From Propioniciclava coleopterorum (lineage in GTDB: Bacteria > Actinomycetota > Actinomycetes > Propionibacteriales > Propionibacteriaceae), in the NCBI RefSeq assembly GCF_011393335.1, contig NZ_CP049865.1, positions 806,001-870,000 of the forward strand: 64,000 nt of DNA, read 5' to 3'. The notes beneath the pieces are model-generated. The model was not told where the DNA came from. It saw nothing but the letters and a program-made list of their open reading frames with translations, and did no database searches. Shown here one piece after another: positions 1 through 64,000 of this stretch; position 1 is the first letter of the stretch, and each line of letters opens with the position of its first letter. The position numbers and the translations under genes were made by a program.

Positions 1-15
1 GATCACGAGGACTGA
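1..15 (+). CDS. possible 3' end of an upstream gene
   Basis: The first 15 bases read D-H-E-D-stop in frame 1, and a strong hairpin follows at 31–65. A gene entering from the left and ending here is therefore plausible. A 1-pyrroline-5-carboxylate dehydrogenase would be a natural neighbour of the proline dehydrogenase that follows, but four residues cannot identify it. Confidence 0.25.
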   Translation, partial: DHED

Positions 16-30
16 TCGGCTCTGAAACTG

Positions 31-65
31 AACGGCCCCGGCGCTTCCCAGCGACCGGGGCCGTT
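31..65 (+). terminator. hairpin terminator upstream of the proline dehydrogenase gene
   Basis: A perfect 11-bp inverted repeat (31–41 with 55–65) encloses a 13-nt loop. There is no clear T-tract, which is usual in very GC-rich actinobacteria. It probably ends transcription of the gene entering from the left. Confidence 0.65.
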
Positions 66-144
66 CGGCGTCCTGGCGTCGGATTCGCCGGTAGATTGCA
101 CGGGACATGCGGTACCGCCCGCCCCGACCAGGAGGCCCAGCATC

Positions 145-1068
145 ATGAGGCGCGTTCTACTCACGGCCGCGAAGATCCCCGCGATCCGGAACCTGTCCGT
201 CCGGCTGCCGCCGATCCGGCGCATGGTCGACCGGTTCGTGGCGGGTGAGACCCCCGAGGCCGCCCTGGACGCCGTCGCCCGCATCGCCGCCACCGGACGC
301 GTCGCCACCATCGACCACCTCGGCGAGGACACCACCACGCAGGCCGCCGCCCTGGCCGCCACCGACGCGAACCTGCGGCTCATCTCGCTGATCGCGGAGC
401 GCGGGCTGGCCGAGGTCGCCGAGCTGTCGCTGAAGGCGAGCGCGATCGGCCAGGCGCTGCCCGGCGGGCACGCACTGGCCCAGGAGAACGCCGAGCGCAT
501 CATCGCCGCGGCGCACGAGGCGGGCACCCGCGTCACCATCGACATGGAGGACCACACCACCACCGACGCGACGCTGGCGCTGGTCCAGGAGTTGCGCGAG
601 GAGTTCCCCGACACCGGGACGGTGCTGCAGGCGATGCTGCACCGCACCCCCTCCGACGCCGAGCGCTGGGCCCACCCGGGCTCGCGCATCCGGTTGTGCA
701 AGGGCGCCTACAACGAGCCCGCGTCGGTCGCCCACACCGACAAGCGGGCGATCAACGCCAGCTACGTCGCCTGCCTGCACCGGCTGATCGACGGCGGCGC
801 GCACCCGATGGTCGCCACGCACGATCCGGCGCTGATCCAGGCCGCGCTCGACCTGCTCGCCGAGGCCGGGCGGCCCGCCGACAGCTACGAGTTCCAGATG
901 CTGTACGGTATCCGCCCCACCGAGCAGCAGCGGCTCGCGGACGCCGGGCACACGGTGCGGGTGTACGTCCCCTACGGCACCGACTGGTACGGCTACTTCA
1001 TGCGCCGGCTCGCCGAGAAGCCGGCCAACCTCGCCCTGCTCGGCCGCGCGCTGATCGGCCGGGGCTAG
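145..1068 (+). CDS. putB: proline dehydrogenase
   Basis: Monofunctional FAD-dependent proline dehydrogenase of 307 residues, which oxidises proline to 1-pyrroline-5-carboxylate as the first step of proline catabolism. The TIM-barrel PRODH family signature is visible. IDMEDHTTTD (about residues 133–142) forms a barrel strand, LCKGAY (about 184–189) is a core motif, and VYVPYGTDWYGYFMRRL near residues 272–288 is the conserved C-terminal segment. The length matches the short actinobacterial class rather than bifunctional PutA. An AGGAGG site lies about 9 nt before the ATG. Confidence 0.93.
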   Translation: MRRVLLTAAKIPAIRNLSVRLPPIRRMVDRFVAGETPEAALDAVARIAATGRVATIDHLGEDTTTQAAALAATDANLRLISLIAERGLAEVAELSLKASAIGQALPGGHALAQENAERIIAAAHEAGTRVTIDMEDHTTTDATLALVQELREEFPDTGTVLQAMLHRTPSDAERWAHPGSRIRLCKGAYNEPASVAHTDKRAINASYVACLHRLIDGGAHPMVATHDPALIQAALDLLAEAGRPADSYEFQMLYGIRPTEQQRLADAGHTVRVYVPYGTDWYGYFMRRLAEKPANLALLGRALIGRG

Positions 1069-1084
1069 CGCGCCGGCGCGCCCG

Positions 1085-2475
1085 TCACGGGATGTAGGTG
1101 AGCGGGTCGACCGGCTTGCCGTTCTTGTAGACCTGCAGGTGCAGGTGGCAGCCGGTGGACAGCCCCGTGGTGCCCACGTAGCCGATCAGCTGGCCCATGC
1201 TGACCCGCTGCCCCACCTTCACCGCGATCCGGCTCTGGTGCGCGTAGCCGGTCATGATCGAGGAGCCCCCGATGACGCCGTGGTCGATGACCACGTAGTT
1301 GCCGAACCCGCCCTGGCGCCCGGCGGTCGCCACGGTGCCGGACTGCGCGGCGTACAGCGGGACGCCGCAGGCCGCCCCGAAGTCGGTGCCGTTGTGATTG
1401 CGCCAGTACTTCAGGATGGGGTGGAACCGACGGCCGAAGGGCGAGCCGGGCTTGGCGTTGACCGGGCGGATGAAGCCCTGCGGGCTCAGCGCCACCTGCG
1501 CGCCGCCCGCCACCAGCGGGTAGGTGGCGTGGTTGGTCGAGATCGTGCCGGCCGCCACGAGACGGCCCAGGTCGTCGCGGCCACCGCCGCGGGCGAGCGC
1601 CTCGGCGACGCGCAGGGCCAGGTCGGCCTCGATCGCCGATTCCTCGGCGACCAGCGCGTTGTAGCGGTCCATGTCCTCCTGGAGCGCCTGCTGCGCCTGG
1701 GCCTGGTACTGCGCGTTGCGCTCGACCAGCGCGGCGACGTCCGCCTCCTGCTGCGCCGCGGACGCCTCGAGGCCGGCGATGCGGGTGACGTTGGCGGCCG
1801 AGGCCCGCTTGTCCGCGGCGACCTTCGCCTCGATGGCGGCCTGGGCCTTCTCGGCGGCCTCCAGTTCGGCCTCGAGCGCCTGCAGCTTCGTCAGCCGGGC
1901 CGTCGTCGAGCCGAAGATCGTGGTGTCCCACTGCAGCCGCTGCTGCACCTCGCCGAGGCTGCGGGCCTCCAGCACGCCGATCAGCCCCGACACGTCGCTG
2001 CGGGACTGGTAGGCGTCCCGGGCCGCGCGGGCGGTCAGCGCCCGCTGCGTTTCGACCTCGGAGCGCGCCCGCGCCACCTCGGCGCGCGCCTTCTCCAGCG
2101 TCGCCTGCTCCGCGGCGAGCCGGGTCGCCAGCACCGCGTCGTCGTCGCGCGCCGCCTGGAGTTCCACGCGGGTCTGTTCCAGCTTGGCGCGGGCGTCGTC
2201 GAGTTGCCGCTGGGACGCCTCGAGGGCGTCGTTGGCCGCCTGCAGCGTCGCGGTCTCCTCGTCGACCGTCGCGCGCGCCGCGGCGATGGTCTGCTGGATC
2301 TCGCGGTGCCGATCGCTCAGCGGATCGGCCATCGCCGGCGGCACGAGGCCGACGAGCAGCCCGCCCGTCACGGCCGCGGCCACGAACGCGCTCAGGGACC
2401 GGCGCCGCCGGTGACCCTGCTCCGCGGGACGGGCGAAGGCGGGGAAGTCACCAAACGCACAGGAAGCCCCTTCAT
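1085..2475 (-). CDS. secreted M23-family peptidase with coiled-coil domain (N-terminal frameshift suspected)
   Basis: Cell-wall hydrolase of the EnvC/NlpD type. A signal peptide (an RRRR stretch, then a hydrophobic AAAVTGGLLVGL segment, cleavage after PAMA) leads into a long Ala/Glu/Gln-rich coiled coil of about 230 residues. A C-terminal M23 LytM domain follows, with GRRFHPILK, NHNGTDFGA and GCHLHLQVYKNG supplying the zinc ligands. The start is difficult. No ATG or GTG with a ribosome site lies in frame before the signal peptide, and the best candidate, ATG 2475, has a −10-like TATTTT just upstream but is out of frame by one base. Adding one G to the run at 2467–2470 joins ATG 2475 to the body (1,391 nt is 3n−1). 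In-frame alternatives are TTG 2497 or GTG 2383. The domain call is firm, the start is not. Confidence 0.85.
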
Positions 2476-2480
2476 CGAAA

Positions 2481-2486
2481 AAAATA
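2481..2486 (-). promoter_or_regulatory. putative −10 box of the M23 peptidase gene
   Basis: TATTTT on the minus strand ends 5 nt before ATG 2475, in an AT-rich island that stands out in this sequence. Together with the palindrome just upstream it is the likeliest promoter of the M23 gene. Confidence 0.4.
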
Positions 2487-2489
2487 TCG

Positions 2490-2508
2490 GTAGGCAAGCT
2501 GAGCCTAG
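2490..2508 (-). promoter_or_regulatory. 19-bp imperfect palindrome resembling a DtxR/IdeR iron box
   Basis: GTAGGCAAGCTGAGCCTAG on the plus strand has arms TAGGC…GCCTA and matches the IdeR consensus TTAGGTTAGSCTAACCTAA at about 12 of 19 positions by eye. It lies immediately upstream of the presumed −10 box of the M23 gene, where a repressor could block transcription. The match is partial and no other iron gene is nearby. Confidence 0.25.
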
Positions 2509-2599
2509 GCCGCTCGGCGACGCCCGGGAAGAGGCGCGCCGGGGATTCGTCATCGCCACAAGCGGAGACGGGGGTCTGTCGCGCGTCCGGGGCAGGGGT

Positions 2600-2605
2600 T
2601 AGCGT
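2600..2605 (+). promoter_or_regulatory. leaderless −10 box of the SRPBCC gene
   Basis: TAGCGT sits 6 nt before ATG 2612 and there is no ribosome-binding site, so transcription probably starts at the A of the ATG. Confidence 0.5.
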
Positions 2606-2611
2606 GAGCCC

Positions 2612-3043
2612 ATGAGCACGCAGCGGATCACCGTTCAGGTCGACGTCGAGGCCACCCCGCAGCAGGCGTGGGACGCCTTCACCCGCGACGACGCGGTCGT
2701 CGTCTGGAACCACGCCTCCGACGACTGGCACTGCCCGGCGGCGTCCGGCGACCTGCGTCCGGGCGGCACCTTCTCCCAGACGCTGGCCGCCAAGGACGGC
2801 TCGGTGGCGTTCGAGATGACCGGCGAGTACACGGTCGTCGAGCCGCCCCACCGGCTGGCGTACACCATGGCCGACGGCCGTGCCGTGGAGGTCGGGTTCG
2901 ACGAGCAGCCCGACGGCAGCACGCGGGTCACCGAGACCTTCGACCCCGAGGACACCAACCCGCTGGACCTGCAGCGGGCCGGCTGGCAGGCGACCCTGGA
3001 CAACTACCGGACCTACGCCGACGAGTTCGCGCGCTCCCGCTAG
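2612..3043 (+). CDS. SRPBCC (AHSA1-like) domain protein
   Basis: 143-residue protein of the START/Bet v1-like fold, Aha1 C-terminal-like subgroup. The opening ITVQVDVEATPQQAWDAFT, the central DLRPGGTFSQTL and the late VTETFDPED followed by an amphipathic helix are typical. Members bind hydrophobic ligands in a deep cavity, and the ligand here is unknown. It is divergent from the M23 gene and appears monocistronic. The start follows a −10 box without a Shine–Dalgarno site. Confidence 0.85.
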   Translation: MSTQRITVQVDVEATPQQAWDAFTRDDAVVVWNHASDDWHCPAASGDLRPGGTFSQTLAAKDGSVAFEMTGEYTVVEPPHRLAYTMADGRAVEVGFDEQPDGSTRVTETFDPEDTNPLDLQRAGWQATLDNYRTYADEFARSR

Positions 3044-3064
3044 ACGCGGGGACAGGCGCGCACG

Positions 3065-3604
3065 CTAGACGTCGCGGTCACCCGCCACCGCGGCCTGGAT
3101 CCGGGTGATCACCTCGCCCAGGAGCCCGCGGGTCAGCAGCCCCGGGCCGAGCGGACCGCCCGAGGCGTCCCCCAGCAGCGGGAGCCGCGCGAGCGCCGCC
3201 CGGGCCTCGGGCGTGAGGTCCCGCAGTTGTCGGCGCTCCTCGTCGAGGCCCGCCTCCGCGCCGCGCGCGAGGTCCACCGCCTTCACGGCGTAGGCGGCCG
3301 CGCCGAGGGCGTGCGCGCCCATGTGCGCCACCGCGGACGCCTGCGCTGCCGAGCGCGCCGCCGCGGCGCCCGCCGGGGAGGTCGCGGCCGCGGCCGCCTT
3401 CACCGCGACCATGCGCAGGCCGATCTCGGCGGCCGCCGAACTGGTCCCCTGGCCGTAGGCGCGCGTGCGGGCGATCGCGTCCCGGACCCGCGGGTCGTCG
3501 GGCGCCTCGGCCTCGAAGAGCGGCAGGACGCGCGCGGCGCAGTCGGCGGCCCACAGGGCCAGCACGCGCCGGTCGCCGTCGTCCAGGGTCTGGGGTGATG
3601 CCAT
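3065..3604 (-). CDS. Imm-5-like putative immunity protein
   Basis: 179-residue, strongly alpha-helical and alanine-rich protein. The opening LDDGDRRVLALWAADCAARVLPLFE, the DDPRVRDAIARTRAY segment and the helix-rich AAAARSAAQASAVAHMGAHALGAAAYAVKA match my memory of the Imm-5-like domain annotated as putative immunity protein. Such proteins are proposed to neutralise polymorphic toxins. No toxin, LXG or WXG gene lies nearby, so its role is open. ATG 3604 was chosen over longer in-frame options because a −10-like GAGAAT lies 6 nt upstream and the extra N-terminal sequence is low complexity. Confidence 0.7.
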   Translation of the reverse strand: MASPQTLDDGDRRVLALWAADCAARVLPLFEAEAPDDPRVRDAIARTRAYGQGTSSAAAEIGLRMVAVKAAAAATSPAGAAAARSAAQASAVAHMGAHALGAAAYAVKAVDLARGAEAGLDEERRQLRDLTPEARAALARLPLLGDASGGPLGPGLLTRGLLGEVITRIQAAVAGDRDV

Positions 3605-3610
3605 GGGTGG

Positions 3611-3616
3611 ATTCTC
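3611..3616 (-). promoter_or_regulatory. leaderless −10 box of the Imm-5-like gene
   Basis: GAGAAT on the minus strand lies 6 nt before ATG 3604, with no Shine–Dalgarno site between them. It is a weak match to TAnnnT. Confidence 0.3.
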
Positions 3617-3641
3617 ACACGGCGGCGCTCGGGCGTGCGGG

Positions 3642-4487
3642 TCAGCGTCCCTCGGGGCGATCCTCGTCGGCGAGTCCCTCGACCGGCGGGTCATCGGCCC
3701 CCGCGATCCCCGGCGCGGCGTCCATCGCCCCCGGGGCGCCCGGTGCGGCGCCGGTGTCCCCCGCTGCCCGCGTTGCGGCGTCGGTGGCCCCCGCGGCCGG
3801 CGGTGCGGTGTCGCGCGGGGCGTCCCCGTCGGCCGACCCCGGTGCCCCGGCCGGCGCCCGCACGGGGATGAGCACGTGGGGCAGCACCAGCCCGACGATG
3901 GGACCCATCGCCACGGCGTAGAGCACGGTGCCGACGCCGACCGGCCCGCCCAGCAGCCAGCCCAGCAGCAGGACGCCACCCTCGATCGCGAGCCGGACCG
4001 GCGCGATGGGCCAGCCCGTGCGGCGGTGCAGGCCGGTCATCAGGCCGTCGCGCGGGCCCGCGCCGAGCTGGGCGCCGATGTAGAGCGATCCGGACACCCC
4101 GTTGAGCAGCACCGACCCCACCATCAGGGCGATCGCCCACGGCAGGTCGGTCGCGGGCGGCAGCACGGCGAGCGTGAGGTCGCACGAGACGCCCACCCAC
4201 ACGGCGTTCGCCAGCGTGCCCAACCCGGGCAGCTGCCGCAGGGGCCACCACAGCAGCAGCACCACCAGCGACGCGAGGATCGCGACGGTCCCGACGCTCA
4301 GCCCCGTCCGCTCGGCCAGGGCCACGTGCAGCACGTCCCAGGGGGCGACGCCGAGCCCGGCGCGGATCATGCCCGCCACGGATGCGCCGAACCCCGTCAG
4401 GCCGGCGAACAGCGCGAGGAAGCGCAGCGGCAGCCGGTCCAGCTTCAGCTGGGCGGGGATCGATCGGTTCTCCAGGGCGAGCGCCAT
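3642..4487 (-). CDS. YczE/YitT-like integral membrane protein
   Basis: 281-residue membrane protein with about five to six hydrophobic helices in the first 205 residues, including LRFLALFAGLTGFGASVAGMI, VAILASLVVLLLWWPL and GGVLLLGWLLGGPVGVGTVLYAV. The signatures GLGVAPWDVLHVALAE and LGAGPRDGLMTGL are characteristic of the YczE family, whose transport function is unproven. Residues from about 206 to the end form a hydrophilic Ala/Gly/Pro/Asp-rich tail that is unusually long for the family and probably disordered. The start is ATG 4487, since the longer frame adds only Arg/Ala-rich sequence. Confidence 0.82.
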   Translation of the reverse strand: MALALENRSIPAQLKLDRLPLRFLALFAGLTGFGASVAGMIRAGLGVAPWDVLHVALAERTGLSVGTVAILASLVVLLLWWPLRQLPGLGTLANAVWVGVSCDLTLAVLPPATDLPWAIALMVGSVLLNGVSGSLYIGAQLGAGPRDGLMTGLHRRTGWPIAPVRLAIEGGVLLLGWLLGGPVGVGTVLYAVAMGPIVGLVLPHVLIPVRAPAGAPGSADGDAPRDTAPPAAGATDAATRAAGDTGAAPGAPGAMDAAPGIAGADDPPVEGLADEDRPEGR

Positions 4488-4494
4488 GACGGCG

Positions 4495-4500
4495 ATTCTG
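4495..4500 (-). promoter_or_regulatory. leaderless −10-like box of the YczE-like gene
   Basis: CAGAAT on the minus strand lies 7 nt before ATG 4487 and no ribosome-binding site intervenes. Confidence 0.3.
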
Positions 4501-4581
4501 ACACGCCGCCGCGCGCCCGCCGGCGCCCGACCATCCGACGGCGCGAGGGGGGCGTGCGCACGCCGGCTGCGCACTCCGCCC

Positions 4582-4587
4582 TAGGGT
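4582..4587 (+). promoter_or_regulatory. leaderless −10 box of the AlkD-like gene
   Basis: TAGGGT is followed by 6 nt and then GTG 4594. The spacing fixes the GTG as the start. Confidence 0.55.
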
Positions 4588-4593
4588 GGGCCG

Positions 4594-5295
4594 GTGAGCA
4601 ATCCGGTGACGGACGCCGTCCGCGCGGCGCTGGCGGCCCGGGCGGATCCGGCCCGCGCGGCCCAGCAGCAGCGCTACATGAAGTCGGAGATGCCGTTCCA
4701 CGGCCTGGCGACGCCGGAGCGCCGGGCCGCGCTGCGTCCGGTCTGGGCGGCGTACGCCCCCACCGGCACCGACGACTGGCGGGCGACGATCGCGGACCTC
4801 TGGGACACCGCGGCGCGTCGCGAGGAGCGCTACGCCGCGATCGAGCTGCTGCGGCTGCCCCGCTTCCGCGCGTGGGCGAGCGTCCCTGATCCGGCGACGA
4901 TCGCGCTGCTGCGCCACATGATCGTCACCGGCGCCTGGTGGGACTACGTGGACGAGATCGCCACACATCCGGTCGGCGACCTGCTGCGGACCGCCCCCGC
5001 GACGATGACACCGGTGCTGCGCGGCTGGGCGCACGAGCCCGACCTCTGGCTGCGGCGCACCGCGATCATCGCGCAACTCCACGCGCGGGAGCGGACCGAC
5101 CTCGCGCTGCTCGCGGAGGCGATCGGCGCCAGCGCCGCCGACCCGGACTTCTTCGCGCGCAAGGCGATCGGGTGGGCGCTGCGTCAGCACGCCCGGACCG
5201 ACCCGGCGTGGGTGCGCGCCTTCGTCGCCGATCACCCGGAGCTCGCGCCGCTGTCGCGGCGCGAGGCACTCTCGCGCCTGGGGGACCCCGCCTGA
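4594..5295 (+). CDS. DNA alkylation repair protein (AlkD-like HEAT-repeat glycosylase)
   Basis: 233-residue all-helical protein of the AlkC/AlkD superfamily, whose members excise N3- and N7-alkylated purines. Family features visible are YMKSEMPFHGLATPERR near the start, the EERYAAIELL helix, WWDYVDEIATHPVG in the middle, and DLWLRRTAIIAQL followed by FFARKAIGWALRQHARTDP, which contains the conserved K-A-I-G-W-A-L-R lining the DNA-facing groove. Length is normal. No ada or other alkylation-response gene adjoins it. Confidence 0.88.
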   Translation: MSNPVTDAVRAALAARADPARAAQQQRYMKSEMPFHGLATPERRAALRPVWAAYAPTGTDDWRATIADLWDTAARREERYAAIELLRLPRFRAWASVPDPATIALLRHMIVTGAWWDYVDEIATHPVGDLLRTAPATMTPVLRGWAHEPDLWLRRTAIIAQLHARERTDLALLAEAIGASAADPDFFARKAIGWALRQHARTDPAWVRAFVADHPELAPLSRREALSRLGDPA

Positions 5296-5302
5296 GGCCG
5301 CG

Positions 5303-5845
5303 TCAGCGCGCGCCCGCGGCGTCGAATCCGGTCGGGGGCTTGGTGGCGTCGTTCCACGCCAGCGCCCAGTCGGGCACCACGCGCCCGGCCGGCGCGGGCT
5401 CGATGAGCGCCGCGAGCTCGGCGGTGTCGACCGAGCCGCCCTGCTTGCGCAGGAACCGCGCCCGCACCACCGCCTGGGCGTGCACCGTCTCCCCCACGCA
5501 GAACGTCTGCTCCATGAAGCACCACGTCCCCACGAACCCGAGGAACCGGGTGTAGAGGTCGAACCGCTGCCCCGGGTTCAGCGAGCGCCGGTAGCTGATG
5601 GTCTGCCCGGCGACCACCGGGTACCAGTCCCGCTCCGAGACGAGCCGCCACACCCCGCTGCGGAGCATGAGGTCCATCCGCCCCAGATCCATCAGGGTGA
5701 GGTAGGTGCCGTTGTTCATGTGCCCCAGCGCGTCCAGGTCGGTCAGCGACACCCGGAACCGGGTGCGGGCCGTGTCCCAGATGGACAGGCGGGGCCGCGT
5801 CCGGTGCCGGAGGAATAGCCACAGCAGCCGCAGGTACATGTTCAC
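5303..5845 (-). CDS. acyl-CoA thioesterase-like (4HBT/THEM6-type hotdog) protein
   Basis: 180 residues with a hotdog fold. TRFRVSLTDLDALGHMNNGTYLTLMDLGRMDLM is the classic 4HBT strand–helix segment with the D-x3-H-M-N-N catalytic region (about residues 35–45). ISYRRSLNPGQRFDLYTRFLG and the MEQTFCVGETVHAQAVVRARFL strand complete the domain. The N-terminal MYLRLLWLFLRHRTR segment could associate with the membrane, as in THEM6 homologues. The substrate is unknown. The GTG start is supported by the promoter spacing. Confidence 0.85.
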   Translation of the reverse strand: MNMYLRLLWLFLRHRTRPRLSIWDTARTRFRVSLTDLDALGHMNNGTYLTLMDLGRMDLMLRSGVWRLVSERDWYPVVAGQTISYRRSLNPGQRFDLYTRFLGFVGTWCFMEQTFCVGETVHAQAVVRARFLRKQGGSVDTAELAALIEPAPAGRVVPDWALAWNDATKPPTGFDAAGAR

Positions 5846-5851
5846 CCGCGC

Positions 5852-5857
5852 ACCCTA
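5852..5857 (-). promoter_or_regulatory. leaderless −10 box of the thioesterase gene
   Basis: TAGGGT on the minus strand lies exactly 6 nt before GTG 5845, which supports the GTG over ATG 5839 as the start. Confidence 0.5.
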
Positions 5858-5927
5858 GCCGGACGCCGACGCGGCCGCCGATGTGCCAGACTCGTCCCAC
5901 CTCGACCCCGAGCGACAGGAGACTGGC

Positions 5928-6626
5928 ATGGGACTGTTCGATCTGTTCGGCCGCACCGATCACGCGGTGACGCGCTCAGCCCTTGACGAGGCCAACGACC
6001 CCGACGGCACCGACGACGCCGTCACCACGCTGATCAAGCGGCTGACCGCGGTCGGCATCGACGGCGTCGGCCCCTACTCCAGCGCCCAGGACGTTGCCCG
6101 CCAGGCGCTGGAGCGGGAGAACGGCGACGTCGCCGCCGCGATCCGCCGGGTGGTCCGCCGGGCCGAGTTCGGCGGCGCCGCCGGCGGTTTCGTCACCAGC
6201 CTGGGCGGGTTCCTCACGATGATCGTCGCCATCCCCGCCAACGTCTTCGAGTTCTACGTGCAGGCGACGCGGATGACCGCCGCCGTGGCGGTGCTGCGGG
6301 GCTACGACGTCTCCGACGAGCGGATCCGCACCGCGATCCTGCTGACGCTCGTCGGCTCGAACGCCGCCGACATCCTCACCCGCGCCGGCGTGGCCACCGG
6401 GTCGAGCGCGGCCCTCCAGGTCGCGGCCCGGGGCGGGCTCCCGCGCCCCGCCCTGATGGTGGTGCAGAAGGCGGTCGGCTTCCGGATCCTGCGCAGCGTC
6501 GGGGAGCGGGTGTTCACCCGGCTGGGCAAGCTCGTGCCGCTCGCGGGGGGCGTGTTCGGCGCGATCGTCGACTTCGCCATGATGAAGCGGATCGGCCACC
6601 AGGCGGTCGCCGAGTTCCCCGGCTGA
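5928..6626 (+). CDS. EcsC-family-like protein
   Basis: 232 residues. The N-terminal half is hydrophilic (TTLIKRLTAVGIDGVGPYSSAQDVARQAL). The middle has the EcsC-type glycine-rich hydrophobic stretch GGAAGGFVTSLGGFLTMIVAIPANVFEFYVQATRM, and the C-terminus has ERVFTRLGKLVPLAGGVFGAIVDFAMMKRIGHQA, closely resembling EcsC family ends. The molecular function is unknown. ATG 5928 was chosen because AGGAG lies 6 nt upstream. It converges on metB with only 6 bp between the stop codons. Confidence 0.75.
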   Translation: MGLFDLFGRTDHAVTRSALDEANDPDGTDDAVTTLIKRLTAVGIDGVGPYSSAQDVARQALERENGDVAAAIRRVVRRAEFGGAAGGFVTSLGGFLTMIVAIPANVFEFYVQATRMTAAVAVLRGYDVSDERIRTAILLTLVGSNAADILTRAGVATGSSAALQVAARGGLPRPALMVVQKAVGFRILRSVGERVFTRLGKLVPLAGGVFGAIVDFAMMKRIGHQAVAEFPG

Positions 6627-6632
6627 GCCGGG

Positions 6633-7799
6633 TCAGGACGCCGCGGCGCCCGCCCGCCCCAGCCCGGCCAGCAGGTCGGCGATCAGGTCGTCGGGGTGCT
6701 CGATGCCCACCGACAACCGCACCAGCCCCGGACGCAGCCCGGCGGCCTCCTGCACCTCGGGCGGCATCGCCGCGTGCGTCATCGTGCCGGGGTGGCACAC
6801 CAGGGACTCCACCCCGCCGAGCGACTCGGCGAGGCTGAAGTTCTCCAGCGCGGACAGGAAGGCGGCCACACCGGGTTCGCCGCCGACGACCTCGAGCGAC
6901 ACGATGGCGCCGAACCCCTCCATCTGACGCGCCGCGATCGCGTGGCCGGGGTGGTCGGGCAGCCCCGGGTAGTGCAGCCGCTCGACGCCCGGGTGACCCT
7001 GCAGGGCCGCGACCACCGCGGCGGCGTTCTCCAGGTGCTGGCGCATCCGCACCGGCAGCGTCCGGACGCCGCGCAGCGTGAGGTAGGAGTCGAACGCCGA
7101 GCCGGTCAGCCCCAGGCAGTTGGCCCACCAGCCGAGCTGCTCGGCCAGGTCGGCGTCCGCCGCGGTGATGACGCCGCCGATGACGTCGGAGTGGCCGTTG
7201 AGGTACTTGGTGCTCGACTGCACCGCGACGTCGGCGCCGAGCGCCAGCGGGCGCTGCACCAGCGGCGAGCAGAACGTGTTGTCCACGACGAGGACGCCGT
7301 CGGCCGCGTGCGTCGCCGCGGCCAGGGCCGCGACGTCGGTGATGCCGAGCAGCGGGTTCGACGGCGTCTCGACCCACACCAGCGCCGGGTCGAGCGCGGC
7401 GATCCTCGCGGCGGCGTCCGGGGCGGTGAGGTCGAGCAGTTCCAGGACGAACGCCCCCTTGCGCGCGAGGGCGTCCAGCAGCCGCCACGTGCCGCCGTAG
7501 GCGTCGTGGGGCGCGACGACGACGTCGCCGGGCGCGACCAGGGCGGCGAGGGTCGCGGTGATGGCGCCCATGCCCGAGGACGTCACGACGGCCCCGGCGG
7601 CGCCGTCGAGCTCGGCCAGCGCGGCGGCAAGGGTGGAGCGGGTCGGGTTGCCCGAGCGGGAGTAGTCGAACTCCCGGGGCTGCCGCAGTCCCGCGAAGCT
7701 GTAGTTGGTCGACAGGTACACCGGGGGGACCACGGCGCCGTGGGCGGCGTCGGTCTCGATCCCGGAGCGGACGGCGGCGGTCTGCCTGGCTCGTTCCAC
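6633..7799 (-). CDS. metB: cystathionine gamma-synthase (or gamma-lyase)
   Basis: 388-residue PLP enzyme of the Cys/Met metabolism family, fold type I. SSTKYLNGHSDVIGG holds the PLP lysine at about residue 198, DYSRSGNPTRSTLAAALAELD binds the cofactor phosphate of the neighbouring subunit, and ESLGGVESLVCHPGTMTHAAMP is the C-terminal substrate-binding region. Family knowledge suggests transsulfuration from O-succinyl- or O-acetylhomoserine and cysteine to cystathionine, but sequence alone cannot exclude gamma-lyase activity. GTG 7799 is preceded by AGGAAGGGG. The gene is divergent from the CBS-domain gene. Confidence 0.9.
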   Translation of the reverse strand: MERARQTAAVRSGIETDAAHGAVVPPVYLSTNYSFAGLRQPREFDYSRSGNPTRSTLAAALAELDGAAGAVVTSSGMGAITATLAALVAPGDVVVAPHDAYGGTWRLLDALARKGAFVLELLDLTAPDAAARIAALDPALVWVETPSNPLLGITDVAALAAATHAADGVLVVDNTFCSPLVQRPLALGADVAVQSSTKYLNGHSDVIGGVITAADADLAEQLGWWANCLGLTGSAFDSYLTLRGVRTLPVRMRQHLENAAAVVAALQGHPGVERLHYPGLPDHPGHAIAARQMEGFGAIVSLEVVGGEPGVAAFLSALENFSLAESLGGVESLVCHPGTMTHAAMPPEVQEAAGLRPGLVRLSVGIEHPDDLIADLLAGLGRAGAAAS

Positions 7800-7871
7800 G
7801 GGGGTTCCCCTTCCTGGGTGGACGGGACGAATCTTAGGCCGCGTCTCTGGCGTGTCCCCGCGCGGTCCGAG

Positions 7872-7877
7872 TACCGT
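7872..7877 (+). promoter_or_regulatory. leaderless −10 box of the CBS-domain gene
   Basis: TACCGT is followed by 6 nt and ATG 7884, with no Shine–Dalgarno site. Confidence 0.5.
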
Positions 7878-7883
7878 CCCGTC

Positions 7884-8311
7884 ATGAAGCTCGAGGACGT
7901 CATCCGCAGTAAGGGCAACTCCGTCGTCACCATCTCCCCGCAGGCCTCCGTGATCGAGTTGGTCACCCTGATGGCCGACAACAACATCGGCGCGGTCGTG
8001 GTCTCCAACGACGGGCATCACATCGAGGGGATCGTGAGCGAACGCGACATCGTCCGCGGCCTCGCCACGCGCGGGCAGGACGTGGTGAACGTCGACGTCG
8101 CCACCCTCATGACGCCCGACGTGGTGGTCGCCAACCCGTCGGACAACATCGAGGAGACCGCGCACACCATGACCGCCAAGCGCGTCCGGCACATCCCCCT
8201 CGTCATCGACGGCGAACTGCGGGGCTGGTCTCGATCGGCGACGTCGTGAAGTTCCGGATCGATCAGCTCACCGACGAGCGCAACCACCTGCTGGGGTACC
8301 TGCACCAGTGA
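7884..8311 (+). CDS. CBS-domain protein, broken by a one-base deletion
   Basis: Two CBS repeats: [28 protein letters not shown] (about residues 12–39) and [29 protein letters not shown] (about 75–103). Such pairs usually bind adenine nucleotides. As sequenced, the frame runs off at [12 protein letters not shown] and stops at 8249. One base over, the expected ending [20 protein letters not shown] resumes and stops at 8311, overlapping the acylphosphatase GTG. Length 428 nt is 3n−1, and a missing G in the run 8221–8224 repairs it to 142 residues. Confidence 0.85.
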
Positions 8312-8598
8312 CGGGCGACCGCCGCAGCCTGATCTGGGTGGACGGCTCCGTGCAGGGGGTCGGCTTCCGCTGGTGGGTCGCGACCCAGGCCGAACGCCTG
8401 GGGCTGGTCGGGCACGCCCGCAACCTGGCCGACGGCCGCGTCGAGATCGACGCGCAGGGCCACCCCGACGCCCTGGCCGAACTCATCGAACTCGTGACCG
8501 AGCCGCGCTCGGGGTCGCGCCGCCCCGGCCACGTCACCGGGTATCTGGTCGAGCGCCGCGACACGATCGCGCAGGACGACACCTTCCACGCCTGGTGA
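8308..8598 (+). CDS. acyP: acylphosphatase
   Basis: 96-residue enzyme that hydrolyses acyl phosphates such as acetyl or carbamoyl phosphate. [10 protein letters not shown] contains the phosphate-binding loop with catalytic Arg21, and [13 protein letters not shown] supplies Asn39. The GTG start overlaps the restored stop of the CBS gene (GTGA), implying translational coupling. That overlap is independent support for the repaired CBS frame. Confidence 0.93.
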
Positions 8599-8666
8599 CG
8601 CGGCGGGGCCACGTCGCGACCTGGCGCCCGCGCGAAGCAGGGCTCCCGCCGGGGTCCGGCCGCCCT

Positions 8667-8684
8667 TCACAGGAGACGCACAGG
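8667..8684 (+). promoter_or_regulatory. PhoP-type direct-repeat box upstream of the response regulator
   Basis: TCACAGG (8667–8673) and GCACAGG (8678–8684) form a direct repeat with an 11-bp period. It resembles the mycobacterial PhoP site TCACAGC-N4-TCACAGC. The box lies about 45 nt upstream of the response regulator's ATG, a natural position for autoregulation. Confidence 0.5.
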
Positions 8685-8728
8685 AAACTCATGGCGTCCC
8701 CGCATCCGGCGGTGCCACCCTTGAGACC

Positions 8729-9460
8729 ATGCAGGCACCCGAACGCGAACCCCTGACCCGCCCGGACGGCACCCCGATCCGCGTCCTCACGGTCGACGAC
8801 GAGGCCAGCCTCACCGACCTGCTCGGGATGGCGCTGCGGTACGAGGGCTGGGAGGTCGCGTCCGCGGACTCGGGCCTGAGCGCGGTGCAGGCCGCCCGCG
8901 ACACGCGCCCGGACGCCATCGTGCTCGACATGATGCTGCCCGACTTCGACGGCCTAGAGGTGATGCGGCGCATCCGCGCGGAGCAGCCCGACGTGCCCGT
9001 GATCTTCCTGACCGCCAAGGACGCCGTGGACGACCGCGTCCACGGCCTCACCGCGGGCGGCGACGACTACGTCACCAAGCCGTTCAGCCTCGAGGAGCTC
9101 GTGGCCCGGCTCCGCGGGCTGCTGCGCCGCACCGGCGCCACCTCGGCCCGTCCCGGCTCGCAGCTCGTGGTGGGCGACCTCAGCCTCGACGAGGACAGCC
9201 ACGAGGTGACGCGCGCCGGCGAGCCGATCCAGCTGACCGCCACCGAGTTCGAGCTGCTGCGCTACCTGATGCGCAACCCGCGGCGCGTCCTGAGCAAGGC
9301 CCAGATCCTCGACCGCGTCTGGAACTACGACTTCGGCGGCCAGGCGAACGTGGTCGAGCTCTACATCTCCTACCTGCGCAAGAAGATCGACGCCGGCCGC
9401 GAACCCATGATCCACACGCTGCGCGGAGCGGGCTACGTCCTGAAGCCGGCGGGCGCATGA
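8729..9460 (+). CDS. OmpR/PhoP-family response regulator
   Basis: 243 residues. An N-terminal receiver has acidic pocket Asp23/Asp24, phosphoacceptor Asp67 in IVLDMMLPDFDG and Lys117 in VTKPF. A winged-helix effector follows, with LTATEFELLRYLMRNPRRVLSK, the recognition region WNYDFGGQANVVELYISYLRKKI and the wing HTLRGAGYVL. The effector closely resembles mycobacterial PhoP as I recall it. The next gene is its cognate kinase with an ATGA overlap. Targets are unknown, although phosphate limitation or envelope stress would fit the family. Confidence 0.92.
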   Translation: MQAPEREPLTRPDGTPIRVLTVDDEASLTDLLGMALRYEGWEVASADSGLSAVQAARDTRPDAIVLDMMLPDFDGLEVMRRIRAEQPDVPVIFLTAKDAVDDRVHGLTAGGDDYVTKPFSLEELVARLRGLLRRTGATSARPGSQLVVGDLSLDEDSHEVTRAGEPIQLTATEFELLRYLMRNPRRVLSKAQILDRVWNYDFGGQANVVELYISYLRKKIDAGREPMIHTLRGAGYVLKPAGA

Positions 9461-11037
9461 CGTCGCCCGACTTCATCCCGCCCGGGCACACGCCGCCGAC
9501 CCGCCCCCTCACCGGCCGGGTGGCGCCGCCGGGGGCCTCGCTCCCGCCGCCGCCGCTGGCCGCCGCGCACCCGCACCGTCACGACGCCACCCGCCCCGAG
9601 CCGGACGCCCCCGGGCCCCGCCCGTTGGCGCCGGGGACGCTGAGCCGTCAGCTCGTGCTGCGGGTGACGGCCCTGGTCGCCGTGGTGGCGATCCTCCTGT
9701 CGGCCCTGACCGCGCTCGCGATGCGTCAGATCCTGCTCGGCCAACTCGACGGCCAACTGCAGGCCACCGCGTCCCGGCTCATCAACTCCGGACGCGGCCC
9801 CGTCGGGCGGTTCCCGGACGCGGGCGGGCCCGGCCAGGCGCAGGGGCTGCTGTGGTACGTCCAGGGCCAGGGCGGCTTCGTGCAGGTCGAGGACACCCAC
9901 GGCGTCCTGACCGACGCGGTCATGGAGCGCCTGGAGGGCCTGGAGCCGAGCCGGCAGCCCGCCGACGTCCGGCTGCCGTCGCTGGGCGACTACCGGGTGA
10001 TCACCCAGCAGGTCGGCGGCGGGCGCGTCGTCATCACCGGCCTGCCGATGGCGCAGGTCACCGCGTCCATCTTCGCGATCGTCGCCGCGACGGCCACCCT
10101 CACCCTGCTCGCGATCCTCATCGCCTTCCTCGCCGCCCGCAGCGTGGTCGAACGCAGCCTGCGGCCGCTCGCCCGGCTGGCCGGGACCGCCACCCAGGTC
10201 TCGGCGCTCGACCTGCGCTCGGGCGAGGTGGCCGTCCCCGTCCGCGTCGACGAGCGGGACGCCGACCCGCGCAGCGAGGTGGGCCGGGTCGGGCTGGCCT
10301 TCAACCACATGCTCGACAACGTCGAGGGGGCGCTCGCCGCCCGGCAGCGCTCCGAGACCAAGGTGCGACAGTTCGTCGCCGACGCCAGCCACGAACTGCG
10401 CAACCCGCTGGCGGCGATCCGCGGCTACGCCGAACTGACGCGCCGCGAACGCGCCGAGACCCCGGAGACCACCGCGCACGCGCTGGGGCGCATCGAGTCG
10501 GAGTCCATCAGGATGTCGCGACTCGTGGACGACCTGCTGCTGCTCGCGCGGCTCGACGCCGGCCCGGCGATCGCCTCCGGCCCGACGGTCCTCAACTCGC
10601 TGCTGGCCGACGCCGTCTCCGACGCGCGCGCCGCCGGCCCCGACCACCTCTGGTCGCTGGCCATGCCGCAGGACGAGGTGGTGGCCCGCGCCGACCGGCA
10701 CCGCCTGCACCAGGTGGTGGCGAACCTGCTGGCCAACGCCCGGACGCACACGCCCGCCGGCACCCGCGTCGAGGCGGGGCTCACCGTGGCGGGCCCCGAG
10801 GCCGTCATCACCGTGCGCGACGACGGCCCCGGCGTGCCGCCCGACATCGTCGACCACGTGTTCGAGCGGTTCACGCGGGCCGAGACGAGCCGGGTGCGCC
10901 GCTCGGGCACGCAGTCCACCGGGCTCGGCCTCGCGATCGTGTCCGCCGTGATGGAGGCGCACGGCGGCTCGGTGTCGGTGGAGTCCCGGCCGGGGGCGAC
11001 CTGCTTCACCCTTCGGATCCCCCTGGCCGGGCGCTGA
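9457..11037 (+). CDS. sensor histidine kinase (HAMP–HisKA–HATPase)
   Basis: 526-residue membrane kinase. A Pro-rich cytoplasmic tail of about 60 residues precedes TM1 (VTALVAVVAILLSALTALAM). An extracytoplasmic sensor of about 105 residues follows, then TM2 (FAIVAATATLTLLAILIAFLAA) and HAMP. HisKA carries His312 in DASHELRNPLAA. HATPase_c has the N box VVANLLANARTHT, the G1 box DDGPGVP and the G2 region GTQSTGLGLAIV. The start overlaps the regulator stop (ATGA), so the two form one operon. The sensor has no recognisable ligand fold. Confidence 0.92.
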   Translation: MTSPDFIPPGHTPPTRPLTGRVAPPGASLPPPPLAAAHPHRHDATRPEPDAPGPRPLAPGTLSRQLVLRVTALVAVVAILLSALTALAMRQILLGQLDGQLQATASRLINSGRGPVGRFPDAGGPGQAQGLLWYVQGQGGFVQVEDTHGVLTDAVMERLEGLEPSRQPADVRLPSLGDYRVITQQVGGGRVVITGLPMAQVTASIFAIVAATATLTLLAILIAFLAARSVVERSLRPLARLAGTATQVSALDLRSGEVAVPVRVDERDADPRSEVGRVGLAFNHMLDNVEGALAARQRSETKVRQFVADASHELRNPLAAIRGYAELTRRERAETPETTAHALGRIESESIRMSRLVDDLLLLARLDAGPAIASGPTVLNSLLADAVSDARAAGPDHLWSLAMPQDEVVARADRHRLHQVVANLLANARTHTPAGTRVEAGLTVAGPEAVITVRDDGPGVPPDIVDHVFERFTRAETSRVRRSGTQSTGLGLAIVSAVMEAHGGSVSVESRPGATCFTLRIPLAGR

Positions 11038-11041
11038 CGCG

Positions 11042-11653
11042 TCAGGCGAGCCAGGCCGCCACGAGCGCGCGCAACGTCGCGAGCTGACGCCGCATGTGGG
11101 ACGCGTCACCGGTCGCACGCGCGAGGAGGAAGGCACCCTCGAACGTGACGAACAGGTGGTCGGCGAGATCGTCGGCGGACAACGCCACCGCCCCGCGTTC
11201 CCCGCGCTCGGCGTCCGCCCGTCGCACGAGGTCGGCGACCGCGCCGCGCCACTCCATGACCGCACGCCGGACGGGCTGAGCCGTTCCGGCACCCACCAGT
11301 TCCCGTTCGACCAGGACCGCGATGTAGAGGCAGCTCGACTGTTCACCCATCAGTTCGTCGGCCCCCGCGATGAACCAGTCGAGGAAGGCCAGCAGCCGGG
11401 CGCCCGCGTCTGCCTGCTCGCCCACGGACGCCAGCGCCGCCCGCAGTTGGCCCACGTCGGCGTCCGCGTAGCGCTCGACCAGCGCATCCGCCAACTCGGC
11501 CTTGGAGCCGAAGTGATGGAAGAACGCTCCCTTCGACGTACCGGCGGCCGCGATGATCGCGTCCAGCGACGTGGCCGAGTAGCCGCCGTCGATGATGAGC
11601 GACTCTGCGGCGTCGAGGATCCGCTCTCTGTTCCTGCGTCCATCCCGTGGCAT
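11042..11653 (-). CDS. TetR-family transcriptional regulator
   Basis: 203 residues. The N-terminal helix-turn-helix is typical of TetR/AcrR: RERILDAAESLIIDGGYSATSLDAIIAAAGTSKGAFFHHFGSK, with recognition helix SKGAFFHHFG. The C-terminal ligand domain shows no motif that identifies a ligand. It is divergent from a homocysteine S-methyltransferase gene, and a pair of matching operator sites lies in the 66-bp gap. It therefore probably represses itself and that neighbour. Confidence 0.9.
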   Translation of the reverse strand: MPRDGRRNRERILDAAESLIIDGGYSATSLDAIIAAAGTSKGAFFHHFGSKAELADALVERYADADVGQLRAALASVGEQADAGARLLAFLDWFIAGADELMGEQSSCLYIAVLVERELVGAGTAQPVRRAVMEWRGAVADLVRRADAERGERGAVALSADDLADHLFVTFEGAFLLARATGDASHMRRQLATLRALVAAWLA

Positions 11654-11666
11654 GGAACTGTTGTAT

Positions 11667-11704
11667 CAGACCGATCAGTCTGATATACCAGACCAGTCAG
11701 TCTG
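11667..11704. promoter_or_regulatory. tandem operator pair between tetR and mmuM
   Basis: Two copies of CAGAC-N6-GTCTG (11667–11682 and 11689–11704), with spacers CGATCA and CAGTCA, are centred 22 bp apart, about two helical turns. The first extends to ATCAGAC…GTCTGAT. They cover most of the space between the two divergent starts, as expected for cooperative TetR dimers. Confidence 0.75.
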
Positions 11705-11719
11705 TTATCAGGAGGCGAC

Positions 11720-12670
11720 ATGCCCACCACTCCCCTTCTCGACCGCTCCCCCGCCGGCTGGGTCACCGATGGTGGCCTGGAGACCGACCTGATCCACCAC
11801 CACGGGGTCGAACTCCCGGAGTTCGCCGCCTACCCCCTCCTGGGCACGGTTGCCGGTCGCGCACTGCTCCGGGCCTACTTCCTCGGCTTCGCCGCGGTCG
11901 CGCGTGCCGCAGGCGCCGGCCTCCTGCTGGAGACGCCGACGTGGCGGGCGAACGCCCGCTGGGGCGCCAGGCTCGGCGACGACGTGCCTGCGCTGCGCCG
12001 TGCGAACGCGGACGCCGTGGCGCTCGTCCGCGGCCTGCGCGAGGACGCGCTCGCCGACCTGCCGGCGGTCCTCACCGTTGGCATGGTGGGCCCGCGCGGC
12101 GACGGCTACCGCTGCGAGGGCATCCGGCCCGACGAGGCCTGCGCCTACCATCGCGATCAGGTCGAGGTCCTCGCCGACTCGGGGATCGATCTGGTCGCCG
12201 CCTATACCCTCTCCGGCGCCGACGAGGCGATCGGCATCGTCTGGGCCGCCCGTACCGCCGGGGTTCCGGTCAGCATCTCCTTCACCGTCGAGACGGACGG
12301 CTCGCTGCCGGACGGCACCAGCCTCGCGGCGGCACTCGACCGACTGCAGAGCGAGGCACCGGCCGACCACTACCTGGTGAACTGCGCCCACCCGCGCCAC
12401 ATCGCCCTGGCCGTGGCATCCCTGACCTCCGAACAGCGCGCCCTGATCCGCGGCGTCAGGGGCAACGCGTCATCGATGAGCCATGCCGAACTCGACAACG
12501 CCGACCGCCTGGACGAGGGCGACCCTCGGGACTTCGGCGCCGCCAGCCGAGCCCTGCGTCACGCACTGCCGGGCCTGGCGATCCTCGGCGGCTGCTGTGG
12601 CACGGACACCCGGCACGTCGCCGCCATCTGGGGTACGGACGGCGCAGCAGAAGCACCCGCAGGGGCATGA
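11720..12670 (+). CDS. mmuM: homocysteine S-methyltransferase family protein
   Basis: 316 residues. This zinc-dependent family transfers a methyl group, usually from S-methylmethionine, to homocysteine to give methionine. The zinc ligands are the Cys in YLVNCAHP (about residue 223) and the Cys pair in LGGCCGTDTRH (about 293–294). VTDGGLETDLI and LLLETPTWRAN are family signatures. AGGAGG lies 5 nt before the ATG. The adjacent operators suggest control by the TetR protein. Unlike E. coli there is no mmuP transporter alongside. Confidence 0.88.
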   Translation: MPTTPLLDRSPAGWVTDGGLETDLIHHHGVELPEFAAYPLLGTVAGRALLRAYFLGFAAVARAAGAGLLLETPTWRANARWGARLGDDVPALRRANADAVALVRGLREDALADLPAVLTVGMVGPRGDGYRCEGIRPDEACAYHRDQVEVLADSGIDLVAAYTLSGADEAIGIVWAARTAGVPVSISFTVETDGSLPDGTSLAAALDRLQSEAPADHYLVNCAHPRHIALAVASLTSEQRALIRGVRGNASSMSHAELDNADRLDEGDPRDFGAASRALRHALPGLAILGGCCGTDTRHVAAIWGTDGAAEAPAGA

Positions 12671-12819
12671 CCGGCCACATGGCGGACATCGGGGCACCGG
12701 GGAAGGCTCCCCGCCCCCGGGCCGCCGCCCTGTAGTCCGCATGCTGAACAGATAACGGTCGTGGGGCGGTCGCCGCTTCCGAACGGTGGCGTCCCGGAAG
12801 CCCCGGCGTGGCGTCGCGC

Positions 12820-12825
12820 TACTTT
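12820..12825 (+). promoter_or_regulatory. leaderless −10 box of the PfkB kinase gene
   Basis: TACTTT, then 6 nt, then GTG 12832. It supports this start over an in-frame GTG 24 nt upstream. Confidence 0.5.
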
Positions 12826-12831
12826 GGCCGG

Positions 12832-13785
12832 GTGATCATCACCTTCACGCCGAACCCGAGCCTGGATCGCACGGCCTCGCTGCCGCACGACCTGCGGCTG
12901 GGCAAGCGCAATCAGCTCGGCGGCGTCAGCACCCAGGCCGCGGGCCGGGGCGTGAACGTCAGCCGGGCCGTCCACAACGCCGGAAAGGCGACCCTCGCCG
13001 TCCTGCCGCTGGATCCCGACGACCCGCTGACCGAGGCCCTGCGGGAACGCGGCGTGCCGAACCGCCCCGTGCCGGTCGGACGCCGCGCGCGCACCAACCT
13101 CGCGGTGACGCACCCCGACGGCACCGTCACCAAGTTCGTGGAGCCCGGCGAGCCGGTCACCCCCGAGAACGTGTCGGCGCTGTTCAGCGCCCTGATGGCG
13201 GCCGTGCCCGGGAGCGACTGGCTCGCCCTGTGCGGCTCGCTGCCGCCCGGCGCCCCCGCCGACTGGTTCGTCCGCCTGACCCAGCTCGCCCACGAGGTGA
13301 ACGTTCCAGTGGCCATCGACACGCACGGCCAGGCGCTCGCCGCGGTGATGGCCGCGCTGCCCGACACGGTGCCCGACGTCTTCTCCCCCAACGCGGCCGA
13401 ACTGCAGCACGCCACCGGTGTCCCGTTGACCGACGCTCTGCAGCGCGGCGACATCGAACCGGCGATCGCCGCCGCCCGGTCGCTGGTGGCCCAGGGCATC
13501 CCGCGCGTGCTGGCGACCATCGGGGCCCGCGGCGCGCTGCTGGTCACCCACGACGGGGCGTGGCACGCCCGGGTCGCGCCGGTCGACGTCGTCTCCGCCG
13601 TGGGCGCGGGCGACTCCGCGCTCGCGGGGTACCTGCTGGCGCGCCTCGAGGGCGCCGACGAGCCGGCTTCTCTGGCTCGCGCGGTCGCCTACGGGACGGC
13701 GTGCGTGCTGATGCCCGGCGCGAACGTGCCCCTGCCCGAGCAGGCCGACGCCGTCGAGGTGACGGTCACCGCGCTGGGCGCCTGA
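12832..13785 (+). CDS. PfkB-family 1-phosphofructokinase-like kinase
   Basis: 317 residues beginning IITFTPNPSLDRT, the N-terminal signature of the FruK/LacC/PfkB hexose-phosphate kinases. GGVSTQAAGRGVNVSRAV (about residues 29–46) is the substrate-binding glycine motif, and VSAVGAGDSALAGYLLARLEG (about 255–275) holds the catalytic Asp and the anion hole. 1-Phosphofructokinase is the likeliest activity, with tagatose-6-phosphate kinase possible. No fructose PTS genes adjoin it. Confidence 0.85.
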   Translation: MIITFTPNPSLDRTASLPHDLRLGKRNQLGGVSTQAAGRGVNVSRAVHNAGKATLAVLPLDPDDPLTEALRERGVPNRPVPVGRRARTNLAVTHPDGTVTKFVEPGEPVTPENVSALFSALMAAVPGSDWLALCGSLPPGAPADWFVRLTQLAHEVNVPVAIDTHGQALAAVMAALPDTVPDVFSPNAAELQHATGVPLTDALQRGDIEPAIAAARSLVAQGIPRVLATIGARGALLVTHDGAWHARVAPVDVVSAVGAGDSALAGYLLARLEGADEPASLARAVAYGTACVLMPGANVPLPEQADAVEVTVTALGA

Positions 13786-13791
13786 GCCGCC

Positions 13792-15363
13792 TCACCAGCG
13801 CACCGCCTTCAGCGCCCGCAGGCCGCTCGTCAGGGCGGCGGCGAAGCCGTCGCGCGGCACGTCGCCGGGCGCGACGAACCCCAGCAGCCGCTGGGTGGCG
13901 ACGGTCTGCGGCTGCGTGAACCGGTACAGGCCCTCGGGACCCTGCCGGCGCCCGAGGCCCGACTCCCCCGTGCCGCCCATGGGCGCGTCCAGCGAACCGA
14001 ACGCGGCGCCGAAGGACTCGTTCACGTTCACGCTGCCCGTGTTCAGCCGGGCCGCGACCGCCCGCGCGCGCCGAGCGTCGCGACTCCACACCGAGGCGTT
14101 CAGCCCGTGCACATCGTCGTTCGCGGCCGCGACGGCCTCCTCCTCGGTGTCGAACGGGTACAGCGCCACCACGGGCCCGAACGTCTCGGCGCGGTGGCAG
14201 GCCATGTCCGGCGTCACCCCGGTCAGGATCGTCGGCTCGTAGGCGTACGGCGCCAGGTCGGGCCGGGCGCGGCCGCCGGCCAGCACCCGGGCGCCCCGGT
14301 CGCGGGCGTCCTCGACCTGGCCGCTCACCTTCGCGAGCTGGTCGGCGCTGACGAGGGTGCCGACGTCGACCCCCCAGCCCAGCCCGACGCTCAAGTCGAG
14401 CGCCCGGGTCGCGGCGACGAAGCGTTCGACGAAGGCGTCGAAGACCGGCCGCGCCACGTAGAGCCGCTCGAAGCTGACGCACAGCTGTCCGGCGTTGGCG
14501 AAGCAGCCCCGCACGGCGCCCGCCGCGGCGGCGTCCAGGTCGGCGTCGGCGAGCACGAGCATGGGGTTCTTGCCGCCCAGTTCCAGCGAGGCGCCGATCA
14601 GCCGCTCGCCCGCCCGGGCGGCGATGCCGCGTCCGGTGGCGGTGGAGCCGGTGAAGCACACGTGGTCGGCCCGCTCCACGACGCCGACGCCGACGCGGGC
14701 GCCCGGCCCGGCGACGATCCGCCAGGCGTCCCGGGGCACCCCGGCGCGGCGCAGTAGCTCGAGCCCGAACGCCGCGGTGAGCATCGTCTGGGCGTCCGGC
14801 TTGGCGACGACGGTGTTGCCGGCCGCGAGCGCCGCCACCCCGTCGCTGAACGCCATGGTGAGCGGGTAGTTCCACGGGGAGATCACCCCCACGACGCCGG
14901 TGGGCGGGTGCAGGACGTCGACGCGGGTCAGCACCGGGAAGACGCCGCGGCGGCGCTGCGGGCGCAGCAGCCCCGGCGCCCGCTCGCCGTAGTAGCGGGC
15001 GGTCATCGCGGCGTGGAAGACCTCCTCGACGGCGTCGCGGCGCGCCTTGCCCGTCTCGGCCACGATCAGGTCCGCGAGCGCGCCCTGGTGGCTCAGCAGG
15101 AGGTCGTGGAAGGCGAGCAGGCTGCGGCACCGCTCCGCAGCCGGCAGCGCCGCCCACGCCGGTTGGGCGGCGCGCGCGGCGGCGAAGGCCGCGTCGAGGT
15201 CCGCCTCGCTGGACTGCGGCACCGCGACCAGCACGGCGGCGTCCAGCGGGGAGAGCACCTCGTGGGTCTCCCCCGACGTCGCGTCGACCAGGCGCAGGAG
15301 CCGGGCCACGGTCGCGGGGTCGATGAGCGGTGCGGGGCGCTGCGGCGCTTCTGTCTGGCTCAT
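13792..15363 (-). CDS. gabD2: succinate-semialdehyde dehydrogenase (NADP+), GabD2 type
   Basis: 523-residue aldehyde dehydrogenase that oxidises succinic semialdehyde to succinate. VISPWNYPLTMAFSDGVAALAAGN binds the cofactor, SLELGGKNPML carries the general base Glu261, and ANAGQLCVSFERLYV carries the nucleophile Cys295. PMGGTGESGLGRRQGPEGLYRFTQPQ is a late signature. In actinobacteria GabD2 serves GABA turnover or a variant TCA cycle. It converges on the kinase gene with 6 bp between stops. Confidence 0.9.
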   Translation of the reverse strand: MSQTEAPQRPAPLIDPATVARLLRLVDATSGETHEVLSPLDAAVLVAVPQSSEADLDAAFAAARAAQPAWAALPAAERCRSLLAFHDLLLSHQGALADLIVAETGKARRDAVEEVFHAAMTARYYGERAPGLLRPQRRRGVFPVLTRVDVLHPPTGVVGVISPWNYPLTMAFSDGVAALAAGNTVVAKPDAQTMLTAAFGLELLRRAGVPRDAWRIVAGPGARVGVGVVERADHVCFTGSTATGRGIAARAGERLIGASLELGGKNPMLVLADADLDAAAAGAVRGCFANAGQLCVSFERLYVARPVFDAFVERFVAATRALDLSVGLGWGVDVGTLVSADQLAKVSGQVEDARDRGARVLAGGRARPDLAPYAYEPTILTGVTPDMACHRAETFGPVVALYPFDTEEEAVAAANDDVHGLNASVWSRDARRARAVAARLNTGSVNVNESFGAAFGSLDAPMGGTGESGLGRRQGPEGLYRFTQPQTVATQRLLGFVAPGDVPRDGFAAALTSGLRALKAVRW

Positions 15364-15369
15364 GCCCCC

Positions 15370-15375
15370 AGGCTA
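15370..15375 (-). promoter_or_regulatory. leaderless −10 box of gabD2
   Basis: TAGCCT on the minus strand lies 6 nt before ATG 15363, with no Shine–Dalgarno site. Confidence 0.5.
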
Positions 15376-15441
15376 GGCCCGGCGGGCGCCGGCGCGGTGC
15401 CTGAGCACTAGGCTGGGCGCACGTCCGATCGAAGGAGTCCG

Positions 15442-16110
15442 ATGACCCTGACCCGTGCCGAGCTCGCCCAGCTCGTCGACCACACGCTCCTGGCCCCCAC
15501 CGCCACGCACGCCGACGTCCGGGCGCTGGCCGAGGAGGCCGCGGCGCTGGGCACCTACTCCATCTGCGTGTCGCCCTCGATGCTGCCGCTCGGCTTCGAC
15601 GCGGGCGTGAAGGTCGCCACCGTCTGCGGGTTCCCCTCGGGCAAGCACACCCCCGCGGCGAAGGCCTTCGAGGCCGCCGAGTCGGTGCGCAACGGCGCCG
15701 ACGAGGTCGACATGGTCATCGACGTCGGCGCCCTGAAGGAGGGCGACGCCGCCCACACCGAGGCCGAGATCCGCGCCGTCCGCGAGGCCGCCCCCTCCCC
15801 GACGGTGCTGAAGGTCATCATCGAGTCGGCCGCGCTGACCGACGACGAGATCGTCGCGGCCTGCCGCGCCGCCGAGGCGGCGGGCGCCGACTTCGTGAAG
15901 ACCTCCACGGGCTTCCACCCCGCCGGGGGCGCGTCCGCCCACGCGGTGGCGCTGATGCGGGAGACGGTGGGCGACCGGCTGGGCGTCAAGGCGTCCGGCG
16001 GCGTCCGCGACTGGGCGGCCGCGCAGGCGATGGTGGACGCCGGCGCGTCCCGCCTGGGCCTGTCGGGCACCGCCGCCGTCCTCGACGGGGGCACGTCCGA
16101 GGGCTACTGA
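15442..16110 (+). CDS. deoC: deoxyribose-phosphate aldolase
   Basis: 222-residue class I aldolase that cleaves 2-deoxyribose-5-phosphate to acetaldehyde and glyceraldehyde-3-phosphate in nucleoside catabolism. The Schiff-base lysine is Lys153 in [11 protein letters not shown] and the assisting lysine is Lys183 in [11 protein letters not shown]. The motif [16 protein letters not shown] is also present. AAGGAG precedes the ATG, and TAGGCT at 15409–15414 is a plausible −10 box for a short leader. It shares its upstream region with gabD2. Confidence 0.93.
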
Positions 16111-16150
16111 CGCTCGGCCGGACATCGCGCCCCGGGGCCGACCGGCGCCT

Positions 16151-16184
16151 GACGAGGCGGCTCTGCGGCCACGGTCGCCTCGTC
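16151..16184 (+). terminator. terminator hairpin after deoC
   Basis: Perfect 9-bp arms (16151–16159 and 16176–16184) around a 16-nt loop, 41 nt past the deoC stop. A TAGCGT box at 16188–16193 just beyond it may be the −10 of the lipocalin gene. Confidence 0.55.
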
Positions 16185-16233
16185 GGGTAGCGTGTCGGGA
16201 ACGTCCCAGCACCCCCCGGGAAGGCGACCCATC

Positions 16234-16743
16234 ATGGAAGACCGAGCCCTCGCGTCCTTCGACCTGCAGCGCTACCTCGGACTGTGGTTCGAGATCGGAC
16301 GGCTGCCCCTGCGATGGGAGGACCCCGACGCGTCGGAGGTGACCGCCCACTACTCACTGAACGACGACGGCAGCGTGCAGGTGGACAACCGCTGCCTCGA
16401 CGGGGAGGGTGCGCCCTCGCGTGCCGTGGGGCGCGCCACCGTCGACGACAGCGCGCCCGGGCGCCTCAAGGTGTCGTTCGCGCCGTCGCCGGTGAACCGA
16501 CTGCCCCTCACCCAGGCCGGCTACTGGGTGTTGAAGCTCGATGAGGACTACCGGTACGCGCTGGTGGGCACGCCGCGTCGCCGCCACCTGTGGCTGCTCG
16601 CGCGGGACAGCGAGGTGCCCAACGACGTGCACCGGGAGTATCTGGCCGAGGCCGAGGCCAGGGGTTACGAACTCACCGAGTGGATCACGCCGGTACAGAC
16701 GGGAACCCGCGTCACCGACGAGGACCTCGGCCTCCACCCCTGA
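16234..16743 (+). CDS. bacterial lipocalin (Blc-like)
   Basis: 169 residues. YLGLWFEIGRLPLRWED holds the lipocalin G-x-W motif, and YRYALVGTPRRRHLWLLARDSEVPND is the second conserved region of bacterial lipocalins. The eight-stranded barrel binds lipids such as lysophospholipids. Unlike E. coli Blc it has no signal peptide or lipobox, so it is predicted to be cytosolic. ATG 16234 follows a GGAAGG site. An upstream in-frame GTG 16192 would add 14 residues without a signal sequence. Confidence 0.85.
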   Translation: MEDRALASFDLQRYLGLWFEIGRLPLRWEDPDASEVTAHYSLNDDGSVQVDNRCLDGEGAPSRAVGRATVDDSAPGRLKVSFAPSPVNRLPLTQAGYWVLKLDEDYRYALVGTPRRRHLWLLARDSEVPNDVHREYLAEAEARGYELTEWITPVQTGTRVTDEDLGLHP

Positions 16744-16845
16744 CCCTGCCGGCATCCCGTCGGCCCCACCCCTGACCTGGCGCATCCTGTCGGCCCCGCC
16801 CCTCGGGACGCCGGCCGTCCCACCGGGGCCGGATCGGGACGCAGA

Positions 16846-16875
16846 GAGGGCGGACACCTTCCGGTGCCCGCCCTC
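16846..16875. terminator. bidirectional terminator between the lipocalin gene and ppdK
   Basis: 13-bp arms with one mismatch (16846–16858 and 16863–16875) and a TTCC tetraloop, placed between two converging genes. It is one of the strongest hairpins in the window. Confidence 0.8.
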
Positions 16876-16887
16876 CCGCTCGGTCGA

Positions 16888-19536
16888 TCAGGCCTGCAGG
16901 GCCGCCCGGGCCGCCGCGAGCCGCGCGATCGGGACGCGGAACGGCGAGCAGGACACGTAGTCCAGGCCGACCTTGTTGAAGAACTCGATCGAGGCGGGGT
17001 CGCCGCCGTGCTCGCCGCACACGCCCGTCTTCAGGTCGGGCTTGGTGGCGCGCCCCTTCTCGACGCCGATGGCGACGAGCTGGCCGACGCCGTCGGCGTC
17101 CAGGGACTCGAACGGGTTCTTCTCGATGACCTCGGTCTCGACGTAGGCGCCGAGGAAGCCGGCTTCGGCGTCGTCACGGCTGATGCCGATGCCGGTCTGG
17201 GTGAGGTCGTTGGTGCCGAAGCTGAAGAAGTCGGCCTGGTTGGCGATCTGATCGGCGGTCAGCGCGGCGCGCGGGATCTCGATCATGGTGCCGACCAGGT
17301 AGTCGAGCTTCTTGCCCGCCTTCTCGAACTCGTCCTCGACGGCCGCCACGACGATGTCGCGCTGCGCCTTGAGCTCGGACTCGAACGCCACCAGCGGGAT
17401 CATGATCTCCACGCCGACCGTCTCGCCCTCGCGCTCCAGGACGGCCAGGGCCGCGCGGATGATGGCGCGGGCCTGCATCTCCGGGATCGACGGGTAGAGC
17501 ATCGCCAGACGGCAGCCGCGCGTGCCGAGCATCGGGTTCTGCTCGTGCAGCTTCTTGACCTGCGCCAGCGTGGCCTTCTCCGCCTCGAGCTTCGCCGCGT
17601 CCGCGCCGGTCAGCTCGAGCTCCTTGACGAGCACGCTCTGGTCGACGAGGTTCGGCAGGAACTCGTGCAGCGGCGGGTCGAGCAGCCGGACGGTGACCGG
17701 CAGGCCCTTCATGGCGGTGAAGATGCCCTCGAAGTCGGCCTGCTGCATGGGCAGGATCTCCGCCAGCGCGGCGGCCCGCTGCTCCTCGTTCTCGGCGAGG
17801 ATCATCTTGCGGACGGCCGGGAGCCGGTCGGCGGCCATGAACATGTGCTCGGTGCGCGCCAGGCCGATGCCCTCGGCGCCCAGCTCGCGGGCCTTGGAGG
17901 CGTCCTCGAAGTTCTCCGCGTTGGCGCGGACGCCGAGGCGACGGGCCTGATCGGCCCACTCCCCGACCTTCTCGAAGTCCTCGTTGATCGCCGGCGGCAC
18001 CAGCGGGAGCGCCCCGGCGAAGACCTCGCCGGTCGACCCGTTCAGCGTCACCACGTCGTCCTTGCCGTAGACCGTGTCGCCGATCGTGACCGTCTCGTTG
18101 ATCGTGTCGATCTTGATGCCGGGCGCGCCCGCGACGCAGGTGATGCCCATGCCGCGCGCCACGACCGCCGCGTGGGAGGTCATACCGCCGTGCGCCGTCA
18201 GGACGCCCTGGGCCTTCATGACGCCGTGGATGTCGTCGGGCGTCGTCTCGTAGCGGACCAGGATGACCTGCTCGCCCGCGCCACCGCGCTCGGCCGCGTC
18301 GTCGGCGTTGAACGACAACGCGCCCACCGCCGCGCCCGGCGAGGCGGGCAGGCCCTTCACGATCGAGGTGGCGGTGTGGTTCGGATCGATGCCCGGGTGC
18401 AGCAGCGCGTCCAGGTCGGACGGGTTGATGCGCAGCAGCGCCTCGTCGGTGGTGATGAGGCCCTCGTCCACCATGTCGACGGCCGTCTTGACCGTCGCGG
18501 CGGCCGTCCGCTTGCCGTTGCGGGTCTGCAGCATGTAGAGCTTGCGATCCTCGATCGTGAACTCCATGTCCTGCATGTCCTTGTTGTGCAGCTCGAGCTT
18601 GTCCATGGTGGCCAGCAGCTCGTGGAACGCCTCGGGCAGGACGCCCTCCATCTCCTCCAGCGGACGCGGGGTGCGGATGCCCGCCACCACGTCCTCGCCC
18701 TGGGCGTTGGTCAGGAACTCGCCGTAGAGCTCCTTGGCACCGGTGGAGGGGTTGCGGGAGAAGCAGACGCCCGTCGCGGAGGTCTCGCCGCGGTTGCCGA
18801 ACACCATCATCTGCACGTTGACGGCGGTGCCCAGGTCCCGGCTGATGCCCTGGGACTTGCGGTACACCTCGGCGCGCGGGTTCAGCCAGGAGGCGAACAC
18901 GGCGTTGACGGCCCGGAGCAGCTGCTCCTTGGGGTCGGAGGTCCACTCGCCGCCCAGCTCGCGGTTGGCCAGCTCCTTGAACTGGTCGGTGAGCGCCTTG
19001 AGGTCCTCGGCGGTCAGGTCGGTGTCCTGATCGACGCCGCGGTCGACCTTCATCGCGGTCAGGGCGTCCTCGAACACGTGCGGGGAGATGCCCTCGACGA
19101 CCTCGCCGTACATCTGGATGAACCGGCGGTAGCAGTCCCACGCGAAGCGCTCGTTGCCGGCCAGTTGGGCCACCGAGCCGACGGTGTCGTCGGAGATGCC
19201 GAGGTTGAGGATCGTGTCCATCATGCCGGGCATCGAGAACACGGCACCGGAGCGCACCGACACGAGCAGCGGGTTCTCGGCCGAGCCGAGCTTCTTCCCG
19301 GTCCGCTCCTCCAGCCGCGCCAGCCCGGCGTCGATCTGATCGGCGAGGCCCTCGGGCCAGTCGCCGCCGTTGTTCATCGCCGCGACGCAGGCCTGCGTGG
19401 TCACGGTGAAAGCATCAGGGACAGGTACGCCGATCTTGGCCATCTCCGCGAGGTTGGCGCCCTTGCCACCCAGGAGGGGCTTGAGGGTCACGTCGCCTTC
19501 GCTGAGGTCGTAGACGTACTTCGTCTGGTCAGTCAT
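16888..19536 (-). CDS. ppdK: pyruvate, phosphate dikinase
   Basis: 882 residues, full length. It interconverts pyruvate + ATP + Pi with phosphoenolpyruvate + AMP + PPi. The N-terminal nucleotide-binding domain begins KYVYDLSEGD and includes LLGGKGANLAEM. The swivelling domain has the phospho-His in TAHGGMTSHAAVVARGMG (about residue 455), and the C-terminal PEP barrel carries Cys840 in TGVCGEHGGDP. This reversible enzyme is prominent in propionibacterial carbon flow. It is monocistronic, and its divergent neighbour is the methyltransferase gene. Confidence 0.96.
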   Translation of the reverse strand: MTDQTKYVYDLSEGDVTLKPLLGGKGANLAEMAKIGVPVPDAFTVTTQACVAAMNNGGDWPEGLADQIDAGLARLEERTGKKLGSAENPLLVSVRSGAVFSMPGMMDTILNLGISDDTVGSVAQLAGNERFAWDCYRRFIQMYGEVVEGISPHVFEDALTAMKVDRGVDQDTDLTAEDLKALTDQFKELANRELGGEWTSDPKEQLLRAVNAVFASWLNPRAEVYRKSQGISRDLGTAVNVQMMVFGNRGETSATGVCFSRNPSTGAKELYGEFLTNAQGEDVVAGIRTPRPLEEMEGVLPEAFHELLATMDKLELHNKDMQDMEFTIEDRKLYMLQTRNGKRTAAATVKTAVDMVDEGLITTDEALLRINPSDLDALLHPGIDPNHTATSIVKGLPASPGAAVGALSFNADDAAERGGAGEQVILVRYETTPDDIHGVMKAQGVLTAHGGMTSHAAVVARGMGITCVAGAPGIKIDTINETVTIGDTVYGKDDVVTLNGSTGEVFAGALPLVPPAINEDFEKVGEWADQARRLGVRANAENFEDASKARELGAEGIGLARTEHMFMAADRLPAVRKMILAENEEQRAAALAEILPMQQADFEGIFTAMKGLPVTVRLLDPPLHEFLPNLVDQSVLVKELELTGADAAKLEAEKATLAQVKKLHEQNPMLGTRGCRLAMLYPSIPEMQARAIIRAALAVLEREGETVGVEIMIPLVAFESELKAQRDIVVAAVEDEFEKAGKKLDYLVGTMIEIPRAALTADQIANQADFFSFGTNDLTQTGIGISRDDAEAGFLGAYVETEVIEKNPFESLDADGVGQLVAIGVEKGRATKPDLKTGVCGEHGGDPASIEFFNKVGLDYVSCSPFRVPIARLAAARAALQA

Positions 19537-19719
19537 GTACTGCCGTCTCCTTCGCGTGCTCCGTGCACCTCGGCGTGCGCCTGTACGGCCCCCGGACGGC
19601 GGAGCAATCCGACCCGGATGTCCTTCCCCAACCGTAGTGGGTTTGGCGCGCGCGGGAAGGGGGTAGGCATCGGAAAATCGGTCCGTCCGACTGAAAAAGA
19701 CTCTTACAACGACACTCGG

Positions 19720-19725
19720 TAGTAT
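19720..19725 (+). promoter_or_regulatory. leaderless −10 box of the methyltransferase gene
   Basis: TAGTAT, then 6 nt, then ATG 19732, within an AT-richer stretch (19672–19728). No Shine–Dalgarno site is present. Confidence 0.55.
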
Positions 19726-19731
19726 TGAGGC

Positions 19732-20759
19732 ATGCCACTCGATCCCGTCTCGTCCCTGATCCTGGATGAGGCGGGCGCGCTGCCCTCACGCGTCCTCGTG
19801 CTCGACGACCCGACCGGCGGGCTGGTGCGCGCCGCGGCCGCGCTCGGCGCCGACGCGCGCGCCTGGAGCGACGACGTCCGCGCCGAACGCCTCGTGGCCC
19901 CCGAGCGCCGACTGGCCGACCACGAGCAGGACTGGGTGCCCGACCTGGTGCTGTGGCACCTCCCCCGCTCGCTGTCCGCGCTGGAGGACTACGCCCAGCA
20001 CCTGGCGGCGACGCTGCCCGCCCACGGGCGCATCGTGGCCGGTGGCCGCGTCAAGCACATGACGCCGGCCCAGAACACGGTGCTCGGCCGGTCGTTCCGC
20101 GAAGTGTCGGCCAGCCGGGGCCGGCAGAAGTCCCGGGTGCTGCACGCGGCCGGACCGCTGCCCGGCCCGCTGCGGTGGCCGCAACGCCGGTATCTGCCCG
20201 AGGTCGGGCTCAGCGCGGTGGCGCACGGCAACGTGTTCGGCACCAACCGCCTCGACGACGGCACCCACCTGCTCCTGCGCACCCTGGCCCGCATCGGCGG
20301 CACCCCGGACGCCGCGGCACCCCCGACGCGCGGCACGGCGCTGGACCTGGGGTGCGGCTCGGGCCTCATCGCGTCCTGGCTCGCCGTGCACGGCTGGATC
20401 GCCACCGCCACCGACGTCTCCCGGGCGGCGCTGCTGTCGGCCCAGCTCACGGCGCGGGCGAACCACGTCGACGTGGCGCTGCGCCGCGCCGACGGGCTCG
20501 CGGGATCGGCCCCGAATCCTTCGACCTGATCGTGTCCAACCCGCCGTTCCACCGCGGGCCGGCGAAGGACTCCAGCGACACGTTCGCCTGGATCGCCGCC
20601 GCCCGCGCCGCCCTGCGGCCCGGCGGCGAGCTGTGGCTGGTGTTCAACAGCCACCTGCCCTACCTGCCGGCGCTGCGCCGCCAGGTGGGACCCACCAGCA
20701 TCGAGGCGCAGGACCGCACCTTCATCGTCACCCGGTCGATGCGGGAACCGACGCCGTGA
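19732..20759 (+). CDS. RsmC/RlmG-like rRNA guanine-N2 methyltransferase, broken by a one-base deletion
   Basis: Expected length 342 residues. A degenerate N-terminal methyltransferase half is followed by a catalytic half with the SAM motif LDLGCGSGLIASWLA (about residues 204–218) and the NPPF active-site motif in LIVSNPPFHRGP. The frame breaks between these two motifs. As sequenced it ends DGLAGSAPNPST at 20529, while one base over it continues ESFDLIVSNPPFH to 20759. Length 1,028 nt is 3n−1. The probable missing base is a C in 20510–20513 (or a G in 20502–20504). The restored stop overlaps the next start (GTGA). Confidence 0.85.
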
Positions 20760-21523
20760 GGACCGGCTGGATCCCCAACCAGCACGGCGCCTGGGCCATG
20801 CTGATCGTCCCGTTCGTGTTCGGCGCCGTCCTGGCCGCGCGCGCGGGCGTCGCCGGCTGGTGGCTCCTGCCCCTGTTCTGCTGCTGGATGCTGGGCTACT
20901 TCGCCTTCCACGACGCGTCGCTGTGGCTCAAGGCCGCGCCCCGCAGGCGCCCCACCTACGTCCGCCCGCTGCTCACCTACACCGCGGCGAGCGCCGCGGC
21001 GGGCGTCCTGACGCTGGTCCTGGGCGGCTGGGCGCTGGCCGGCTGGGCGCTGGCCTACCTGCCGCTGCTGCTGCCCGCCCTGTGGCTGGCCTCGCGGCGC
21101 AAGGAGCGCGCCACCGTCGGGGGCGCCCTCACCGTGGCCGCGGCGTGCCTCATGACGCTGGTCGCCCGGTTCGGCGACCCGCGCGCCCTGCTAGCACGCG
21201 ACGCCGCGTGGGAGTGCCCCGCGCTGGTCGCCGTCCTGCTGTTCGCGTACTTCTTCGGCACGGTGCTCTACGTGAAGACCAACATCCGCGAGCGGGGCAG
21301 CCGCGGCTACCTGGCCGCGTCGATCGGCTGGCACGGGATCGCGACGCTCGCCACCGTGGCGTGGGCGGCGACCGGTCACCTGGCGTGGTGGTGGCCGCTG
21401 TTCTTCGCCGCCACGACGGTCCGCTCGGCCGTGGTGCCGCGGCTGCGGTGGTCGGCCAAGAAGCTCGGTTTCGTCGAGGTCGGCTTCACGCTCGCGCTGG
21501 GGATCTGCTTCCTGCTCTGGTGA
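20756..21523 (+). CDS. YwiC-like integral membrane protein
   Basis: 255 residues with about six to seven hydrophobic helices. The opening GWIPNQHGAWAMLIVPFVFGA is the hallmark of the YwiC family, of unknown function. APRRRPTYVRPLLTYTAAS is the conserved polar loop, and LYVKTNIRERGS a second. The GTG start overlaps the stop of the repaired methyltransferase, so the two are probably co-translated, although no functional link is known. Confidence 0.82.
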   Translation: MRTGWIPNQHGAWAMLIVPFVFGAVLAARAGVAGWWLLPLFCCWMLGYFAFHDASLWLKAAPRRRPTYVRPLLTYTAASAAAGVLTLVLGGWALAGWALAYLPLLLPALWLASRRKERATVGGALTVAAACLMTLVARFGDPRALLARDAAWECPALVAVLLFAYFFGTVLYVKTNIRERGSRGYLAASIGWHGIATLATVAWAATGHLAWWWPLFFAATTVRSAVVPRLRWSAKKLGFVEVGFTLALGICFLLW

Positions 21524-21581
21524 GTTCGGCGCCCGCGGCGTCCGGCGTGGTCGGACGCTGGCAGCGAACCGCGGCGGGCGC

Positions 21582-21587
21582 TAGGTT
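21582..21587 (+). promoter_or_regulatory. leaderless −10 box of the GPH symporter gene
   Basis: TAGGTT, then 6 nt, then GTG 21594. Confidence 0.5.
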
Positions 21588-21593
21588 GCTCGC

Positions 21594-22958
21594 GTGGACG
21601 CCGCCGTGACCCGCCGTAACCGCTGGACCTTCGCGGTCGGCACCCTGGGCCGGGACATGGTCTACACGATGATGGCGCTGTTCCTCATCGTATTCCTGAC
21701 CGAGGTGCTCGACGTCGACGACGCCACCCTGTGGTGGATCAACGGGATCCTGCTCGCCGCGCGCATCTTCGACGCGTTCACCGACATCCTCATGGGCGGG
21801 ATCATCGACAACACCGCCACGCGCTGGGGCGCCTACAAGCCGTGGATCGCGTCCGGGGCTGTGCTGGTCGGCGGCCTGACGATCCTGCTGTTCACCGATC
21901 TCGGGCTGCGCGGGGCCGGCCTGATCGCGGCCTTCACCGTGATCTACCTGGCCTGGGGGCTGGCGTTCACGATGAACGACATCGGCTACTGGTCGATGCT
22001 GCCCTCCCTGACCCGGGACGCGCACGAGCGCGAGCGCATCAGCGCCCTGACGAAGGTGTTCGCGACCCTCGGCCTGTTCACCACGGTGGTCGGGATCATC
22101 CCCCTCACCGCGCTGCTGGGAGGCGGCGCGCCGGCCTGGACGACCTTCGCCGCCGGCACGGTCGCCATCATGCTGGCCGGTCAGGTCGTCACGCTGCTGG
22201 GCGTCCGGGAGCCGGCCCGCACGGCGCCGCGCGAGCACACCCCGCTGCGGGAGCTGTTCTCGATCGTCACCCGCAACGACCAACTGGTGTGGACGGCGAC
22301 GGCGATGATGCTGTTCCTGATCGGGTACAACACCACCACCAGCTTCGGGGTCTACTTCTTCAAGTACGCCTACCGCGACGAGGGCATGTACGCGCCGTTC
22401 GCCGCCATCCTCGGCGTGGCGCAACTGCTCGGCTTCGCCCTGTTCCCCCTGCTGCGCCGCCGGCTGTCGCGGCGCCAGCTCTTCAACGTCGCGATGGCGC
22501 TGGTCGCGGCGGGCTACCTGGTGTTCTTCTTCTCCCCGATGAACCTGATCCCGATCGGGATCGCCGGGCTGCTGATGTTCGCCGGCCAGGCGATGGTCGT
22601 CGTGCTGATGATCGTGTTCCTGACCGACTGCATCGAGTACGGCCAGTGGAAGCTGGGACGCCGCAACGGCGCGGTGACGTTCGCGGTCCAGCCGTTCATC
22701 AACAAGATCGGCGGCGCGGTCGCGACGGCGATCGTGGGGGCCACCCTCATCGTGACCGGCATCAACGAGGCCGCCACCCCCGACGACGTCACCCCGGGCG
22801 GCCTGTTCGGGCTGCGGGTGATGATGCTGTTCTTCCCGCTGGCGCTGATGCTGATCAGCTACCTAGTCTACCGCCGCGGGTACCGCATCGACGAGGCGTT
22901 CCGGGAGCGGATCCTCGCCGACCTCGCCGAGCGCGGCCAGCTGGACGCCGAGGTCTGA
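21594..22958 (+). CDS. glycoside–cation symporter (GPH/MelB family)
   Basis: 454 residues with about 11–12 transmembrane helices. Features of the GPH family include FDAFTDILMGGIIDNTATRWGAYKPWI (the D-x3-D motif of helix 2 and the following R-x-G-x-x-x-P loop), MNDIGYWSMLPSLTRDAHER in the helix 4–5 loop and VFLTDCIEYGQWKLGRRNGAVTFAVQPFINKIGGA near helix 10. Related proteins import melibiose, xylosides or glucuronides with Na+ or H+. The sugar cannot be named. No glycosidase gene adjoins it. Confidence 0.9.
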   Translation: MDAAVTRRNRWTFAVGTLGRDMVYTMMALFLIVFLTEVLDVDDATLWWINGILLAARIFDAFTDILMGGIIDNTATRWGAYKPWIASGAVLVGGLTILLFTDLGLRGAGLIAAFTVIYLAWGLAFTMNDIGYWSMLPSLTRDAHERERISALTKVFATLGLFTTVVGIIPLTALLGGGAPAWTTFAAGTVAIMLAGQVVTLLGVREPARTAPREHTPLRELFSIVTRNDQLVWTATAMMLFLIGYNTTTSFGVYFFKYAYRDEGMYAPFAAILGVAQLLGFALFPLLRRRLSRRQLFNVAMALVAAGYLVFFFSPMNLIPIGIAGLLMFAGQAMVVVLMIVFLTDCIEYGQWKLGRRNGAVTFAVQPFINKIGGAVATAIVGATLIVTGINEAATPDDVTPGGLFGLRVMMLFFPLALMLISYLVYRRGYRIDEAFRERILADLAERGQLDAEV

Positions 22959-23070
22959 GCCGCAGCCGTCCGCCGACCGGCGCCCGCGGCGTCCGCTCGG
23001 CACGGCGCCGGACGCGTCGGGACCGACACGACGCACGGACGCCTCCGGACCGGCACCGCGCCCGGACGCG

Positions 23071-23104
23071 GGCGTCCCCGGCCCGCACGCGGACCGGGGA
23101 CGCC
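23071..23104. terminator. terminator between the symporter and YegP-like genes
   Basis: Perfect 11-bp arms (23071–23081 and 23094–23104) around a 12-nt loop, between converging genes. The rest of the 168-bp spacer is a run of GGACGC/GGCGTC-rich sequence with no other feature. Confidence 0.65.
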
Positions 23105-23126
23105 GAAGAACTGCGTGGGTATCGGG

Positions 23127-23308
23127 TCAGTCCTCGACCTCGACGATCTTGGCGTCGGGTGCGTTCTTCTGCACCGACGCGATCCCGTTCATGCAGGATT
23201 CCTTGCTCTCGTAGCCCTGGCTGGACGCGATCACCTGCCCGTTGCTGGCCTTGAGCCGGAAGCGGTGCTTGCCCCCGCGTCCTTGTACACCTCGAACGTT
23301 CCCGCCAT
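23127..23308 (-). CDS. YegP-like (DUF1508) small protein, broken by a one-base deletion
   Basis: A 60-residue single-repeat YegP protein: AGTFEVYKDAG, then in the next frame KHRFRLKASNGQVIASSQGYESK and SCMNGIASVQKNAPDAKIVEVED. The two parts together give a complete DUF1508 domain, and 182 nt is 3n−1. The missing base is a C (plus strand) in the run 23272–23276. Without repair the reading frame is nonsense after residue 10. Family members are induced by stress in other bacteria, but their function is unknown. Confidence 0.8.
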
Positions 23309-23403
23309 GCCCTACTCCCTCGTACGTGCGGCCGGTCTCTCCGGTGGGCCCCAGCCTAGAACGACGTCCCCCACTGCGGCGTGGGAAACGCTGCGGAGCG
23401 CAG

Positions 23404-23409
23404 TAAGGT
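23404..23409 (+). promoter_or_regulatory. leaderless −10 box of the S9 peptidase gene
   Basis: TAAGGT lies 7 nt before ATG 23417. It supports this start over a longer in-frame one. Confidence 0.45.
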
Positions 23410-23416
23410 GCGGCTC

Positions 23417-25498
23417 ATGCGTCCCGATCAGCTCCCGTTGTTGTTCACCCTCGGCGTCCCGGCCGTCGCCCCGGACGGTGGTCACGCCGTCGTCGCGGCC
23501 GCGCGCCCGAGCTTCGAGGCGGACGCCTACACCGGTCAGCTGTGGCGCGTCCCGCTCGGCGACGGCGCCCCGATCCGGCTCACCCGCGGCTTCCACGACT
23601 CCTCCCCCACCTTCAGCCCCGACGGGCGGCTGCTGGCCTTCCTGCGCTCGGCCCCCGGCGAGGCGCCGCAGGTGTGGGTCGCGCCGGCGGCCGGCGGCGA
23701 GGCCGTCCGCGCCACCGACGCCAAGCTCGGGGCGAGCCAGCCGGCCTGGTCCCCGGACTCCAGCACCCTGGCCTACGTCGCCCGGGTCCCCGCCGAGGGC
23801 CGCTACGGCACGCTCGACGGGGTCACCGCCCCGCTGGAGGATCCCCGACACTTCACCGGCTACCAGATCCAGGCCAACGGGCTGGGTTGGTCGACCGACC
23901 GGGTCGCCCAGCTCTTCGTCGTCGCCGCGCCGGACCCCTTCGGCGAGCCCGCGGTGAAGCCCGTGGGACGCGCCGCCAAGGACGCCGACCCCGACGCCCC
24001 CGCGTGGGACGTGCCCACGCCGCGGCAGCTCACCGAGGGCGCCTGTGACGTCGCCCAGCCCGTGTTCACGCCCGACGGCACCGGCGTGCTGGTGGTCACC
24101 CAGCGCGGCGCGGACGCCGACGTGACGGTCCGCACGTCGGTGTACCGGGTCGACGTGGACTCGGCCGAGGAGACCCTGGTGCTGGGCGGCTCCGCGTCGT
24201 TCTCCGATCCGCTGTTCTCCGCCGACGGCACCCGGCTGTACGCCCTGGGCGCCGAGCGCGGCGAGGACGGCGTCTCCTTCGTGGCGACCAACGCCGCCCT
24301 GTACGTCGCCGACGCGACCGGCGGCGCGCCGACCCGGCTCACCGATCCGGCCGACGTCGAACTCCACGGGCCGCTCGCCCGATGCGGCGCGGACGCCGTC
24401 CTGGCCGTCCGGTCGCTGCGCGGCAGCGCGGAACTGTGGCGCGTCGACCCCGACGGCCGCGCCGCCACGCTGTGGTCGGGGACGCCGACCATCGGCGCGG
24501 CCGCCGGCGTCCCGGGCACCTCGGACGCCGTCGTGACCGTGACCACCGTCACGTCGCCCAGCGAGCTCGCGGTGGTCGCCGAGGGCGCCACGGTCACCAC
24601 CCAGACGCCGACCGGCGACGAGGTGGCGGTGCGCAGCGAGTCCGCGATGCGCGTCCTGACCGAGTTCGGCGCCGCCCTGCAGGCGCAGGCGACGATCGTG
24701 GAGCCGGTCGAGCTGACCTCCACCTCGCCCGACGGCCACCCGGTGCACGGCTGGGCGGTCGTGCCGGCCGGCCCGGGCCCGCATCCGGTCATCCTCAACA
24801 TCCACGGCGGGCCCTACGCCGCGTACACCGGGGACTTCTTCGACGAGTTCCAGGTGTACGCCGAGGCCGGCTACGCCGTGGTGTACTGCAACCCGCGCGG
24901 GTCGGCGTCCTACGGCGAGGCGCACGGCAAGGCGATCCAGGGCGACTTCGGGAACCTCGACATGACCGACGTGCTGGCGTTCCTCGACCATGCGCTCGCC
25001 ACGGTCCCGGGCCTGGACGCCGACCGCGTCGGGATCATGGGCGGCAGCTACGGCGGCTACCTGACGGCCTGGACGATCGCGCACGAGCACCGGTTCGCCG
25101 GCGCGATCGTGGAGCGCGGGTTCCTCGATCCGGCATCCTTCCTGGGGGCCGCCGACATCGGCTGGTTCTTCATGCAGGGCTACAACGGCACCGACCGCGC
25201 CGGGCAGGACCGGCAGTCGCCGATGCTGCTGGCGCACGAGGTCCGCACGCCGACGTTCGTGGTGCACTCCGAGCTCGACCTGCGCTGCCCCCTGAGCCAG
25301 GCGCTGCGCTACTACACCGCGCTGAAGCAGGCGGGCGTCGACACGGAACTGCTGGTGTTCCCCGGCGAGAACCACGAGCTGTCCCGCTCCGGATCGCCGT
25401 GGCACCGCCGGCAGCGGTTCGAGGCGATCCTGCAGTGGTGGGCCCGGCATCTTCCCGTCCGTGCGGATGCCCCGTCGGGGGTAGTCTCACCAGCGTGA
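23417..25498 (+). CDS. S9-family (acylaminoacyl/dipeptidyl) serine peptidase
   Basis: 693-residue prolyl-oligopeptidase-type enzyme. The N-terminal beta-propeller (about residues 1–420) has repeated TolB-like blades such as SPTFSPDGRLLAFL and QPAWSPDSSTLAYVAR. The C-terminal alpha/beta hydrolase has the oxyanion region NIHGGPY, nucleophile Ser544 in GIMGGSYGGYLT, Asp621 in HSELDLRCPL and His653 in GENHELSR. No signal peptide is seen, so it probably trims peptides in the cytosol. It overlaps the following lipoprotein gene (GTGA). Confidence 0.92.
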   Translation: MRPDQLPLLFTLGVPAVAPDGGHAVVAAARPSFEADAYTGQLWRVPLGDGAPIRLTRGFHDSSPTFSPDGRLLAFLRSAPGEAPQVWVAPAAGGEAVRATDAKLGASQPAWSPDSSTLAYVARVPAEGRYGTLDGVTAPLEDPRHFTGYQIQANGLGWSTDRVAQLFVVAAPDPFGEPAVKPVGRAAKDADPDAPAWDVPTPRQLTEGACDVAQPVFTPDGTGVLVVTQRGADADVTVRTSVYRVDVDSAEETLVLGGSASFSDPLFSADGTRLYALGAERGEDGVSFVATNAALYVADATGGAPTRLTDPADVELHGPLARCGADAVLAVRSLRGSAELWRVDPDGRAATLWSGTPTIGAAAGVPGTSDAVVTVTTVTSPSELAVVAEGATVTTQTPTGDEVAVRSESAMRVLTEFGAALQAQATIVEPVELTSTSPDGHPVHGWAVVPAGPGPHPVILNIHGGPYAAYTGDFFDEFQVYAEAGYAVVYCNPRGSASYGEAHGKAIQGDFGNLDMTDVLAFLDHALATVPGLDADRVGIMGGSYGGYLTAWTIAHEHRFAGAIVERGFLDPASFLGAADIGWFFMQGYNGTDRAGQDRQSPMLLAHEVRTPTFVVHSELDLRCPLSQALRYYTALKQAGVDTELLVFPGENHELSRSGSPWHRRQRFEAILQWWARHLPVRADAPSGVVSPA

Positions 25499-26448
25499 GC
25501 CTTCCGCGTCGCGCCGCCGCCGCCGCGATCGTGCTCGCCGTGAGCGCCGGGTGCACGCCGGGTTCCGACCCGACACCACCCATCACGCCCACCCCGACGC
25601 GTCCGACGGAGACGGCCTCACCCACCCCCACCCCGTCCGAGCAGATCGACCTGCTCGAGCGGGGAGCGGCGGTGCGCCTCGTGGACCGCCTGCTGGACGC
25701 CGCCGACACGACGCGGGCGATCATGGTGACCGTGACCGCCGAGACGGCGTCCGTGGCGGTCCTGCGCAACGGGGCCGCGGAGACGTGGGCGTGGCGCGAC
25801 GGACGCGTCCAGCAGGTGCAGTCCGACATCAACTACGTCACGCAGCGCGAGTTCGACCCGCACGCCTTCGACTTCGACGACCTGCCGGCGCTGTTCCGCG
25901 CCGCCCAGGCGGTGTCGGGCTCCGACGCGGACCAGTCGCTGCAGATCGTCGACATCTCCGCCGGGCTGGTCTCCATGTCGGTCTCGACCAACCCGGAGAC
26001 GCGTCCGGTGTTCTTCAACCCCGACGGGACGCTGCTGCCCACCCTCGACTTCAGCAGCGAGTGGGGCCTCAAGCAGGGCTACGAGGACGTCGTGGGCCCG
26101 CGGGGCACCACGACCGGGATGGGGTTCGGGTCGGCCCTCGGCGTCTACCTCGACTCGCCCCAGGACACCCAGGGCGCTTTCACGCGCCGCCAGCGCACCG
26201 CCCGGACGCCGGTGATCGTGACCAACCGCACCGACGCCAACCGGCTGGCCGCCTTCGACCCCGCGCGGGTCAAGCCCGCGGTGGTGTGGAGCGTCCTTCA
26301 GGGCATGCGGGACCAGGGCACCTTCACCCTCGACACCACCTGGAGCTGCATCGTCGACGACCGGACCAGCACCGGCACCCCGAAGCTGTACTTCCAGGTC
26401 GGCGACCGCTCCTTCGTCACCGACCTGCTCGGCAACGTCCTGAGCTGA
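25495..26448 (+). CDS. lipoprotein of unknown function
   Basis: 317 residues with a type II signal peptide: PRRAAAAAIVLAVSAGC, lipobox S-A-G-C with the lipidated Cys at about residue 19. A Thr/Pro linker (TPTPTRPTETASPTPTP) follows, then a soluble domain of about 265 residues that I do not recognise. Internal features include LRNGAAETWAWRDGRVQQVQSDI and LPTLDFSSEWGLKQGYEDVV. It would be anchored on the outer face of the membrane. Translation is coupled to the peptidase, but nothing in the sequence shows a shared task. Confidence 0.8.
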   Translation: MSLPRRAAAAAIVLAVSAGCTPGSDPTPPITPTPTRPTETASPTPTPSEQIDLLERGAAVRLVDRLLDAADTTRAIMVTVTAETASVAVLRNGAAETWAWRDGRVQQVQSDINYVTQREFDPHAFDFDDLPALFRAAQAVSGSDADQSLQIVDISAGLVSMSVSTNPETRPVFFNPDGTLLPTLDFSSEWGLKQGYEDVVGPRGTTTGMGFGSALGVYLDSPQDTQGAFTRRQRTARTPVIVTNRTDANRLAAFDPARVKPAVVWSVLQGMRDQGTFTLDTTWSCIVDDRTSTGTPKLYFQVGDRSFVTDLLGNVLS

Positions 26449-26475
26449 CGCCGCGCCCCACCCGGCGGCGCTGCC

Positions 26476-26608
26476 CACCGAGCCCGTACGCGGCGGGGCC
26501 CCGGCTCACCGAGCCCGGACGCGGCGGGAGTGCCCCACCGAGCCCGCGCGCGGCAGGGGCGCTACCAACCCTGCGTGCGGCCTGCTCAGGGAGCCCGGAC
26601 GCGCCGAC
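26476..26608. repeat. degenerate 22-bp repeats in a convergent spacer
   Basis: Three copies of CACCGAGCCCG-N-ACGCGGCGGG or a close variant (26476–26497, 26507–26528, 26536–26557) and a weaker fourth (26587–26608) fill most of the 203-bp gap between two converging genes. No reading frame or tRNA was seen in this gap. Confidence 0.6.
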
Positions 26609-26651
26609 GGGCACCGGCGTGGATGCCGATGCCCGTCGCGTCGTCGGTGGA

Positions 26652-27518
26652 TCAGGCCAGCGCCCCCGCGGCGAACGTGTTGCACTGGTTGGGGTCACCG
26701 GTGTTGAACCCCTTGGCGAGCCACGTGCGGCGCATCTCGGAGGAGCCGTGCGTCCACTGGCTCGGGTCGACGCGGCCGGCCGACATCCGCTGGATGTGGT
26801 CGTCGCCCACGACCTCGGCGGCCTGCACCGACCGGTCGAGGTCGTCCTGCGTGACCTCGCTGATGATGCCGTTCGGGTCGCCCGCGGCGAAGCGCAGCCA
26901 GACGCCGGCGTAGCAGTCGGCCTGCAGTTCCAGGCGGACCTGCGGCGAGTTCGCGCCGGCCTGCTGGCCGCCGGACTGCACCTTGGCCATCTGCCCGGTG
27001 AGGTTCTGGATGTGGTGGCCGTACTCGTGCGCGATGACGTAGGCCTCGGCGGCGTCGCCGCCCTGGGCGCCGAGCTGCGGCATCTGCGTCGCGAAGAAGG
27101 ACTTGTCCAGGTAGACGAGGTGGTCCGCCGGGCAGTAGAACGGGCCGACGTCGGCGGTCGCCTGGCCGCAACCGGTGCTGATGACGCCGTCGAACGTCAC
27201 GGTCTTGGTCATCTCGTAGCCGGGCAGCGCCTGCTGCCAGTACGACTGGATCGAGTTGGTGTAGGCGACGTAGCGGCACTCCGGGTTCGCCTGGATGTCG
27301 GCGCCGGTGCGGCAGTTGGCGTACTCCGAGCTGGTGGTCGCCCCGCCGGCGGGTGCCTGGGCACCGCCGAGCAGCGCGCCGGGGTCGAAGCCGAACAGCA
27401 TGGCGAGGATGATGACGAGGATGCTGGCGCCGCCGCCGACCGCGATCGCGCCACCGCGCCCTCCCCCGCCACCACCCATCTGAGACGGATCGAGTTGAGC
27501 CCCCGAGTTGTACTGCAC
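26652..27518 (-). CDS. neutral zinc metallopeptidase (YpfJ family)
   Basis: 288 residues. A short N-terminal tail with a glycine run (GGGGGGRGG) precedes one transmembrane helix (ASILVIILAMLFGF), and an extracytoplasmic domain follows. The HEYGHH zinc site starts at about residue 164, with a likely third ligand in LELQADCYAGVW. The family is known as putative neutral zinc metallopeptidase, and its substrates are unknown. GTG 27518 was chosen because AGGAAGG lies 8 nt upstream. A longer GTG start at 27539 adds only seven residues. Confidence 0.88.
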   Translation of the reverse strand: MQYNSGAQLDPSQMGGGGGGRGGAIAVGGGASILVIILAMLFGFDPGALLGGAQAPAGGATTSSEYANCRTGADIQANPECRYVAYTNSIQSYWQQALPGYEMTKTVTFDGVISTGCGQATADVGPFYCPADHLVYLDKSFFATQMPQLGAQGGDAAEAYVIAHEYGHHIQNLTGQMAKVQSGGQQAGANSPQVRLELQADCYAGVWLRFAAGDPNGIISEVTQDDLDRSVQAAEVVGDDHIQRMSAGRVDPSQWTHGSSEMRRTWLAKGFNTGDPNQCNTFAAGALA

Positions 27519-27652
27519 GGCACGCACCTTCCTGTCCACGGCGACGAGTCGGGATGAGCATATCCCCGCTCACCCACCAACGGTGTACCCAGTACGGGTC
27601 ACCGTGCGTGCGGCGGCTTGGTTTGGCCGGACGCGGCGGCCAAGATGGCAGG

Positions 27653-28366
27653 ATGCAGATCATCGGCGTGGAGGTACCGGGCGGCTCGCCCGTGCTGTCC
27701 TTCGCGCTGGGGCACGGCGACGATCCGTACCAGGTCGCCTGGGAGGGCGGGTACCGCGTCGTGCGGCCGCTCTCGGCGACCGGCACCGTGGAGGACCTCA
27801 CCGTCACCCTGCAGGTCTGCGAGCACGGCCGTCCGATCGTGCCGCGCGGCCCCCAGCGGATCCGCAGCACGCTGCGGGGCGACGAGCCCGTCCACGAGCC
27901 GGTCGTCCGGCAGCGGCTGGCCGCCTACGCGCTGGTGGTGTCCGAGCGGGGCCTGCTGGCCACCGAGTTCTCCTCCCGGACGGCGGTGCCCGGCATGTGG
28001 GGACTGCCCGGCGGCGGCATCGACCCCGGCGAGAACCCCGCCGCGACCGTGCAGCGGGAGGTCTTCGAGGAGACCGGCCAGACGATCGAGATCCTGCGCT
28101 TCCTGGACATGCAGTCCGACCACTGGATCGGCCATTCCCCCTCCGGCGTCATCGAGGACTTCCACGCCGTCCGCCTGATCTACGCCGCCCGCTGCGAGGC
28201 CCCGATCGACGCCATCGTGCACGACGTCGGCGGGACGACCGCGTCCAGCCGCTGGGTGCCGGCGTCCTCCCTGCGCGAGGTCTCCTGGATCAACGGCTCG
28301 CGCGCGCTGCTGGCCAAGCACGGCCAGCAACTGCTGCGGTCGCTGCACCACACCCGCGCGTCCTGA
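27653..28366 (+). CDS. NUDIX hydrolase
   Basis: 237 residues. The NUDIX box is complete: GGGIDPGENPAATVQ and REVFEETGQ fit G-x5-E-x7-R-E-x2-E-E-x-G near residues 122–144. The first 85 residues form an additional N-terminal region I do not recognise (VEVPGGSPVLSFALGHGDDP). The substrate is a nucleoside diphosphate derivative by family, otherwise unknown. The following 1-kb spacer holds the 20-bp repeat array. Confidence 0.87.
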   Translation: MQIIGVEVPGGSPVLSFALGHGDDPYQVAWEGGYRVVRPLSATGTVEDLTVTLQVCEHGRPIVPRGPQRIRSTLRGDEPVHEPVVRQRLAAYALVVSERGLLATEFSSRTAVPGMWGLPGGGIDPGENPAATVQREVFEETGQTIEILRFLDMQSDHWIGHSPSGVIEDFHAVRLIYAARCEAPIDAIVHDVGGTTASSRWVPASSLREVSWINGSRALLAKHGQQLLRSLHHTRAS

Positions 28367-28424
28367 CGCCGCGCGCGCTCGCGGGCTCTGTGCCGCTCGG
28401 CTCCGGCCGCCCCTTCGGCCCAGT

Positions 28425-28739
28425 CGCCCCCTTTAGCGTCAGTCGCCCCCGTTGCAGCGGGGGCGTCTGATCCGAACGGGGGCTACTCGTCCGAAGCGGG
28501 GCGATTCGTCGCAAGCGGGGGCCGCTCGTCACAAACGGGGTCCGCTCGTCGCAAACGGGGGCCGCTCGCCGCAAACGGGGCGCGACTCGTCCCAAGCGGG
28601 GCTGCTCGTCGCAGACGGGGCCGCTCGTCGCAAGCGCGGGCGACTCGTCCCAAGCGCGGGCTGCTCGTCGCAGACTGGGGCCAACTCGTCACAACGGGGC
28701 GACTCCTCCCGACCGGGGGCGGCTCGCCCTCAACCGTCG
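28425..28739. repeat. repeat module 1: hairpin header plus about 12 20-bp units
   Basis: The header begins CGCCCCCTTTAGCG (28425–28438). A hairpin follows: TCAG, T, CGCCCCCG, loop TTGCAG, CGGGGGCG, T, CTGA (28439–28470). From about 28488 come roughly 12 units near the consensus TCGTCSCAAACGGGGGCSRC, 18–21 bp each. This module is degenerate, and the last unit dissolves into unrelated sequence around 28730. Confidence 0.85.
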
Positions 28740-28755
28740 CCTCCGCTGGCCCAGA

Positions 28756-28950
28756 CGCCCCCTCTTGCGTCAGTTGCCCCCGTTGCAGCGCGGGCGTCTG
28801 ACCCGAACGGGGGCTATTCCCTCCAAAAGGGGGCAACACGTCCCAAGCGCGGGCCGCTCGTCGCACACGGGGGCCGACTGTCCCAACAGGGGGCGACTCG
28901 TCGCAGACGGGGGCGGCCCGTCGTAGAAGGGGGCCCCGACCCTCCGGTGT
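28756..28950. repeat. repeat module 2: hairpin header plus about 6 units
   Basis: The header CGCCCCCTCTTGCG (28756–28769) and hairpin (28770–28801, loop TTGCAG, one arm mismatch) are followed by about six divergent units of 19–23 bp. It is the most decayed of the three modules. Confidence 0.8.
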
Positions 28951-28968
28951 CGCCCCCTGCCCCCCAGT

Positions 28969-29272
28969 CGCCCCCTCTTGCGTCAGTTGCCCCCGCTGCA
29001 ACGGGGGCGTCTGACCCGAACGGGGGCTACTCGTTCCAAAAGGGGGCGACATGTCCCAAGCGAGGGCGGCTCGTCGCAAACGGGGGCCGCTCGTCCCAAA
29101 CGGGGGCCGCTCGTCCCAAACCGGGGCGGCTCGTCCCAAACGGGGGCCGCTCGTCCCAAACCGAGGCGGCTCGTCCCAAACGGGGGCCGCTCGTCCCAAA
29201 CGGGGGCCGCTCGTCCCAAACCGGGGCGGCTCGTCGCAAACGGGGCCGCTCGTCCCAGAAGGGGGCGACACC
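28969..29272. repeat. repeat module 3: hairpin header plus about 12 near-identical units
   Basis: The header CGCCCCCTCTTGCG (28969–28982) and hairpin (28983–29014, loop CTGCAA) are followed by about 12 units. Eight consecutive ones (29071–29230) are exactly 20 bp and differ at only one to four positions. Alternating ends CCGC and CGGC give a partial 40-bp superperiod. The low divergence suggests recent expansion by slippage or unequal exchange. All frames are open because the unit lacks stop codons, but nothing suggests translation. Confidence 0.9.
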
Positions 29273-29336
29273 GTCGTGGATGGCCACGGGGTGGCGGACG
29301 CGGGCGGATGGGGAGGGGACGCGCCCGGGATGCACG

Positions 29337-29367
29337 AAGCCCCGCCCGGATGGTCCGGGCGGGGCTT
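29337..29367 (-). terminator. terminator of the Bax inhibitor-1 homologue gene
   Basis: Perfect 14-bp arms (29337–29350 and 29354–29367) with a 3-nt loop, just beyond the minus-strand stop at 29382. It ends with a short T-pair on the minus strand. Confidence 0.85.
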
Positions 29368-29381
29368 GTGAGCGATGGGGG

Positions 29382-30227
29382 CTAGTTGCGGAAGTACGAC
29401 ATGATGCGCAGGAGTTCGGTGTACAGCCACACCATGGTGACCGTCAGGCCGAACGCGGCGCGCCACGACTCGGACGCGGGCAGCCGGTTGCGGACGCCCT
29501 GCTCGATGTAGTCGAAGTCCATGATCAGGTTCGCGATGGCCAGGCCGATCGCGAGCAGCGAGACGCCGACGAGCAGCAGGGTGGGCCCGCCGCCGATGGA
29601 GCGGACGCCCAGATCGATGCCGAAGAACGCGAAGCCGAGGTTGACCAGCACCAGGCCCAGGAACGCGAACGTGCCGAGCGTGACGATCTTGCGGAACTTG
29701 TTGGTCACCTTGATGTTGAAGAACCGGTACGCGAACAGCGTGACGCCGGCCGCGATGAAGGTCCCCAGCACCGCCTGCAGCACGAGGCCGGCGTCGAACA
29801 TCGAGGCGAACAGCAGCGTGAACGCGCCGATGAAGACGCCCTCGATCACCGAGTACAGCAGCACGAACGCCGGGTTGACGACGCGCCGCAGCGACACGAG
29901 CAGCACCGACACGAAGCCGACGATGCCGCTGACCAGGAGCGTCGGGTAGAGCAGGCCGATCGGCAGGAACATGAAGGTCACCGCGGCAGCGACGATGAGC
30001 ACGCCCATCGTGATCGCGCTCTTGGTGATCACGTCGTCGATGGTCATGACGCCGCCGGCGGGGGTCGGCTGGCCGTAGCCCGGCTGCTGGTAGGTCGGCT
30101 GCCCGTACGGATCCTGCCCGTAGGGCTGGCCGAACTGGTCCTGGCCGTAGCCGGCCGGCGCCTGGTAGGACGCGGGTGCGGAGTTGAACGACTCCGACCG
30201 CGTGAAGACAGGGTTGGTACTCCGCAT
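29382..30227 (-). CDS. Bax inhibitor-1/YccA family membrane protein
   Basis: 281 residues. A Gln/Tyr/Gly/Pro-rich cytoplasmic tail (about residues 18–58, with repeated YGQ and QPYGQ) precedes seven hydrophobic helices. LIMDFDYIEQGV near residue 240 and the terminal SWRAAFGLTVTMVWLYTELLRIM match the actinobacterial Bax1-I family. Characterised relatives act as pH-sensitive Ca2+ leak channels or modulate membrane proteases. An AAAGG site precedes the ATG. Confidence 0.9.
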   Translation of the reverse strand: MRSTNPVFTRSESFNSAPASYQAPAGYGQDQFGQPYGQDPYGQPTYQQPGYGQPTPAGGVMTIDDVITKSAITMGVLIVAAAVTFMFLPIGLLYPTLLVSGIVGFVSVLLVSLRRVVNPAFVLLYSVIEGVFIGAFTLLFASMFDAGLVLQAVLGTFIAAGVTLFAYRFFNIKVTNKFRKIVTLGTFAFLGLVLVNLGFAFFGIDLGVRSIGGGPTLLLVGVSLLAIGLAIANLIMDFDYIEQGVRNRLPASESWRAAFGLTVTMVWLYTELLRIMSYFRN

Positions 30228-30304
30228 CAGGGGTGCCTTTCCATCGTGGTTACCTGCATCCTAGTCAACGCGACCACCGGATTCGATATTCCGGCACCCT
30301 GACG

Positions 30305-30378
30305 TACCCCCGACGGGAGTCGAACCCGCACTGTGGCGGGTTTAAGCCGCCTGCCTCTGCCGGTTGGGCTACGGGGGC
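30305..30378 (-). tRNA. tRNA with UAA anticodon (Leu by codon) but a short variable loop
   Basis: 74 nt including discriminator A73. Acceptor GCCCCCG pairs with CGGGGGT, leaving a G1·U72 wobble. The anticodon stem is GGCGG/CCGCC with loop CTTAAAC, so the anticodon is UAA, and the T arm is GCGGG-TTCGACT-CCCGT. The variable loop is only ACAGT. Canonical bacterial tRNA-Leu is class II with a long variable arm, so this class I shape is odd. CCA is not encoded. Confidence 0.8.
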
Positions 30379-30398
30379 CGGCGCCCAGCAGTCTAGGG

Positions 30399-30415
30399 CG
30401 GGTCCGGGCGACCCG
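30399..30415 (-). terminator. small hairpin between ppx and the tRNA gene
   Basis: 6-bp arms (30399–30404 and 30410–30415) with a 5-nt loop, just beyond the ppx stop. It is short and may be a terminator or a processing signal ahead of the tRNA. Confidence 0.3.
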
Positions 30416-30422
30416 AGCCGCC

Positions 30423-31340
30423 TCAGCTCAGCAGGCCCGCGACCAGCCCGTCCAGGATGTCGGCCTCGCTGACGGTCAGGTCCGCCCCGACCCGCTCGCC
30501 GACCCGCTGGACGATGAGCGTCCCGGCACAGATGACGTCCGCGCGCCCCGGGACCATCGTGGGGATCTCCAGGACGCGCGCGACCGGCTCGGTGAGGAGC
30601 CGGTGCGAGAGCGCCACGAGCTCCGCGTGCGTGATCGTGGCCCCGTGGACGCGGGCGCGGTCGTAGGCGTCCAGCCGCAGGTTGATCGCGGCCAGCGAGG
30701 TCGCCGTGCCGCCGACCCCGAACCAGGTGCGGGCGGCGGCCAGGTCGACGCCGCACCCGTCCAGCAGTCCGTCGATGAACGCCGTGGCGGCCTCGACCTC
30801 CGCCGGGGTCGGCGGGTCGGAATGCAGGAAGCGCTCGCGGATCCGCACCGATCCCATGTCGAGCGACACCCCGGACACGTCGCCGTCGGAGCGGCCCAGC
30901 ACCAGCTCGGTCGAGCCCCCGCCGACGTCCATGACGAGCGCCGGCAGGTCGACCGGGCCTGCGCTGCGCGCCGCGGCGAGCGCGCCGCCGAACGACAGCG
31001 CCGCCTCCTCCTCGCCGGGGATGATCTCGGGACGGACGCCGAGCCGCGCCTCGACCCCGTCGTAGAACGCCTGGCGGTTCCCGGCGTCCCGGGCCGCGGA
31101 TGTCGCCGCGAACCGGACGCGCTCCACCCCGAGTTCCTTCAGCACCGCCGCGTACTCGTCGCAGGCGGCCAGGGTGCGCGCCAAGGCGTCCGGGTGGAAC
31201 TCCCCCGTCGCGTCGACGCCCTGCCCGAGCCGGGTGATGAGGAGGCGTCGGTCGAGTTCGCGTGGCCCCTGCGGGGTGGCCTCGCTGACCAGCAGCCGGA
31301 TCGAGTTGGTGCCGCAGTCCACGGCCGCGACGCGCGTCAT
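30423..31340 (-). CDS. ppx: Ppx/GppA-family exopolyphosphatase
   Basis: 305 residues of the ASKHA phosphatase fold. RVAAVDCGTNSIRLLV is the N-terminal phosphate-1 motif, RFAATSAARDAGNRQAFYDGV follows, and GEEEAALSFGGAL and LVMDVGGGSTELVLG supply the catalytic Glu and phosphate-2 loop. The short form without the C-terminal HD domain is typical of actinobacteria and acts on polyphosphate or (p)ppGpp. ATG 31340 overlaps the DUF501 stop (ATGA). Confidence 0.92.
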   Translation of the reverse strand: MTRVAAVDCGTNSIRLLVSEATPQGPRELDRRLLITRLGQGVDATGEFHPDALARTLAACDEYAAVLKELGVERVRFAATSAARDAGNRQAFYDGVEARLGVRPEIIPGEEEAALSFGGALAAARSAGPVDLPALVMDVGGGSTELVLGRSDGDVSGVSLDMGSVRIRERFLHSDPPTPAEVEAATAFIDGLLDGCGVDLAAARTWFGVGGTATSLAAINLRLDAYDRARVHGATITHAELVALSHRLLTEPVARVLEIPTMVPGRADVICAGTLIVQRVGERVGADLTVSEADILDGLVAGLLS

Positions 31341-31855
31341 CGGGCTTCCTCCTCACGGTCGCGGGCGGGCGGGACCGCGGGGCAGGTGTCCCCGATGAGG
31401 GCCAGCGCCTCGTCGCCGAGGGGGTTGACGCCGGGGCCCGCGGCCAGCGCGTGCCCGACCAGGACGTGGAGGCACTTCACGCGCGTCGGCATGCCGCCGG
31501 CGCTGATGCCGGAGATCTCGGGCACGTCGCCCAGCGCGGCGCGGTCGGTCAGGTACGCCTCATGCGCGGCCCGGTGGCGGGCGGCGAGGTCGGCGTCCTG
31601 CTCGAGCCGCTCGGTCATCGCGGCCATCACGCCTTGCGACTCCAGCGTCGACACGGCCGCGACGATCCGCGGGCAGGTGAGGTAGTAGGTCGTCGGGAAG
31701 GGCGTGCCGTCGGGCAGTCGCGGGAGGGTGGCCACGACCCCGGGCTCGCCGGAGGGGCAGCGGTAGGCGATCCCGACGATGCCGCGCGGCGGCCGTCCGA
31801 GTTGCTCTTCGAGGGTGGCGACGTCGGCGTCCGTCGCGGGTTCGATGCTGGGCAC
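31337..31855 (-). CDS. DUF501 family protein
   Basis: 172 residues, of unknown function but conserved between ftsB and ppx across actinobacteria. The family signatures LGRPPRGIVGIAYRCPSGEPGVVAT, TPFPTTYYLTCPRIVAAVSTLES and GGMPTRVKCLHVLVGHALAAGPGVNPLGDEAL are all present. Cys residues at YRCPSG, LTCPR, VKCLH and DTCPA could bind metal. The start is a GTG placed 6 nt after a −10 box. Confidence 0.88.
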   Translation of the reverse strand: MPSIEPATDADVATLEEQLGRPPRGIVGIAYRCPSGEPGVVATLPRLPDGTPFPTTYYLTCPRIVAAVSTLESQGVMAAMTERLEQDADLAARHRAAHEAYLTDRAALGDVPEISGISAGGMPTRVKCLHVLVGHALAAGPGVNPLGDEALALIGDTCPAVPPARDREEEAR

Positions 31856-31861
31856 GCCGAC

Positions 31862-31867
31862 ACCCTA
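31862..31867 (-). promoter_or_regulatory. leaderless −10 box of the DUF501–ppx operon
   Basis: TAGGGT on the minus strand lies 6 nt before GTG 31855. Its presence means the pair has its own promoter, apart from eno–ftsB upstream. Confidence 0.5.
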
Positions 31868-31979
31868 CTGGCCGCCCGGTCTCCCACCCTCGTCCGAGTG
31901 CCTCGCGACGACGGCCGGGCCCGGAACAGCACGGGGCGCGCGCGACGCCCGGTCAGCGTCGCCGGCCCGCCGGGAGGCC

Positions 31980-32606
31980 TCAGCCCCGCGGGCTCGCCAG
32001 CGTCAGGAAGCGCGCCACCCCGGCGTCGGCGAGCGCGGCCAGTTCGTCGGGGCCGGGGGCGGGCTCGCCCAGCAGGACGCGCACCTGCGTGTCGGCGACG
32101 ACCAGGCCGTAGAGCGCGCGGAACGCGCCGGCCGGGTCGGGGACGCTCAGCGCGCCCGCCGCGTCCTGGTCGGCGAGGTAGGCCTCGACCAGCGGGCCGA
32201 CGCGGTGCCGGCCGCCGGCCAGCACGGTCGCGGCCAGGGCGCCGTCCGCCTCGGCCATGGCGGCGCGGTTCAGCGCGACCGACAGCGGCCCGGTCAGCAT
32301 GGCCAGCAGCCCCCGGGCGAACCCCCTCAGGGTCTCCGGGACGCCGCTGCCGCGGGCCAGAGCGTCGGTGACGAGAGCGGCCGTGCGGTCGGCGTTGCGC
32401 TCCACCAGCGCCGCCAGGACGCCCTCGCGGCCGCCGAACCAGGCGTACAGCGTCGTCCGCGACGCCCCGGCGGCGCGGGTGATGGCGGCCACCGTGAGGC
32501 CGGCGGGCCCCTCGGCCAGCAGCAGCGCCTCGCAGTCGTCGAGGAAGCGCTCGCGCCGCAGCGACAGTTCGGCTCCGGCGGGCCGTCCGCGTGGCGTGGG
32601 GGGCAT
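31980..32606 (-). CDS. TetR-family regulator paired with the DUF1772 gene
   Basis: 208 residues. The helix-turn-helix is LTVAAITRAAGASRTTLYAWFGGREGVLAALV in an N-terminal domain beginning FLDDCEALLLAEGPAGL. The C-terminal domain is Ala/Leu-rich without a diagnostic ligand motif. ATG 32606 is preceded by AGGA at 8 nt, while two further upstream ATGs lie inside or next to the operator. It is divergent from the membrane-protein gene it probably represses. Confidence 0.88.
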   Translation of the reverse strand: MPPTPRGRPAGAELSLRRERFLDDCEALLLAEGPAGLTVAAITRAAGASRTTLYAWFGGREGVLAALVERNADRTAALVTDALARGSGVPETLRGFARGLLAMLTGPLSVALNRAAMAEADGALAATVLAGGRHRVGPLVEAYLADQDAAGALSVPDPAGAFRALYGLVVADTQVRVLLGEPAPGPDELAALADAGVARFLTLASPRG

Positions 32607-32623
32607 CTCGGGGATCCTACCCA

Positions 32624-32652
32624 TGGACGTAATGATACTGCTTCGTATCATT
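32624..32652 (+). promoter_or_regulatory. promoter of the DUF1772 gene overlapped by a TetR operator
   Basis: A −35-like TGGACG (32624–32629), a 17-bp spacer and −10 TATCAT (32647–32652) lie 6 nt before ATG 32659, so the transcript is probably leaderless. The perfect palindrome AATGATAC-N6-GTATCATT (32631–32652) covers the spacer and the −10 box, so a bound regulator would exclude polymerase. Confidence 0.7.
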
Positions 32653-32658
32653 TATTCC

Positions 32659-33225
32659 ATGACCACGACACACACCTCCCCCGCCCCCACCACCGCCCTC
32701 ACCGACACGGCGCTGCGCCGCCTCGCCCGCTTCGAGCGGGCGCTCGGCGTCACCGGCATCCTCTTCATCGGCGCGATGTTCGGCTTCTTCTACGCCTGGG
32801 TCTGCTCCACCATGTGGGGCCTGGACGCCGCCGACCCGCAGGTCGCGATCGCCGCCATGCAGGCGATGAACGCGTCCGTCCGCAACTGGGCGTTCTTCCC
32901 CGGCTTCTTCCTCACCCCGGTCATGCTGGGCGCGTGGGCCGTCGTCGCGCTCCTGGCGCGACGTCGCGGCACCGCCGCGCTGGCCGGCCTCGCCGCGCTG
33001 GTCTACCTGGGCGGCTGCCTGATCTTCACCAACACGTTCAACCTGCCGCTGAACGACGCCCTGGCGGCGGTCGTCATCCCGCAGGACGCCGCGCAGGCCG
33101 CGCAGGTCTGGGCCGACTACTCCGGGCCCTGGCAGCTCCGCAACATCGCCCGCACCGTGTTCAGCGGGCTGTCCCTGGCGCTGGCGGCCGCGGCGCTGGC
33201 CCTCCCCCGGCGCACAGCCGCCTGA
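32659..33225 (+). CDS. DUF1772 (anthrone oxygenase-like) membrane protein
   Basis: 188 residues with four transmembrane helices: about 32–52 (TGILFIGAMFGFFYAWVCS), 80–105, 113–131 and a C-terminal helix ending in ALALPRRTAA. The polar loop NTFNLPLNDALAA and the WADYSGPWQLRNIARTVFSGLSL segment are DUF1772 hallmarks. Fungal relatives oxidise anthrones, but bacterial members are uncharacterised. It has no ribosome-binding site. Confidence 0.82.
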   Translation: MTTTHTSPAPTTALTDTALRRLARFERALGVTGILFIGAMFGFFYAWVCSTMWGLDAADPQVAIAAMQAMNASVRNWAFFPGFFLTPVMLGAWAVVALLARRRGTAALAGLAALVYLGGCLIFTNTFNLPLNDALAAVVIPQDAAQAAQVWADYSGPWQLRNIARTVFSGLSLALAAAALALPRRTAA

Positions 33226-33252
33226 TCGGCCCCGCCCGCCCGTCGGACCGCG

Positions 33253-33840
33253 TCAGCGGCCGGCGGGCGGTGGCGCGTCCGCGTGCTTGATGGAGGAGGC
33301 GACCCGGTCCCACCACTGGGCCTCGAGTTCGCTGCGGTTGGCGTTGCCGACCCCCTCGATCTCGGTGCTGCCGGACAGCACCCTGCCGTCGGCGTCCACG
33401 ACGCGGTAGCCGATGTCGCCCGGCATCACCCAGCCGAGCCGGGCCCGCGCCTGCGCCTTGACGTAGGCGGGGTCGTCCCAGCGGGCCAGTTCGCCCTTGA
33501 GTTCGGCGACGCGCGCGGTCCGCTCCTCGATCTGCGCCTGCGCGGTGGCCAGGTCGCCCGACTGGAGGTACCAGACCCGCAACGAGTTCGCGAACGAGAA
33601 CGCCACCACGGCGACGACGACCAGCGTGATGATGGCGCGCGCGGTGATGTCGATGCGGGGTTTGCGCGGCGCGGGGCGCCCGGAGGCGGCGCCCTTCGTC
33701 GCGGCGCCCTTCGTCGAGGCGGCCAGGGGCGCGGCGACGGGCGACGCCCCGGACGTGGTCCGGGTGCGCTTCGTCGACCGTCCGCGGCCGGACGGCTGCC
33801 GATTCAGCCGGTTGTCTCGCACGACGAGGGCCTCTCGCAT
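33253..33840 (-). CDS. ftsB: septum formation initiator FtsB/DivIC
   Basis: 195 residues. A basic, Ala-rich cytoplasmic tail of about 70 residues precedes one transmembrane helix (ITLVVVAVVAFSFANSLRVWYL). The extracytoplasmic coiled coil LATAQAQIEERTARVAELKGELARWDDPAYVKAQARARLGWVMPGD ends in the typical LGWVxPG motif. It acts in the divisome with FtsL and FtsQ. It follows eno on the same strand as in other actinobacteria. Confidence 0.9.
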   Translation of the reverse strand: MREALVVRDNRLNRQPSGRGRSTKRTRTTSGASPVAAPLAASTKGAATKGAASGRPAPRKPRIDITARAIITLVVVAVVAFSFANSLRVWYLQSGDLATAQAQIEERTARVAELKGELARWDDPAYVKAQARARLGWVMPGDIGYRVVDADGRVLSGSTEIEGVGNANRSELEAQWWDRVASSIKHADAPPPAGR

Positions 33841-33933
33841 GGGGAAGTGTGCGGCACCAGCGTAGGCGCTGGACGCCGCACCTCGAAGCCCGACACACCC
33901 GGACGCCGTTGTGGAGGCCCCCAGGGACGCGGA

Positions 33934-33961
33934 ACGGCCGGGCCCCGAAGGACCCGGCCGT
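33934..33961 (-). terminator. terminator after eno
   Basis: Perfect 9-bp arms (33934–33942 and 33953–33961) around a 10-nt loop, directly past the eno stop. It probably limits read-through into ftsB. Confidence 0.65.
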
Positions 33962-33982
33962 CAGAACCGCAGGAGCGGAAAC

Positions 33983-36030
<2,048 letters not shown>

Positions 36031-36034
36031 GGCG

Positions 36035-36547
36035 TCAGCGGTTGATCTGCAGCGCCTCGATGGACTTGGACAGGCTGGAATCGAGCATGCGGAACTGCTC
36101 GGGCGACCAGGTGCCGTAGCGCGGGTTGATCTGGATGTCGAGGCCGCGCAGGCCGGTGAGGAAGCGCTCATCCCCCAGCCGGTCGATCGCCAGCGACGTC
36201 GTCGCGACGGCGTCGGCCCACTCCTGGCCGCCGGCCGCGATGATCGCCTGGGCGCTCGCGCTGTTGGCGACCTCGGCGGCCTTGTCGGCCGGGGTGAACT
36301 CGATGCCGTTGGCGGCCACCACCTGGCGCGACGCCTCGCCCAGCGTCAGGTCGAACGCGGCCGACCGCAGCGCGTCGGTGCTCGCGGCGCCCGTGGCGGC
36401 CGTCATCACCTCGGCGGTCCGCACGACCTTCTCGTCCGGGATGCGGGTGGTGCCGACCTTGCCGCCGGAGCCCGGCCACGACGTGCAGCCGGTGAGGGCG
36501 AGCGCGGCGATCGCTGCGACGGCGAGGGGACGGATGGCCTTGTTCAT
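36035..36547 (-). CDS. small lipoprotein between mfd and mazG
   Basis: 170 residues. The signal peptide IRPLAVAAIAALALTGC has lipobox L-T-G-C with Cys21. The mature part is helical, with EVMTAATGAASTDALRSAAFDLTLGEASRQVVAANGIEFTPADK suggesting a SurA-N-like or chaperone-like helical fold, though that is only an impression. It occupies the place of mycobacterial lpqU but I see no clear similarity to it. A GGAG-type site precedes the ATG. Confidence 0.78.
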   Translation of the reverse strand: MNKAIRPLAVAAIAALALTGCTSWPGSGGKVGTTRIPDEKVVRTAEVMTAATGAASTDALRSAAFDLTLGEASRQVVAANGIEFTPADKAAEVANSASAQAIIAAGGQEWADAVATTSLAIDRLGDERFLTGLRGLDIQINPRYGTWSPEQFRMLDSSLSKSIEALQINR

Positions 36548-36584
36548 CGGTGGCTCTCCTGGACGAGGACGGATCGCCCCGATC

Positions 36585-39500
36585 CTAGCGGCCGGAACCC
36601 AGCAGCGCGGTCAACGCCTGGGTCGCCCACTCCAGCAGCGGCCCGTCGGTGACGGGCTTGCCCGCGATGGGGGCCGTCATGGGGCGGGGCAGGAACAGCT
36701 GATGAGTGGCCTTGTTGAGGCGCGATCCCGGGTAGAGCCGGGCGCGGCGCATGTCCTGGGAGTCCGTCAGCACCACCGGCGCGAACCGGATCATGGTGCC
36801 CGCGCTCAGCACCTCGGTGATGCCGAGGCTGCGGCACAGCATCCGGAACCGGCTGACCGCGAACAGGTTCTCCACCGGCTCGGGCAGCGCGCCGTAGCGG
36901 TCGAGCAGTTCGGCGCGGACGGCGTCGGCGTCGGCCGGCTCGCGGACCGCGGCCAGCCGCTTGTACATCTCCAGCCGCAGCCGCTCGGATTCGATGTAGT
37001 CGGTCGGCAGGTGTGCGTCCACGGCGAGCTCGATCTTCATCTCGGGCTCGGGCTCGGTGTCCTCGCCGCGGTAGTCGGCGACGGCCTCGCCGACGAGCCG
37101 GATGTAGAGGTCGAAGCCGACGTCGGCGATGTGGCCGGACTGCTCGTCGCCCAGCAGGTTGCCCGCGCCGCGGATCTCCAGGTCCTTCATGGCGATCGCC
37201 ATGCCGGCGCCCAGGTCGGTGTGCGCGGCCATGGTCGCCAGGCGGTCGTGCGCGGTGTCGGTGAGCGGCTTGTCCGGCGGGTACAGGAAGTAGGCGTAGC
37301 CGCGCTCCCGGCCGCGGCCCACGCGGCCGCGGAGCTGGTGCAGCTGGGAGAGGCCGAGCAGGTCGGCGCGCTCGATGATGAGGGTGTTGGCGCTGGAGAT
37401 GTCCAGGCCGGCCTCGACGATGGTGGTGCAGACCAGGACGTCGGCCTTGCGCTCCCAGAAGTCGACCATCACCTGCTCCAGCGTGTGCTCGTTCATCTGG
37501 CCGTGCGCCACGGCGACGTTGGCCTCGGGCACCAGGTCGCGGATCTTCGCGGCGGCCTTCTCGATGGTGCCGACCCGGTTGTGGATGTAGAACACCTGCC
37601 CCTCGCGGGCCAGCTCGCGGCGGATCGCCGCCCGCACCTGCGCGTCGTCGCTGGGCCCGGCGAAGGTCAGCACCGGGTGGCGCTCCTCGGGCGGGGCGGC
37701 GATGACGCTCATCTCCCGGATGCCGGTGATCGCCATCTCCAGGGTGCGCGGGATCGGGGTCGCCGACATCGACAGGACGTCGACGTTGAGGCGCATCTTC
37801 TTCAGCGCCTCCTTGTGCTCGACGCCGAAGCGCTGCTCCTCGTCCACGATCACGAGGCCCAGATCCTTGAACTGGACCTCGTTCGAGAACAGCCGGTGCG
37901 TCCCGACCACCAGGTCGATCGAGCCGTCGGCCAGCCCGTCCATCACCTTCCGGGACTCGGCCGGGGTCTGGAACCGGCTCAGGGACGCCACCGTGACCGG
38001 GAAGCCGGCGTAGCGGTCGGCGAACGTCGCGAAGTGCTGCTGCACCAGCAGCGTCGTCGGGACGAGGATGGCGACCTGCTTGCCGTCCATGACGGCCTTG
38101 AACGCGGCGCGGACCGCGATCTCGGTCTTGCCGTAGCCCACGTCGCCGCAGATGAGCCGGTCCATGGGGACGATCTGCTCCATGTCGCGCTTGACCTCGA
38201 TGACGGCGGCGAGCTGGTCGGGCGTCTCGACGTAGGAGAAGTTGTCCTCCAGCTCGCGCTGCCAGGGGCTGTCGACGCCGAACGCGTAGCCCTGGGTGGC
38301 CTGCCGGGCGGCGTACAGCTTGATGAGTTCGGCGGCGATCTCGCGGACGGCCTTGCGGGCGCGGGTCTTGCGCTTGTTCCAGTCGGCGCCGCCCATCCGG
38401 TCCAGCGACGGCGACTCCCCGCCGACGTAGCGGGTGATCTGGTCCAGCGCGTCCATCGGCACGAACAGCCGGTCGCCGGGGTGGCCCCGCTTGGACGGCG
38501 CGTACTCCAGCACCAGGTACTCGCGGGTGGCGCCCGCGACGGTGCGGGTGACCATCTCGACGTACTTGCCGACGCCGTGGGCGTCGTGGACGACGAAGTC
38601 GCCGGGCTTCAGCTCGAGCGGGTCGATCGCGTTCTTGCGGCGGGTCGGCATCCGGCGGGGCGCCTTGTCGACGCCCTGGACGCCGGACAGGTCGCCGGAG
38701 GTGAACACCTGCAGGTTGACCTTGTCGAGGCGGAAGCCGTGCGGCAGGTCGGCGATCACGATGTCGACGCGGCCGGCCAGGTCGTGCTCGCCGAGCACCT
38801 CGTGCAGCCGGCTGGCGCGGCCGGGAGAGTCGGCGACCAGGGTGACGCTCATGCCCTGGGCGAGCGCGGCCGCGATGGCCGCCAGCGCCGCCTCGATGTC
38901 GCCGCGGAAGGGCTCGTTCTCCTCGGCGAGGATCTGCAGCGACTCCGGGTCCTCCGCGTAGGCGGACAGCGTCCACCAGCCCAGCCCGCGGCCCAGGGCC
39001 TCGGTGCGCACCTCGCCCAGGGTGCGGTAGGCCGACCCGGCCAGGTCGATGGGCGCCTTGCCTCCCTCGGCCGCGGCCGCCCAGGACGCCATCAGGAACT
39101 CCTGGCTGGTGGCGTGCAGTTCCAGGGCGCGGGCGCGGACCTTCTCGGGGTCGCTCACCAGCACCGTCGTGTCGGCGGGGAGCACGTCGACGAGGAGTTC
39201 GAGCCGGTCGACCAGCACCGAGGCCAGCGCCTCCATGCCGTCGACGGCGTGGCCGTCGGCGATGCGGGTGAACATCTCGGTGAGCTGCTCGCCCAGGTCG
39301 CCGCGCAACGCCAGGGTGGCGGCGCGCTCGCGGACCTCGTCGCTGAGCAGCAGTTCGCGGCACGGGTCGGCGACGATGCCCGGCACCGTGTCCTCCATCG
39401 AGCGCTGGTCGGCCACCGAGAACGGGTGGATCTCCTCCACCTCGTCGCCGAAGAAGTCGACGCGGAACGGGTGCTCGCTGGTGGGTGGGAACACGTCGAT

Positions 39501-40055
39501 GATGCCGCCGCGGATCGCGAACTCGCCGCGGCGCTCGACCAGGTCGACGCGCACGTAGGCGGCTCCCACGAGGGCGGCCGCCAGGTCGTCGATGTCGTAG
39601 TCGCGGCCCACCTCGACCGCGACGGGGCGCAGGTCGCCCAGGCCGGCGACCTGCGGCTGCAGCACGGCCCGGACGGGCGCGACGATCACCCGGGGCGCGG
39701 GCTGCGGGGCGTTCCCGGCGATCCGACGCAGGACGCCGAGGCGGCGCCCGACGGTGTCCGAGCGCGGCGAGAGCCGCTCGTGCGGCAGGGTCTCCCAGGC
39801 CGGGTAGTAGGCGACGGCGTCCTCGCCGAGCAGGGACGCCAGCGCGTCGCGCGCGTTCTCGGCCTCCCGGTAGGTCGAGGTGACCACCAGCAGGGGCCGC
39901 CCGGCGTCGGCGCTCAGCGCGGCGGCGAGCAGCGGGCGCAACGCGGCCGGGCAGGTGACGTCCAACGTCGGGTCGGTCCCCGTGCGCGCGTGCTGGATGA
40001 GCTGCGCGATGACGGGTTCGGACGCGACGAGCTCGAGCAGGCCCGCGATTTCCAC
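36585..40055 (-). CDS. mfd: transcription-repair coupling factor
   Basis: 1,156 residues. The UvrB-homology region is N-terminal. The RNA-polymerase interaction domain shows PGDFVVHDAHGVGKYVEMVTRTV. The translocase has RLICGDVGYGKTEIAVRAAFKA (Walker A), LVIVDEEQRFGVEHKE (DEEQ box), LSMSATPIPRTLEMAI and QLRGRVGRGRERGYAYFL, and the C-terminal TRG domain holds MKIELAVDAHLPTDYI. It removes RNA polymerase stalled at lesions and recruits UvrA. GTG 40055 fits a −10 box 7 nt upstream, while GTG 40085 would add ten residues. Confidence 0.96.
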   Translation of the reverse strand: MEIAGLLELVASEPVIAQLIQHARTGTDPTLDVTCPAALRPLLAAALSADAGRPLLVVTSTYREAENARDALASLLGEDAVAYYPAWETLPHERLSPRSDTVGRRLGVLRRIAGNAPQPAPRVIVAPVRAVLQPQVAGLGDLRPVAVEVGRDYDIDDLAAALVGAAYVRVDLVERRGEFAIRGGIIDVFPPTSEHPFRVDFFGDEVEEIHPFSVADQRSMEDTVPGIVADPCRELLLSDEVRERAATLALRGDLGEQLTEMFTRIADGHAVDGMEALASVLVDRLELLVDVLPADTTVLVSDPEKVRARALELHATSQEFLMASWAAAAEGGKAPIDLAGSAYRTLGEVRTEALGRGLGWWTLSAYAEDPESLQILAEENEPFRGDIEAALAAIAAALAQGMSVTLVADSPGRASRLHEVLGEHDLAGRVDIVIADLPHGFRLDKVNLQVFTSGDLSGVQGVDKAPRRMPTRRKNAIDPLELKPGDFVVHDAHGVGKYVEMVTRTVAGATREYLVLEYAPSKRGHPGDRLFVPMDALDQITRYVGGESPSLDRMGGADWNKRKTRARKAVREIAAELIKLYAARQATQGYAFGVDSPWQRELEDNFSYVETPDQLAAVIEVKRDMEQIVPMDRLICGDVGYGKTEIAVRAAFKAVMDGKQVAILVPTTLLVQQHFATFADRYAGFPVTVASLSRFQTPAESRKVMDGLADGSIDLVVGTHRLFSNEVQFKDLGLVIVDEEQRFGVEHKEALKKMRLNVDVLSMSATPIPRTLEMAITGIREMSVIAAPPEERHPVLTFAGPSDDAQVRAAIRRELAREGQVFYIHNRVGTIEKAAAKIRDLVPEANVAVAHGQMNEHTLEQVMVDFWERKADVLVCTTIVEAGLDISSANTLIIERADLLGLSQLHQLRGRVGRGRERGYAYFLYPPDKPLTDTAHDRLATMAAHTDLGAGMAIAMKDLEIRGAGNLLGDEQSGHIADVGFDLYIRLVGEAVADYRGEDTEPEPEMKIELAVDAHLPTDYIESERLRLEMYKRLAAVREPADADAVRAELLDRYGALPEPVENLFAVSRFRMLCRSLGITEVLSAGTMIRFAPVVLTDSQDMRRARLYPGSRLNKATHQLFLPRPMTAPIAGKPVTDGPLLEWATQALTALLGSGR

Positions 40056-40062
40056 GTCGATC

Positions 40063-40068
40063 AGTGTA
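40063..40068 (-). promoter_or_regulatory. leaderless −10 box of mfd
   Basis: TACACT on the minus strand lies 7 nt before GTG 40055 and decides between two possible GTG starts. Confidence 0.45.
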
Positions 40069-40276
40069 GGACGCCGCCCGGACACTCCCGACCGACCTCG
40101 CCCCCGACCGCCTCGCGCCCGACCGCCCTCGCGCTCCCCCACGAGACGACCCCACGAGGTTCGGGCGGCGAGGACTCCCCGGCGGGGTTGACGGCCGCGG
40201 CGGCGTCCGACATCCTGGAGGGCTGCCCGGGCGGGCGGCCGGCGTACACGCCGCAACCGAACGAAGGGTCGAGACA

Positions 40277-40369
40277 GTGAGGCAGGAACAGCTCCGTCGC
40301 TATGAGGCGATGTCGCAGCGCTGCCCGGTCGCGCCCTTCGATCTCCAGGTCCGGCCGGCGACACGCTGA
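40277..40369 (+). CDS. possible 30-residue leader ORF upstream of rtcB
   Basis: GTG 40277 with AAGGG 8 nt upstream opens a 30-codon frame (MRQEQLRRYEAMSQRCPV…) ending at 40369. It lies in the otherwise gene-free 453-bp spacer between mfd and rtcB. Nothing else clear was seen there apart from the mfd promoter at its left edge. It may be a leader peptide or chance. Confidence 0.25.
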   Translation: MRQEQLRRYEAMSQRCPVAPFDLQVRPATR

Positions 40370-40508
40370 GCCGGGCGCACGCCCGCCTCGGCCGTCCCTC
40401 GGCCGCACCGTCTCCTCGCAACACCCGTGTGCTCTGCGACGACGACACGCCCCGACGAACGCCGAGCGCCGTGCGCTCCCCCACGAAGAAACAACGAGAG
40501 GAAGAATC

Positions 40509-41720
40509 ATGTCCACGTTCCCGGTGCCCCTGACGGGCACCGACAACACCTTGATGTGGGCCACCGAGGCCGACATCGAGGACGCCGCGCGCCGGCAGCT
40601 GCGCAACGTCGCCGCCCTGCCGTGGACGCACGGCCTGCGGGTGATGCCCGACGTGCACTACGGCTACGGCGCCACGGTCGGCTCCGTGATCGCGATGCGC
40701 CAGGCCGTCGCCCCGGCGGCCGTCGGGGTCGACATCGGCTGCGGGATGACCGCGGTACGGACCAACCTGCGCCCCGACCAGCTGCCCGAGGACCTGCACC
40801 TGCTGCGGTCAGGCATCGAGCGGGGCGTCCCGGTCGGCTTCGCCGCGCACAAGGGCGAGGCCCGCACGCTGAGCAGGCACCCCGATCTGGCCGCCCGGTA
40901 CCGCACGCTGATGGCCGAGTTCGACGACCTGCGCGCGCGGCACCTGACGCGGGCGGCGTCCTCGGGCAAGGCGACCGCGAAGGCGATCAGCCAGGTCGGG
41001 ACGCTGGGTGGCGGAAACCACTTCATCGAGCTGTGCGCCGGCGACGACGACCGGGTGTGGATCACACTGCACTCCGGCTCGCGCGGCACGGGCAACCAGC
41101 TCGCGCAGGTCCACATGGAGGCCGCGCAGGCCCTGTCGCACAACCAGGGGCTGGTCGACCGCGACCTGGCGGTCTTCCTCGCGGGCACCCCGCAGATGGA
41201 CGACTACCTGCACGACCTGTGGTGGGCGCAGGCCTACGCGCTGCTGAACCGCGACGTGATCCTGCAGGCGGTGTGCGACGAGCTGAGCCACCGCATCGAG
41301 GGCATCGCGTTCGAGGCGCCGATCAAGTGCCACCACAACTACGTGGCGGTGGAGACCTACGACGACACCGAGCTGATCGTGACCCGCAAGGGCGCGATCC
41401 GCGCCGGGGCGGGTGACCTGGGCGTGATCCCGGGTTCGATGGGGACCGGCTCCTACATCGTGCGCGGGCTGGGCAACCCGGCGTCGTACCAGTCGGCGTC
41501 CCACGGCGCAGGGCGGCGGATGTCGCGGAACGCGGCGAAGCGGCGCTACAGCACCGAGGATCTGGCCAGCCAGACCGCGGGCATCGAGTGCCGCAAGGAC
41601 GCGGGCGTGATCGACGAGATCCCGGCCGCGTACAAGGACATCAACGAGGTCATCGACGCGCAGCGCGACCTGGTCGATGTCGTGGCCCGGCTGCAGACCC
41701 TGCTCTGCGTGAAGGGCTGA
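40509..41720 (+). CDS. rtcB: RtcB-type RNA ligase
   Basis: 403 residues. GTP- and Mn2+-dependent ligase joining 2',3'-cyclic phosphate or 3'-phosphate RNA ends to 5'-OH ends. DVHYGYGATVGSV, GVDIGCGMTAVRTNL (Cys78, a metal ligand) and GTLGGGNHFIELC form the metal and GTP site. SASHGAGRRMSR holds His332, which is guanylylated. The short form without intein is typical of bacteria. AGGAAG precedes the ATG. No RtcA, RtcR or PrfH gene adjoins, so its RNA substrate is unclear. Confidence 0.94.
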   Translation: MSTFPVPLTGTDNTLMWATEADIEDAARRQLRNVAALPWTHGLRVMPDVHYGYGATVGSVIAMRQAVAPAAVGVDIGCGMTAVRTNLRPDQLPEDLHLLRSGIERGVPVGFAAHKGEARTLSRHPDLAARYRTLMAEFDDLRARHLTRAASSGKATAKAISQVGTLGGGNHFIELCAGDDDRVWITLHSGSRGTGNQLAQVHMEAAQALSHNQGLVDRDLAVFLAGTPQMDDYLHDLWWAQAYALLNRDVILQAVCDELSHRIEGIAFEAPIKCHHNYVAVETYDDTELIVTRKGAIRAGAGDLGVIPGSMGTGSYIVRGLGNPASYQSASHGAGRRMSRNAAKRRYSTEDLASQTAGIECRKDAGVIDEIPAAYKDINEVIDAQRDLVDVVARLQTLLCVKG

Positions 41721-41783
41721 GGACGGCGTCCGCTCGGAACTCTCCGGGCGGGCGTCGTTCCGCGTCCCGGCCCCGACGCCGCC

Positions 41784-42173
41784 TCAACGGGGACGCCGCC
41801 GCGCGGCCCGCGCCTCGTCGGCGCCGATGGTCGCCACCGGCAGCGGCGGCAGGCCGGGCGTGGCCGGACGCAGCCGCTGCGCCTTCACCAGCGCGTTGAA
41901 CGCGGCCACGGCGGCGTCCGCGGCCGCGTCGCTGGGGTGGCCGGGCAGCTCGGCCAGCAGTTGGGCCCGCTGCCGGCGCAGCTGGATCTCGGCGGGCGCC
42001 AGCGCGGAGGTGTCGCCGGCCTCGCGCAGCTTGCGCTTGACCCACCAGTCGGGGTCGCCGGCGTCCGACAGGTCGAGCGGACGCCCCGCGCCCGGCAGGT
42101 CGTCGAACTCGCCGCGCTCCATCGCCTCCCGGATCAGACGGTCCTGCAGGCTCTCGAACGGCTGCTGCGTCAT
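41784..42173 (-). CDS. DUF1992 (DnaJC28-like) protein
   Basis: 129 residues. DRLIREAMERGEFDDLPGAGRPLDL followed by DPDWWVKRKLREAG and LAPAEIQLRRQRAQLLAELP is the conserved core of DUF1992, found in bacterial YhdN-like proteins and human DNAJC28. The function is unknown. It converges on rtcB. Confidence 0.87.
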   Translation of the reverse strand: MTQQPFESLQDRLIREAMERGEFDDLPGAGRPLDLSDAGDPDWWVKRKLREAGDTSALAPAEIQLRRQRAQLLAELPGHPSDAAADAAVAAFNALVKAQRLRPATPGLPPLPVATIGADEARAARRRPR

Positions 42174-42179
42174 GGCCCC

Positions 42180-42185
42180 AGTATG
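42180..42185 (-). promoter_or_regulatory. leaderless −10-like box of the DUF1992 gene
   Basis: CATACT on the minus strand lies 6 nt before ATG 42173. It lies in the 15-bp gap after the upstream small membrane-protein gene. Confidence 0.35.
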
Positions 42186-42188
42186 GCC

Positions 42189-42536
42189 TCAGGCGGTGAG
42201 CAGGAGCGCGATCAGCGACGCGGCGACGACGACGTAGCCGAGCAGGCACCACCGCAGGACGCGGGGTCGTCGGGCGGCGGGGAACACCCACGGGATCGAA
42301 ACGCTCGCGACGAGGCCGGTCACCAGCGCACCGAAGGTCCCGAAGATCAGGGTGTAGCCGTGCGGATCCGTGGCGGGTCCGCCGAACCTGCTCCTCAGCA
42401 CCGCGACGAGGAGCAGGGCGAACGGAAGGCCTGCGACCAGCGAGACGACGGCACCGATGATCCGCGGGACCGGGCTTCCGGACGGCGTCGCCTGCCCGGC
42501 CGACTCAGGGGGTGGAGGAGCCATCGCCGACATCAT
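42189..42536 (-). CDS. small membrane protein of unknown function
   Basis: 115 residues. A Pro-rich N-terminus (APPPPESAGQATPSG) precedes three hydrophobic segments: IIGAVVSLVAGLPFALLLVAVL, LIFGTFGALVTGLVASVSI and LLGYVVVAASLIALLL. I do not recognise a family. ATG 42536 overlaps the stop of the GDSL gene (ATGATG), so the two are probably translated together. Confidence 0.65.
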   Translation of the reverse strand: MMSAMAPPPPESAGQATPSGSPVPRIIGAVVSLVAGLPFALLLVAVLRSRFGGPATDPHGYTLIFGTFGALVTGLVASVSIPWVFPAARRPRVLRWCLLGYVVVAASLIALLLTA

Positions 42537-43683
42537 CCGCCCATCCGGGGCAGGAGCGCGGACAGCCCGGCGGAGCGGACGAACCGTTCCGCGATCAGTG
42601 CGTGCGTCTCCTCGTCGGGGTGCAGCCCGTCCGGCAGCGGGTGCGCCTCGGCGTCCGCCTCGCCGTAGAGGGCGAGCCCGTCGATCAGGCCGAGCCGGTC
42701 GTCCGCGCGCTCCTCGATGATCTCCGCCAGCTCCGAGCGCACCACCTCGAGGGTCAGCGCGCCGCCGGCCACCGCGGCAGGGTCGCCGGTCGCGATGAAG
42801 CGGACCTCGCCGCGGGCGAGGGCCTTCGGATCGAAGGCCCCGGGCCCCGGGGTCTTCTCGTGGATCGCGCACCAGGTCGGCGTCAGGAGCCCGATCGGGG
42901 TCTCCGGGTGCGCGTCCCGCAGCGCGTCGACGAACCCGTGCACCGCGGACCGCAGGGCCCTGCGCCGCATCAGGTCGGCGTTGACGATGTTGATGCCCAG
43001 CGCCACGGTGAGAAGGTCGGCGGGCAGCGCGGCCATCGCTCTGGCGGTGAAGGAGTCCGCCAGCGCGCTCCCCCGAAACCGAGGTTCGTCAGGTCCAGCC
43101 CCAACGAACGGGCCGCCCGCGCGACCCACGTGGCGCTCGGCCCGCCGGCGTTCGAGCCCTGAGAGATCGAGCTGCCGTGGTGGACCCACCTCGGCCGGCC
43201 CGAGGGCACCGGGCGCAGTTCGGCGGCCGCGGTGATCGAGACCAGCTCGACCGACTCGGTGTGCGGCAGCCAGATCTCCACCCGCTTGTCCCCGGCCGGC
43301 AGCCCGATCCGCAGCGTCTCCGGCTCGGCGACGGTGGTGGAGCGCCGCCCCGACGCCATGTCCGTGAGGTGCTGCGTCGCCGTCTCGAGGCTCGCGCGGG
43401 CATGGAGGTCGCCGTCGACCAGCACATCGAAGACCCCGACGGCCCGCGGCGGCACCCCCACGTAGCCGAAGCGCTCGGCTCTGGCGGTCAGCTCGACGAC
43501 GGTGGCGCTGGTGTCGAACGCCAGGCGAACCCCCGACGGCTGGGAGGCCGACATCGCCAGCTGCGGGTCGGCGGCCCGACGGATCGCCCACCCGGGCAGC
43601 CGCATCGGGCGCAGCCCCGCCCCGGTCGGGACGATCTCGACGGCGCCGTGCAGCAGCGCCCGATCGATCGGTTCCTGCGTCAT
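42533..43683 (-). CDS. GDSL/SGNH-hydrolase-family esterase, broken by a one-base deletion
   Basis: Expected 383 residues. An N-terminal beta-rich domain (about 1–175) ends at RPRWVHHGSSISQGSNAGGP, where the GSS motif supplies the catalytic Ser. SLGLDLTNLGFGG is block II, VALGINIV block III and DGLHPDEETHALIAER the Asp/His block V. The frame breaks right after LGFGG. It reads ARWRTPSPPER as sequenced but SALADSFTARAMAALP one base over. 1,151 nt is 3n−1, and the run 43070–43074 (plus strand C5) has lost one base. Related carbohydrate esterases deacetylate polysaccharides. Confidence 0.83.
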
Positions 43684-43731
43684 GGGGTCACCGCCCTTCC
43701 GGCCTGTCCTGCTCGCCAGCATTCCACGAAC

Positions 43732-43771
43732 CGCTCGCCCCGACCATCCGGCCGTCCGTCCGGGGCGAGCG
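43732..43771 (-). terminator. terminator of the rplY–pth operon
   Basis: Perfect 11-bp arms (43732–43742 and 43761–43771) with an 18-nt loop, starting 25 nt beyond the pth stop. Confidence 0.6.
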
Positions 43772-43795
43772 AGCGTTCGGCGCCCGGGCGAGCCT

Positions 43796-44398
43796 TCAGG
43801 AGTTGAAGCGGTTCTGCACCGCGGCCAGGTCGCCGGAGATCAGGGCCTCCACGGCGTCGGCGTTGCGGGACACCTCGACGGCGTAGTCCTCGCGCAGCGA
43901 GGCGGGGATCGGGGCCAGCACGTAGTCGGCCGCCTGCTGGCGGCCGGGCGGACGGCCGATGCCGAACCGGATCCGGTAGAAGTCGCCGGTGCCCAGGTGG
44001 GCGCGCATCGACTTCAGCCCGTTGTGGCCGTTGTCGCCACCGCCCTTCTTGGCGCGCAGCCGGCCGAAGTCCAGGTCGAGCTCGTCGTGGACGGCGATCA
44101 CATGGTCGGGGTCGATCTTGAAGAAGGCGCAGGCCTTGGCCACGGCGGCGCCGGAGTCGTTCATGAACGTGCGCGGCTTGAGCAGGATCACCCGCTGCGC
44201 GTCCGCGCCGACCCCGCCCATCCCGGAGGCCGCCAGCCGCGTCTCGACGACGTCGGCCCGCATGCCGCGGGGGGCGGCGAACGGCGCGCGCGCCCGCCCG
44301 GCCAGCTCGTCGGCGACCATGAAGCCGACGTTGTGCCGGGTGGACGCGTAGGTCGGGCCCGGATTACCGAGCCCGACCACCAACCACGGTGACGCCAA
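43796..44398 (-). CDS. pth: peptidyl-tRNA hydrolase
   Basis: 200 residues. It frees tRNA from peptidyl-tRNAs that drop off ribosomes. VVGLGNPGPTYASTRHNVGF contains Asn12 and catalytic His22, and KPRTFMNDSG, AVHDELDLDFGRLRAKKGGGDNGHNGL and FYRIRFGIGRP complete the active site. The chosen start is TTG 44398, because GGAG lies 7–8 nt upstream and the TAA of rplY only 4 nt before. The longer frame would read through rplY. A downstream GTG would cut into the first strand. Confidence 0.93.
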   Translation of the reverse strand: MASPWLVVGLGNPGPTYASTRHNVGFMVADELAGRARAPFAAPRGMRADVVETRLAASGMGGVGADAQRVILLKPRTFMNDSGAAVAKACAFFKIDPDHVIAVHDELDLDFGRLRAKKGGGDNGHNGLKSMRAHLGTGDFYRIRFGIGRPPGRQQAADYVLAPIPASLREDYAVEVSRNADAVEALISGDLAAVQNRFNS

Positions 44399-44402
44399 CG
44401 GA

Positions 44403-45050
44403 TTACTCCGCGGCGTCCTCGGCCTCGGCCGACTCCTCGGCCTCGGCCGGAGCCTCGTCGGAGGCACCCGCGACCGCGGCGTCCAGCTCGGCGTCCAGCT
44501 CCTCGGTCGTGGGGGCCGGAGCGATCGACAGGATCAGGTCGGTCGGCTCGCCGGGGAACACGGCGCCCTCGGGCAGGTTCAGGTCGGCGGCGGTGACCTG
44601 CTCGCCGATCTCCAGCTCGCCGGCCGGGATCTCGATGTGCGCCGGGATGTTGGTCGCGGCGACCTCGAGGGTGATCGACTGCTGGTCCATGACCAGGATG
44701 CGGTCGTCCTTGACGGTGCCGGTGACGAGCAGCGGAACCTCGACGGTGACCTTCTCGCCCTTCTTCACGATGACCAGGTCGACGTGGTCCAGGAAGCCGG
44801 TGATCGGGTCGCGCTGCACCTGCTTGGGCAGGGCGAGCTGCTTCTTGCCGCCGTCGATGACCAGCGTCAGCAGCGCGTTCGCGGTGCGCAGCGCCAGCAG
44901 GGTCTCGTGGCCCGGAAGCGAGATGTGGATCGGGTCGCCGCCGTGCCCGTAGATCACGGCGGGCACCTTGTTGGCGCGACGGATGCGGCGGGCGGCGCCC
45001 TTGCCGAACTCGGTACGGCTCTCGGCCTCAAGCCTCAGCTCGTCAGTCAT
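44403..45050 (-). CDS. rplY: 50S ribosomal protein L25/general stress protein Ctc
   Basis: 215 residues. The N-terminal L25 5S-rRNA-binding domain (EAESRTEFGKGAARRIRRANKVPAVIYGHG) is followed by the TL5-type C-terminal beta domain (HIEIPAGELEIGEQVTAADLNLP). The tail is acidic and Glu/Ala-rich (about 30 residues). GAGGAG precedes the ATG. It is co-directional with pth, as in most actinobacteria. Confidence 0.95.
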   Translation of the reverse strand: MTDELRLEAESRTEFGKGAARRIRRANKVPAVIYGHGGDPIHISLPGHETLLALRTANALLTLVIDGGKKQLALPKQVQRDPITGFLDHVDLVIVKKGEKVTVEVPLLVTGTVKDDRILVMDQQSITLEVAATNIPAHIEIPAGELEIGEQVTAADLNLPEGAVFPGEPTDLILSIAPAPTTEELDAELDAAVAGASDEAPAEAEESAEAEDAAE

Positions 45051-45235
45051 GATGGTTCTCCTCAACCTTGGCGATACGCGTGGCAAGGGAGGGCCTTGTC
45101 GATCACGGGACGCAAGTCCCCTCGCCAAGCAACTTCCCCAGCGTACCCGAGGCTCCGGGCTGACGGGAAACCGGGGCGCCCGCCTCCTCCGGGGATAGGC
45201 TTTCGGCGCAATGCTCACCGACCTCGGGGGTGCCC

Positions 45236-47215
45236 ATGGACGTCCTGGCCGTGCTCGGCTCGCTCGCCAACGGCTTCGGCGCGCTCGTCGGCGGCGTCCT
45301 GCAGGCCTGGCTGCTCGTGCACGCCGCGCGCCGGGTGCTGGGGGTGCCGGTCGGCTGGATCCGCGCCTTCCTCGTCTCGTTCGTGACGCTGGGCATCTTC
45401 TTCGCCGTCGTCACCTGGCTGCTGGAGTCCGGCACCGTGGCGATCACCGACGCCAACGGCGGCGCGGTCATGGCCGTGCTGGCCGTGGCGGCGCTGTGGG
45501 CGTTCGCGTTCAGCGCCGCGGTGCTGGTCGGGCTGGAGGTGCTGTGGCCGACCGGCTCGCTGCCGCCGCTGCGCACCTGGCTGTTCGGCTGGAAGCGGCG
45601 GCTGGCCACCGCCCGACGCTCCGCGCAGATCAGCGCCATCCTGGCGCGCCACGGACTGGGGTCCCAGCTGCGGGGGCTCGCGGCCAGCAACCGGCCCGCC
45701 CAGACCGCCCGGTCGCTGCGGCTGGCGCTGCAGGACTCCGGGGTGACCTTCGTCAAGCTCGGCCAGATGCTGTCCACCCGCGCCGACCTCATGCCGCCGG
45801 TGTTCATCGCCGAACTGTCGCACCTGACCAACCGCGTCCCGCCGCAGCCCTGGCCCGTCTTCGCCGAGACGGTGACGACCGAACTGGGACGCCCCCTGGA
45901 CGAGGTGTTCGCCAGCATCGAGGAAGAGCCCCTCGCGTCGGCGTCCCTGGCGCAGGTGCACACGGCGCGCCTGCTGGACGGCCAGGAGGTCGTCGTGAAG
46001 GCGCAGCGCGCCAGCGCCTCCGACCAGGTCGCCCTCGACCTGGAGATCCTGCGGCGCCTCGCCCGGCGGCTCGAACGGTCGGCGCCCTGGGCCCGGCGGC
46101 TGGGCGTCGCCGGCCTGGTCGAGGGGTTCGCGGATTCCCTGGACGAGGAACTGGACTACGGCGTCGAGCTCGACAACATGGCGGCGCTGCGCCCCAGCGC
46201 GGACGCGCGCGGCATCCGGATCCCGCAGGTCGACGCGTCCCTGTGCTCGTCGCGGCTGATCGTGATGGAGCGCCTCACCGGCACCCCCATCGCGCAGGCG
46301 TCCGACCTGATCGCCGGCCTGGACGCCGACGTGCGGGCCGCCGCCGCCCAACGGCTGCTGGCCGCGGTGCTGGGGCAGTTGCTGGACGACGGCATCTTCC
46401 ACGCCGACCTGCACCCGGGCAACGTGGTGATCTGGGACGACGGCTCGGTCGGTTTGCTGGACTTCGGCTCGGTCGGACGCCTCGACGCCCCGTCGCGGCA
46501 GACCCTGGCCATGCTGCTGTGGGCCATCGACGCCGACGACCCGGTGCTGGCCACCGACTGCGTCCTCGAACTGCTGGACCGCCCCGACCGGCTCGACGAG
46601 CGCGGGCTGCAGCGCGAGCTGGGCCAGCTCATCACCCGGTACCGCGGCGGCCTGGGACGCGGCGGCAGCCTCAAGGTGTTCAGCGAACTGCTGTCCATGG
46701 TGATGCGGCACGGCTTCGGCGTCCCGCCGCAGATCGCGGCCGCGCTGCGCTCGCTGGGCGCCCTGGAGGGCACGCTGAAGCAGCTCGACCCCGGGCTCGA
46801 CCTCGTGGACGCCGCCCGCACGGTCGCCCGCGAGGTGACCGGCGACCTCACCCCCGAGACGGTGCGGGCCCAGGTGGAGCGCCGGCTCATCCGCGTCCTG
46901 CCGGTGCTGGAGCATCTGCCCCGCCGCGTCGACAAGCTCACCGAGGACCTGACCGAGGGCCGGTTCACCGTGCGCGTCCGGGCGTTCAGCGACCCCGCGG
47001 ACCGTCACTTCCTCACCGGCCTGGTGCAGCAGCTGGTGCTGGCGCTGCTGTCCGGCGCCTCCGTGCTGGGCGGCATCCTGCTGGTCACCACCGCCGCCGG
47101 CCCGCAACTGCTCCCCGGCCTGGGGGTGTTCGCGCTGCTGGGCTACCTGCTCGCGTTCGCCGGCCTGGTGTTGGCGCTGCGCGCCGTCGCGCTCATCTTC
47201 ACGCGCCCGGGCTGA
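45236..47215 (+). CDS. ABC1/UbiB-family atypical kinase
   Basis: 659 residues. Two or three N-terminal hydrophobic segments precede a soluble ABC1 kinase-like domain with FVKLGQMLSTRADLMPP (the KxGQ motif), PLASASLAQVHTARL, VVVKAQR, LDEELDYGVELDNM, FHADLHPGNVVIWDDG and LLDFGSVGRLD. Two C-terminal helices follow. Relatives regulate quinone or lipid metabolism. It sits between rplY and prs on the opposite strand. ATG 45236 has a GGGGG site 6 nt upstream. Confidence 0.9.
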   Translation: MDVLAVLGSLANGFGALVGGVLQAWLLVHAARRVLGVPVGWIRAFLVSFVTLGIFFAVVTWLLESGTVAITDANGGAVMAVLAVAALWAFAFSAAVLVGLEVLWPTGSLPPLRTWLFGWKRRLATARRSAQISAILARHGLGSQLRGLAASNRPAQTARSLRLALQDSGVTFVKLGQMLSTRADLMPPVFIAELSHLTNRVPPQPWPVFAETVTTELGRPLDEVFASIEEEPLASASLAQVHTARLLDGQEVVVKAQRASASDQVALDLEILRRLARRLERSAPWARRLGVAGLVEGFADSLDEELDYGVELDNMAALRPSADARGIRIPQVDASLCSSRLIVMERLTGTPIAQASDLIAGLDADVRAAAAQRLLAAVLGQLLDDGIFHADLHPGNVVIWDDGSVGLLDFGSVGRLDAPSRQTLAMLLWAIDADDPVLATDCVLELLDRPDRLDERGLQRELGQLITRYRGGLGRGGSLKVFSELLSMVMRHGFGVPPQIAAALRSLGALEGTLKQLDPGLDLVDAARTVAREVTGDLTPETVRAQVERRLIRVLPVLEHLPRRVDKLTEDLTEGRFTVRVRAFSDPADRHFLTGLVQQLVLALLSGASVLGGILLVTTAAGPQLLPGLGVFALLGYLLAFAGLVLALRAVALIFTRPG

Positions 47216-47272
47216 GCCGCCCGTCACCCGGGCCGCGTCCGCCGGGACGCCCCGCCCGCCGACCGCGTCGGC

Positions 47273-48253
47273 CTACAGGCTGGCCCCGTCGAACAGGCTG
47301 GTCACCGAGCCGTCGGTGAAGATCTGGTGGATCGCCTCGGCGATCAGCGGCGCGACCGACAGGATGGTGAGGTTCGGGACGTTGACGCCCTCGGGGATGG
47401 GCAGCGTGTTGGTCATGATGACCTCCTCGAACGGCGCCGCGTTCAGCCGCTCGGCGGCCGGCCCCGACAGGATCGGGTGGGTCGCGGCGGCGATCACGGC
47501 GGCCGCGCCGTGCTCCTTGAGCGTGTGGGCGGCGGCGGCGATCGTGCCGGCCGTGTCGATCATGTCGTCCACCAGCAGGCAGACCCGCCCGCGGACGTCG
47601 CCGACGACCTCCCCCACGGCGACCTCGTTGGCCTTGTTGGGGTCGCGGCGCTTGTGGATGATCGCCAGCGGCGCGCCCAGCCGGTCGGTGTACGCGTCGG
47701 CCAGCCGGACGCGGCCGGCGTCCGGGCTGACGACGGTGAGGTTGTCCAGCGGGTACTTGGCGGTGATGTAGTCCACCAGCACCGGCAGGGCGATCAGGTG
47801 GTCGACCGGGCCGTCGAAGAAGCCCTGGATCTGCGACGCGTGCAGGTCGATCGACATGAGGCGGTCCGCGCCGGCGGTCTTGTAAAGGTCGGCGATCAGG
47901 CGGGCCGAGATCGGCTCGCGCCCGGCGTGCTTCTTGTCCTGGCGGCCGTAGGGGTAGAACGGCGACACGACCGTGATGCGCTTGGCGGAGGCCCGCTTGA
48001 GCGCGTCGATCATGATCAACTGCTCCATCAGCCACTCGTTGACCGGCGCCGGGTGCGACTGGATCACGAAGGCGTCCGCGCCGCGCACCGACTCCTCGAA
48101 CCGGACGTAGATCTCCGAGTTCGCGTACGTCAGGGCCCGGGTCGGGACGAGGTCCACCCCCAGCAGCGACGCGACCTCATCGGCGAGCTCGGGGTAGGCC
48201 CGGCCCGACGCGAGGATGAGGTGCTTCTCGGACTGGCGCTTGATCCCGGTCAC
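47273..48253 (-). CDS. prs: ribose-phosphate pyrophosphokinase
   Basis: 326 residues, forming PRPP from ribose-5-phosphate and ATP. The flexible loop is VVSPFYPYGRQDKKHAGREPISARLIADL, the metal-binding region is DLHASQIQGFFD, and the PRPP loop is CLLVDDMIDTAGT. The N-terminus HLILASGRAYPELADEVASLLG is normal for class I. GTG 48253 overlaps the glmU stop (GTGA). Confidence 0.96.
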   Translation of the reverse strand: MTGIKRQSEKHLILASGRAYPELADEVASLLGVDLVPTRALTYANSEIYVRFEESVRGADAFVIQSHPAPVNEWLMEQLIMIDALKRASAKRITVVSPFYPYGRQDKKHAGREPISARLIADLYKTAGADRLMSIDLHASQIQGFFDGPVDHLIALPVLVDYITAKYPLDNLTVVSPDAGRVRLADAYTDRLGAPLAIIHKRRDPNKANEVAVGEVVGDVRGRVCLLVDDMIDTAGTIAAAAHTLKEHGAAAVIAAATHPILSGPAAERLNAAPFEEVIMTNTLPIPEGVNVPNLTILSVAPLIAEAIHQIFTDGSVTSLFDGASL

Positions 48254-49704
48254 TGCTCGGCGGTCCCTTCGTTGTCGCCCGCCTCGGCGGCGGCCTGGTG
48301 CGTCTTGGTGCCTTCGCGGCGCTTGGCCACCCAACCGGGAATATTACGCTGCCGTCCCCGGGCCACCGCCAGTTCGCCCGGCCCGACCGGCTCGGTGATC
48401 GCGGACCCGGCGGCCACGTAGGCCCCGTCCGCCACCTCGACCGGCGCGACGATCACCGAGTTGCTGCCGACGAAGCTCGCCTTGCCGATGACGCTCTTGG
48501 ACTTGGTGACGCCGTCGTAGTTGGCGAAGATCGTGCCGGCGCCGATGTTGGCCGACTCCCCGATCTCGACGTCGCCGGCGTAGGTGAGGTGCGGCACCTT
48601 GGCGCCGGGCCCGATCTTGGCGTTCTTCGTCTCGACGAAGGTGCCGATCTTGCCGTCCTCGCTCAGCTCCGTGCCGGGGCGCAGGTACGCGAACGGCCCG
48701 ACCGAGGCGCGGACGCCGATGATCGCGAGCGACCCGTGCGTCCGGACGACCGAGGCGTCCTCGCGGACCTCGACGTCGATCAGGGTGGTGTCCGGCCCGA
48801 TCGTCGCGCCCGAGGCGACCGAGGTCGCCCCCTCGAGGCTCGTGCCGGGCAGCAGGGTGACGTCGGGTGCGAGGTCGACGGTGTCGTGCACCCACGTGCT
48901 CGCCGGGTCGAGGATCGTGACGCCGGCGCGCATCCACTTCTCCAGCAGCCGGCGGTTCGCCTCCTGGCCCAGCGCGGCGAGCTGGACGCGGTCGTTGACG
49001 CCCTCAGCCTGCCAGCGGTCGTCCAGGATGTGGGAGTGCACGTCGCGGCCCTCGCCGCGGGCGAACTTCACCACGTCGGTGAGGTACAGCTCGCCCTGGG
49101 CGTTGTCCGTGGTCAGGGACGCGAGCCCGTCGCGCAGGATCTCGGCGTCGAAGACGTAGATGCCGGCGTTGATCTCGGTGATCGCCGCCTGCGCCGGGGT
49201 GGCGTCCTTCTGCTCGACGATGGCCGCCACCTGGTCGCCGTCGGAGTCGCGCACGATGCGCCCGTAGCCGAACGGTTCCTCCAGCACGGTGCTCAGGACC
49301 GTCACGGCGTCGCCGTTGGCGCGGTGGACCCCGACGAGTTCGGCGAGGGTCTCGCCGGTGAGCAGGGGCACGTCGCCGTAGGTGACGACGATCTCGCCGT
49401 CGACGCCGGCGAGTTGCTCCAGCCCCGAACGGACCGCGTCCCCGGTGCCGTTCTGCTGCTCCTGGACGGCGATCGTGACCTGCGGCGCGATGTCGGCCAG
49501 GTGCTCCTCGATCTGCTCGCGCTCGTGCCCGACGACCACGACCAGGTGCTCGGGGTCCAGGTGTTCGGCGGCGCGGATGGCGTAGCTCAACAGCGAACGG
49601 CCGGCGATCTGGTGCAGGAGTTTCGACGTGCGCGACTTCATGCGCGTCCCCGCGCCCGCCGCCAGCACCACGACTCCCGCGACTCCCGCTACCTGTTCGT
49701 CCAT
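48250..49704 (-). CDS. glmU: bifunctional UDP-GlcNAc pyrophosphorylase/GlcN-1-P acetyltransferase
   Basis: 484 residues, making UDP-GlcNAc for peptidoglycan. The uridyltransferase domain has VVLAAGAGTRMKSRTSKLLHQIAGR and GDVPLLTGETL. The left-handed beta-helix acetyltransferase has hexapeptide repeats and NAKIGPGAKVPHLTYAGDVEIGESANIGAGTIFANYDG, with the catalytic His in the VPHL segment. A short basic and acidic tail ends the protein. GAAGGAG precedes ATG 49704. Confidence 0.96.
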   Translation of the reverse strand: MDEQVAGVAGVVVLAAGAGTRMKSRTSKLLHQIAGRSLLSYAIRAAEHLDPEHLVVVVGHEREQIEEHLADIAPQVTIAVQEQQNGTGDAVRSGLEQLAGVDGEIVVTYGDVPLLTGETLAELVGVHRANGDAVTVLSTVLEEPFGYGRIVRDSDGDQVAAIVEQKDATPAQAAITEINAGIYVFDAEILRDGLASLTTDNAQGELYLTDVVKFARGEGRDVHSHILDDRWQAEGVNDRVQLAALGQEANRRLLEKWMRAGVTILDPASTWVHDTVDLAPDVTLLPGTSLEGATSVASGATIGPDTTLIDVEVREDASVVRTHGSLAIIGVRASVGPFAYLRPGTELSEDGKIGTFVETKNAKIGPGAKVPHLTYAGDVEIGESANIGAGTIFANYDGVTKSKSVIGKASFVGSNSVIVAPVEVADGAYVAAGSAITEPVGPGELAVARGRQRNIPGWVAKRREGTKTHQAAAEAGDNEGTAEQ

Positions 49705-49783
49705 GATCGCTCCTTCGTTGGGGACGCTCGGCAGCCTACCGAACCGACCGCGGTCACCCGTGGTCCCGACAGGGTTCGGGCGG

Positions 49784-49789
49784 CACAAT
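49784..49789 (+). promoter_or_regulatory. leaderless −10-like box of the antiporter gene
   Basis: CACAAT, then 6 nt, then GTG 49796. The region between glmU and this gene therefore holds two divergent promoters. Confidence 0.4.
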
Positions 49790-49795
49790 GGCGCC

Positions 49796-51648
49796 GTGGA
49801 AACAGCCCTCATCCTCGTCGGCATCGCCGTGGTGGTGTTGGGTGGCGAGGCGCTCAGCGAGCGCTTCAACGTCCCCGCCCCGCTCCTGCTGATCGCCGTC
49901 GGCGCCGCGGCGTCCTACGTGCCGGTCCTGCCGGAGATCCACCTGGAGCCCGAGGTCGTCCTGCTCGGGCTCCTGCCCCCGCTGCTCTACACCGCCTCGA
50001 TCCAGACCTCGCTGGTCGACTTCACCGCGAACCGGACGCCGATCCTGGCGCTGTCGGTCGGCCTGGTGGTCGTCACGACCTTCGCGGTCGGGGCCGTCGT
50101 CAACTGGCTGATCCCCGACCTCGGCTGGCCCGCCGCGCTCGCGATCGGCGCCGTCGTGGCGCCCCCGGACGCCGTCGCCGCCACCGCCATCGGACGCCGG
50201 ATCGGGCTGCCCCGCCGGATCGTGACGATCCTGGAGGGCGAGTCGCTGCTCAACGACGCCACGGCGCTGGTGGCGCTGCGCACCGCCATCGCCGCGATCG
50301 CGGGCGCGGTGTCCCTGGGCGAGATCGGCCTGGACTTCCTGGTCGCGGCCGGCGGCGGCGCGGCGGCGGGCTTCATCGTCTTCGCGCTGGTGGCGTGGCT
50401 GCGGCGCCGGGTCACGACCCCGGTGATCGACACCACGATCTCCCTCATCACCCCGTGCGCGGCCTACATGCTCGCCGAGTCGGTGCACGCCTCGGGCGTG
50501 ATCGCCGTCGTGGTCGCGGGCCTGCTGCTGGGCCACAAGGCCCCGATCATCCAGACCGCCCCGTCGCGGATCGCCGAGCGCACCACCTGGGGCGCCATCG
50601 CGTTCCTGCTCGAGAACGCGGTCTTCCTGCTGATCGGGTTGCAGACCAGGTGGATCGTCGAGGACGTGATCGCCAGCCACCTGCCCCTGGGCTGGATCGT
50701 GCTGGTGTGCGTGACCGTGCTCGCGACGGTGATCGTCGTCCGGCTCGGCTGGATCTTCGCGCTGCGCGTGCCCCTGCTCCTGACGTCCAACCGGGGCGCC
50801 CCGGCTGGGTGCCGAGCGCGTTCCTGGTCGGCTGGGCCGGGATGCGCGGCGTCGTGACGCTCGCGGCGGCGTTCATCATCCCGCTGTCGGTCCCGCACCG
50901 CGAGGTGCTGCTCCTGATCGCCCTGACCGTGGTGGCGGGCACGCTCTTCCTGCAGGGCCTCACCCTGCCCTGGCTGACGCGGCGCCTCGACGTCGAGACC
51001 CCCGACCCGGCCGCGGACGCCCTCACCCGCGCCGTCGTCCTCGAGGACGCCGGCCGGGCTGGCCTCGAGCGCCTCGGCACGCTGCACTTCGACGACCCGC
51101 ACCACGTGCTGGACCTGGTCCGCAAGCGGATCGACGAACGCAGCTTCGCCGCCTGGGAGCGGCTCAGCACCGCCGGGGACCGCGAGTCGCCCTCGCAGCT
51201 GTACGCGCGCGTCCGGCGGGAGATGCTGCAGGCCGAGCGCGAGAAGGTGCTCGAGATACGCGGCAGCGGGACGGTGCCCGGCGACATCATCGCCGAAGTG
51301 CTGCAGATGCTGGACGTCGAGGAGTCGATGAGCGACACCCGCACCGAGCGGGCGGAGGCGATGCGGACCGCCGGGCTGCGGCTGCGCGAGGCGCAGCAGT
51401 GCGACGACCTGGCGTCGCACCCGGCGATCGACGACGCCGAGGCGTCCGCGTGCCCCGCCTGCGTCGCCGAGGGCACCGACTGGGTGGCGCTGCGGCGCTG
51501 CCTCGACTGCGGCAACGTCGGGTGCTGCGACTCCTCGCCGTCCCGGCACGCGTCCCGGCACTTCCGCGAGAGCCACCACCCGGTGATGGAGTCGGCTGAG
51601 CCCGGCGAGGCGTGGCGCTGGTGCTACGTGCACCACATCACGGGCTGA
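49796..51648 (+). CDS. Na+/H+ antiporter with C-terminal UBP zinc finger, broken by a one-base deletion
   Basis: Expected 617 residues. An NhaP-type CPA1 antiporter occupies about residues 1–400 with roughly 12 helices, including IGAVVAPPDAVAATAIGRR and ILEGESLLNDATALVALR (the acidic ion-binding helix) and AFLVGWAGMRGVVTLAAAF. A hydrophilic cytoplasmic region follows. The last 80 residues are a UBP-type zinc finger, with CPAC, CLDCGNVGCCD and HASRHFRESHHPV. As sequenced the frame is lost at LLTSNRGAPAG and regained one base over at GWVPSAFLVGW. 1,853 nt is 3n−1, and the C run 50799–50802 has lost a base. Confidence 0.87.
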
Positions 51649-51681
51649 GCCCCGCGCCGCCGGCCGACGAACCGGCCCGCC

Positions 51682-53361
51682 TCAGGCGCGGAACTCCGCG
51701 GCGCGGAGCTCGGCCAGGTGTTCGTGCACCAGCGCCACCACCGTGGCGCCCTCCCCGGTGGCCGCGGCGACGCGCTTCATCGAGCCGGCCCGGATGTCGC
51801 CGGCCGCGAAGATCCCCGGCACGGCGGTCTCCAGGCTCGCCGGCGGCAGCCCGTCGACCCACAGCTCCCGGGGCACGTCGCGCCCGGTCTGGACGAAGCC
51901 GGCCTCGTCGCGGCGAACCCGCGCGGGCAGCCAGTCGCAGGCGGGATCGGCGCCCAGCAGGAGGAAGAGCCCGCCGGCCTCGACGCGCTCGACGTCGCCG
52001 GCCACCGACAGGTCGAGCCACTCCAGCCGCCCGTCGCCGCCGCCGCCGACCACCTCGGAGCGAGGGCGGACGTCGATGTTCACCGTCGCGTCGATCTCGC
52101 GGATCAGGTACTCCGACATCGTGTCCGCCAGGCCGGCGCGCCGCACGACGATCGACACGTGGGCGGCGAACTTGGCCAGGTGGATCGCCGCCTGGCCCGC
52201 GGAGTTCCCGCCGCCCACCACCGCGACGCGGCGTCCCTTCATCTCCCGGGCGACCGCGGTGGCCGCGCCGTAGTGGACGCCCACCCCGAGGTACGCGTCC
52301 AGCGCGGGGACGCCCAGCGTCCGGTAGGCGACCCCGGTCGCGACCACGACGGCGCGGGCGCAGATGCGCGCGCCGCGCACGAACACGTGGTGGTGCGGCG
52401 GCTCGTCGTCGGGGCCGTCCTGGATGTCGGTGACGGGCCGCCCCGTGTAGAACCGGGCGCCGAACCGGAACGCCTGCGTGCGGGCGCGTTGGGCCAGCCG
52501 CATCCCGGAGATGCCGCGCGGGAAGCCCAGGTAGTTGCGGATCATCGAGCTCGACCCGGCCTGCCCGCCGATCGCCTCGGACTCCACCACGATCGTGCTC
52601 AGCCCCTCCGACGCCGCGTACACCGCGGCCGCGAGCCCGGCCGGTCCGGCGCCGACGATCACGACGTCGGCGACCTGGTCGGCGGGGATGTCGTCGTGGC
52701 CGCCGTACATCGCCTCGGCCGCCTTGGCGACCGTCGCGTCGGAGAGGAACTGCCCCCGGAACGCCCGCATCAGCGGCAGGACGGCGTCCGGGCCTGCGGC
52801 CTCGATGATCGCCCGCCCCTCGGGGCTGTCGGCGCGATGCGACCGCGACGGCATCCCAGTGCGCTCCAGCCAGTCGCGCAGGGCCGCCACGTTGGCGTCC
52901 GGCCGGTCGTAGACGAGCTCGACGCCGGCGACGACCGGGCCGGCGACGGACCAGCCCCAGTCCGACAGGGTCTCGACGAGGGCGGTGTGGAACTCCTCGT
53001 CGCGCAGCCCGCGCGGGATCACGAGGTAGGCGTCGAGGTCGTTGTCGAGCGTCGCGAGGCGCAGGGTGTCCGCGGCGTCCGGGAAGTCCTCCGACGCCAG
53101 CAGCGTGATCCGGCGCGCCGTCGGGACCAGCGGCCGGAGCCGCCGGAACACGTCGAGCGAGTCGGCGTCCGGCAGCCGGTGTTCGACGGCGACCAGGGCG
53201 AGCTGGTGCCCCTTGCGGAGCAGGTCCGCCACGACCTTCTCGGCGTCGTGCCCGCTGGTCGCCGGCACGATCTCGTAGTCGCGGGAGTAGCGCTGGAACT
53301 CGCCCAGCAGGGTGGCGCGGTGGGTGTCGGTCACCAGCAGGATGACCGGCCGCTCACCCAT
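51682..53361 (-). CDS. thioredoxin-reductase-like FAD protein with N-terminal receiver-like domain
   Basis: 559 residues. An N-terminal receiver-like domain (about 1–130, LVTDTHRATLLGEFQ, LALVAVEHRLPDADS) appears to have Glu where a receiver keeps its phosphoacceptor Asp. From about 230 comes a TrxR-type flavoprotein: DVVIVGAGPAGLAAAVYAASEG (FAD), RRVAVVGGGNSAGQAAIHLAKF (NADPH) and VPGIFAAGDIR. The redox CxxC is replaced by GVGVHYGAATA, so it should not reduce thioredoxin. It faces the UBP-antiporter gene tail to tail with a 33-bp gap. Confidence 0.87.
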   Translation of the reverse strand: MGERPVILLVTDTHRATLLGEFQRYSRDYEIVPATSGHDAEKVVADLLRKGHQLALVAVEHRLPDADSLDVFRRLRPLVPTARRITLLASEDFPDAADTLRLATLDNDLDAYLVIPRGLRDEEFHTALVETLSDWGWSVAGPVVAGVELVYDRPDANVAALRDWLERTGMPSRSHRADSPEGRAIIEAAGPDAVLPLMRAFRGQFLSDATVAKAAEAMYGGHDDIPADQVADVVIVGAGPAGLAAAVYAASEGLSTIVVESEAIGGQAGSSSMIRNYLGFPRGISGMRLAQRARTQAFRFGARFYTGRPVTDIQDGPDDEPPHHHVFVRGARICARAVVVATGVAYRTLGVPALDAYLGVGVHYGAATAVAREMKGRRVAVVGGGNSAGQAAIHLAKFAAHVSIVVRRAGLADTMSEYLIREIDATVNIDVRPRSEVVGGGGDGRLEWLDLSVAGDVERVEAGGLFLLLGADPACDWLPARVRRDEAGFVQTGRDVPRELWVDGLPPASLETAVPGIFAAGDIRAGSMKRVAAATGEGATVVALVHEHLAELRAAEFRA

Positions 53362-53482
53362 GACGCTCCCCCGCTCCGCCGAGGGTGGGGGCGCCGGACG
53401 CGTGCGGGTGGAGCACAGCCATGACCCACATGCTGACAGACCCCGCCCGGCCGCCGGAAGAGGGGGAGGATCGGGGGCGAGG

Positions 53483-54040
53483 TCAGCCGGCGCGGCGGTA
53501 CAGCGAGGCGACCGCGCCGGAGCGGAAGTCGCGGCGCTCGACCAGCTCCAGGCGGGTGCTCTCCCGCAGCCCTGCGAGCAGCGCGGGCCCGTGACCGACG
53601 ATCACCGGGTGCACGACGAACTGGAACTCGTCGATCAGGCCGAGGTCGGCCAGCGCCAGCGGCAACCTGACCCCGCCGACGAGCCCGTGGCCGGGTTCCT
53701 CCTTGAGTCGGCGCACCGCCGCGCCCAGGTCGCCGCCGAGCAGTTCGGCGTTCCAGTCGGGGGCCGGCAGCGTGGCCGACACGACGTACTTCCTCGTCGG
53801 GTCGATGGCCTCGGCGAACGGGATCTCCCACTCCTCCATCCAGGCGGGCCAGACGCCGTTCGCGGGCCTGCGCCACGCGGATTCCATCATGCCGTAGGTC
53901 ACCCGGCCGTACAGCAGCGCGTCGACCCGCTCCATCTCGGCGGTCCAGAACGCCATCGACTCCGGGTCGGGGGGCAGGCCCGCCTGGTGGTGGACGCAGC
54001 CGTCCAGCGTGACGTTGATCGAGTAGCGAAGTGGCCTCAT
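53483..54040 (-). CDS. dihydrofolate-reductase-family (RibD C-terminal) protein
   Basis: 185 residues. RPLRYSINVTLDGCVHHQAG opens the family's first strand, LLYGRVTYGMMESAW binds cofactor, and EPGHGLVGGVRLPLALADLGLIDEFQFVVHPVIVGHGPAL completes the RibD_C fold. Such stand-alone proteins are presumed NADPH reductases of unknown substrate. They are not the essential FolA. There is no riboflavin gene nearby. Confidence 0.87.
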   Translation of the reverse strand: MRPLRYSINVTLDGCVHHQAGLPPDPESMAFWTAEMERVDALLYGRVTYGMMESAWRRPANGVWPAWMEEWEIPFAEAIDPTRKYVVSATLPAPDWNAELLGGDLGAAVRRLKEEPGHGLVGGVRLPLALADLGLIDEFQFVVHPVIVGHGPALLAGLRESTRLELVERRDFRSGAVASLYRRAG

Positions 54041-54120
54041 GGCATTCCCCGTCCGGCCCCACGTGACTTCGGGACGCCTTCAGGCTACTGCGGGCGTCCA
54101 GCGTCGCCACGGTGCCGCCG

Positions 54121-54199
54121 CTCCCCGGGTAGGAGTCGAACCTACTTCGCTAATCCTGATTCAAAGTCAGGCGGGCCCTGCCGAAAGACCAACCGGGGA
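54121..54199 (-). tRNA. tRNA-Gln(UUG)-like gene with atypical D and variable regions
   Basis: 79 nt. The acceptor TCCCCGG/CCGGGGA is perfect with discriminator G. The anticodon stem is CCTGA/TCAGG with loop CTTTGAA, giving UUG, and the T arm is GTAGG-TTCGACT-CCTAC. The D arm can pair GGTC with GGCC around TTTCGGCAG, so A14 is replaced by T, and the variable loop is 9 nt (ATTAGCGAA). Conserved stems argue against decay, but it departs from standard tRNA-Gln. CCA is not encoded. Confidence 0.7.
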
Positions 54200-54309
54200 C
54201 TGGACCCCAGCGGGTCCTCGGCCGAGTGTAGGCCAGCGGGCGGTGCCCCGCACGCGGCAACGGGCGCGGTTCATTGGCGCCCACGCGTCGCTCGCGAGAC
54301 ACTACACGG

Positions 54310-55002
54310 GTGACCACCCAGCCGAGCACCACGCCGCGCGCCCGCCGCGGGCGGGTGCGGATGACGCGCCAGCAGCGCCGCGAGCAGCTCGTCGGCGTCG
54401 CGCGCGAGCTGTTCGCCGAGCGCGGGCTGGACGGCACCTCGGTCGAGGAGATCGCCGCGCACGCCGAGGTGAGCAAGCCGGTGGTCTACGAGCACTTCGG
54501 CGGCAAGGAGGGGCTGTACGCGGTCGTCGTCGACCGCGAGGTCCGCCGCCTGCACGACGCGATCTACCAGGCGATCTCCCGCCCGCACACCGACCCGCGC
54601 TCGCTGATCGAGCTCGGCACCCTGGCGCTGCTGGACTACATCGAGGAGGAGCCGGACGGCTTCCGCATCATCAGCCGCGACTCCTCGCCGTACGCGCCCG
54701 GCGGGACGTTCCAGACGATCCTGTCCAGCGTGGCGAGCCGCGTCGAGGGGCTGCTGGCGTCGCAGTTCGAGCGGCGCGGCTTCGACCCGGGCACCGCCCC
54801 GCTGTACTCCCAGATGCTGGTCGGGCTCGTCGCGCTGGCGGGCCAGTGGTGGGTCGAGTCCCACAACCAGACCACCCTGACCAAGCCGCAGGTCGCCGCG
54901 CACCTGGTGAACCTGGCCTGGAACGGCATGCGCAACCTGCAGCCGCAGCCCATCCTGCGGGTCAGCGACGCTCTCCCCGCGCCGGACGCCGAGCAGGACT
55001 GA
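54310..55002 (+). CDS. TetR-family regulator linked to the glmU/mfd neighbourhood
   Basis: 230 residues. RREQLVGVARELFAERGLDGTSVEEIAAHAEVSKPVVYEHFGGKEGLYAVVVDREV is a textbook TetR DNA-binding domain. The C-terminal part (GFRIISRDSSPYAPGGTFQTIL, QMLVGLVALAGQWW, NLAWNGMRNLQPQP) matches the actinobacterial TetR found near glmU, the Rv1019 type as I recall it. The GTG start has a −10-like GACACT 6 nt upstream. Confidence 0.87.
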   Translation: MTTQPSTTPRARRGRVRMTRQQRREQLVGVARELFAERGLDGTSVEEIAAHAEVSKPVVYEHFGGKEGLYAVVVDREVRRLHDAIYQAISRPHTDPRSLIELGTLALLDYIEEEPDGFRIISRDSSPYAPGGTFQTILSSVASRVEGLLASQFERRGFDPGTAPLYSQMLVGLVALAGQWWVESHNQTTLTKPQVAAHLVNLAWNGMRNLQPQPILRVSDALPAPDAEQD

Positions 55003-55180
55003 CCGCCGCCCTCCAAATGCCCGACCGCGGGCCGCGCCGCGCCGGTGTCGTCGTGGTGCCCCGAGAGCCCGACCCCGCCCGCATCGTTCCTTGTCGCGGT
55101 GAGCCGGCGCCGCACTGGCGGCACCAGAACGACACGGTGGGGTCAAGTGCCGCGCGTGCACCGCGACGCGCAGCGCCGCC

Positions 55181-56086
55181 TCAGAGGCCGAGGTCAGCGC
55201 GGGTGGGCAGGCCCTCCCAGTCCCCGGGCGAGGCCACGCACGCCGACGCCACCGCGACGCCGCGCTCCAGCGCGGGCGCGAGGTCCAAGCCGTCCAGCAG
55301 CCCCGACAGCAGCCCGGCGCACAGGGCGTCCCCGGCGCCGATCACGTCCACGACGGGCACGCGCTGCGCGGGGACGTCGACCCGGCCGGACGCCGTGAAC
55401 GCGCTCGCCCCCCGCTCGCCGCGCTTGACCACCACGGTCCCCACGCCCGCGTCGAGCAGGGACGCCACCGCGTCCGCCTCGTCGCCGGTGGCGACGAGCT
55501 CGAGCTCGTCCTCCGAGGCGATCAGCAGGTCGGTGTGCGGCACGAGCTCGCGCAGCGCCTCGGACGCCGCCGCGGCGTCCCACAGCGCGGGGCGGTGGTT
55601 CACGTCGAAAGAGACCGGCACCCCGGCGCCGTGCGCGGCACGTCCCAGCCCGAGCCAGGCGGCGCGCGCGGTCTCCGACAGGGCCGGCGTCACGCCCGTG
55701 AGGTGGACGCGGCGGGCCCCCGGCAGCGCGGCCAGCACGTCGGCGGCGGTCAGGGCCGCGCCCGCGGAGCCGCGGCGCAGGTAGGTCGCGCGGCGGGCGT
55801 GGTCGGCGGGCGACTCCAGCACCATCGCGCCGGCGGACCGGCGGTCGGCCACGGCGTCCGCGACGTCGACGCCCTCGCCGGCCAGGGTGGCCAGCACCCA
55901 GCGCCCCAGCGCGTCGTCGCTCACCCGCCCCACCCAGCGCGCGGCGTGCCCCAGCCGAGCCAGGCCGATGGCGACGTTCGACTCGGCGCCCGCCACATGC
56001 GCGGACGCGCGCCAGCCGGGCGCGATCTCGTCGGTGCGGAAGGAGACCAGCGCCTCCCCGATCGTCAGGACGTCGGCGCCGCTCAT
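55181..56086 (-). CDS. kdgK: 2-keto-3-deoxy-sugar-acid kinase (PfkB/RbsK family)
   Basis: 301 residues. VLTIGEALVSFRTDE and VAGAESNVAIGLARLGHAARWVGRVSDDALGR are sugar-kinase signatures, SFDVNHRPALW contributes to substrate binding, and VVDVIGAGDALCAGLLSGLLDG carries the catalytic Asp. In this operon it should phosphorylate 2-keto-3-deoxygalactonate, replacing the unrelated DgoK of enteric bacteria. ATG 56086 overlaps the eda stop (ATGA). The gene is last in the operon. Confidence 0.88.
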   Translation of the reverse strand: MSGADVLTIGEALVSFRTDEIAPGWRASAHVAGAESNVAIGLARLGHAARWVGRVSDDALGRWVLATLAGEGVDVADAVADRRSAGAMVLESPADHARRATYLRRGSAGAALTAADVLAALPGARRVHLTGVTPALSETARAAWLGLGRAAHGAGVPVSFDVNHRPALWDAAAASEALRELVPHTDLLIASEDELELVATGDEADAVASLLDAGVGTVVVKRGERGASAFTASGRVDVPAQRVPVVDVIGAGDALCAGLLSGLLDGLDLAPALERGVAVASACVASPGDWEGLPTRADLGL

Positions 56087-56709
56087 GCGAACTCCGCCGC
56101 CAGCGCGGCGAAGGACGCCGCCCGCTCGGCGAGCTCGTCCAGCGAGCCGCCCGCGACCGCGTCGCCCAGCAGCGGCGATCCGACGCCCACGGCGACGGCG
56201 CCGACGCGCAGGTACTCGCGCGCGGCGGCGGCGTCCACGCCCCCGACGGGAACGAACGGGAGCCCGGGCAGCGGGTCGCGCAGCGCCTTGAGGTAGCTCG
56301 GGCCCCCGATGGAGGCCGGGAACAGCTTCACCGCCGTCGCGCCGAGCTGCATCGCGGTCAGCGCCTCGGTCGCGGTCGTCGCGCCCGCGAGCACCGGCAG
56401 TCCGTGGCCGGCGGCCACGGGCACGGCGTCGGTGATCGCCGGGGTGACGATGAAGGACGCGCCCGCGTCCTCGACCAGGGCGACGTCCTCGGGGCTCAGC
56501 ACGGTGCCCGCACCGACGATCGCGCCGGGGATGCCGGCGAGTTCGGCGATGGCGTCGGCGGCGTCCGGGGTGATGAGGGACACCTCCAGCAGCGGCAGTC
56601 CGGCGTCCACCAGGACGCGGCCGGCCGCGACGGCGGCGGCGGCGTCCCGGGCGCGGATGATGCCCAGCACGCGGTGGGCGGCCAACAGGGGCAGCAGCTC
56701 GATGCTCAT
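56083..56709 (-). CDS. eda: 2-dehydro-3-deoxy-6-phosphogalactonate/gluconate aldolase
   Basis: 208-residue class I aldolase of the KDPG/KDPGal family. HRVLGIIRARDAAAAVAAG opens the barrel, PLLEVSLITPDAADAI has the catalytic Glu, AIVGAGTVLSPEDV follows, and ATAVKLFPASIGGPSYLKALRDPLP holds the Schiff-base lysine. PFVPVGGVDAAAAREYLRVGAVAVGVGSPL binds phosphate. The products are pyruvate and glyceraldehyde-3-phosphate. Context favours the galactonate substrate. Confidence 0.9.
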   Translation of the reverse strand: MSIELLPLLAAHRVLGIIRARDAAAAVAAGRVLVDAGLPLLEVSLITPDAADAIAELAGIPGAIVGAGTVLSPEDVALVEDAGASFIVTPAITDAVPVAAGHGLPVLAGATTATEALTAMQLGATAVKLFPASIGGPSYLKALRDPLPGLPFVPVGGVDAAAAREYLRVGAVAVGVGSPLLGDAVAGGSLDELAERAASFAALAAEFA

Positions 56710-56770
56710 GCGTCCACCCTTCCGCACGCGGACCGGCCGCGGGAAGGCCGTTCGCGATCCGGCCCCCGGC

Positions 56771-57919
56771 TCACCATTCCGCGAAGGCGCCGTTGTCGTG
56801 CCGCCACACGGGGTTGCGCCAGGCGTGGCCGCGCTTGTCGGCGTCCCGGACGGCGGCCTCGTCGATCTCGATGCCCAGCCCGGGGCCGGTCAGCCGCTCG
56901 ACGTGGCCGTCCACGAAGCGCAGCGGCGCGGTGTCGGCGACGTAGTCCAGCACCTCGGCGCCCTCGTTGTAGTGGATGCCGATGCTCTGCTCCTGGATCA
57001 GGTGGTTCGGCGCCGCGAACCCGACCTGCAGGCTGGACGCGAACGCGAGCGGGCCGAGCGGGCAGTGCGGGGCGAGCTGCACGTCGAAGGTCTCGGCCAG
57101 CGACGCGATCCGGCGCACCTCGGAGATGCCGCCGGCGTGCGAGAGGTCCGGCTGCGCCACGGCGATGCCCGCCTGCAGCACCGGCAGGAACTCCTGCCGG
57201 TTGTAGAGCCGCTCCCCGGTGGAGATCGGCACGGTGGTGGACTCGACCATCTTGCCGATCAGGTGGCTGTTCTCGGGGATCACCGGCTCCTCGATGAAGA
57301 ACGGGTGGTACGGCTCGATCATCCCCGCGACGCGGCGGGCGTCGGCGAGCGTGAACCGGCCGTGCAGGTCGACCGCGACGTCGCGGGTGGGCCCCAGCAC
57401 GTCGCGGGCGGCCGCGACCCGGCGCTCCACCCCGGCCAGTTCGGCGGCGGTCGCGATCGGCGACATCTTCCCCGACGCGTTCATCTTCACCGCGGTCATG
57501 CCCGCCTCGACCTGCGCGGCGACGTGGTCGGCGACCTCGTCCGGCTCGTCGCCCCCGACCCAGGCGTACACCCGGATCCGGTCGCGGACCGGCCCGCCGA
57601 GCAGTTGGTGCACCGGCAGCCCGACCGAGCGGCCGAGCAGGTCCCACAGCGCCTGGTCGATGCCGGAGACGGCCGAGGACAGGATCACGCCGTAGCGGTA
57701 GAAGGACCCCTTGCTCATCACCTGCCAGTGGTCCTCGATGCGGAACGGGTCCTGCCCGATGAGGTACTCCGAGAGCTGCTCCACGGCCGTGCGGACCGTC
57801 TCGGAGCGGCCCTCACACGACGCCTCGCCCCAGCCGACCAGCCCGCCGGAGGTCTCGATCCGGACGAACAGCCAGCGGGGGGCGACCAGGAAGGTCTCGA
57901 CCCGTTCGATGGTTTCCAC
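56771..57919 (-). CDS. dgoD: D-galactonate dehydratase
   Basis: 382-residue enolase-superfamily enzyme of the mandelate racemase subgroup, which dehydrates D-galactonate to 2-keto-3-deoxygalactonate. The metal ligands are in DVAVDLHGRFT, FIEEPVIPEN and PISTGERLYNRQEF, and the catalytic His residues are in DLHGRF and APHCPLGPLAFASSLQ. SKGSFYRYGVILSSAVSGIDQALWDLLG is typical of DgoD and acid-sugar dehydratases. Substrate specificity within the subgroup rests on overall similarity and on the neighbouring genes. Confidence 0.9.
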   Translation of the reverse strand: METIERVETFLVAPRWLFVRIETSGGLVGWGEASCEGRSETVRTAVEQLSEYLIGQDPFRIEDHWQVMSKGSFYRYGVILSSAVSGIDQALWDLLGRSVGLPVHQLLGGPVRDRIRVYAWVGGDEPDEVADHVAAQVEAGMTAVKMNASGKMSPIATAAELAGVERRVAAARDVLGPTRDVAVDLHGRFTLADARRVAGMIEPYHPFFIEEPVIPENSHLIGKMVESTTVPISTGERLYNRQEFLPVLQAGIAVAQPDLSHAGGISEVRRIASLAETFDVQLAPHCPLGPLAFASSLQVGFAAPNHLIQEQSIGIHYNEGAEVLDYVADTAPLRFVDGHVERLTGPGLGIEIDEAAVRDADKRGHAWRNPVWRHDNGAFAEW

Positions 57920-57954
57920 GTGCGGTTCCTACTCCCTCGTCGGCTGAGCGACGC

Positions 57955-58770
57955 TCAGCCCTTGGTGGCTCCGGCGGTGAGGCCGGACACGATGTACTTC
58001 TGGGTGAAGAGCGCGATCACCATGATCGGCACCGTCACCACGGTGGACGCCGCCATCAGCGCGCCCCAGTCGATGGCCGCGTACCCGATGAAGTCGTAGA
58101 TGGCCACGGGCAGCGTCTTGGTGGACGAACTCGACAACACGAGCGCGAACATGAAGTTGTTCCAGCTGAAGATGAACGCCAGGATGCCGGCGGTCGCCAT
58201 GCCCGGCGTGGACAGCGGCAGCATCAGGTGCCAGAACGAGCCGATCGGGGTGAGCCCGTCCACCTGGCCGGACTCCTCCAACTCGACGGGCAGGCCGTCG
58301 AAGAAGCCCATCATGATGTAGACGATCAGCGGCAGCGCCACGAACATGTGCGACAGGATCAGCACCCAGTAGGTGCCCACCAGGCGCATCTGGCTGAACA
58401 GGTAGTACCACGGCACCAGCAGCGAGACGCCGGGGATGACGCGCGCCATGAGGACGACCAGCGCCGACTTGTTCATGACGAACCGCGACATCGCGAACGC
58501 CGCCGGGACGCCCAGCACCATCGACAGCCCGGTCGCGGCGACCGCGATGAGCGCCGAGTTGAAGATGTACTGCCCGAAGTTGCCCTGGGCGAACACCTTG
58601 CCGAAGTTCTCCATCGTGGGCGTGAAGATGACGGTCTTCGCGGCGTCGTAGATGTCGACGTTGGTCTTGAAGGCGGCCAGCACCATCCACACGATGGGGA
58701 GCACCAGCATCGCGACGATGAGCGCCAGCGCGGTGAAGCGGAAGATCTTGTACCCGGTCGTGGTGATCAC
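57955..58770 (-). CDS. carbohydrate ABC transporter permease, MalG type
   Basis: 271 residues with six transmembrane helices. The EAA-like loop reads ELEESGQVDGLTPIGSFWHLMLPLSTPGM (about residues 173–201), the docking site for the ATPase. The GTG start overlaps the stop of the other permease. There is no ATP-binding subunit in the operon, so a shared MsiK-like ATPase encoded elsewhere is implied. Confidence 0.93.
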   Translation of the reverse strand: MITTTGYKIFRFTALALIVAMLVLPIVWMVLAAFKTNVDIYDAAKTVIFTPTMENFGKVFAQGNFGQYIFNSALIAVAATGLSMVLGVPAAFAMSRFVMNKSALVVLMARVIPGVSLLVPWYYLFSQMRLVGTYWVLILSHMFVALPLIVYIMMGFFDGLPVELEESGQVDGLTPIGSFWHLMLPLSTPGMATAGILAFIFSWNNFMFALVLSSSSTKTLPVAIYDFIGYAAIDWGALMAASTVVTVPIMVIALFTQKYIVSGLTAGATKG

Positions 58771-59693
58771 TTCGCGGCCTCCTCGCGCTTGCGCGTCAGC
58801 AGGAAGATGCTGGCCACGATGATGATGAAGAACAGGATCAGCACGGTGGAGCTCAGCCCGTACTCGTTGTAGTCGAAGCTCAGCCCGTAGCCGTACAGGT
58901 TGAGCGTCTCGACCTCGTTGAACGAGCCGCCGCCCTTGCCCTTGGCGGCCAGCAGGATGTCGAACGTCTTCAGGGCGTCGATGCCGCGCAGCATGAGCGC
59001 CACGATCAGCGTCGAGGACAGCATCGGCAGCGTGATGTAGCGGAAGGTCTGCCACGCCGAGGCGCCGTCGACGCGGGCGGCCTCGAAGGGCTCGTCCGAC
59101 AGCGAGGTCAGGCCGGCGAGGATGATGAGCGCGACCATCGGCGTCCACTGCCAGATGTCCATGAACATCGTGGTCGGCAGCGCCGTCAGCTCGCCGGCCA
59201 GCCAGGGCTGCGGCGGAATGCCGACGACGCCCAGGATCTTGTTGACCGGGCCGATCGTCGGGTCGAAGATCAGCCGCCACATCATGCCGACGGCCACGGG
59301 GGTGGCGACCAGCGGCAGCAGGATGGCGACCCGGACCCACTTCTCGCCCCGGAACGGGCGCCACAGCAGCAGCGCGATCCCGAGGCCGAAGATCATCTCG
59401 AAGAACAGCACGACGCCGGTGAACAGCGCCGTGCGTCCGACCGCCGGCCAGAACCGCGTGGTGTCGGTCAGGACGGTGACGTAGTTGTCGATGCCGATGA
59501 AGGACGCCTCGGCGCGCACCGAGCCCGAGGCGTCGGTGAGGCTCAGCCAGAGCGTCCAGATGATCGGGAAGATGATGAGCAGCGCGATGAAGACCATCGC
59601 GGGAGCGGCGAACAGCCAGCGGCGGTGGCGGTTGGCCCAGCGGGAGTACGCCGACTGCGGGCGCGGGCCGCCGCTCAGGGTGACGCTCGTCAC
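58767..59693 (-). CDS. carbohydrate ABC transporter permease, MalF type
   Basis: 308 residues with six transmembrane helices. WLFAAPAMVFIALLIIFPIIWTLWLS is the first, and DEPFEAARVDGASAWQTFRYITLPMLSS the EAA loop. It pairs with the downstream MalG-type permease. It is separated from the binding-protein gene by a strong hairpin that may reduce its expression relative to that gene. Confidence 0.93.
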   Translation of the reverse strand: MTSVTLSGGPRPQSAYSRWANRHRRWLFAAPAMVFIALLIIFPIIWTLWLSLTDASGSVRAEASFIGIDNYVTVLTDTTRFWPAVGRTALFTGVVLFFEMIFGLGIALLLWRPFRGEKWVRVAILLPLVATPVAVGMMWRLIFDPTIGPVNKILGVVGIPPQPWLAGELTALPTTMFMDIWQWTPMVALIILAGLTSLSDEPFEAARVDGASAWQTFRYITLPMLSSTLIVALMLRGIDALKTFDILLAAKGKGGGSFNEVETLNLYGYGLSFDYNEYGLSSTVLILFFIIIVASIFLLTRKREEAAK

Positions 59694-59724
59694 GTCGATC
59701 CCCCTTCGTGGTGAGGCGTGCGGA

Positions 59725-59754
59725 GCCGGGAGCGCGGGCGAGCGCGCTCCCGGC
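59725..59754 (-). terminator. intercistronic hairpin after the binding-protein gene
   Basis: Perfect 12-bp arms (59725–59736 and 59743–59754) with a 6-nt loop in the 70-bp gap between the solute-binding-protein and permease genes. Such hairpins commonly stabilise or partly terminate the message, giving more binding protein than permease. Confidence 0.7.
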
Positions 59755-59763
59755 CCTTGGTCA

Positions 59764-61059
59764 CTACTTCTTCTCGGCGTCCAGGACGGCCTGGAAGGCC
59801 TTCTGCGCCGTCTCGACGGACGCGCTCAGGTCGCCGCCCTTGATCGAGTCGACGATCGGCTGCCCGACGGCCTCGCGGGCCTTGACCACCTGCGCGACGA
59901 CGGGGCGGTCGTGGTCGACGCCCACCTTCGCGCTGTCGGTGATCGCCTTGGCCAGGTCGGTCGGGTAGCTGCTGATGCCGTCGGCGCTCTCCCACACGGA
60001 GCTGCGCGCGCCGGGGATGCCCGACTTCTGCTGCGCGGCGACCTGCTCCTTGCTCGTGGCCCACTGGATGAACTTCCACGCGTTCTCGACGTTGGTCGAG
60101 GCGGCGTTGACGCCCAGCGCCCACGACGGGATGTTGTAGGGCTTCGAGCCGCCGGGGCCGGCCGGGAACTGCGCGAAGCCGACGGTGTCGGACACCTTCG
60201 ACTTGGCCGGGTCGGTGGCGTTCTTGTACAGCGAGTCGGCCTCGGTGTAGAACGCGGCCTGCCCCTGGGTGAAGACGGCCATCGCCTCGGGCCAGCTCAT
60301 GTCGGTCGACACGTTGGCGGGGCCGTACTCGCGGATCAGTTCGCCGTACAGCGCGTAGGCCTGTTTGGCGGCGTCGGTGTTGACGCTGGCCTTGCCGGCC
60401 GCGTCGACGAAGTCGCCACCCATCGAGAACAGGAAGCTGGAGAACTGGGTCACCGCGGGCGACTTGCCGGTGCGGGCCACGAAGCCGGACATCTCGCCCG
60501 CCTCCTTGATCTTCTTGGCGGCCGCCTTGAGCTCGTCCAGGGTCTTGGGGACCTCAATGCCGAGCTTGGACAGGACGTCCTTGCGGTAGTAGAGGACCTC
60601 GCGCTCGGTGATGATCGGGATGCCGACGATCTGGCCGTTGTGCGTCGTGGCGGACATCGGGCTGGCCTGGAAGTCGCCCACGTTCCACGCGGCGTCGCCC
60701 TTGGCCTTCTCGGTGAGGTCGGCGAAGTACTTGTTCTGCGCGAACAGGCGACCCTCCTGCAGCGGCCGGTACATCATCACGTCGATCTCGGACGTGCCCG
60801 CGTTGAGCTTGACGTTGTACTGGTCGGACAGCTGGTCCTCGGCGAGCTGGGTGATCTCGAGCTTGAGGCCGGTGGCCTTCTCGAACTCGGGGATCGCCTT
60901 CTTCACGTTCTCGGTCCAGACGTGGTTGGCCAGCGTGATCCGCACGGTCGTGGACGGCGCCTGAGCGGCCCCTCCCCCGCCCGCGGAGCAACCGGCCGCC
61001 GCCACCAACGCGATCGCCCCGGTGCCCGCCAGCAGCGTCCGTCGGCTGAAGTTCGTCAT
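59764..61059 (-). CDS. sugar ABC transporter substrate-binding lipoprotein
   Basis: 431 residues. The signal peptide FSRRTLLAGTGAIALVAAAGC combines a twin-arginine-like SRR with a lipobox ending at Cys24. The mature protein is a cluster B extracellular solute-binding protein (VRITLANHVWTENVKKAIPEFEKATGLKLEI, GIPIITEREVLYYRKDVLSKLG, FTQGQAAFYTEADSLYK). It is the first gene of the operon. The ligand is probably galactonate or a related sugar acid, by context only. Confidence 0.92.
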   Translation of the reverse strand: MTNFSRRTLLAGTGAIALVAAAGCSAGGGGAAQAPSTTVRITLANHVWTENVKKAIPEFEKATGLKLEITQLAEDQLSDQYNVKLNAGTSEIDVMMYRPLQEGRLFAQNKYFADLTEKAKGDAAWNVGDFQASPMSATTHNGQIVGIPIITEREVLYYRKDVLSKLGIEVPKTLDELKAAAKKIKEAGEMSGFVARTGKSPAVTQFSSFLFSMGGDFVDAAGKASVNTDAAKQAYALYGELIREYGPANVSTDMSWPEAMAVFTQGQAAFYTEADSLYKNATDPAKSKVSDTVGFAQFPAGPGGSKPYNIPSWALGVNAASTNVENAWKFIQWATSKEQVAAQQKSGIPGARSSVWESADGISSYPTDLAKAITDSAKVGVDHDRPVVAQVVKAREAVGQPIVDSIKGGDLSASVETAQKAFQAVLDAEKK

Positions 61060-61174
61060 GACACCCTCCTTGAGTGTGTGACCGGCGCCCCCCTTGGCAC
61101 CCGGTCGTCAGAGGCGGTTTGCGTCCTCACCCGTGAGGAGTGCGACCACCTTTCACCGGCAGGGTAGGGGTAGT

Positions 61175-61185
61175 AAGTCTGACTT
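61175..61185. promoter_or_regulatory. palindromic candidate GntR operator
   Basis: AAGTC-T-GACTT is a perfect 11-bp palindrome in the 168-bp divergent region between the galactonate operon and its GntR gene. FCD-type GntR proteins bind short palindromes of this shape. It lies upstream of the GntR −10 box and could control either promoter. Confidence 0.5.
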
Positions 61186-61215
61186 GTAAAGCGTTGCGGA
61201 CATTGCAAAACGGGT

Positions 61216-61221
61216 TAGGCT
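61216..61221 (+). promoter_or_regulatory. leaderless −10 box of the GntR gene
   Basis: TAGGCT, then 6 nt, then ATG 61228. A weak −35 TTGCGG lies at 61194–61199 with a 16-bp spacer. Confidence 0.5.
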
Positions 61222-61227
61222 GCCCCC

Positions 61228-61959
61228 ATGTCGATCTTCGCCGCCGTCACGCCTCCCGAGGTGCGCGACCGGCATGCGGTGATCGTGGACGCGCTGGGCA
61301 CAGAGATCTGCGGCACGCTCCCGGTGGGCACCGTGCTGAACGTGGACGACCTCGGGACCCGCTTCGGCGCGTCCCGGACCGCGATCCGGGAGGCGCTGCG
61401 CGTCCTGGGCGCCAAGGGGCTCGTCGAGCCCAAGCGCGGACGCGGCACCATCACGATGCCCGCGGGCGACTGGAACCTGCTCGACCCCGACGTGGTGCGC
61501 TGGCGGCTGCGTTCGCCCGACCGCTTCCACCAGCTCAAGGAGATGCTGGAACTGCGGGCGGCGTTCGAGCCCGAGGCGTCCGCGCTGGCCGCGTCCTGCG
61601 CGACGCCCGACCAGGTCACCGAGCTGCTCTCGGCGGCGGCGAAACTGTGGGGGCTGGGGCACCGCGACGACCCCGAGGGGTTCATCGAGGCGGACGCCAC
61701 GTTCCATCGGCTGCTGCTCGTCGCCTCCGGCAACCGGATCCTGGCCCAGTTCGCCCCCGTGATCGAGGCGATCCTGCGCGGCCGGCTCGAGGAGGGCCTG
61801 ACGCCCGAGCACCCCGCCGAGGGCGCCCTCGACCAGCACATGGCGCTGGCCGGCGCCATCGGACGCCGCGACCCCGGCGAGGCCCGCCGGCTCACCCGCG
61901 AGCTCGTGGAGGCCACGTACGCCGAGTCCCGCAGCCTGTGGGAGCCCGGGACGCCGTGA
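61228..61959 (+). CDS. GntR-family (FadR/FCD) regulator of the galactonate operon
   Basis: 243 residues. The winged helix is GTVLNVDDLGTRFGASRTAIREALRVLGAKGLVEPKRGRGTITMP (about 34–78). The FCD effector domain follows, with LELRAAFEPEASALAA and DATFHRLLLVASGNRIL, whose Asp/His residues usually hold a metal and bind sugar acids. Divergence from dgoD and its transporter makes it the likely sensor of galactonate or its ketodeoxy product, like DgoR. Confidence 0.9.
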   Translation: MSIFAAVTPPEVRDRHAVIVDALGTEICGTLPVGTVLNVDDLGTRFGASRTAIREALRVLGAKGLVEPKRGRGTITMPAGDWNLLDPDVVRWRLRSPDRFHQLKEMLELRAAFEPEASALAASCATPDQVTELLSAAAKLWGLGHRDDPEGFIEADATFHRLLLVASGNRILAQFAPVIEAILRGRLEEGLTPEHPAEGALDQHMALAGAIGRRDPGEARRLTRELVEATYAESRSLWEPGTP

Positions 61960-61971
61960 GCCGTCGGGGCG

Positions 61972-61977
61972 TAGCGT
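61972..61977 (+). promoter_or_regulatory. leaderless −10 box of the DsrE-like gene
   Basis: TAGCGT lies 7 nt before ATG 61985, so the gene is probably transcribed apart from the GntR gene. Confidence 0.4.
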
Positions 61978-61984
61978 GCCCCCC

Positions 61985-62353
61985 ATGACCGGATCGAACC
62001 CTCCCGCCGGCGACGGCGTCGTCCTGCAGGCCGCCGGGCCCGACGAGGCGCTGGCGCTGTCCGCGCTCCAGAGCGCCGCCAACCTGCTCGCCGAGATCGG
62101 CCCCAGCCCCGTCGAGATCGTCGTGCAGTCCGGCGCGGTCGCGGGCCTGGTCGCCGACCACCCGCAGGCGGGGCGGCTCGCCGAGAAACTCGCCACCCTG
62201 CCCACCGTGACGGTGCTGGCCTGCCGCAACGCGCTGCGCGCCCACCACGTCGACGAGGACGCCCTGGCGCCCGGCGTCGGCGTCGTGCCGGCGGGGATCG
62301 CGCGGGTCGTCGAGCGGCAGCGCGACGGCTGGGCCTACGTCCGGGTGGGCTGA
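61985..62353 (+). CDS. DsrE/DsrF-like family protein
   Basis: 122 residues. ALQSAANLLAEIGPSPVEIVVQSGAVAGLVADHP and TVTVLACRNALRAHHVDEDALAPGVGVVPAGIARVVERQRDGWAYVR match the small DsrE-like proteins with a conserved Cys (LACRNAL). They resemble sulfur-relay proteins, but this group is uncharacterised. The last 19 bp overlap the 3' end of the converging membrane-protein gene. Confidence 0.78.
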   Translation: MTGSNPPAGDGVVLQAAGPDEALALSALQSAANLLAEIGPSPVEIVVQSGAVAGLVADHPQAGRLAEKLATLPTVTVLACRNALRAHHVDEDALAPGVGVVPAGIARVVERQRDGWAYVRVG

Positions 62354-63374
62354 CCGCGCGGCGGGCCGAGCACCCGGACGAGCGCTGCCCCGGCGAGCCC
62401 GACGCCCACCGCCACGGCGAGCGGGCCCCACTGCGGCTGCGCGATCCAGAACGCCCACGCCTCCCGCGCGAACGCGAGCATCCGCGTGGGGCTCCCCATG
62501 ACCAGGCGCGTGCCCAGCGTGGAGGTGATGACGCCGGCGACCGCCGGCACCAACCACAGCGCCGCCAGCGCCCCGACCCAGCCGATCAGTCGGCGCCACG
62601 GCGGCACCGTGCAGCGCGCCAGCGCCACCCCGACGAACAGGCCCGGCAGCCACTCCCGCAGCATCGCGGGCAGCGGGTCGGACGCCGGCGCCGGGACGAG
62701 CGCCGGCAGGAAGGACGCGACCCAGACCGCCAGGGGGACGGCGGCCACTCCCCACGCGACCGTCCGCTTCACGACGCAGGGGGCGGTCATCCACCACAGC
62801 AGCCCGGCCGACGCCGCGAAGGCCGCCACCGTCCCGCCCAACAGGCCCAGAAGTAGGGGGCGCCCCAACCCCGCGGAGTGGCGCCGATCCCCAGCCCGTC
62901 CCCCAGGACGGCGAACGACTGGGCCAGGACGACGGCCTGCACCGCGGCCAGCCCCGCCAGGGCGCGGCGGCGCGCGGTCGGCCCCGCGAGGGTCGAGACA
63001 CGCAGCGCCAGTGCCGCGGCCGCCGCGCCGGCGACGGCGATGCCGACGATCCGGTCCACCATGTACTGGCTCAGCGGCAGCAGCGACAACGGCATGGCCG
63101 CGGGCGGCTGCGCACCCACCCCCATGTTCTGCACGGGGAGCCGTGCGCCCTCGAGGAGGTGCGGCAGCAGGGCGAGCAGCCCGGCCGCCACGCCGATGAG
63201 CAGGCCCTGCCGCGGCATCGGGAGCGAAGTCCGTGGCGTCGGGCGCGGGGTCCGTTGCGTCGGGGGCGGCGTCCGTTGCGTCGGAGCCGGCGTGACCGGC
63301 GTCGGCGCGGGCGGGCGTGGCGGGGAGGGTGCGCGTCCGTCAGATGCGGGGGCGCGGGGCTCGGTCGGGGCCAT
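62335..63374 (-). CDS. multi-pass membrane protein of unknown function, broken by a one-base deletion
   Basis: Expected 346 residues. A hydrophilic Pro/Thr/Arg-rich N-terminus with TQRTP-like repeats (about 1–54) precedes about seven or eight helices (GLLIGVAAGLLALLPHLL, IVGIAVAGAAAAALAL, LLLGLLGGTVAAFAASAGLLWW, AVPLAVWVASFLPALV, WVGALAALWLVPAVAGVI). I recognise no family. The frame breaks at IGATPRGW. The continuation GRPLLLGLLGG is one base over, 1,040 nt is 3n−1, and the lost base lies in 62856–62866 (G5 or C4 run). Confidence 0.7.
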
Positions 63375-63610
63375 GACGGCAACGTAGGGTCGCACGGTGG
63401 CCGCCGTCCCCCGCCGGGGCGGACGGACGCCCGCGGGCCGATCCACGCGCGACCACGGTGACACCCGCGGCCCCGCCCACCGGCCCCCGGGTGCTGCTGC
63501 ACAGCCACCGTCGTCGTCCCCTCGACGCCGCATACCCCCGACGCCACGCGGGCCGCCGCCCCACCCTCGACGCGCAGCCGCCTCACCGTCCCTCGACGGC
63601 GCGCAGGGCG

Positions 63611-64000
63611 CTACCAGCGCTGGTGGCACTCCTCGATCCAGCCGACCAGGCCGTCCACCGACCAGGTGCCGGACTGCGTCGTGACGGTGCCGGTCCAGGT
63701 GCCGAAGCACTGGTGGGTGCGCGAGCCCACGATGCCGAGTTCGACGGCGGCGACGCGCTCGTGGAACGGGGTCAGGGTCACGTCGACGCGCTCGGCGCCG
63801 CGCGCGCCCCGCATCCGCCAGGGCCGGAGCCGGTCGGCCGGGTCGACGTCGACGGTGAGCTCGACGCCGAGCTTGTGCAGGACGCCGTCGACGAGAAGGG
63901 CGTTCTCGGTGGAGCCGGTGCCCTCGGTCCACTGGGCGCCCAACTGGAGGCCCTGGGCCACGCCCGGCACGCCCGCGGGGCCCGAGCCGGCCGCCCAGTT
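63611..64000 (-). CDS. DUF2804-family protein, 5' end beyond the window
   Basis: C-terminal 129 residues, open to the window edge. RLRPWRMRGARGAERVDVTLTPFHERVA and the ending RTHQCFGTWTGTV…VDGLVGWIEECHQRW match the C-terminus of DUF2804, a large beta-rich family of unknown function that resembles lipocalin-like AttH proteins. The 236-bp spacer before the membrane-protein gene shows no clear feature. Confidence 0.8.
   Translation of the reverse strand, partial: NWAAGSGPAGVPGVAQGLQLGAQWTEGTGSTENALLVDGVLHKLGVELTVDVDPADRLRPWRMRGARGAERVDVTLTPFHERVAAVELGIVGSRTHQCFGTWTGTVTTQSGTWSVDGLVGWIEECHQRW

Follow-up and report, generated by a model that had tools for sequence, protein, structure and literature searches.

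Four-box palindromes at gene 3' ends in an actinobacterial family and their one-sided repeat arrays in Propioniciclava coleopterorum

Described extragenic repeats and the array in the window

Among the intergenic repeats of bacteria, the pneumococcal BOX elements have the structure boxA-boxBn-boxC, and the neisserial dRS3 repeat is itself a palindrome and occurs in the NIME arrangement. The GTAG and CGTC super-families of REP sequences, the latter including dRS3 as CGTC-1, are described in the available parts of PMC3733652 as palindromic, extragenic and multi-copy, with some species-specific members, and as lying mostly in convergent or same-direction gaps near gene 3' ends; a CGTC-REP has a stem of 8-9 bp, a loop of 4-5 nt, an unpaired CGTC tag and a short CCA-like tail (same source). 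The BIMEs of E. coli interact with DNA gyrase and IHF (PMC2267715, available text), and their REPs alternate in orientation (PMC2817692, available text). The terms 'Actinobacteria' and 'Propionibacter' have no occurrence in the main text of PMC3733652, and Acidipropionibacterium thoenii is among the genomes analysed according to a table in the accessible part of the RepRanger paper (PMC12306157). Neither a four-box palindrome nor one-sided arrays are described in the available text of PMC3733652, PMC12306157, PMC3848588, PMC1590033, PMC2267715 or PMC2817692, and a literature search with subscription journals mostly outside its coverage found no description of the four-box family.

The window, i.e., the whole stretch of 64,000 nucleotides of the Propioniciclava coleopterorum chromosome analysed here, carries a non-coding array at 28425-29272. 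It is built of three modules, each a 68-bp imperfect palindrome (the head) followed by a run of roughly 20-bp units near CTCGTCSCAAACGGGGGCSR, of which there are 12, 6 and 12, respectively. A sequence-only reading of the same DNA had reported such an array, and its coordinates, modules and unit counts are borne out by the sequence and by a scan for unit matches. The element is like the BOX elements in having a head followed by a variable number of internal repeats in intergenic DNA, and unlike them in its unit size, its palindromic head and the lack of a tail module; with dRS3 it shares short repeats that form large intergenic clusters, although here the units are direct 20-bp repeats rather than palindromes. 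We place it, as a variant, among the REP-like extragenic palindromes in the broad sense: it is palindromic, multi-copy and almost only extragenic, with a preference for 3' ends, traits that the GTAG and CGTC REPs have in common with it (PMC3733652, available parts). Those REPs are 20-40 bp palindromes with a GTAG or CGTC tag, whereas the element here is a four-box, 68-bp double-repeat palindrome with one-sided direct arrays of 20-bp units, in a genome without Y1 transposase. The E. coli BIMEs are alike in forming clusters of palindromic units near 3' ends and in their proposed role in supercoiling; in contrast to their alternating REPs, the units here run head to tail in one direction.

The three modules lie on the plus strand. 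The head of module 1 (28421..28488; C-C boxes, centre, G-G boxes) has 26 of 34 possible pairs and aligns ungapped with heads of relatives, and its unit array (28486..28722) comprises 12 units of 18-21 bp with 72% mean pairwise identity. Module 2 has a head with 22 of 34 pairs (28752..28819) and 6 degenerate units (28819..28936; 64% mean pairwise identity), and module 3 a head with 25 of 34 pairs (28965..29032) and 12 units, 11 of them exactly 20 bp long (29030..29268; 84%). Each module has a strong hairpin, as previously noted, and the head of module 3 (28965-29034), folded as a DNA hairpin, reaches -20.2 kcal/mol (z -3.48). Module 3 had been called almost uniform; it is the most uniform of the three, but its units are not near-identical.

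The order of parts in a head is C-box, 19 bp, C-box, centre, G-box, 19 bp, G-box, with the boxes pointing outward, and in the array the G-box recurs every 20 bp past the G side of the head, so the array extends the repeat of the palindrome itself on one side. The sequence-only reading had divided each module into a conserved 14-bp lead, a hairpin and a run of units. The sequence of the lead is present, but it is the outer C-box of the single 68-bp palindrome; a run of units does follow the hairpin, but the 20-bp units begin only after a pair of G-boxes that belong to the head and are 19 bp apart. Head and array both belong to one palindromic element of a family, which that reading had missed.

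The site lies, as had been stated, between convergent genes. On its left, a NUDIX domain gene (27554..28366, plus strand; PF00293, E 1.5e-16) reads toward the array and stops at 28366, and on its right a Bax inhibitor-1-like gene (BaxI_1; 29382..30227, minus strand; PF12811, E 1.2e-72) reads toward it and stops at 29382. A codon-usage gene caller (a script, not a standard annotator) placed no gene between them, and the open reading frames across the array are mechanical only. Just 3' of the BaxI_1 stop there is, by eye, a GC-rich hairpin on the minus strand (29337..29366), which is likely the terminator of this gene itself; a similar hairpin was seen by eye past the BaxI_1 stop in all four of the congener gaps printed. 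With an 18-mer of the unit and up to 4 mismatches, all 27 plus-strand matches in the window fall within the array, and the opposite strand has 4; at 5 mismatches chance matches arise (22 of 54 outside the array). A separate 21-bp tandem repeat occupies 63210-63322 of the window.

Other known classes were compared with the element. It is not a CRISPR, as already recognised from the sequence, because the units are contiguous and leave no unique spacers (the spacing is exactly 20 in 447 of the 462 cases between 18 and 21 bp). The earlier statement that it is no REP of a recognised type holds as well: the units contain CTCGTC but show, by eye, no CGTC-REP stem and have no clear pairing signal, and the arms of the head are about 31 bp long; the GTAG-REP type was rejected on the Y1 results given below. 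No target-site duplication, a hallmark of insertion sequences and MITEs, was evident by eye in the printed flanks, no match was found in viral contig, phage and plasmid collections that would point to a phage or plasmid carrier, and a search of window 27000-31000 and eight loci against Rfam at the gathering score returned only tRNAs and a TPP riboswitch elsewhere.

Location and column conservation of the arrays across the chromosome

On the genome contig (3,671,901 bp), the unit at up to 3 mismatches has 406 matches against 19 for the reversed pattern, and BLAST with the array gave at least 162 matches spread round the chromosome (40 of the 71 first candidates scored). The 35 stretches that were fetched contain 389 of the 406 unit matches (383 in clusters of three or more), so the coverage is close to complete. 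In these stretches a weight matrix found 729 units above score 10, compared to 21 in the reversed sequence. Ten two-unit clusters were dropped from a total of 51, leaving 41 clusters of at least three units with 630 matrix matches over 16,695 bp (score above 8, both strands, some head boxes included); with 3 to 44 matches each, the clusters form a natural ladder for site dosage. The further copies that the sequence-only reading proposed to look for do exist: 40 of the 41 clusters fall within 34 intergenic regions (the remaining one, a cluster of three units at 984369-984450, overlaps with a called gene and does not count among the 34), and 4 of 618 unit midpoints lie inside called genes. Whole modules together with upstream sequence recur at several loci (e.g., 2708266, 2708550, 2708775). 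Clustering near the origin had been hinted at by the 100 best unit matches and was ruled out, the places lying all round the chromosome; with the origin assumed at base 1, the replication-strand distribution of the arrays (22 vs 12) showed no significant bias (p 0.12), and the GC skew of the stretches, which is weak, would set the switch points near 0 and 1.85 Mb.

The 34 array regions comprise 16 convergent, 14 same-direction and 4 divergent gaps, and the other junctions in the same stretches 33, 189 and 49, respectively. Convergent gaps are thus enriched (16/34 vs 33/271, p 5e-6), also when the comparison is made with other gaps of at least 60 bp (16/34 vs 16/152); divergent gaps show no difference (p 0.47; p 0.03 against gaps of at least 60 bp). 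Gaps that contain a gene 3' end (convergent and same-direction) account for 30 of the 34 regions, and in same-direction gaps 6 arrays have the orientation of the genes and 8 the opposite, i.e., no bias.

The unit shows strong position-specific conservation, which is evidence for constraint. For 37 arrays we took the majority base of each array, so that homogenisation is not counted, and compared it with the consensus; the number of arrays that differ is 6, 1, 6, 0, 0, 2, 12, 1, 7, 0, 13, 0, 1, 16, 0, 1, 0, 0, 0 and 15 for columns 1-20. Eight columns are thus invariant over 37 arrays, and departures in 12 to 16 arrays are seen at columns 7, 11, 14 and 20 (chi-square p 9e-22). The pattern is repeated by 329 interior units, which were picked by register from between scored ones (G15 98%, G17 100%, C18 99%; position 14 is G in 59% and C in 38%), and ancestral unit types could be a partial source of it. 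Base pairing does not account for it: three schemes of pairing inside units gave no clear excess. Because of the alternation at position 14, a run of four Gs is kept in just 57% of the interior units. Such a run is present in 25 of the 30 units of the window array, and 30 G-runs of at least four stand on the plus strand of 28425-29272. The sequence-only reading had placed a G4-G5 tract about every 20 bp on this strand and named a long-loop G-quadruplex tract as one possible role. The tract does not hold up as the conserved feature. A G-quadruplex, the loops of which would be long, is hardly credible, since 43% of the interior units lack the run, position 14 being C in many of them, and the dialects of other genomes (see below) spell the box GGGAG, GGTGC or GGCGC.

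A purely selfish or neutral origin, in which an unknown enzyme spreads the palindrome to the 3' ends where it does least harm and the arms grow by replication slippage with no host function, would agree with the species dialects and the patchy distribution reported below, with the occurrence of arrays in one species only among the 57 genomes searched, with the duplication of whole modules, and with the fact that adjacent units are most alike (4.0 mismatches, compared with 5.9 for units of the same locus and 6.8 for those of another locus). The strong position-specific conservation over 37 arrays, the strict 20-bp register and the preference for convergent gaps speak against it. We regard this explanation as somewhat unlikely and favour a function, given how the unit columns are conserved and how often the arrays lie in convergent gaps.

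The positions near stop codons are also compatible with RNA terminators. A bidirectional terminator or a 3'-end stabiliser of mRNA, acting as an RNA hairpin with the C-boxes as loading sites (e.g., for Rho) on the incoming transcript, would explain why the elements are often found in convergent gaps and within 100 bp of the 3' end of a gene, and the geometry would suit it, as a transcript from either flank meets C-type boxes first; the stable palindrome with compensatory changes (see below) points the same way. However, no T-run follows the printed heads (by eye), the BaxI_1 gene of the window has a hairpin of its own, array orientation is unrelated to gene direction in same-direction gaps, no Rfam family matched at the gathering score, and the units show neither a clear pairing signal nor an excess of folding (RNA of the module-3 array against shuffles, z -1.28 and +0.81). 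This makes an RNA-level role unlikely, and action as DNA is preferred because of the lack of an orientation preference, of a folding excess in module 3 and of T-runs.

Head palindromes in this genome and in relatives

Heads were found at 71 places in the 35 fetched stretches, 68 of them with the standard centre (reversed control: 0), and two modules (1316361, 1969290) have three C-boxes. In the heads of L070-L104, the 6-base centre reads TTCCTA/TTCCTG or its reverse complement TAGGAA/CAGGAA relative to the direction of the array, as if the inner hairpin had been flipped in some copies. Heads were centred by maximising pairing, and the rows of this genome are those with at least 24 of 34 pairs, one per locus; this makes the pairing percentages too high, both here and in the cross-genome alignment described below. 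Within this genome the signal is weak (standard pairs 80.9% vs 78.6% shuffled; covariation 0.132 vs 0.106), and two of five measures are not above the shuffles (pairs changed on both sides, 10 vs 10.5; further pair types, 28 vs 28.6).

A pattern scan for the palindrome revealed multiple copies in a member of the same genus (G006) and in two genomes of the genus g9 (G173 and G112), with the same four-box design in other spellings. The inner palindrome was found at 13 places of a genome-contig collection: 11 in three metagenome assemblies assigned to the family, one in Corynebacterium and one in Pseudonocardia; the last was discarded (16 of 34 pairs, and no model match in its genome). An ungapped alignment of 68 columns across genera was built from 23 heads (from this genome, G006, three g9 genomes plus G206, and Corynebacterium), in which each genome has its own dialect. 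Over 31 arm pairs, standard pairs fill 89.6% of the cells (70.8% shuffled; the observed value is subject to the bias mentioned above), 23 of the 31 pairs are changed on both sides (17.1 shuffled), and the covariation is 0.510 (0.174 shuffled), a value that none of 500 shuffles reached. A dimeric DNA site would explain this covariation no better than an RNA hairpin or a cruciform.

A covariance model (R1) was trained on heads of this genome (G000), G006, G173, G112, G206, G194 and a single Corynebacterium copy, so that their own matches follow from the training; G149, G151, G084, G189, G192 and G117 are outside the training set. At E <= 1e-4 it matched 35 of 197 genomes of the family (this one included; family placement of relatives is inferred) in 9 of 29 genera, with 26 candidates scored per genome and strict filters, so that the per-genome counts are lower bounds. 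Counted on both strands, there are 142 matches in G173 and 79, at roughly 40 places, in a genome record labelled Corynebacterium halotolerans strain 307_CHAL, from which 19 further copies chosen among model hits have 29 to 34 of 34 pairs. Two loci of this Corynebacterium genome (L253 and L256) show a clearly different dialect (CAGACCCACCCG...), perhaps a second sub-family. In a search of the phylum at least 1 of 396 genomes matched, namely this one, a weak negative given 12 scored candidates per genome and strict filters. The sequence-only reading would have been refuted if no related genome had any trace of unit or header. That is not the case: forms related to the header occur in several genera, although no relative showed the unit array.

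Arrays were seen in this genome only, among 57 genomes searched, so the relatives do not need them. With up to 2 mismatches allowed, unit matches number 0 to 2 in each of 12 congeners, as many as for the control, against 267 here; the congeners are mostly draft assemblies (G001 in 1 contig, G008 in 3, the others in 30 to 490), so arrays could be missing from some of them. A pattern of 1.5 units had no match in the genome-contig collection, from which this genome or very near ones may be left out. Heads were matched by the model in 5 of the 12 congeners (G001, G002, G006, G007, G012), and none in G011, the closest by BaxI_1 identity. The NUDIX/BaxI_1 site was found in 11 congener loci (no match in G010), in all of which the two gene matches end 110 to 334 bp apart, compared to 1,015 bp here; the four gaps printed contain no array. 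At this site G012 has, by eye, a head-like palindrome with 24 of 34 pairs. The same gap in G009 (L149, C43:1-3000, at 1016-1094) holds 3.6 copies of an unrelated 22-bp repeat, CAAGCCCTCGGCGGGTGGGAGG, with 96% matches.

Another conceivable origin is mobilisation by a RAYT (Y1) transposase, as for REPs of the GTAG type. Across the family Y1_Tnp is present in 10 of 35 head-bearing and 9 of 162 other genomes (p 3e-4), but within the genus g9 the association is not significant (9/14 vs 5/16, p 0.14). Y1_Tnp was not found in this genome (0 matches; the control matched 5 of 14 known genomes), nor in G006, G001, G112, G151 and G084, all of which bear heads, and about 1.5 kb on each side of four Y1 genes of relatives contained no 68-bp palindrome (0/4). 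We consider this origin highly improbable.

Because the elements of other genomes come from model or pattern hits, they share the design by selection; their location can be compared. Of 33 elements outside this genome, 15 lie in same-direction, 12 in convergent and 1 in divergent gaps and 5 overlap a gene call, which gives 27 in 3'-end gaps; in this set L154 duplicates L221, and L153 is also counted in the Corynebacterium set. L219 (G194:C427) has mirrored flanks with equal-length genes on both sides and is probably an artefact of assembly at a palindrome. Without L154 and L219 the numbers are 14, 11, 1 and 5 (n=31). Among 20 Corynebacterium elements, 16 are convergent, 3 same-direction and 1 divergent (19 in 3'-end gaps), and by junction 15 of the 19 that carry an element are convergent, compared with 1 of 27 other junctions of the same short loci, a baseline biased by the shortness of the stretches.

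A putative two-sided binding site

We read the element, at a probability of about 0.4, as a putative two-sided binding-site element (an insulator or roadblock) that acts at the DNA level at gene 3' ends. The boxes may be sites for a sequence-specific DNA-binding protein that would read about CGNGGGCG plus the CTCGTC spacer. Pointing outward and lying nearly on one helical face, they would meet RNA polymerase and the positive supercoils that arrive from either flanking gene, so that the element could serve as a two-sided roadblock or insulator; alternatively, it might recruit a topoisomerase, as E. coli BIMEs do gyrase. The 20-bp spacing does suggest a bound protein, as had been proposed, but it does not amount to two perfect helical turns: at 10.5 bp per turn each unit falls, by our own arithmetic, about 34 degrees short. 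The arrays, which may have expanded by tandem duplication, would be over-grown versions of the binding site of the head.

What began as one odd array is thus a family whose architecture is fixed while its spelling changes, with clear rules of location, seen in one actinobacterial family and one Corynebacterium genome, and it opens the question how high-GC bacteria hold converging genes apart. A wider proposal, which we regard as speculative and rather unlikely, is an actinobacterial punctuation system, in which a four-box palindrome that favours convergent ends would co-evolve in its spelling with a putative DNA-binding protein and act on both sides as a roadblock or supercoil sink; one species would have developed it into directional arrays of many sites, found at 34 places. 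A comparison of the dialects could reveal the partner protein.

Growth of the arms on a small scale is also seen elsewhere. Extra boxes within 150 bp of the core occur in 9 of 58 elements of other genomes (duplicates and L219 removed), 16 boxes in all compared with 2 in a backwards-read control, and 14 of the 16 point outward (the other two, at 100 and 157, point inward), so extension of the arms by further boxes takes place in other genera as well. The outward ones stand 20, 28-31, 38, 50, 56, 60-62, 81 and 134 bp away from the core box, and our impression is that the distances follow helical turns. Three Corynebacterium elements (L243, L244 and L246) have extra boxes 28-30 and 60-62 bp from their core boxes.
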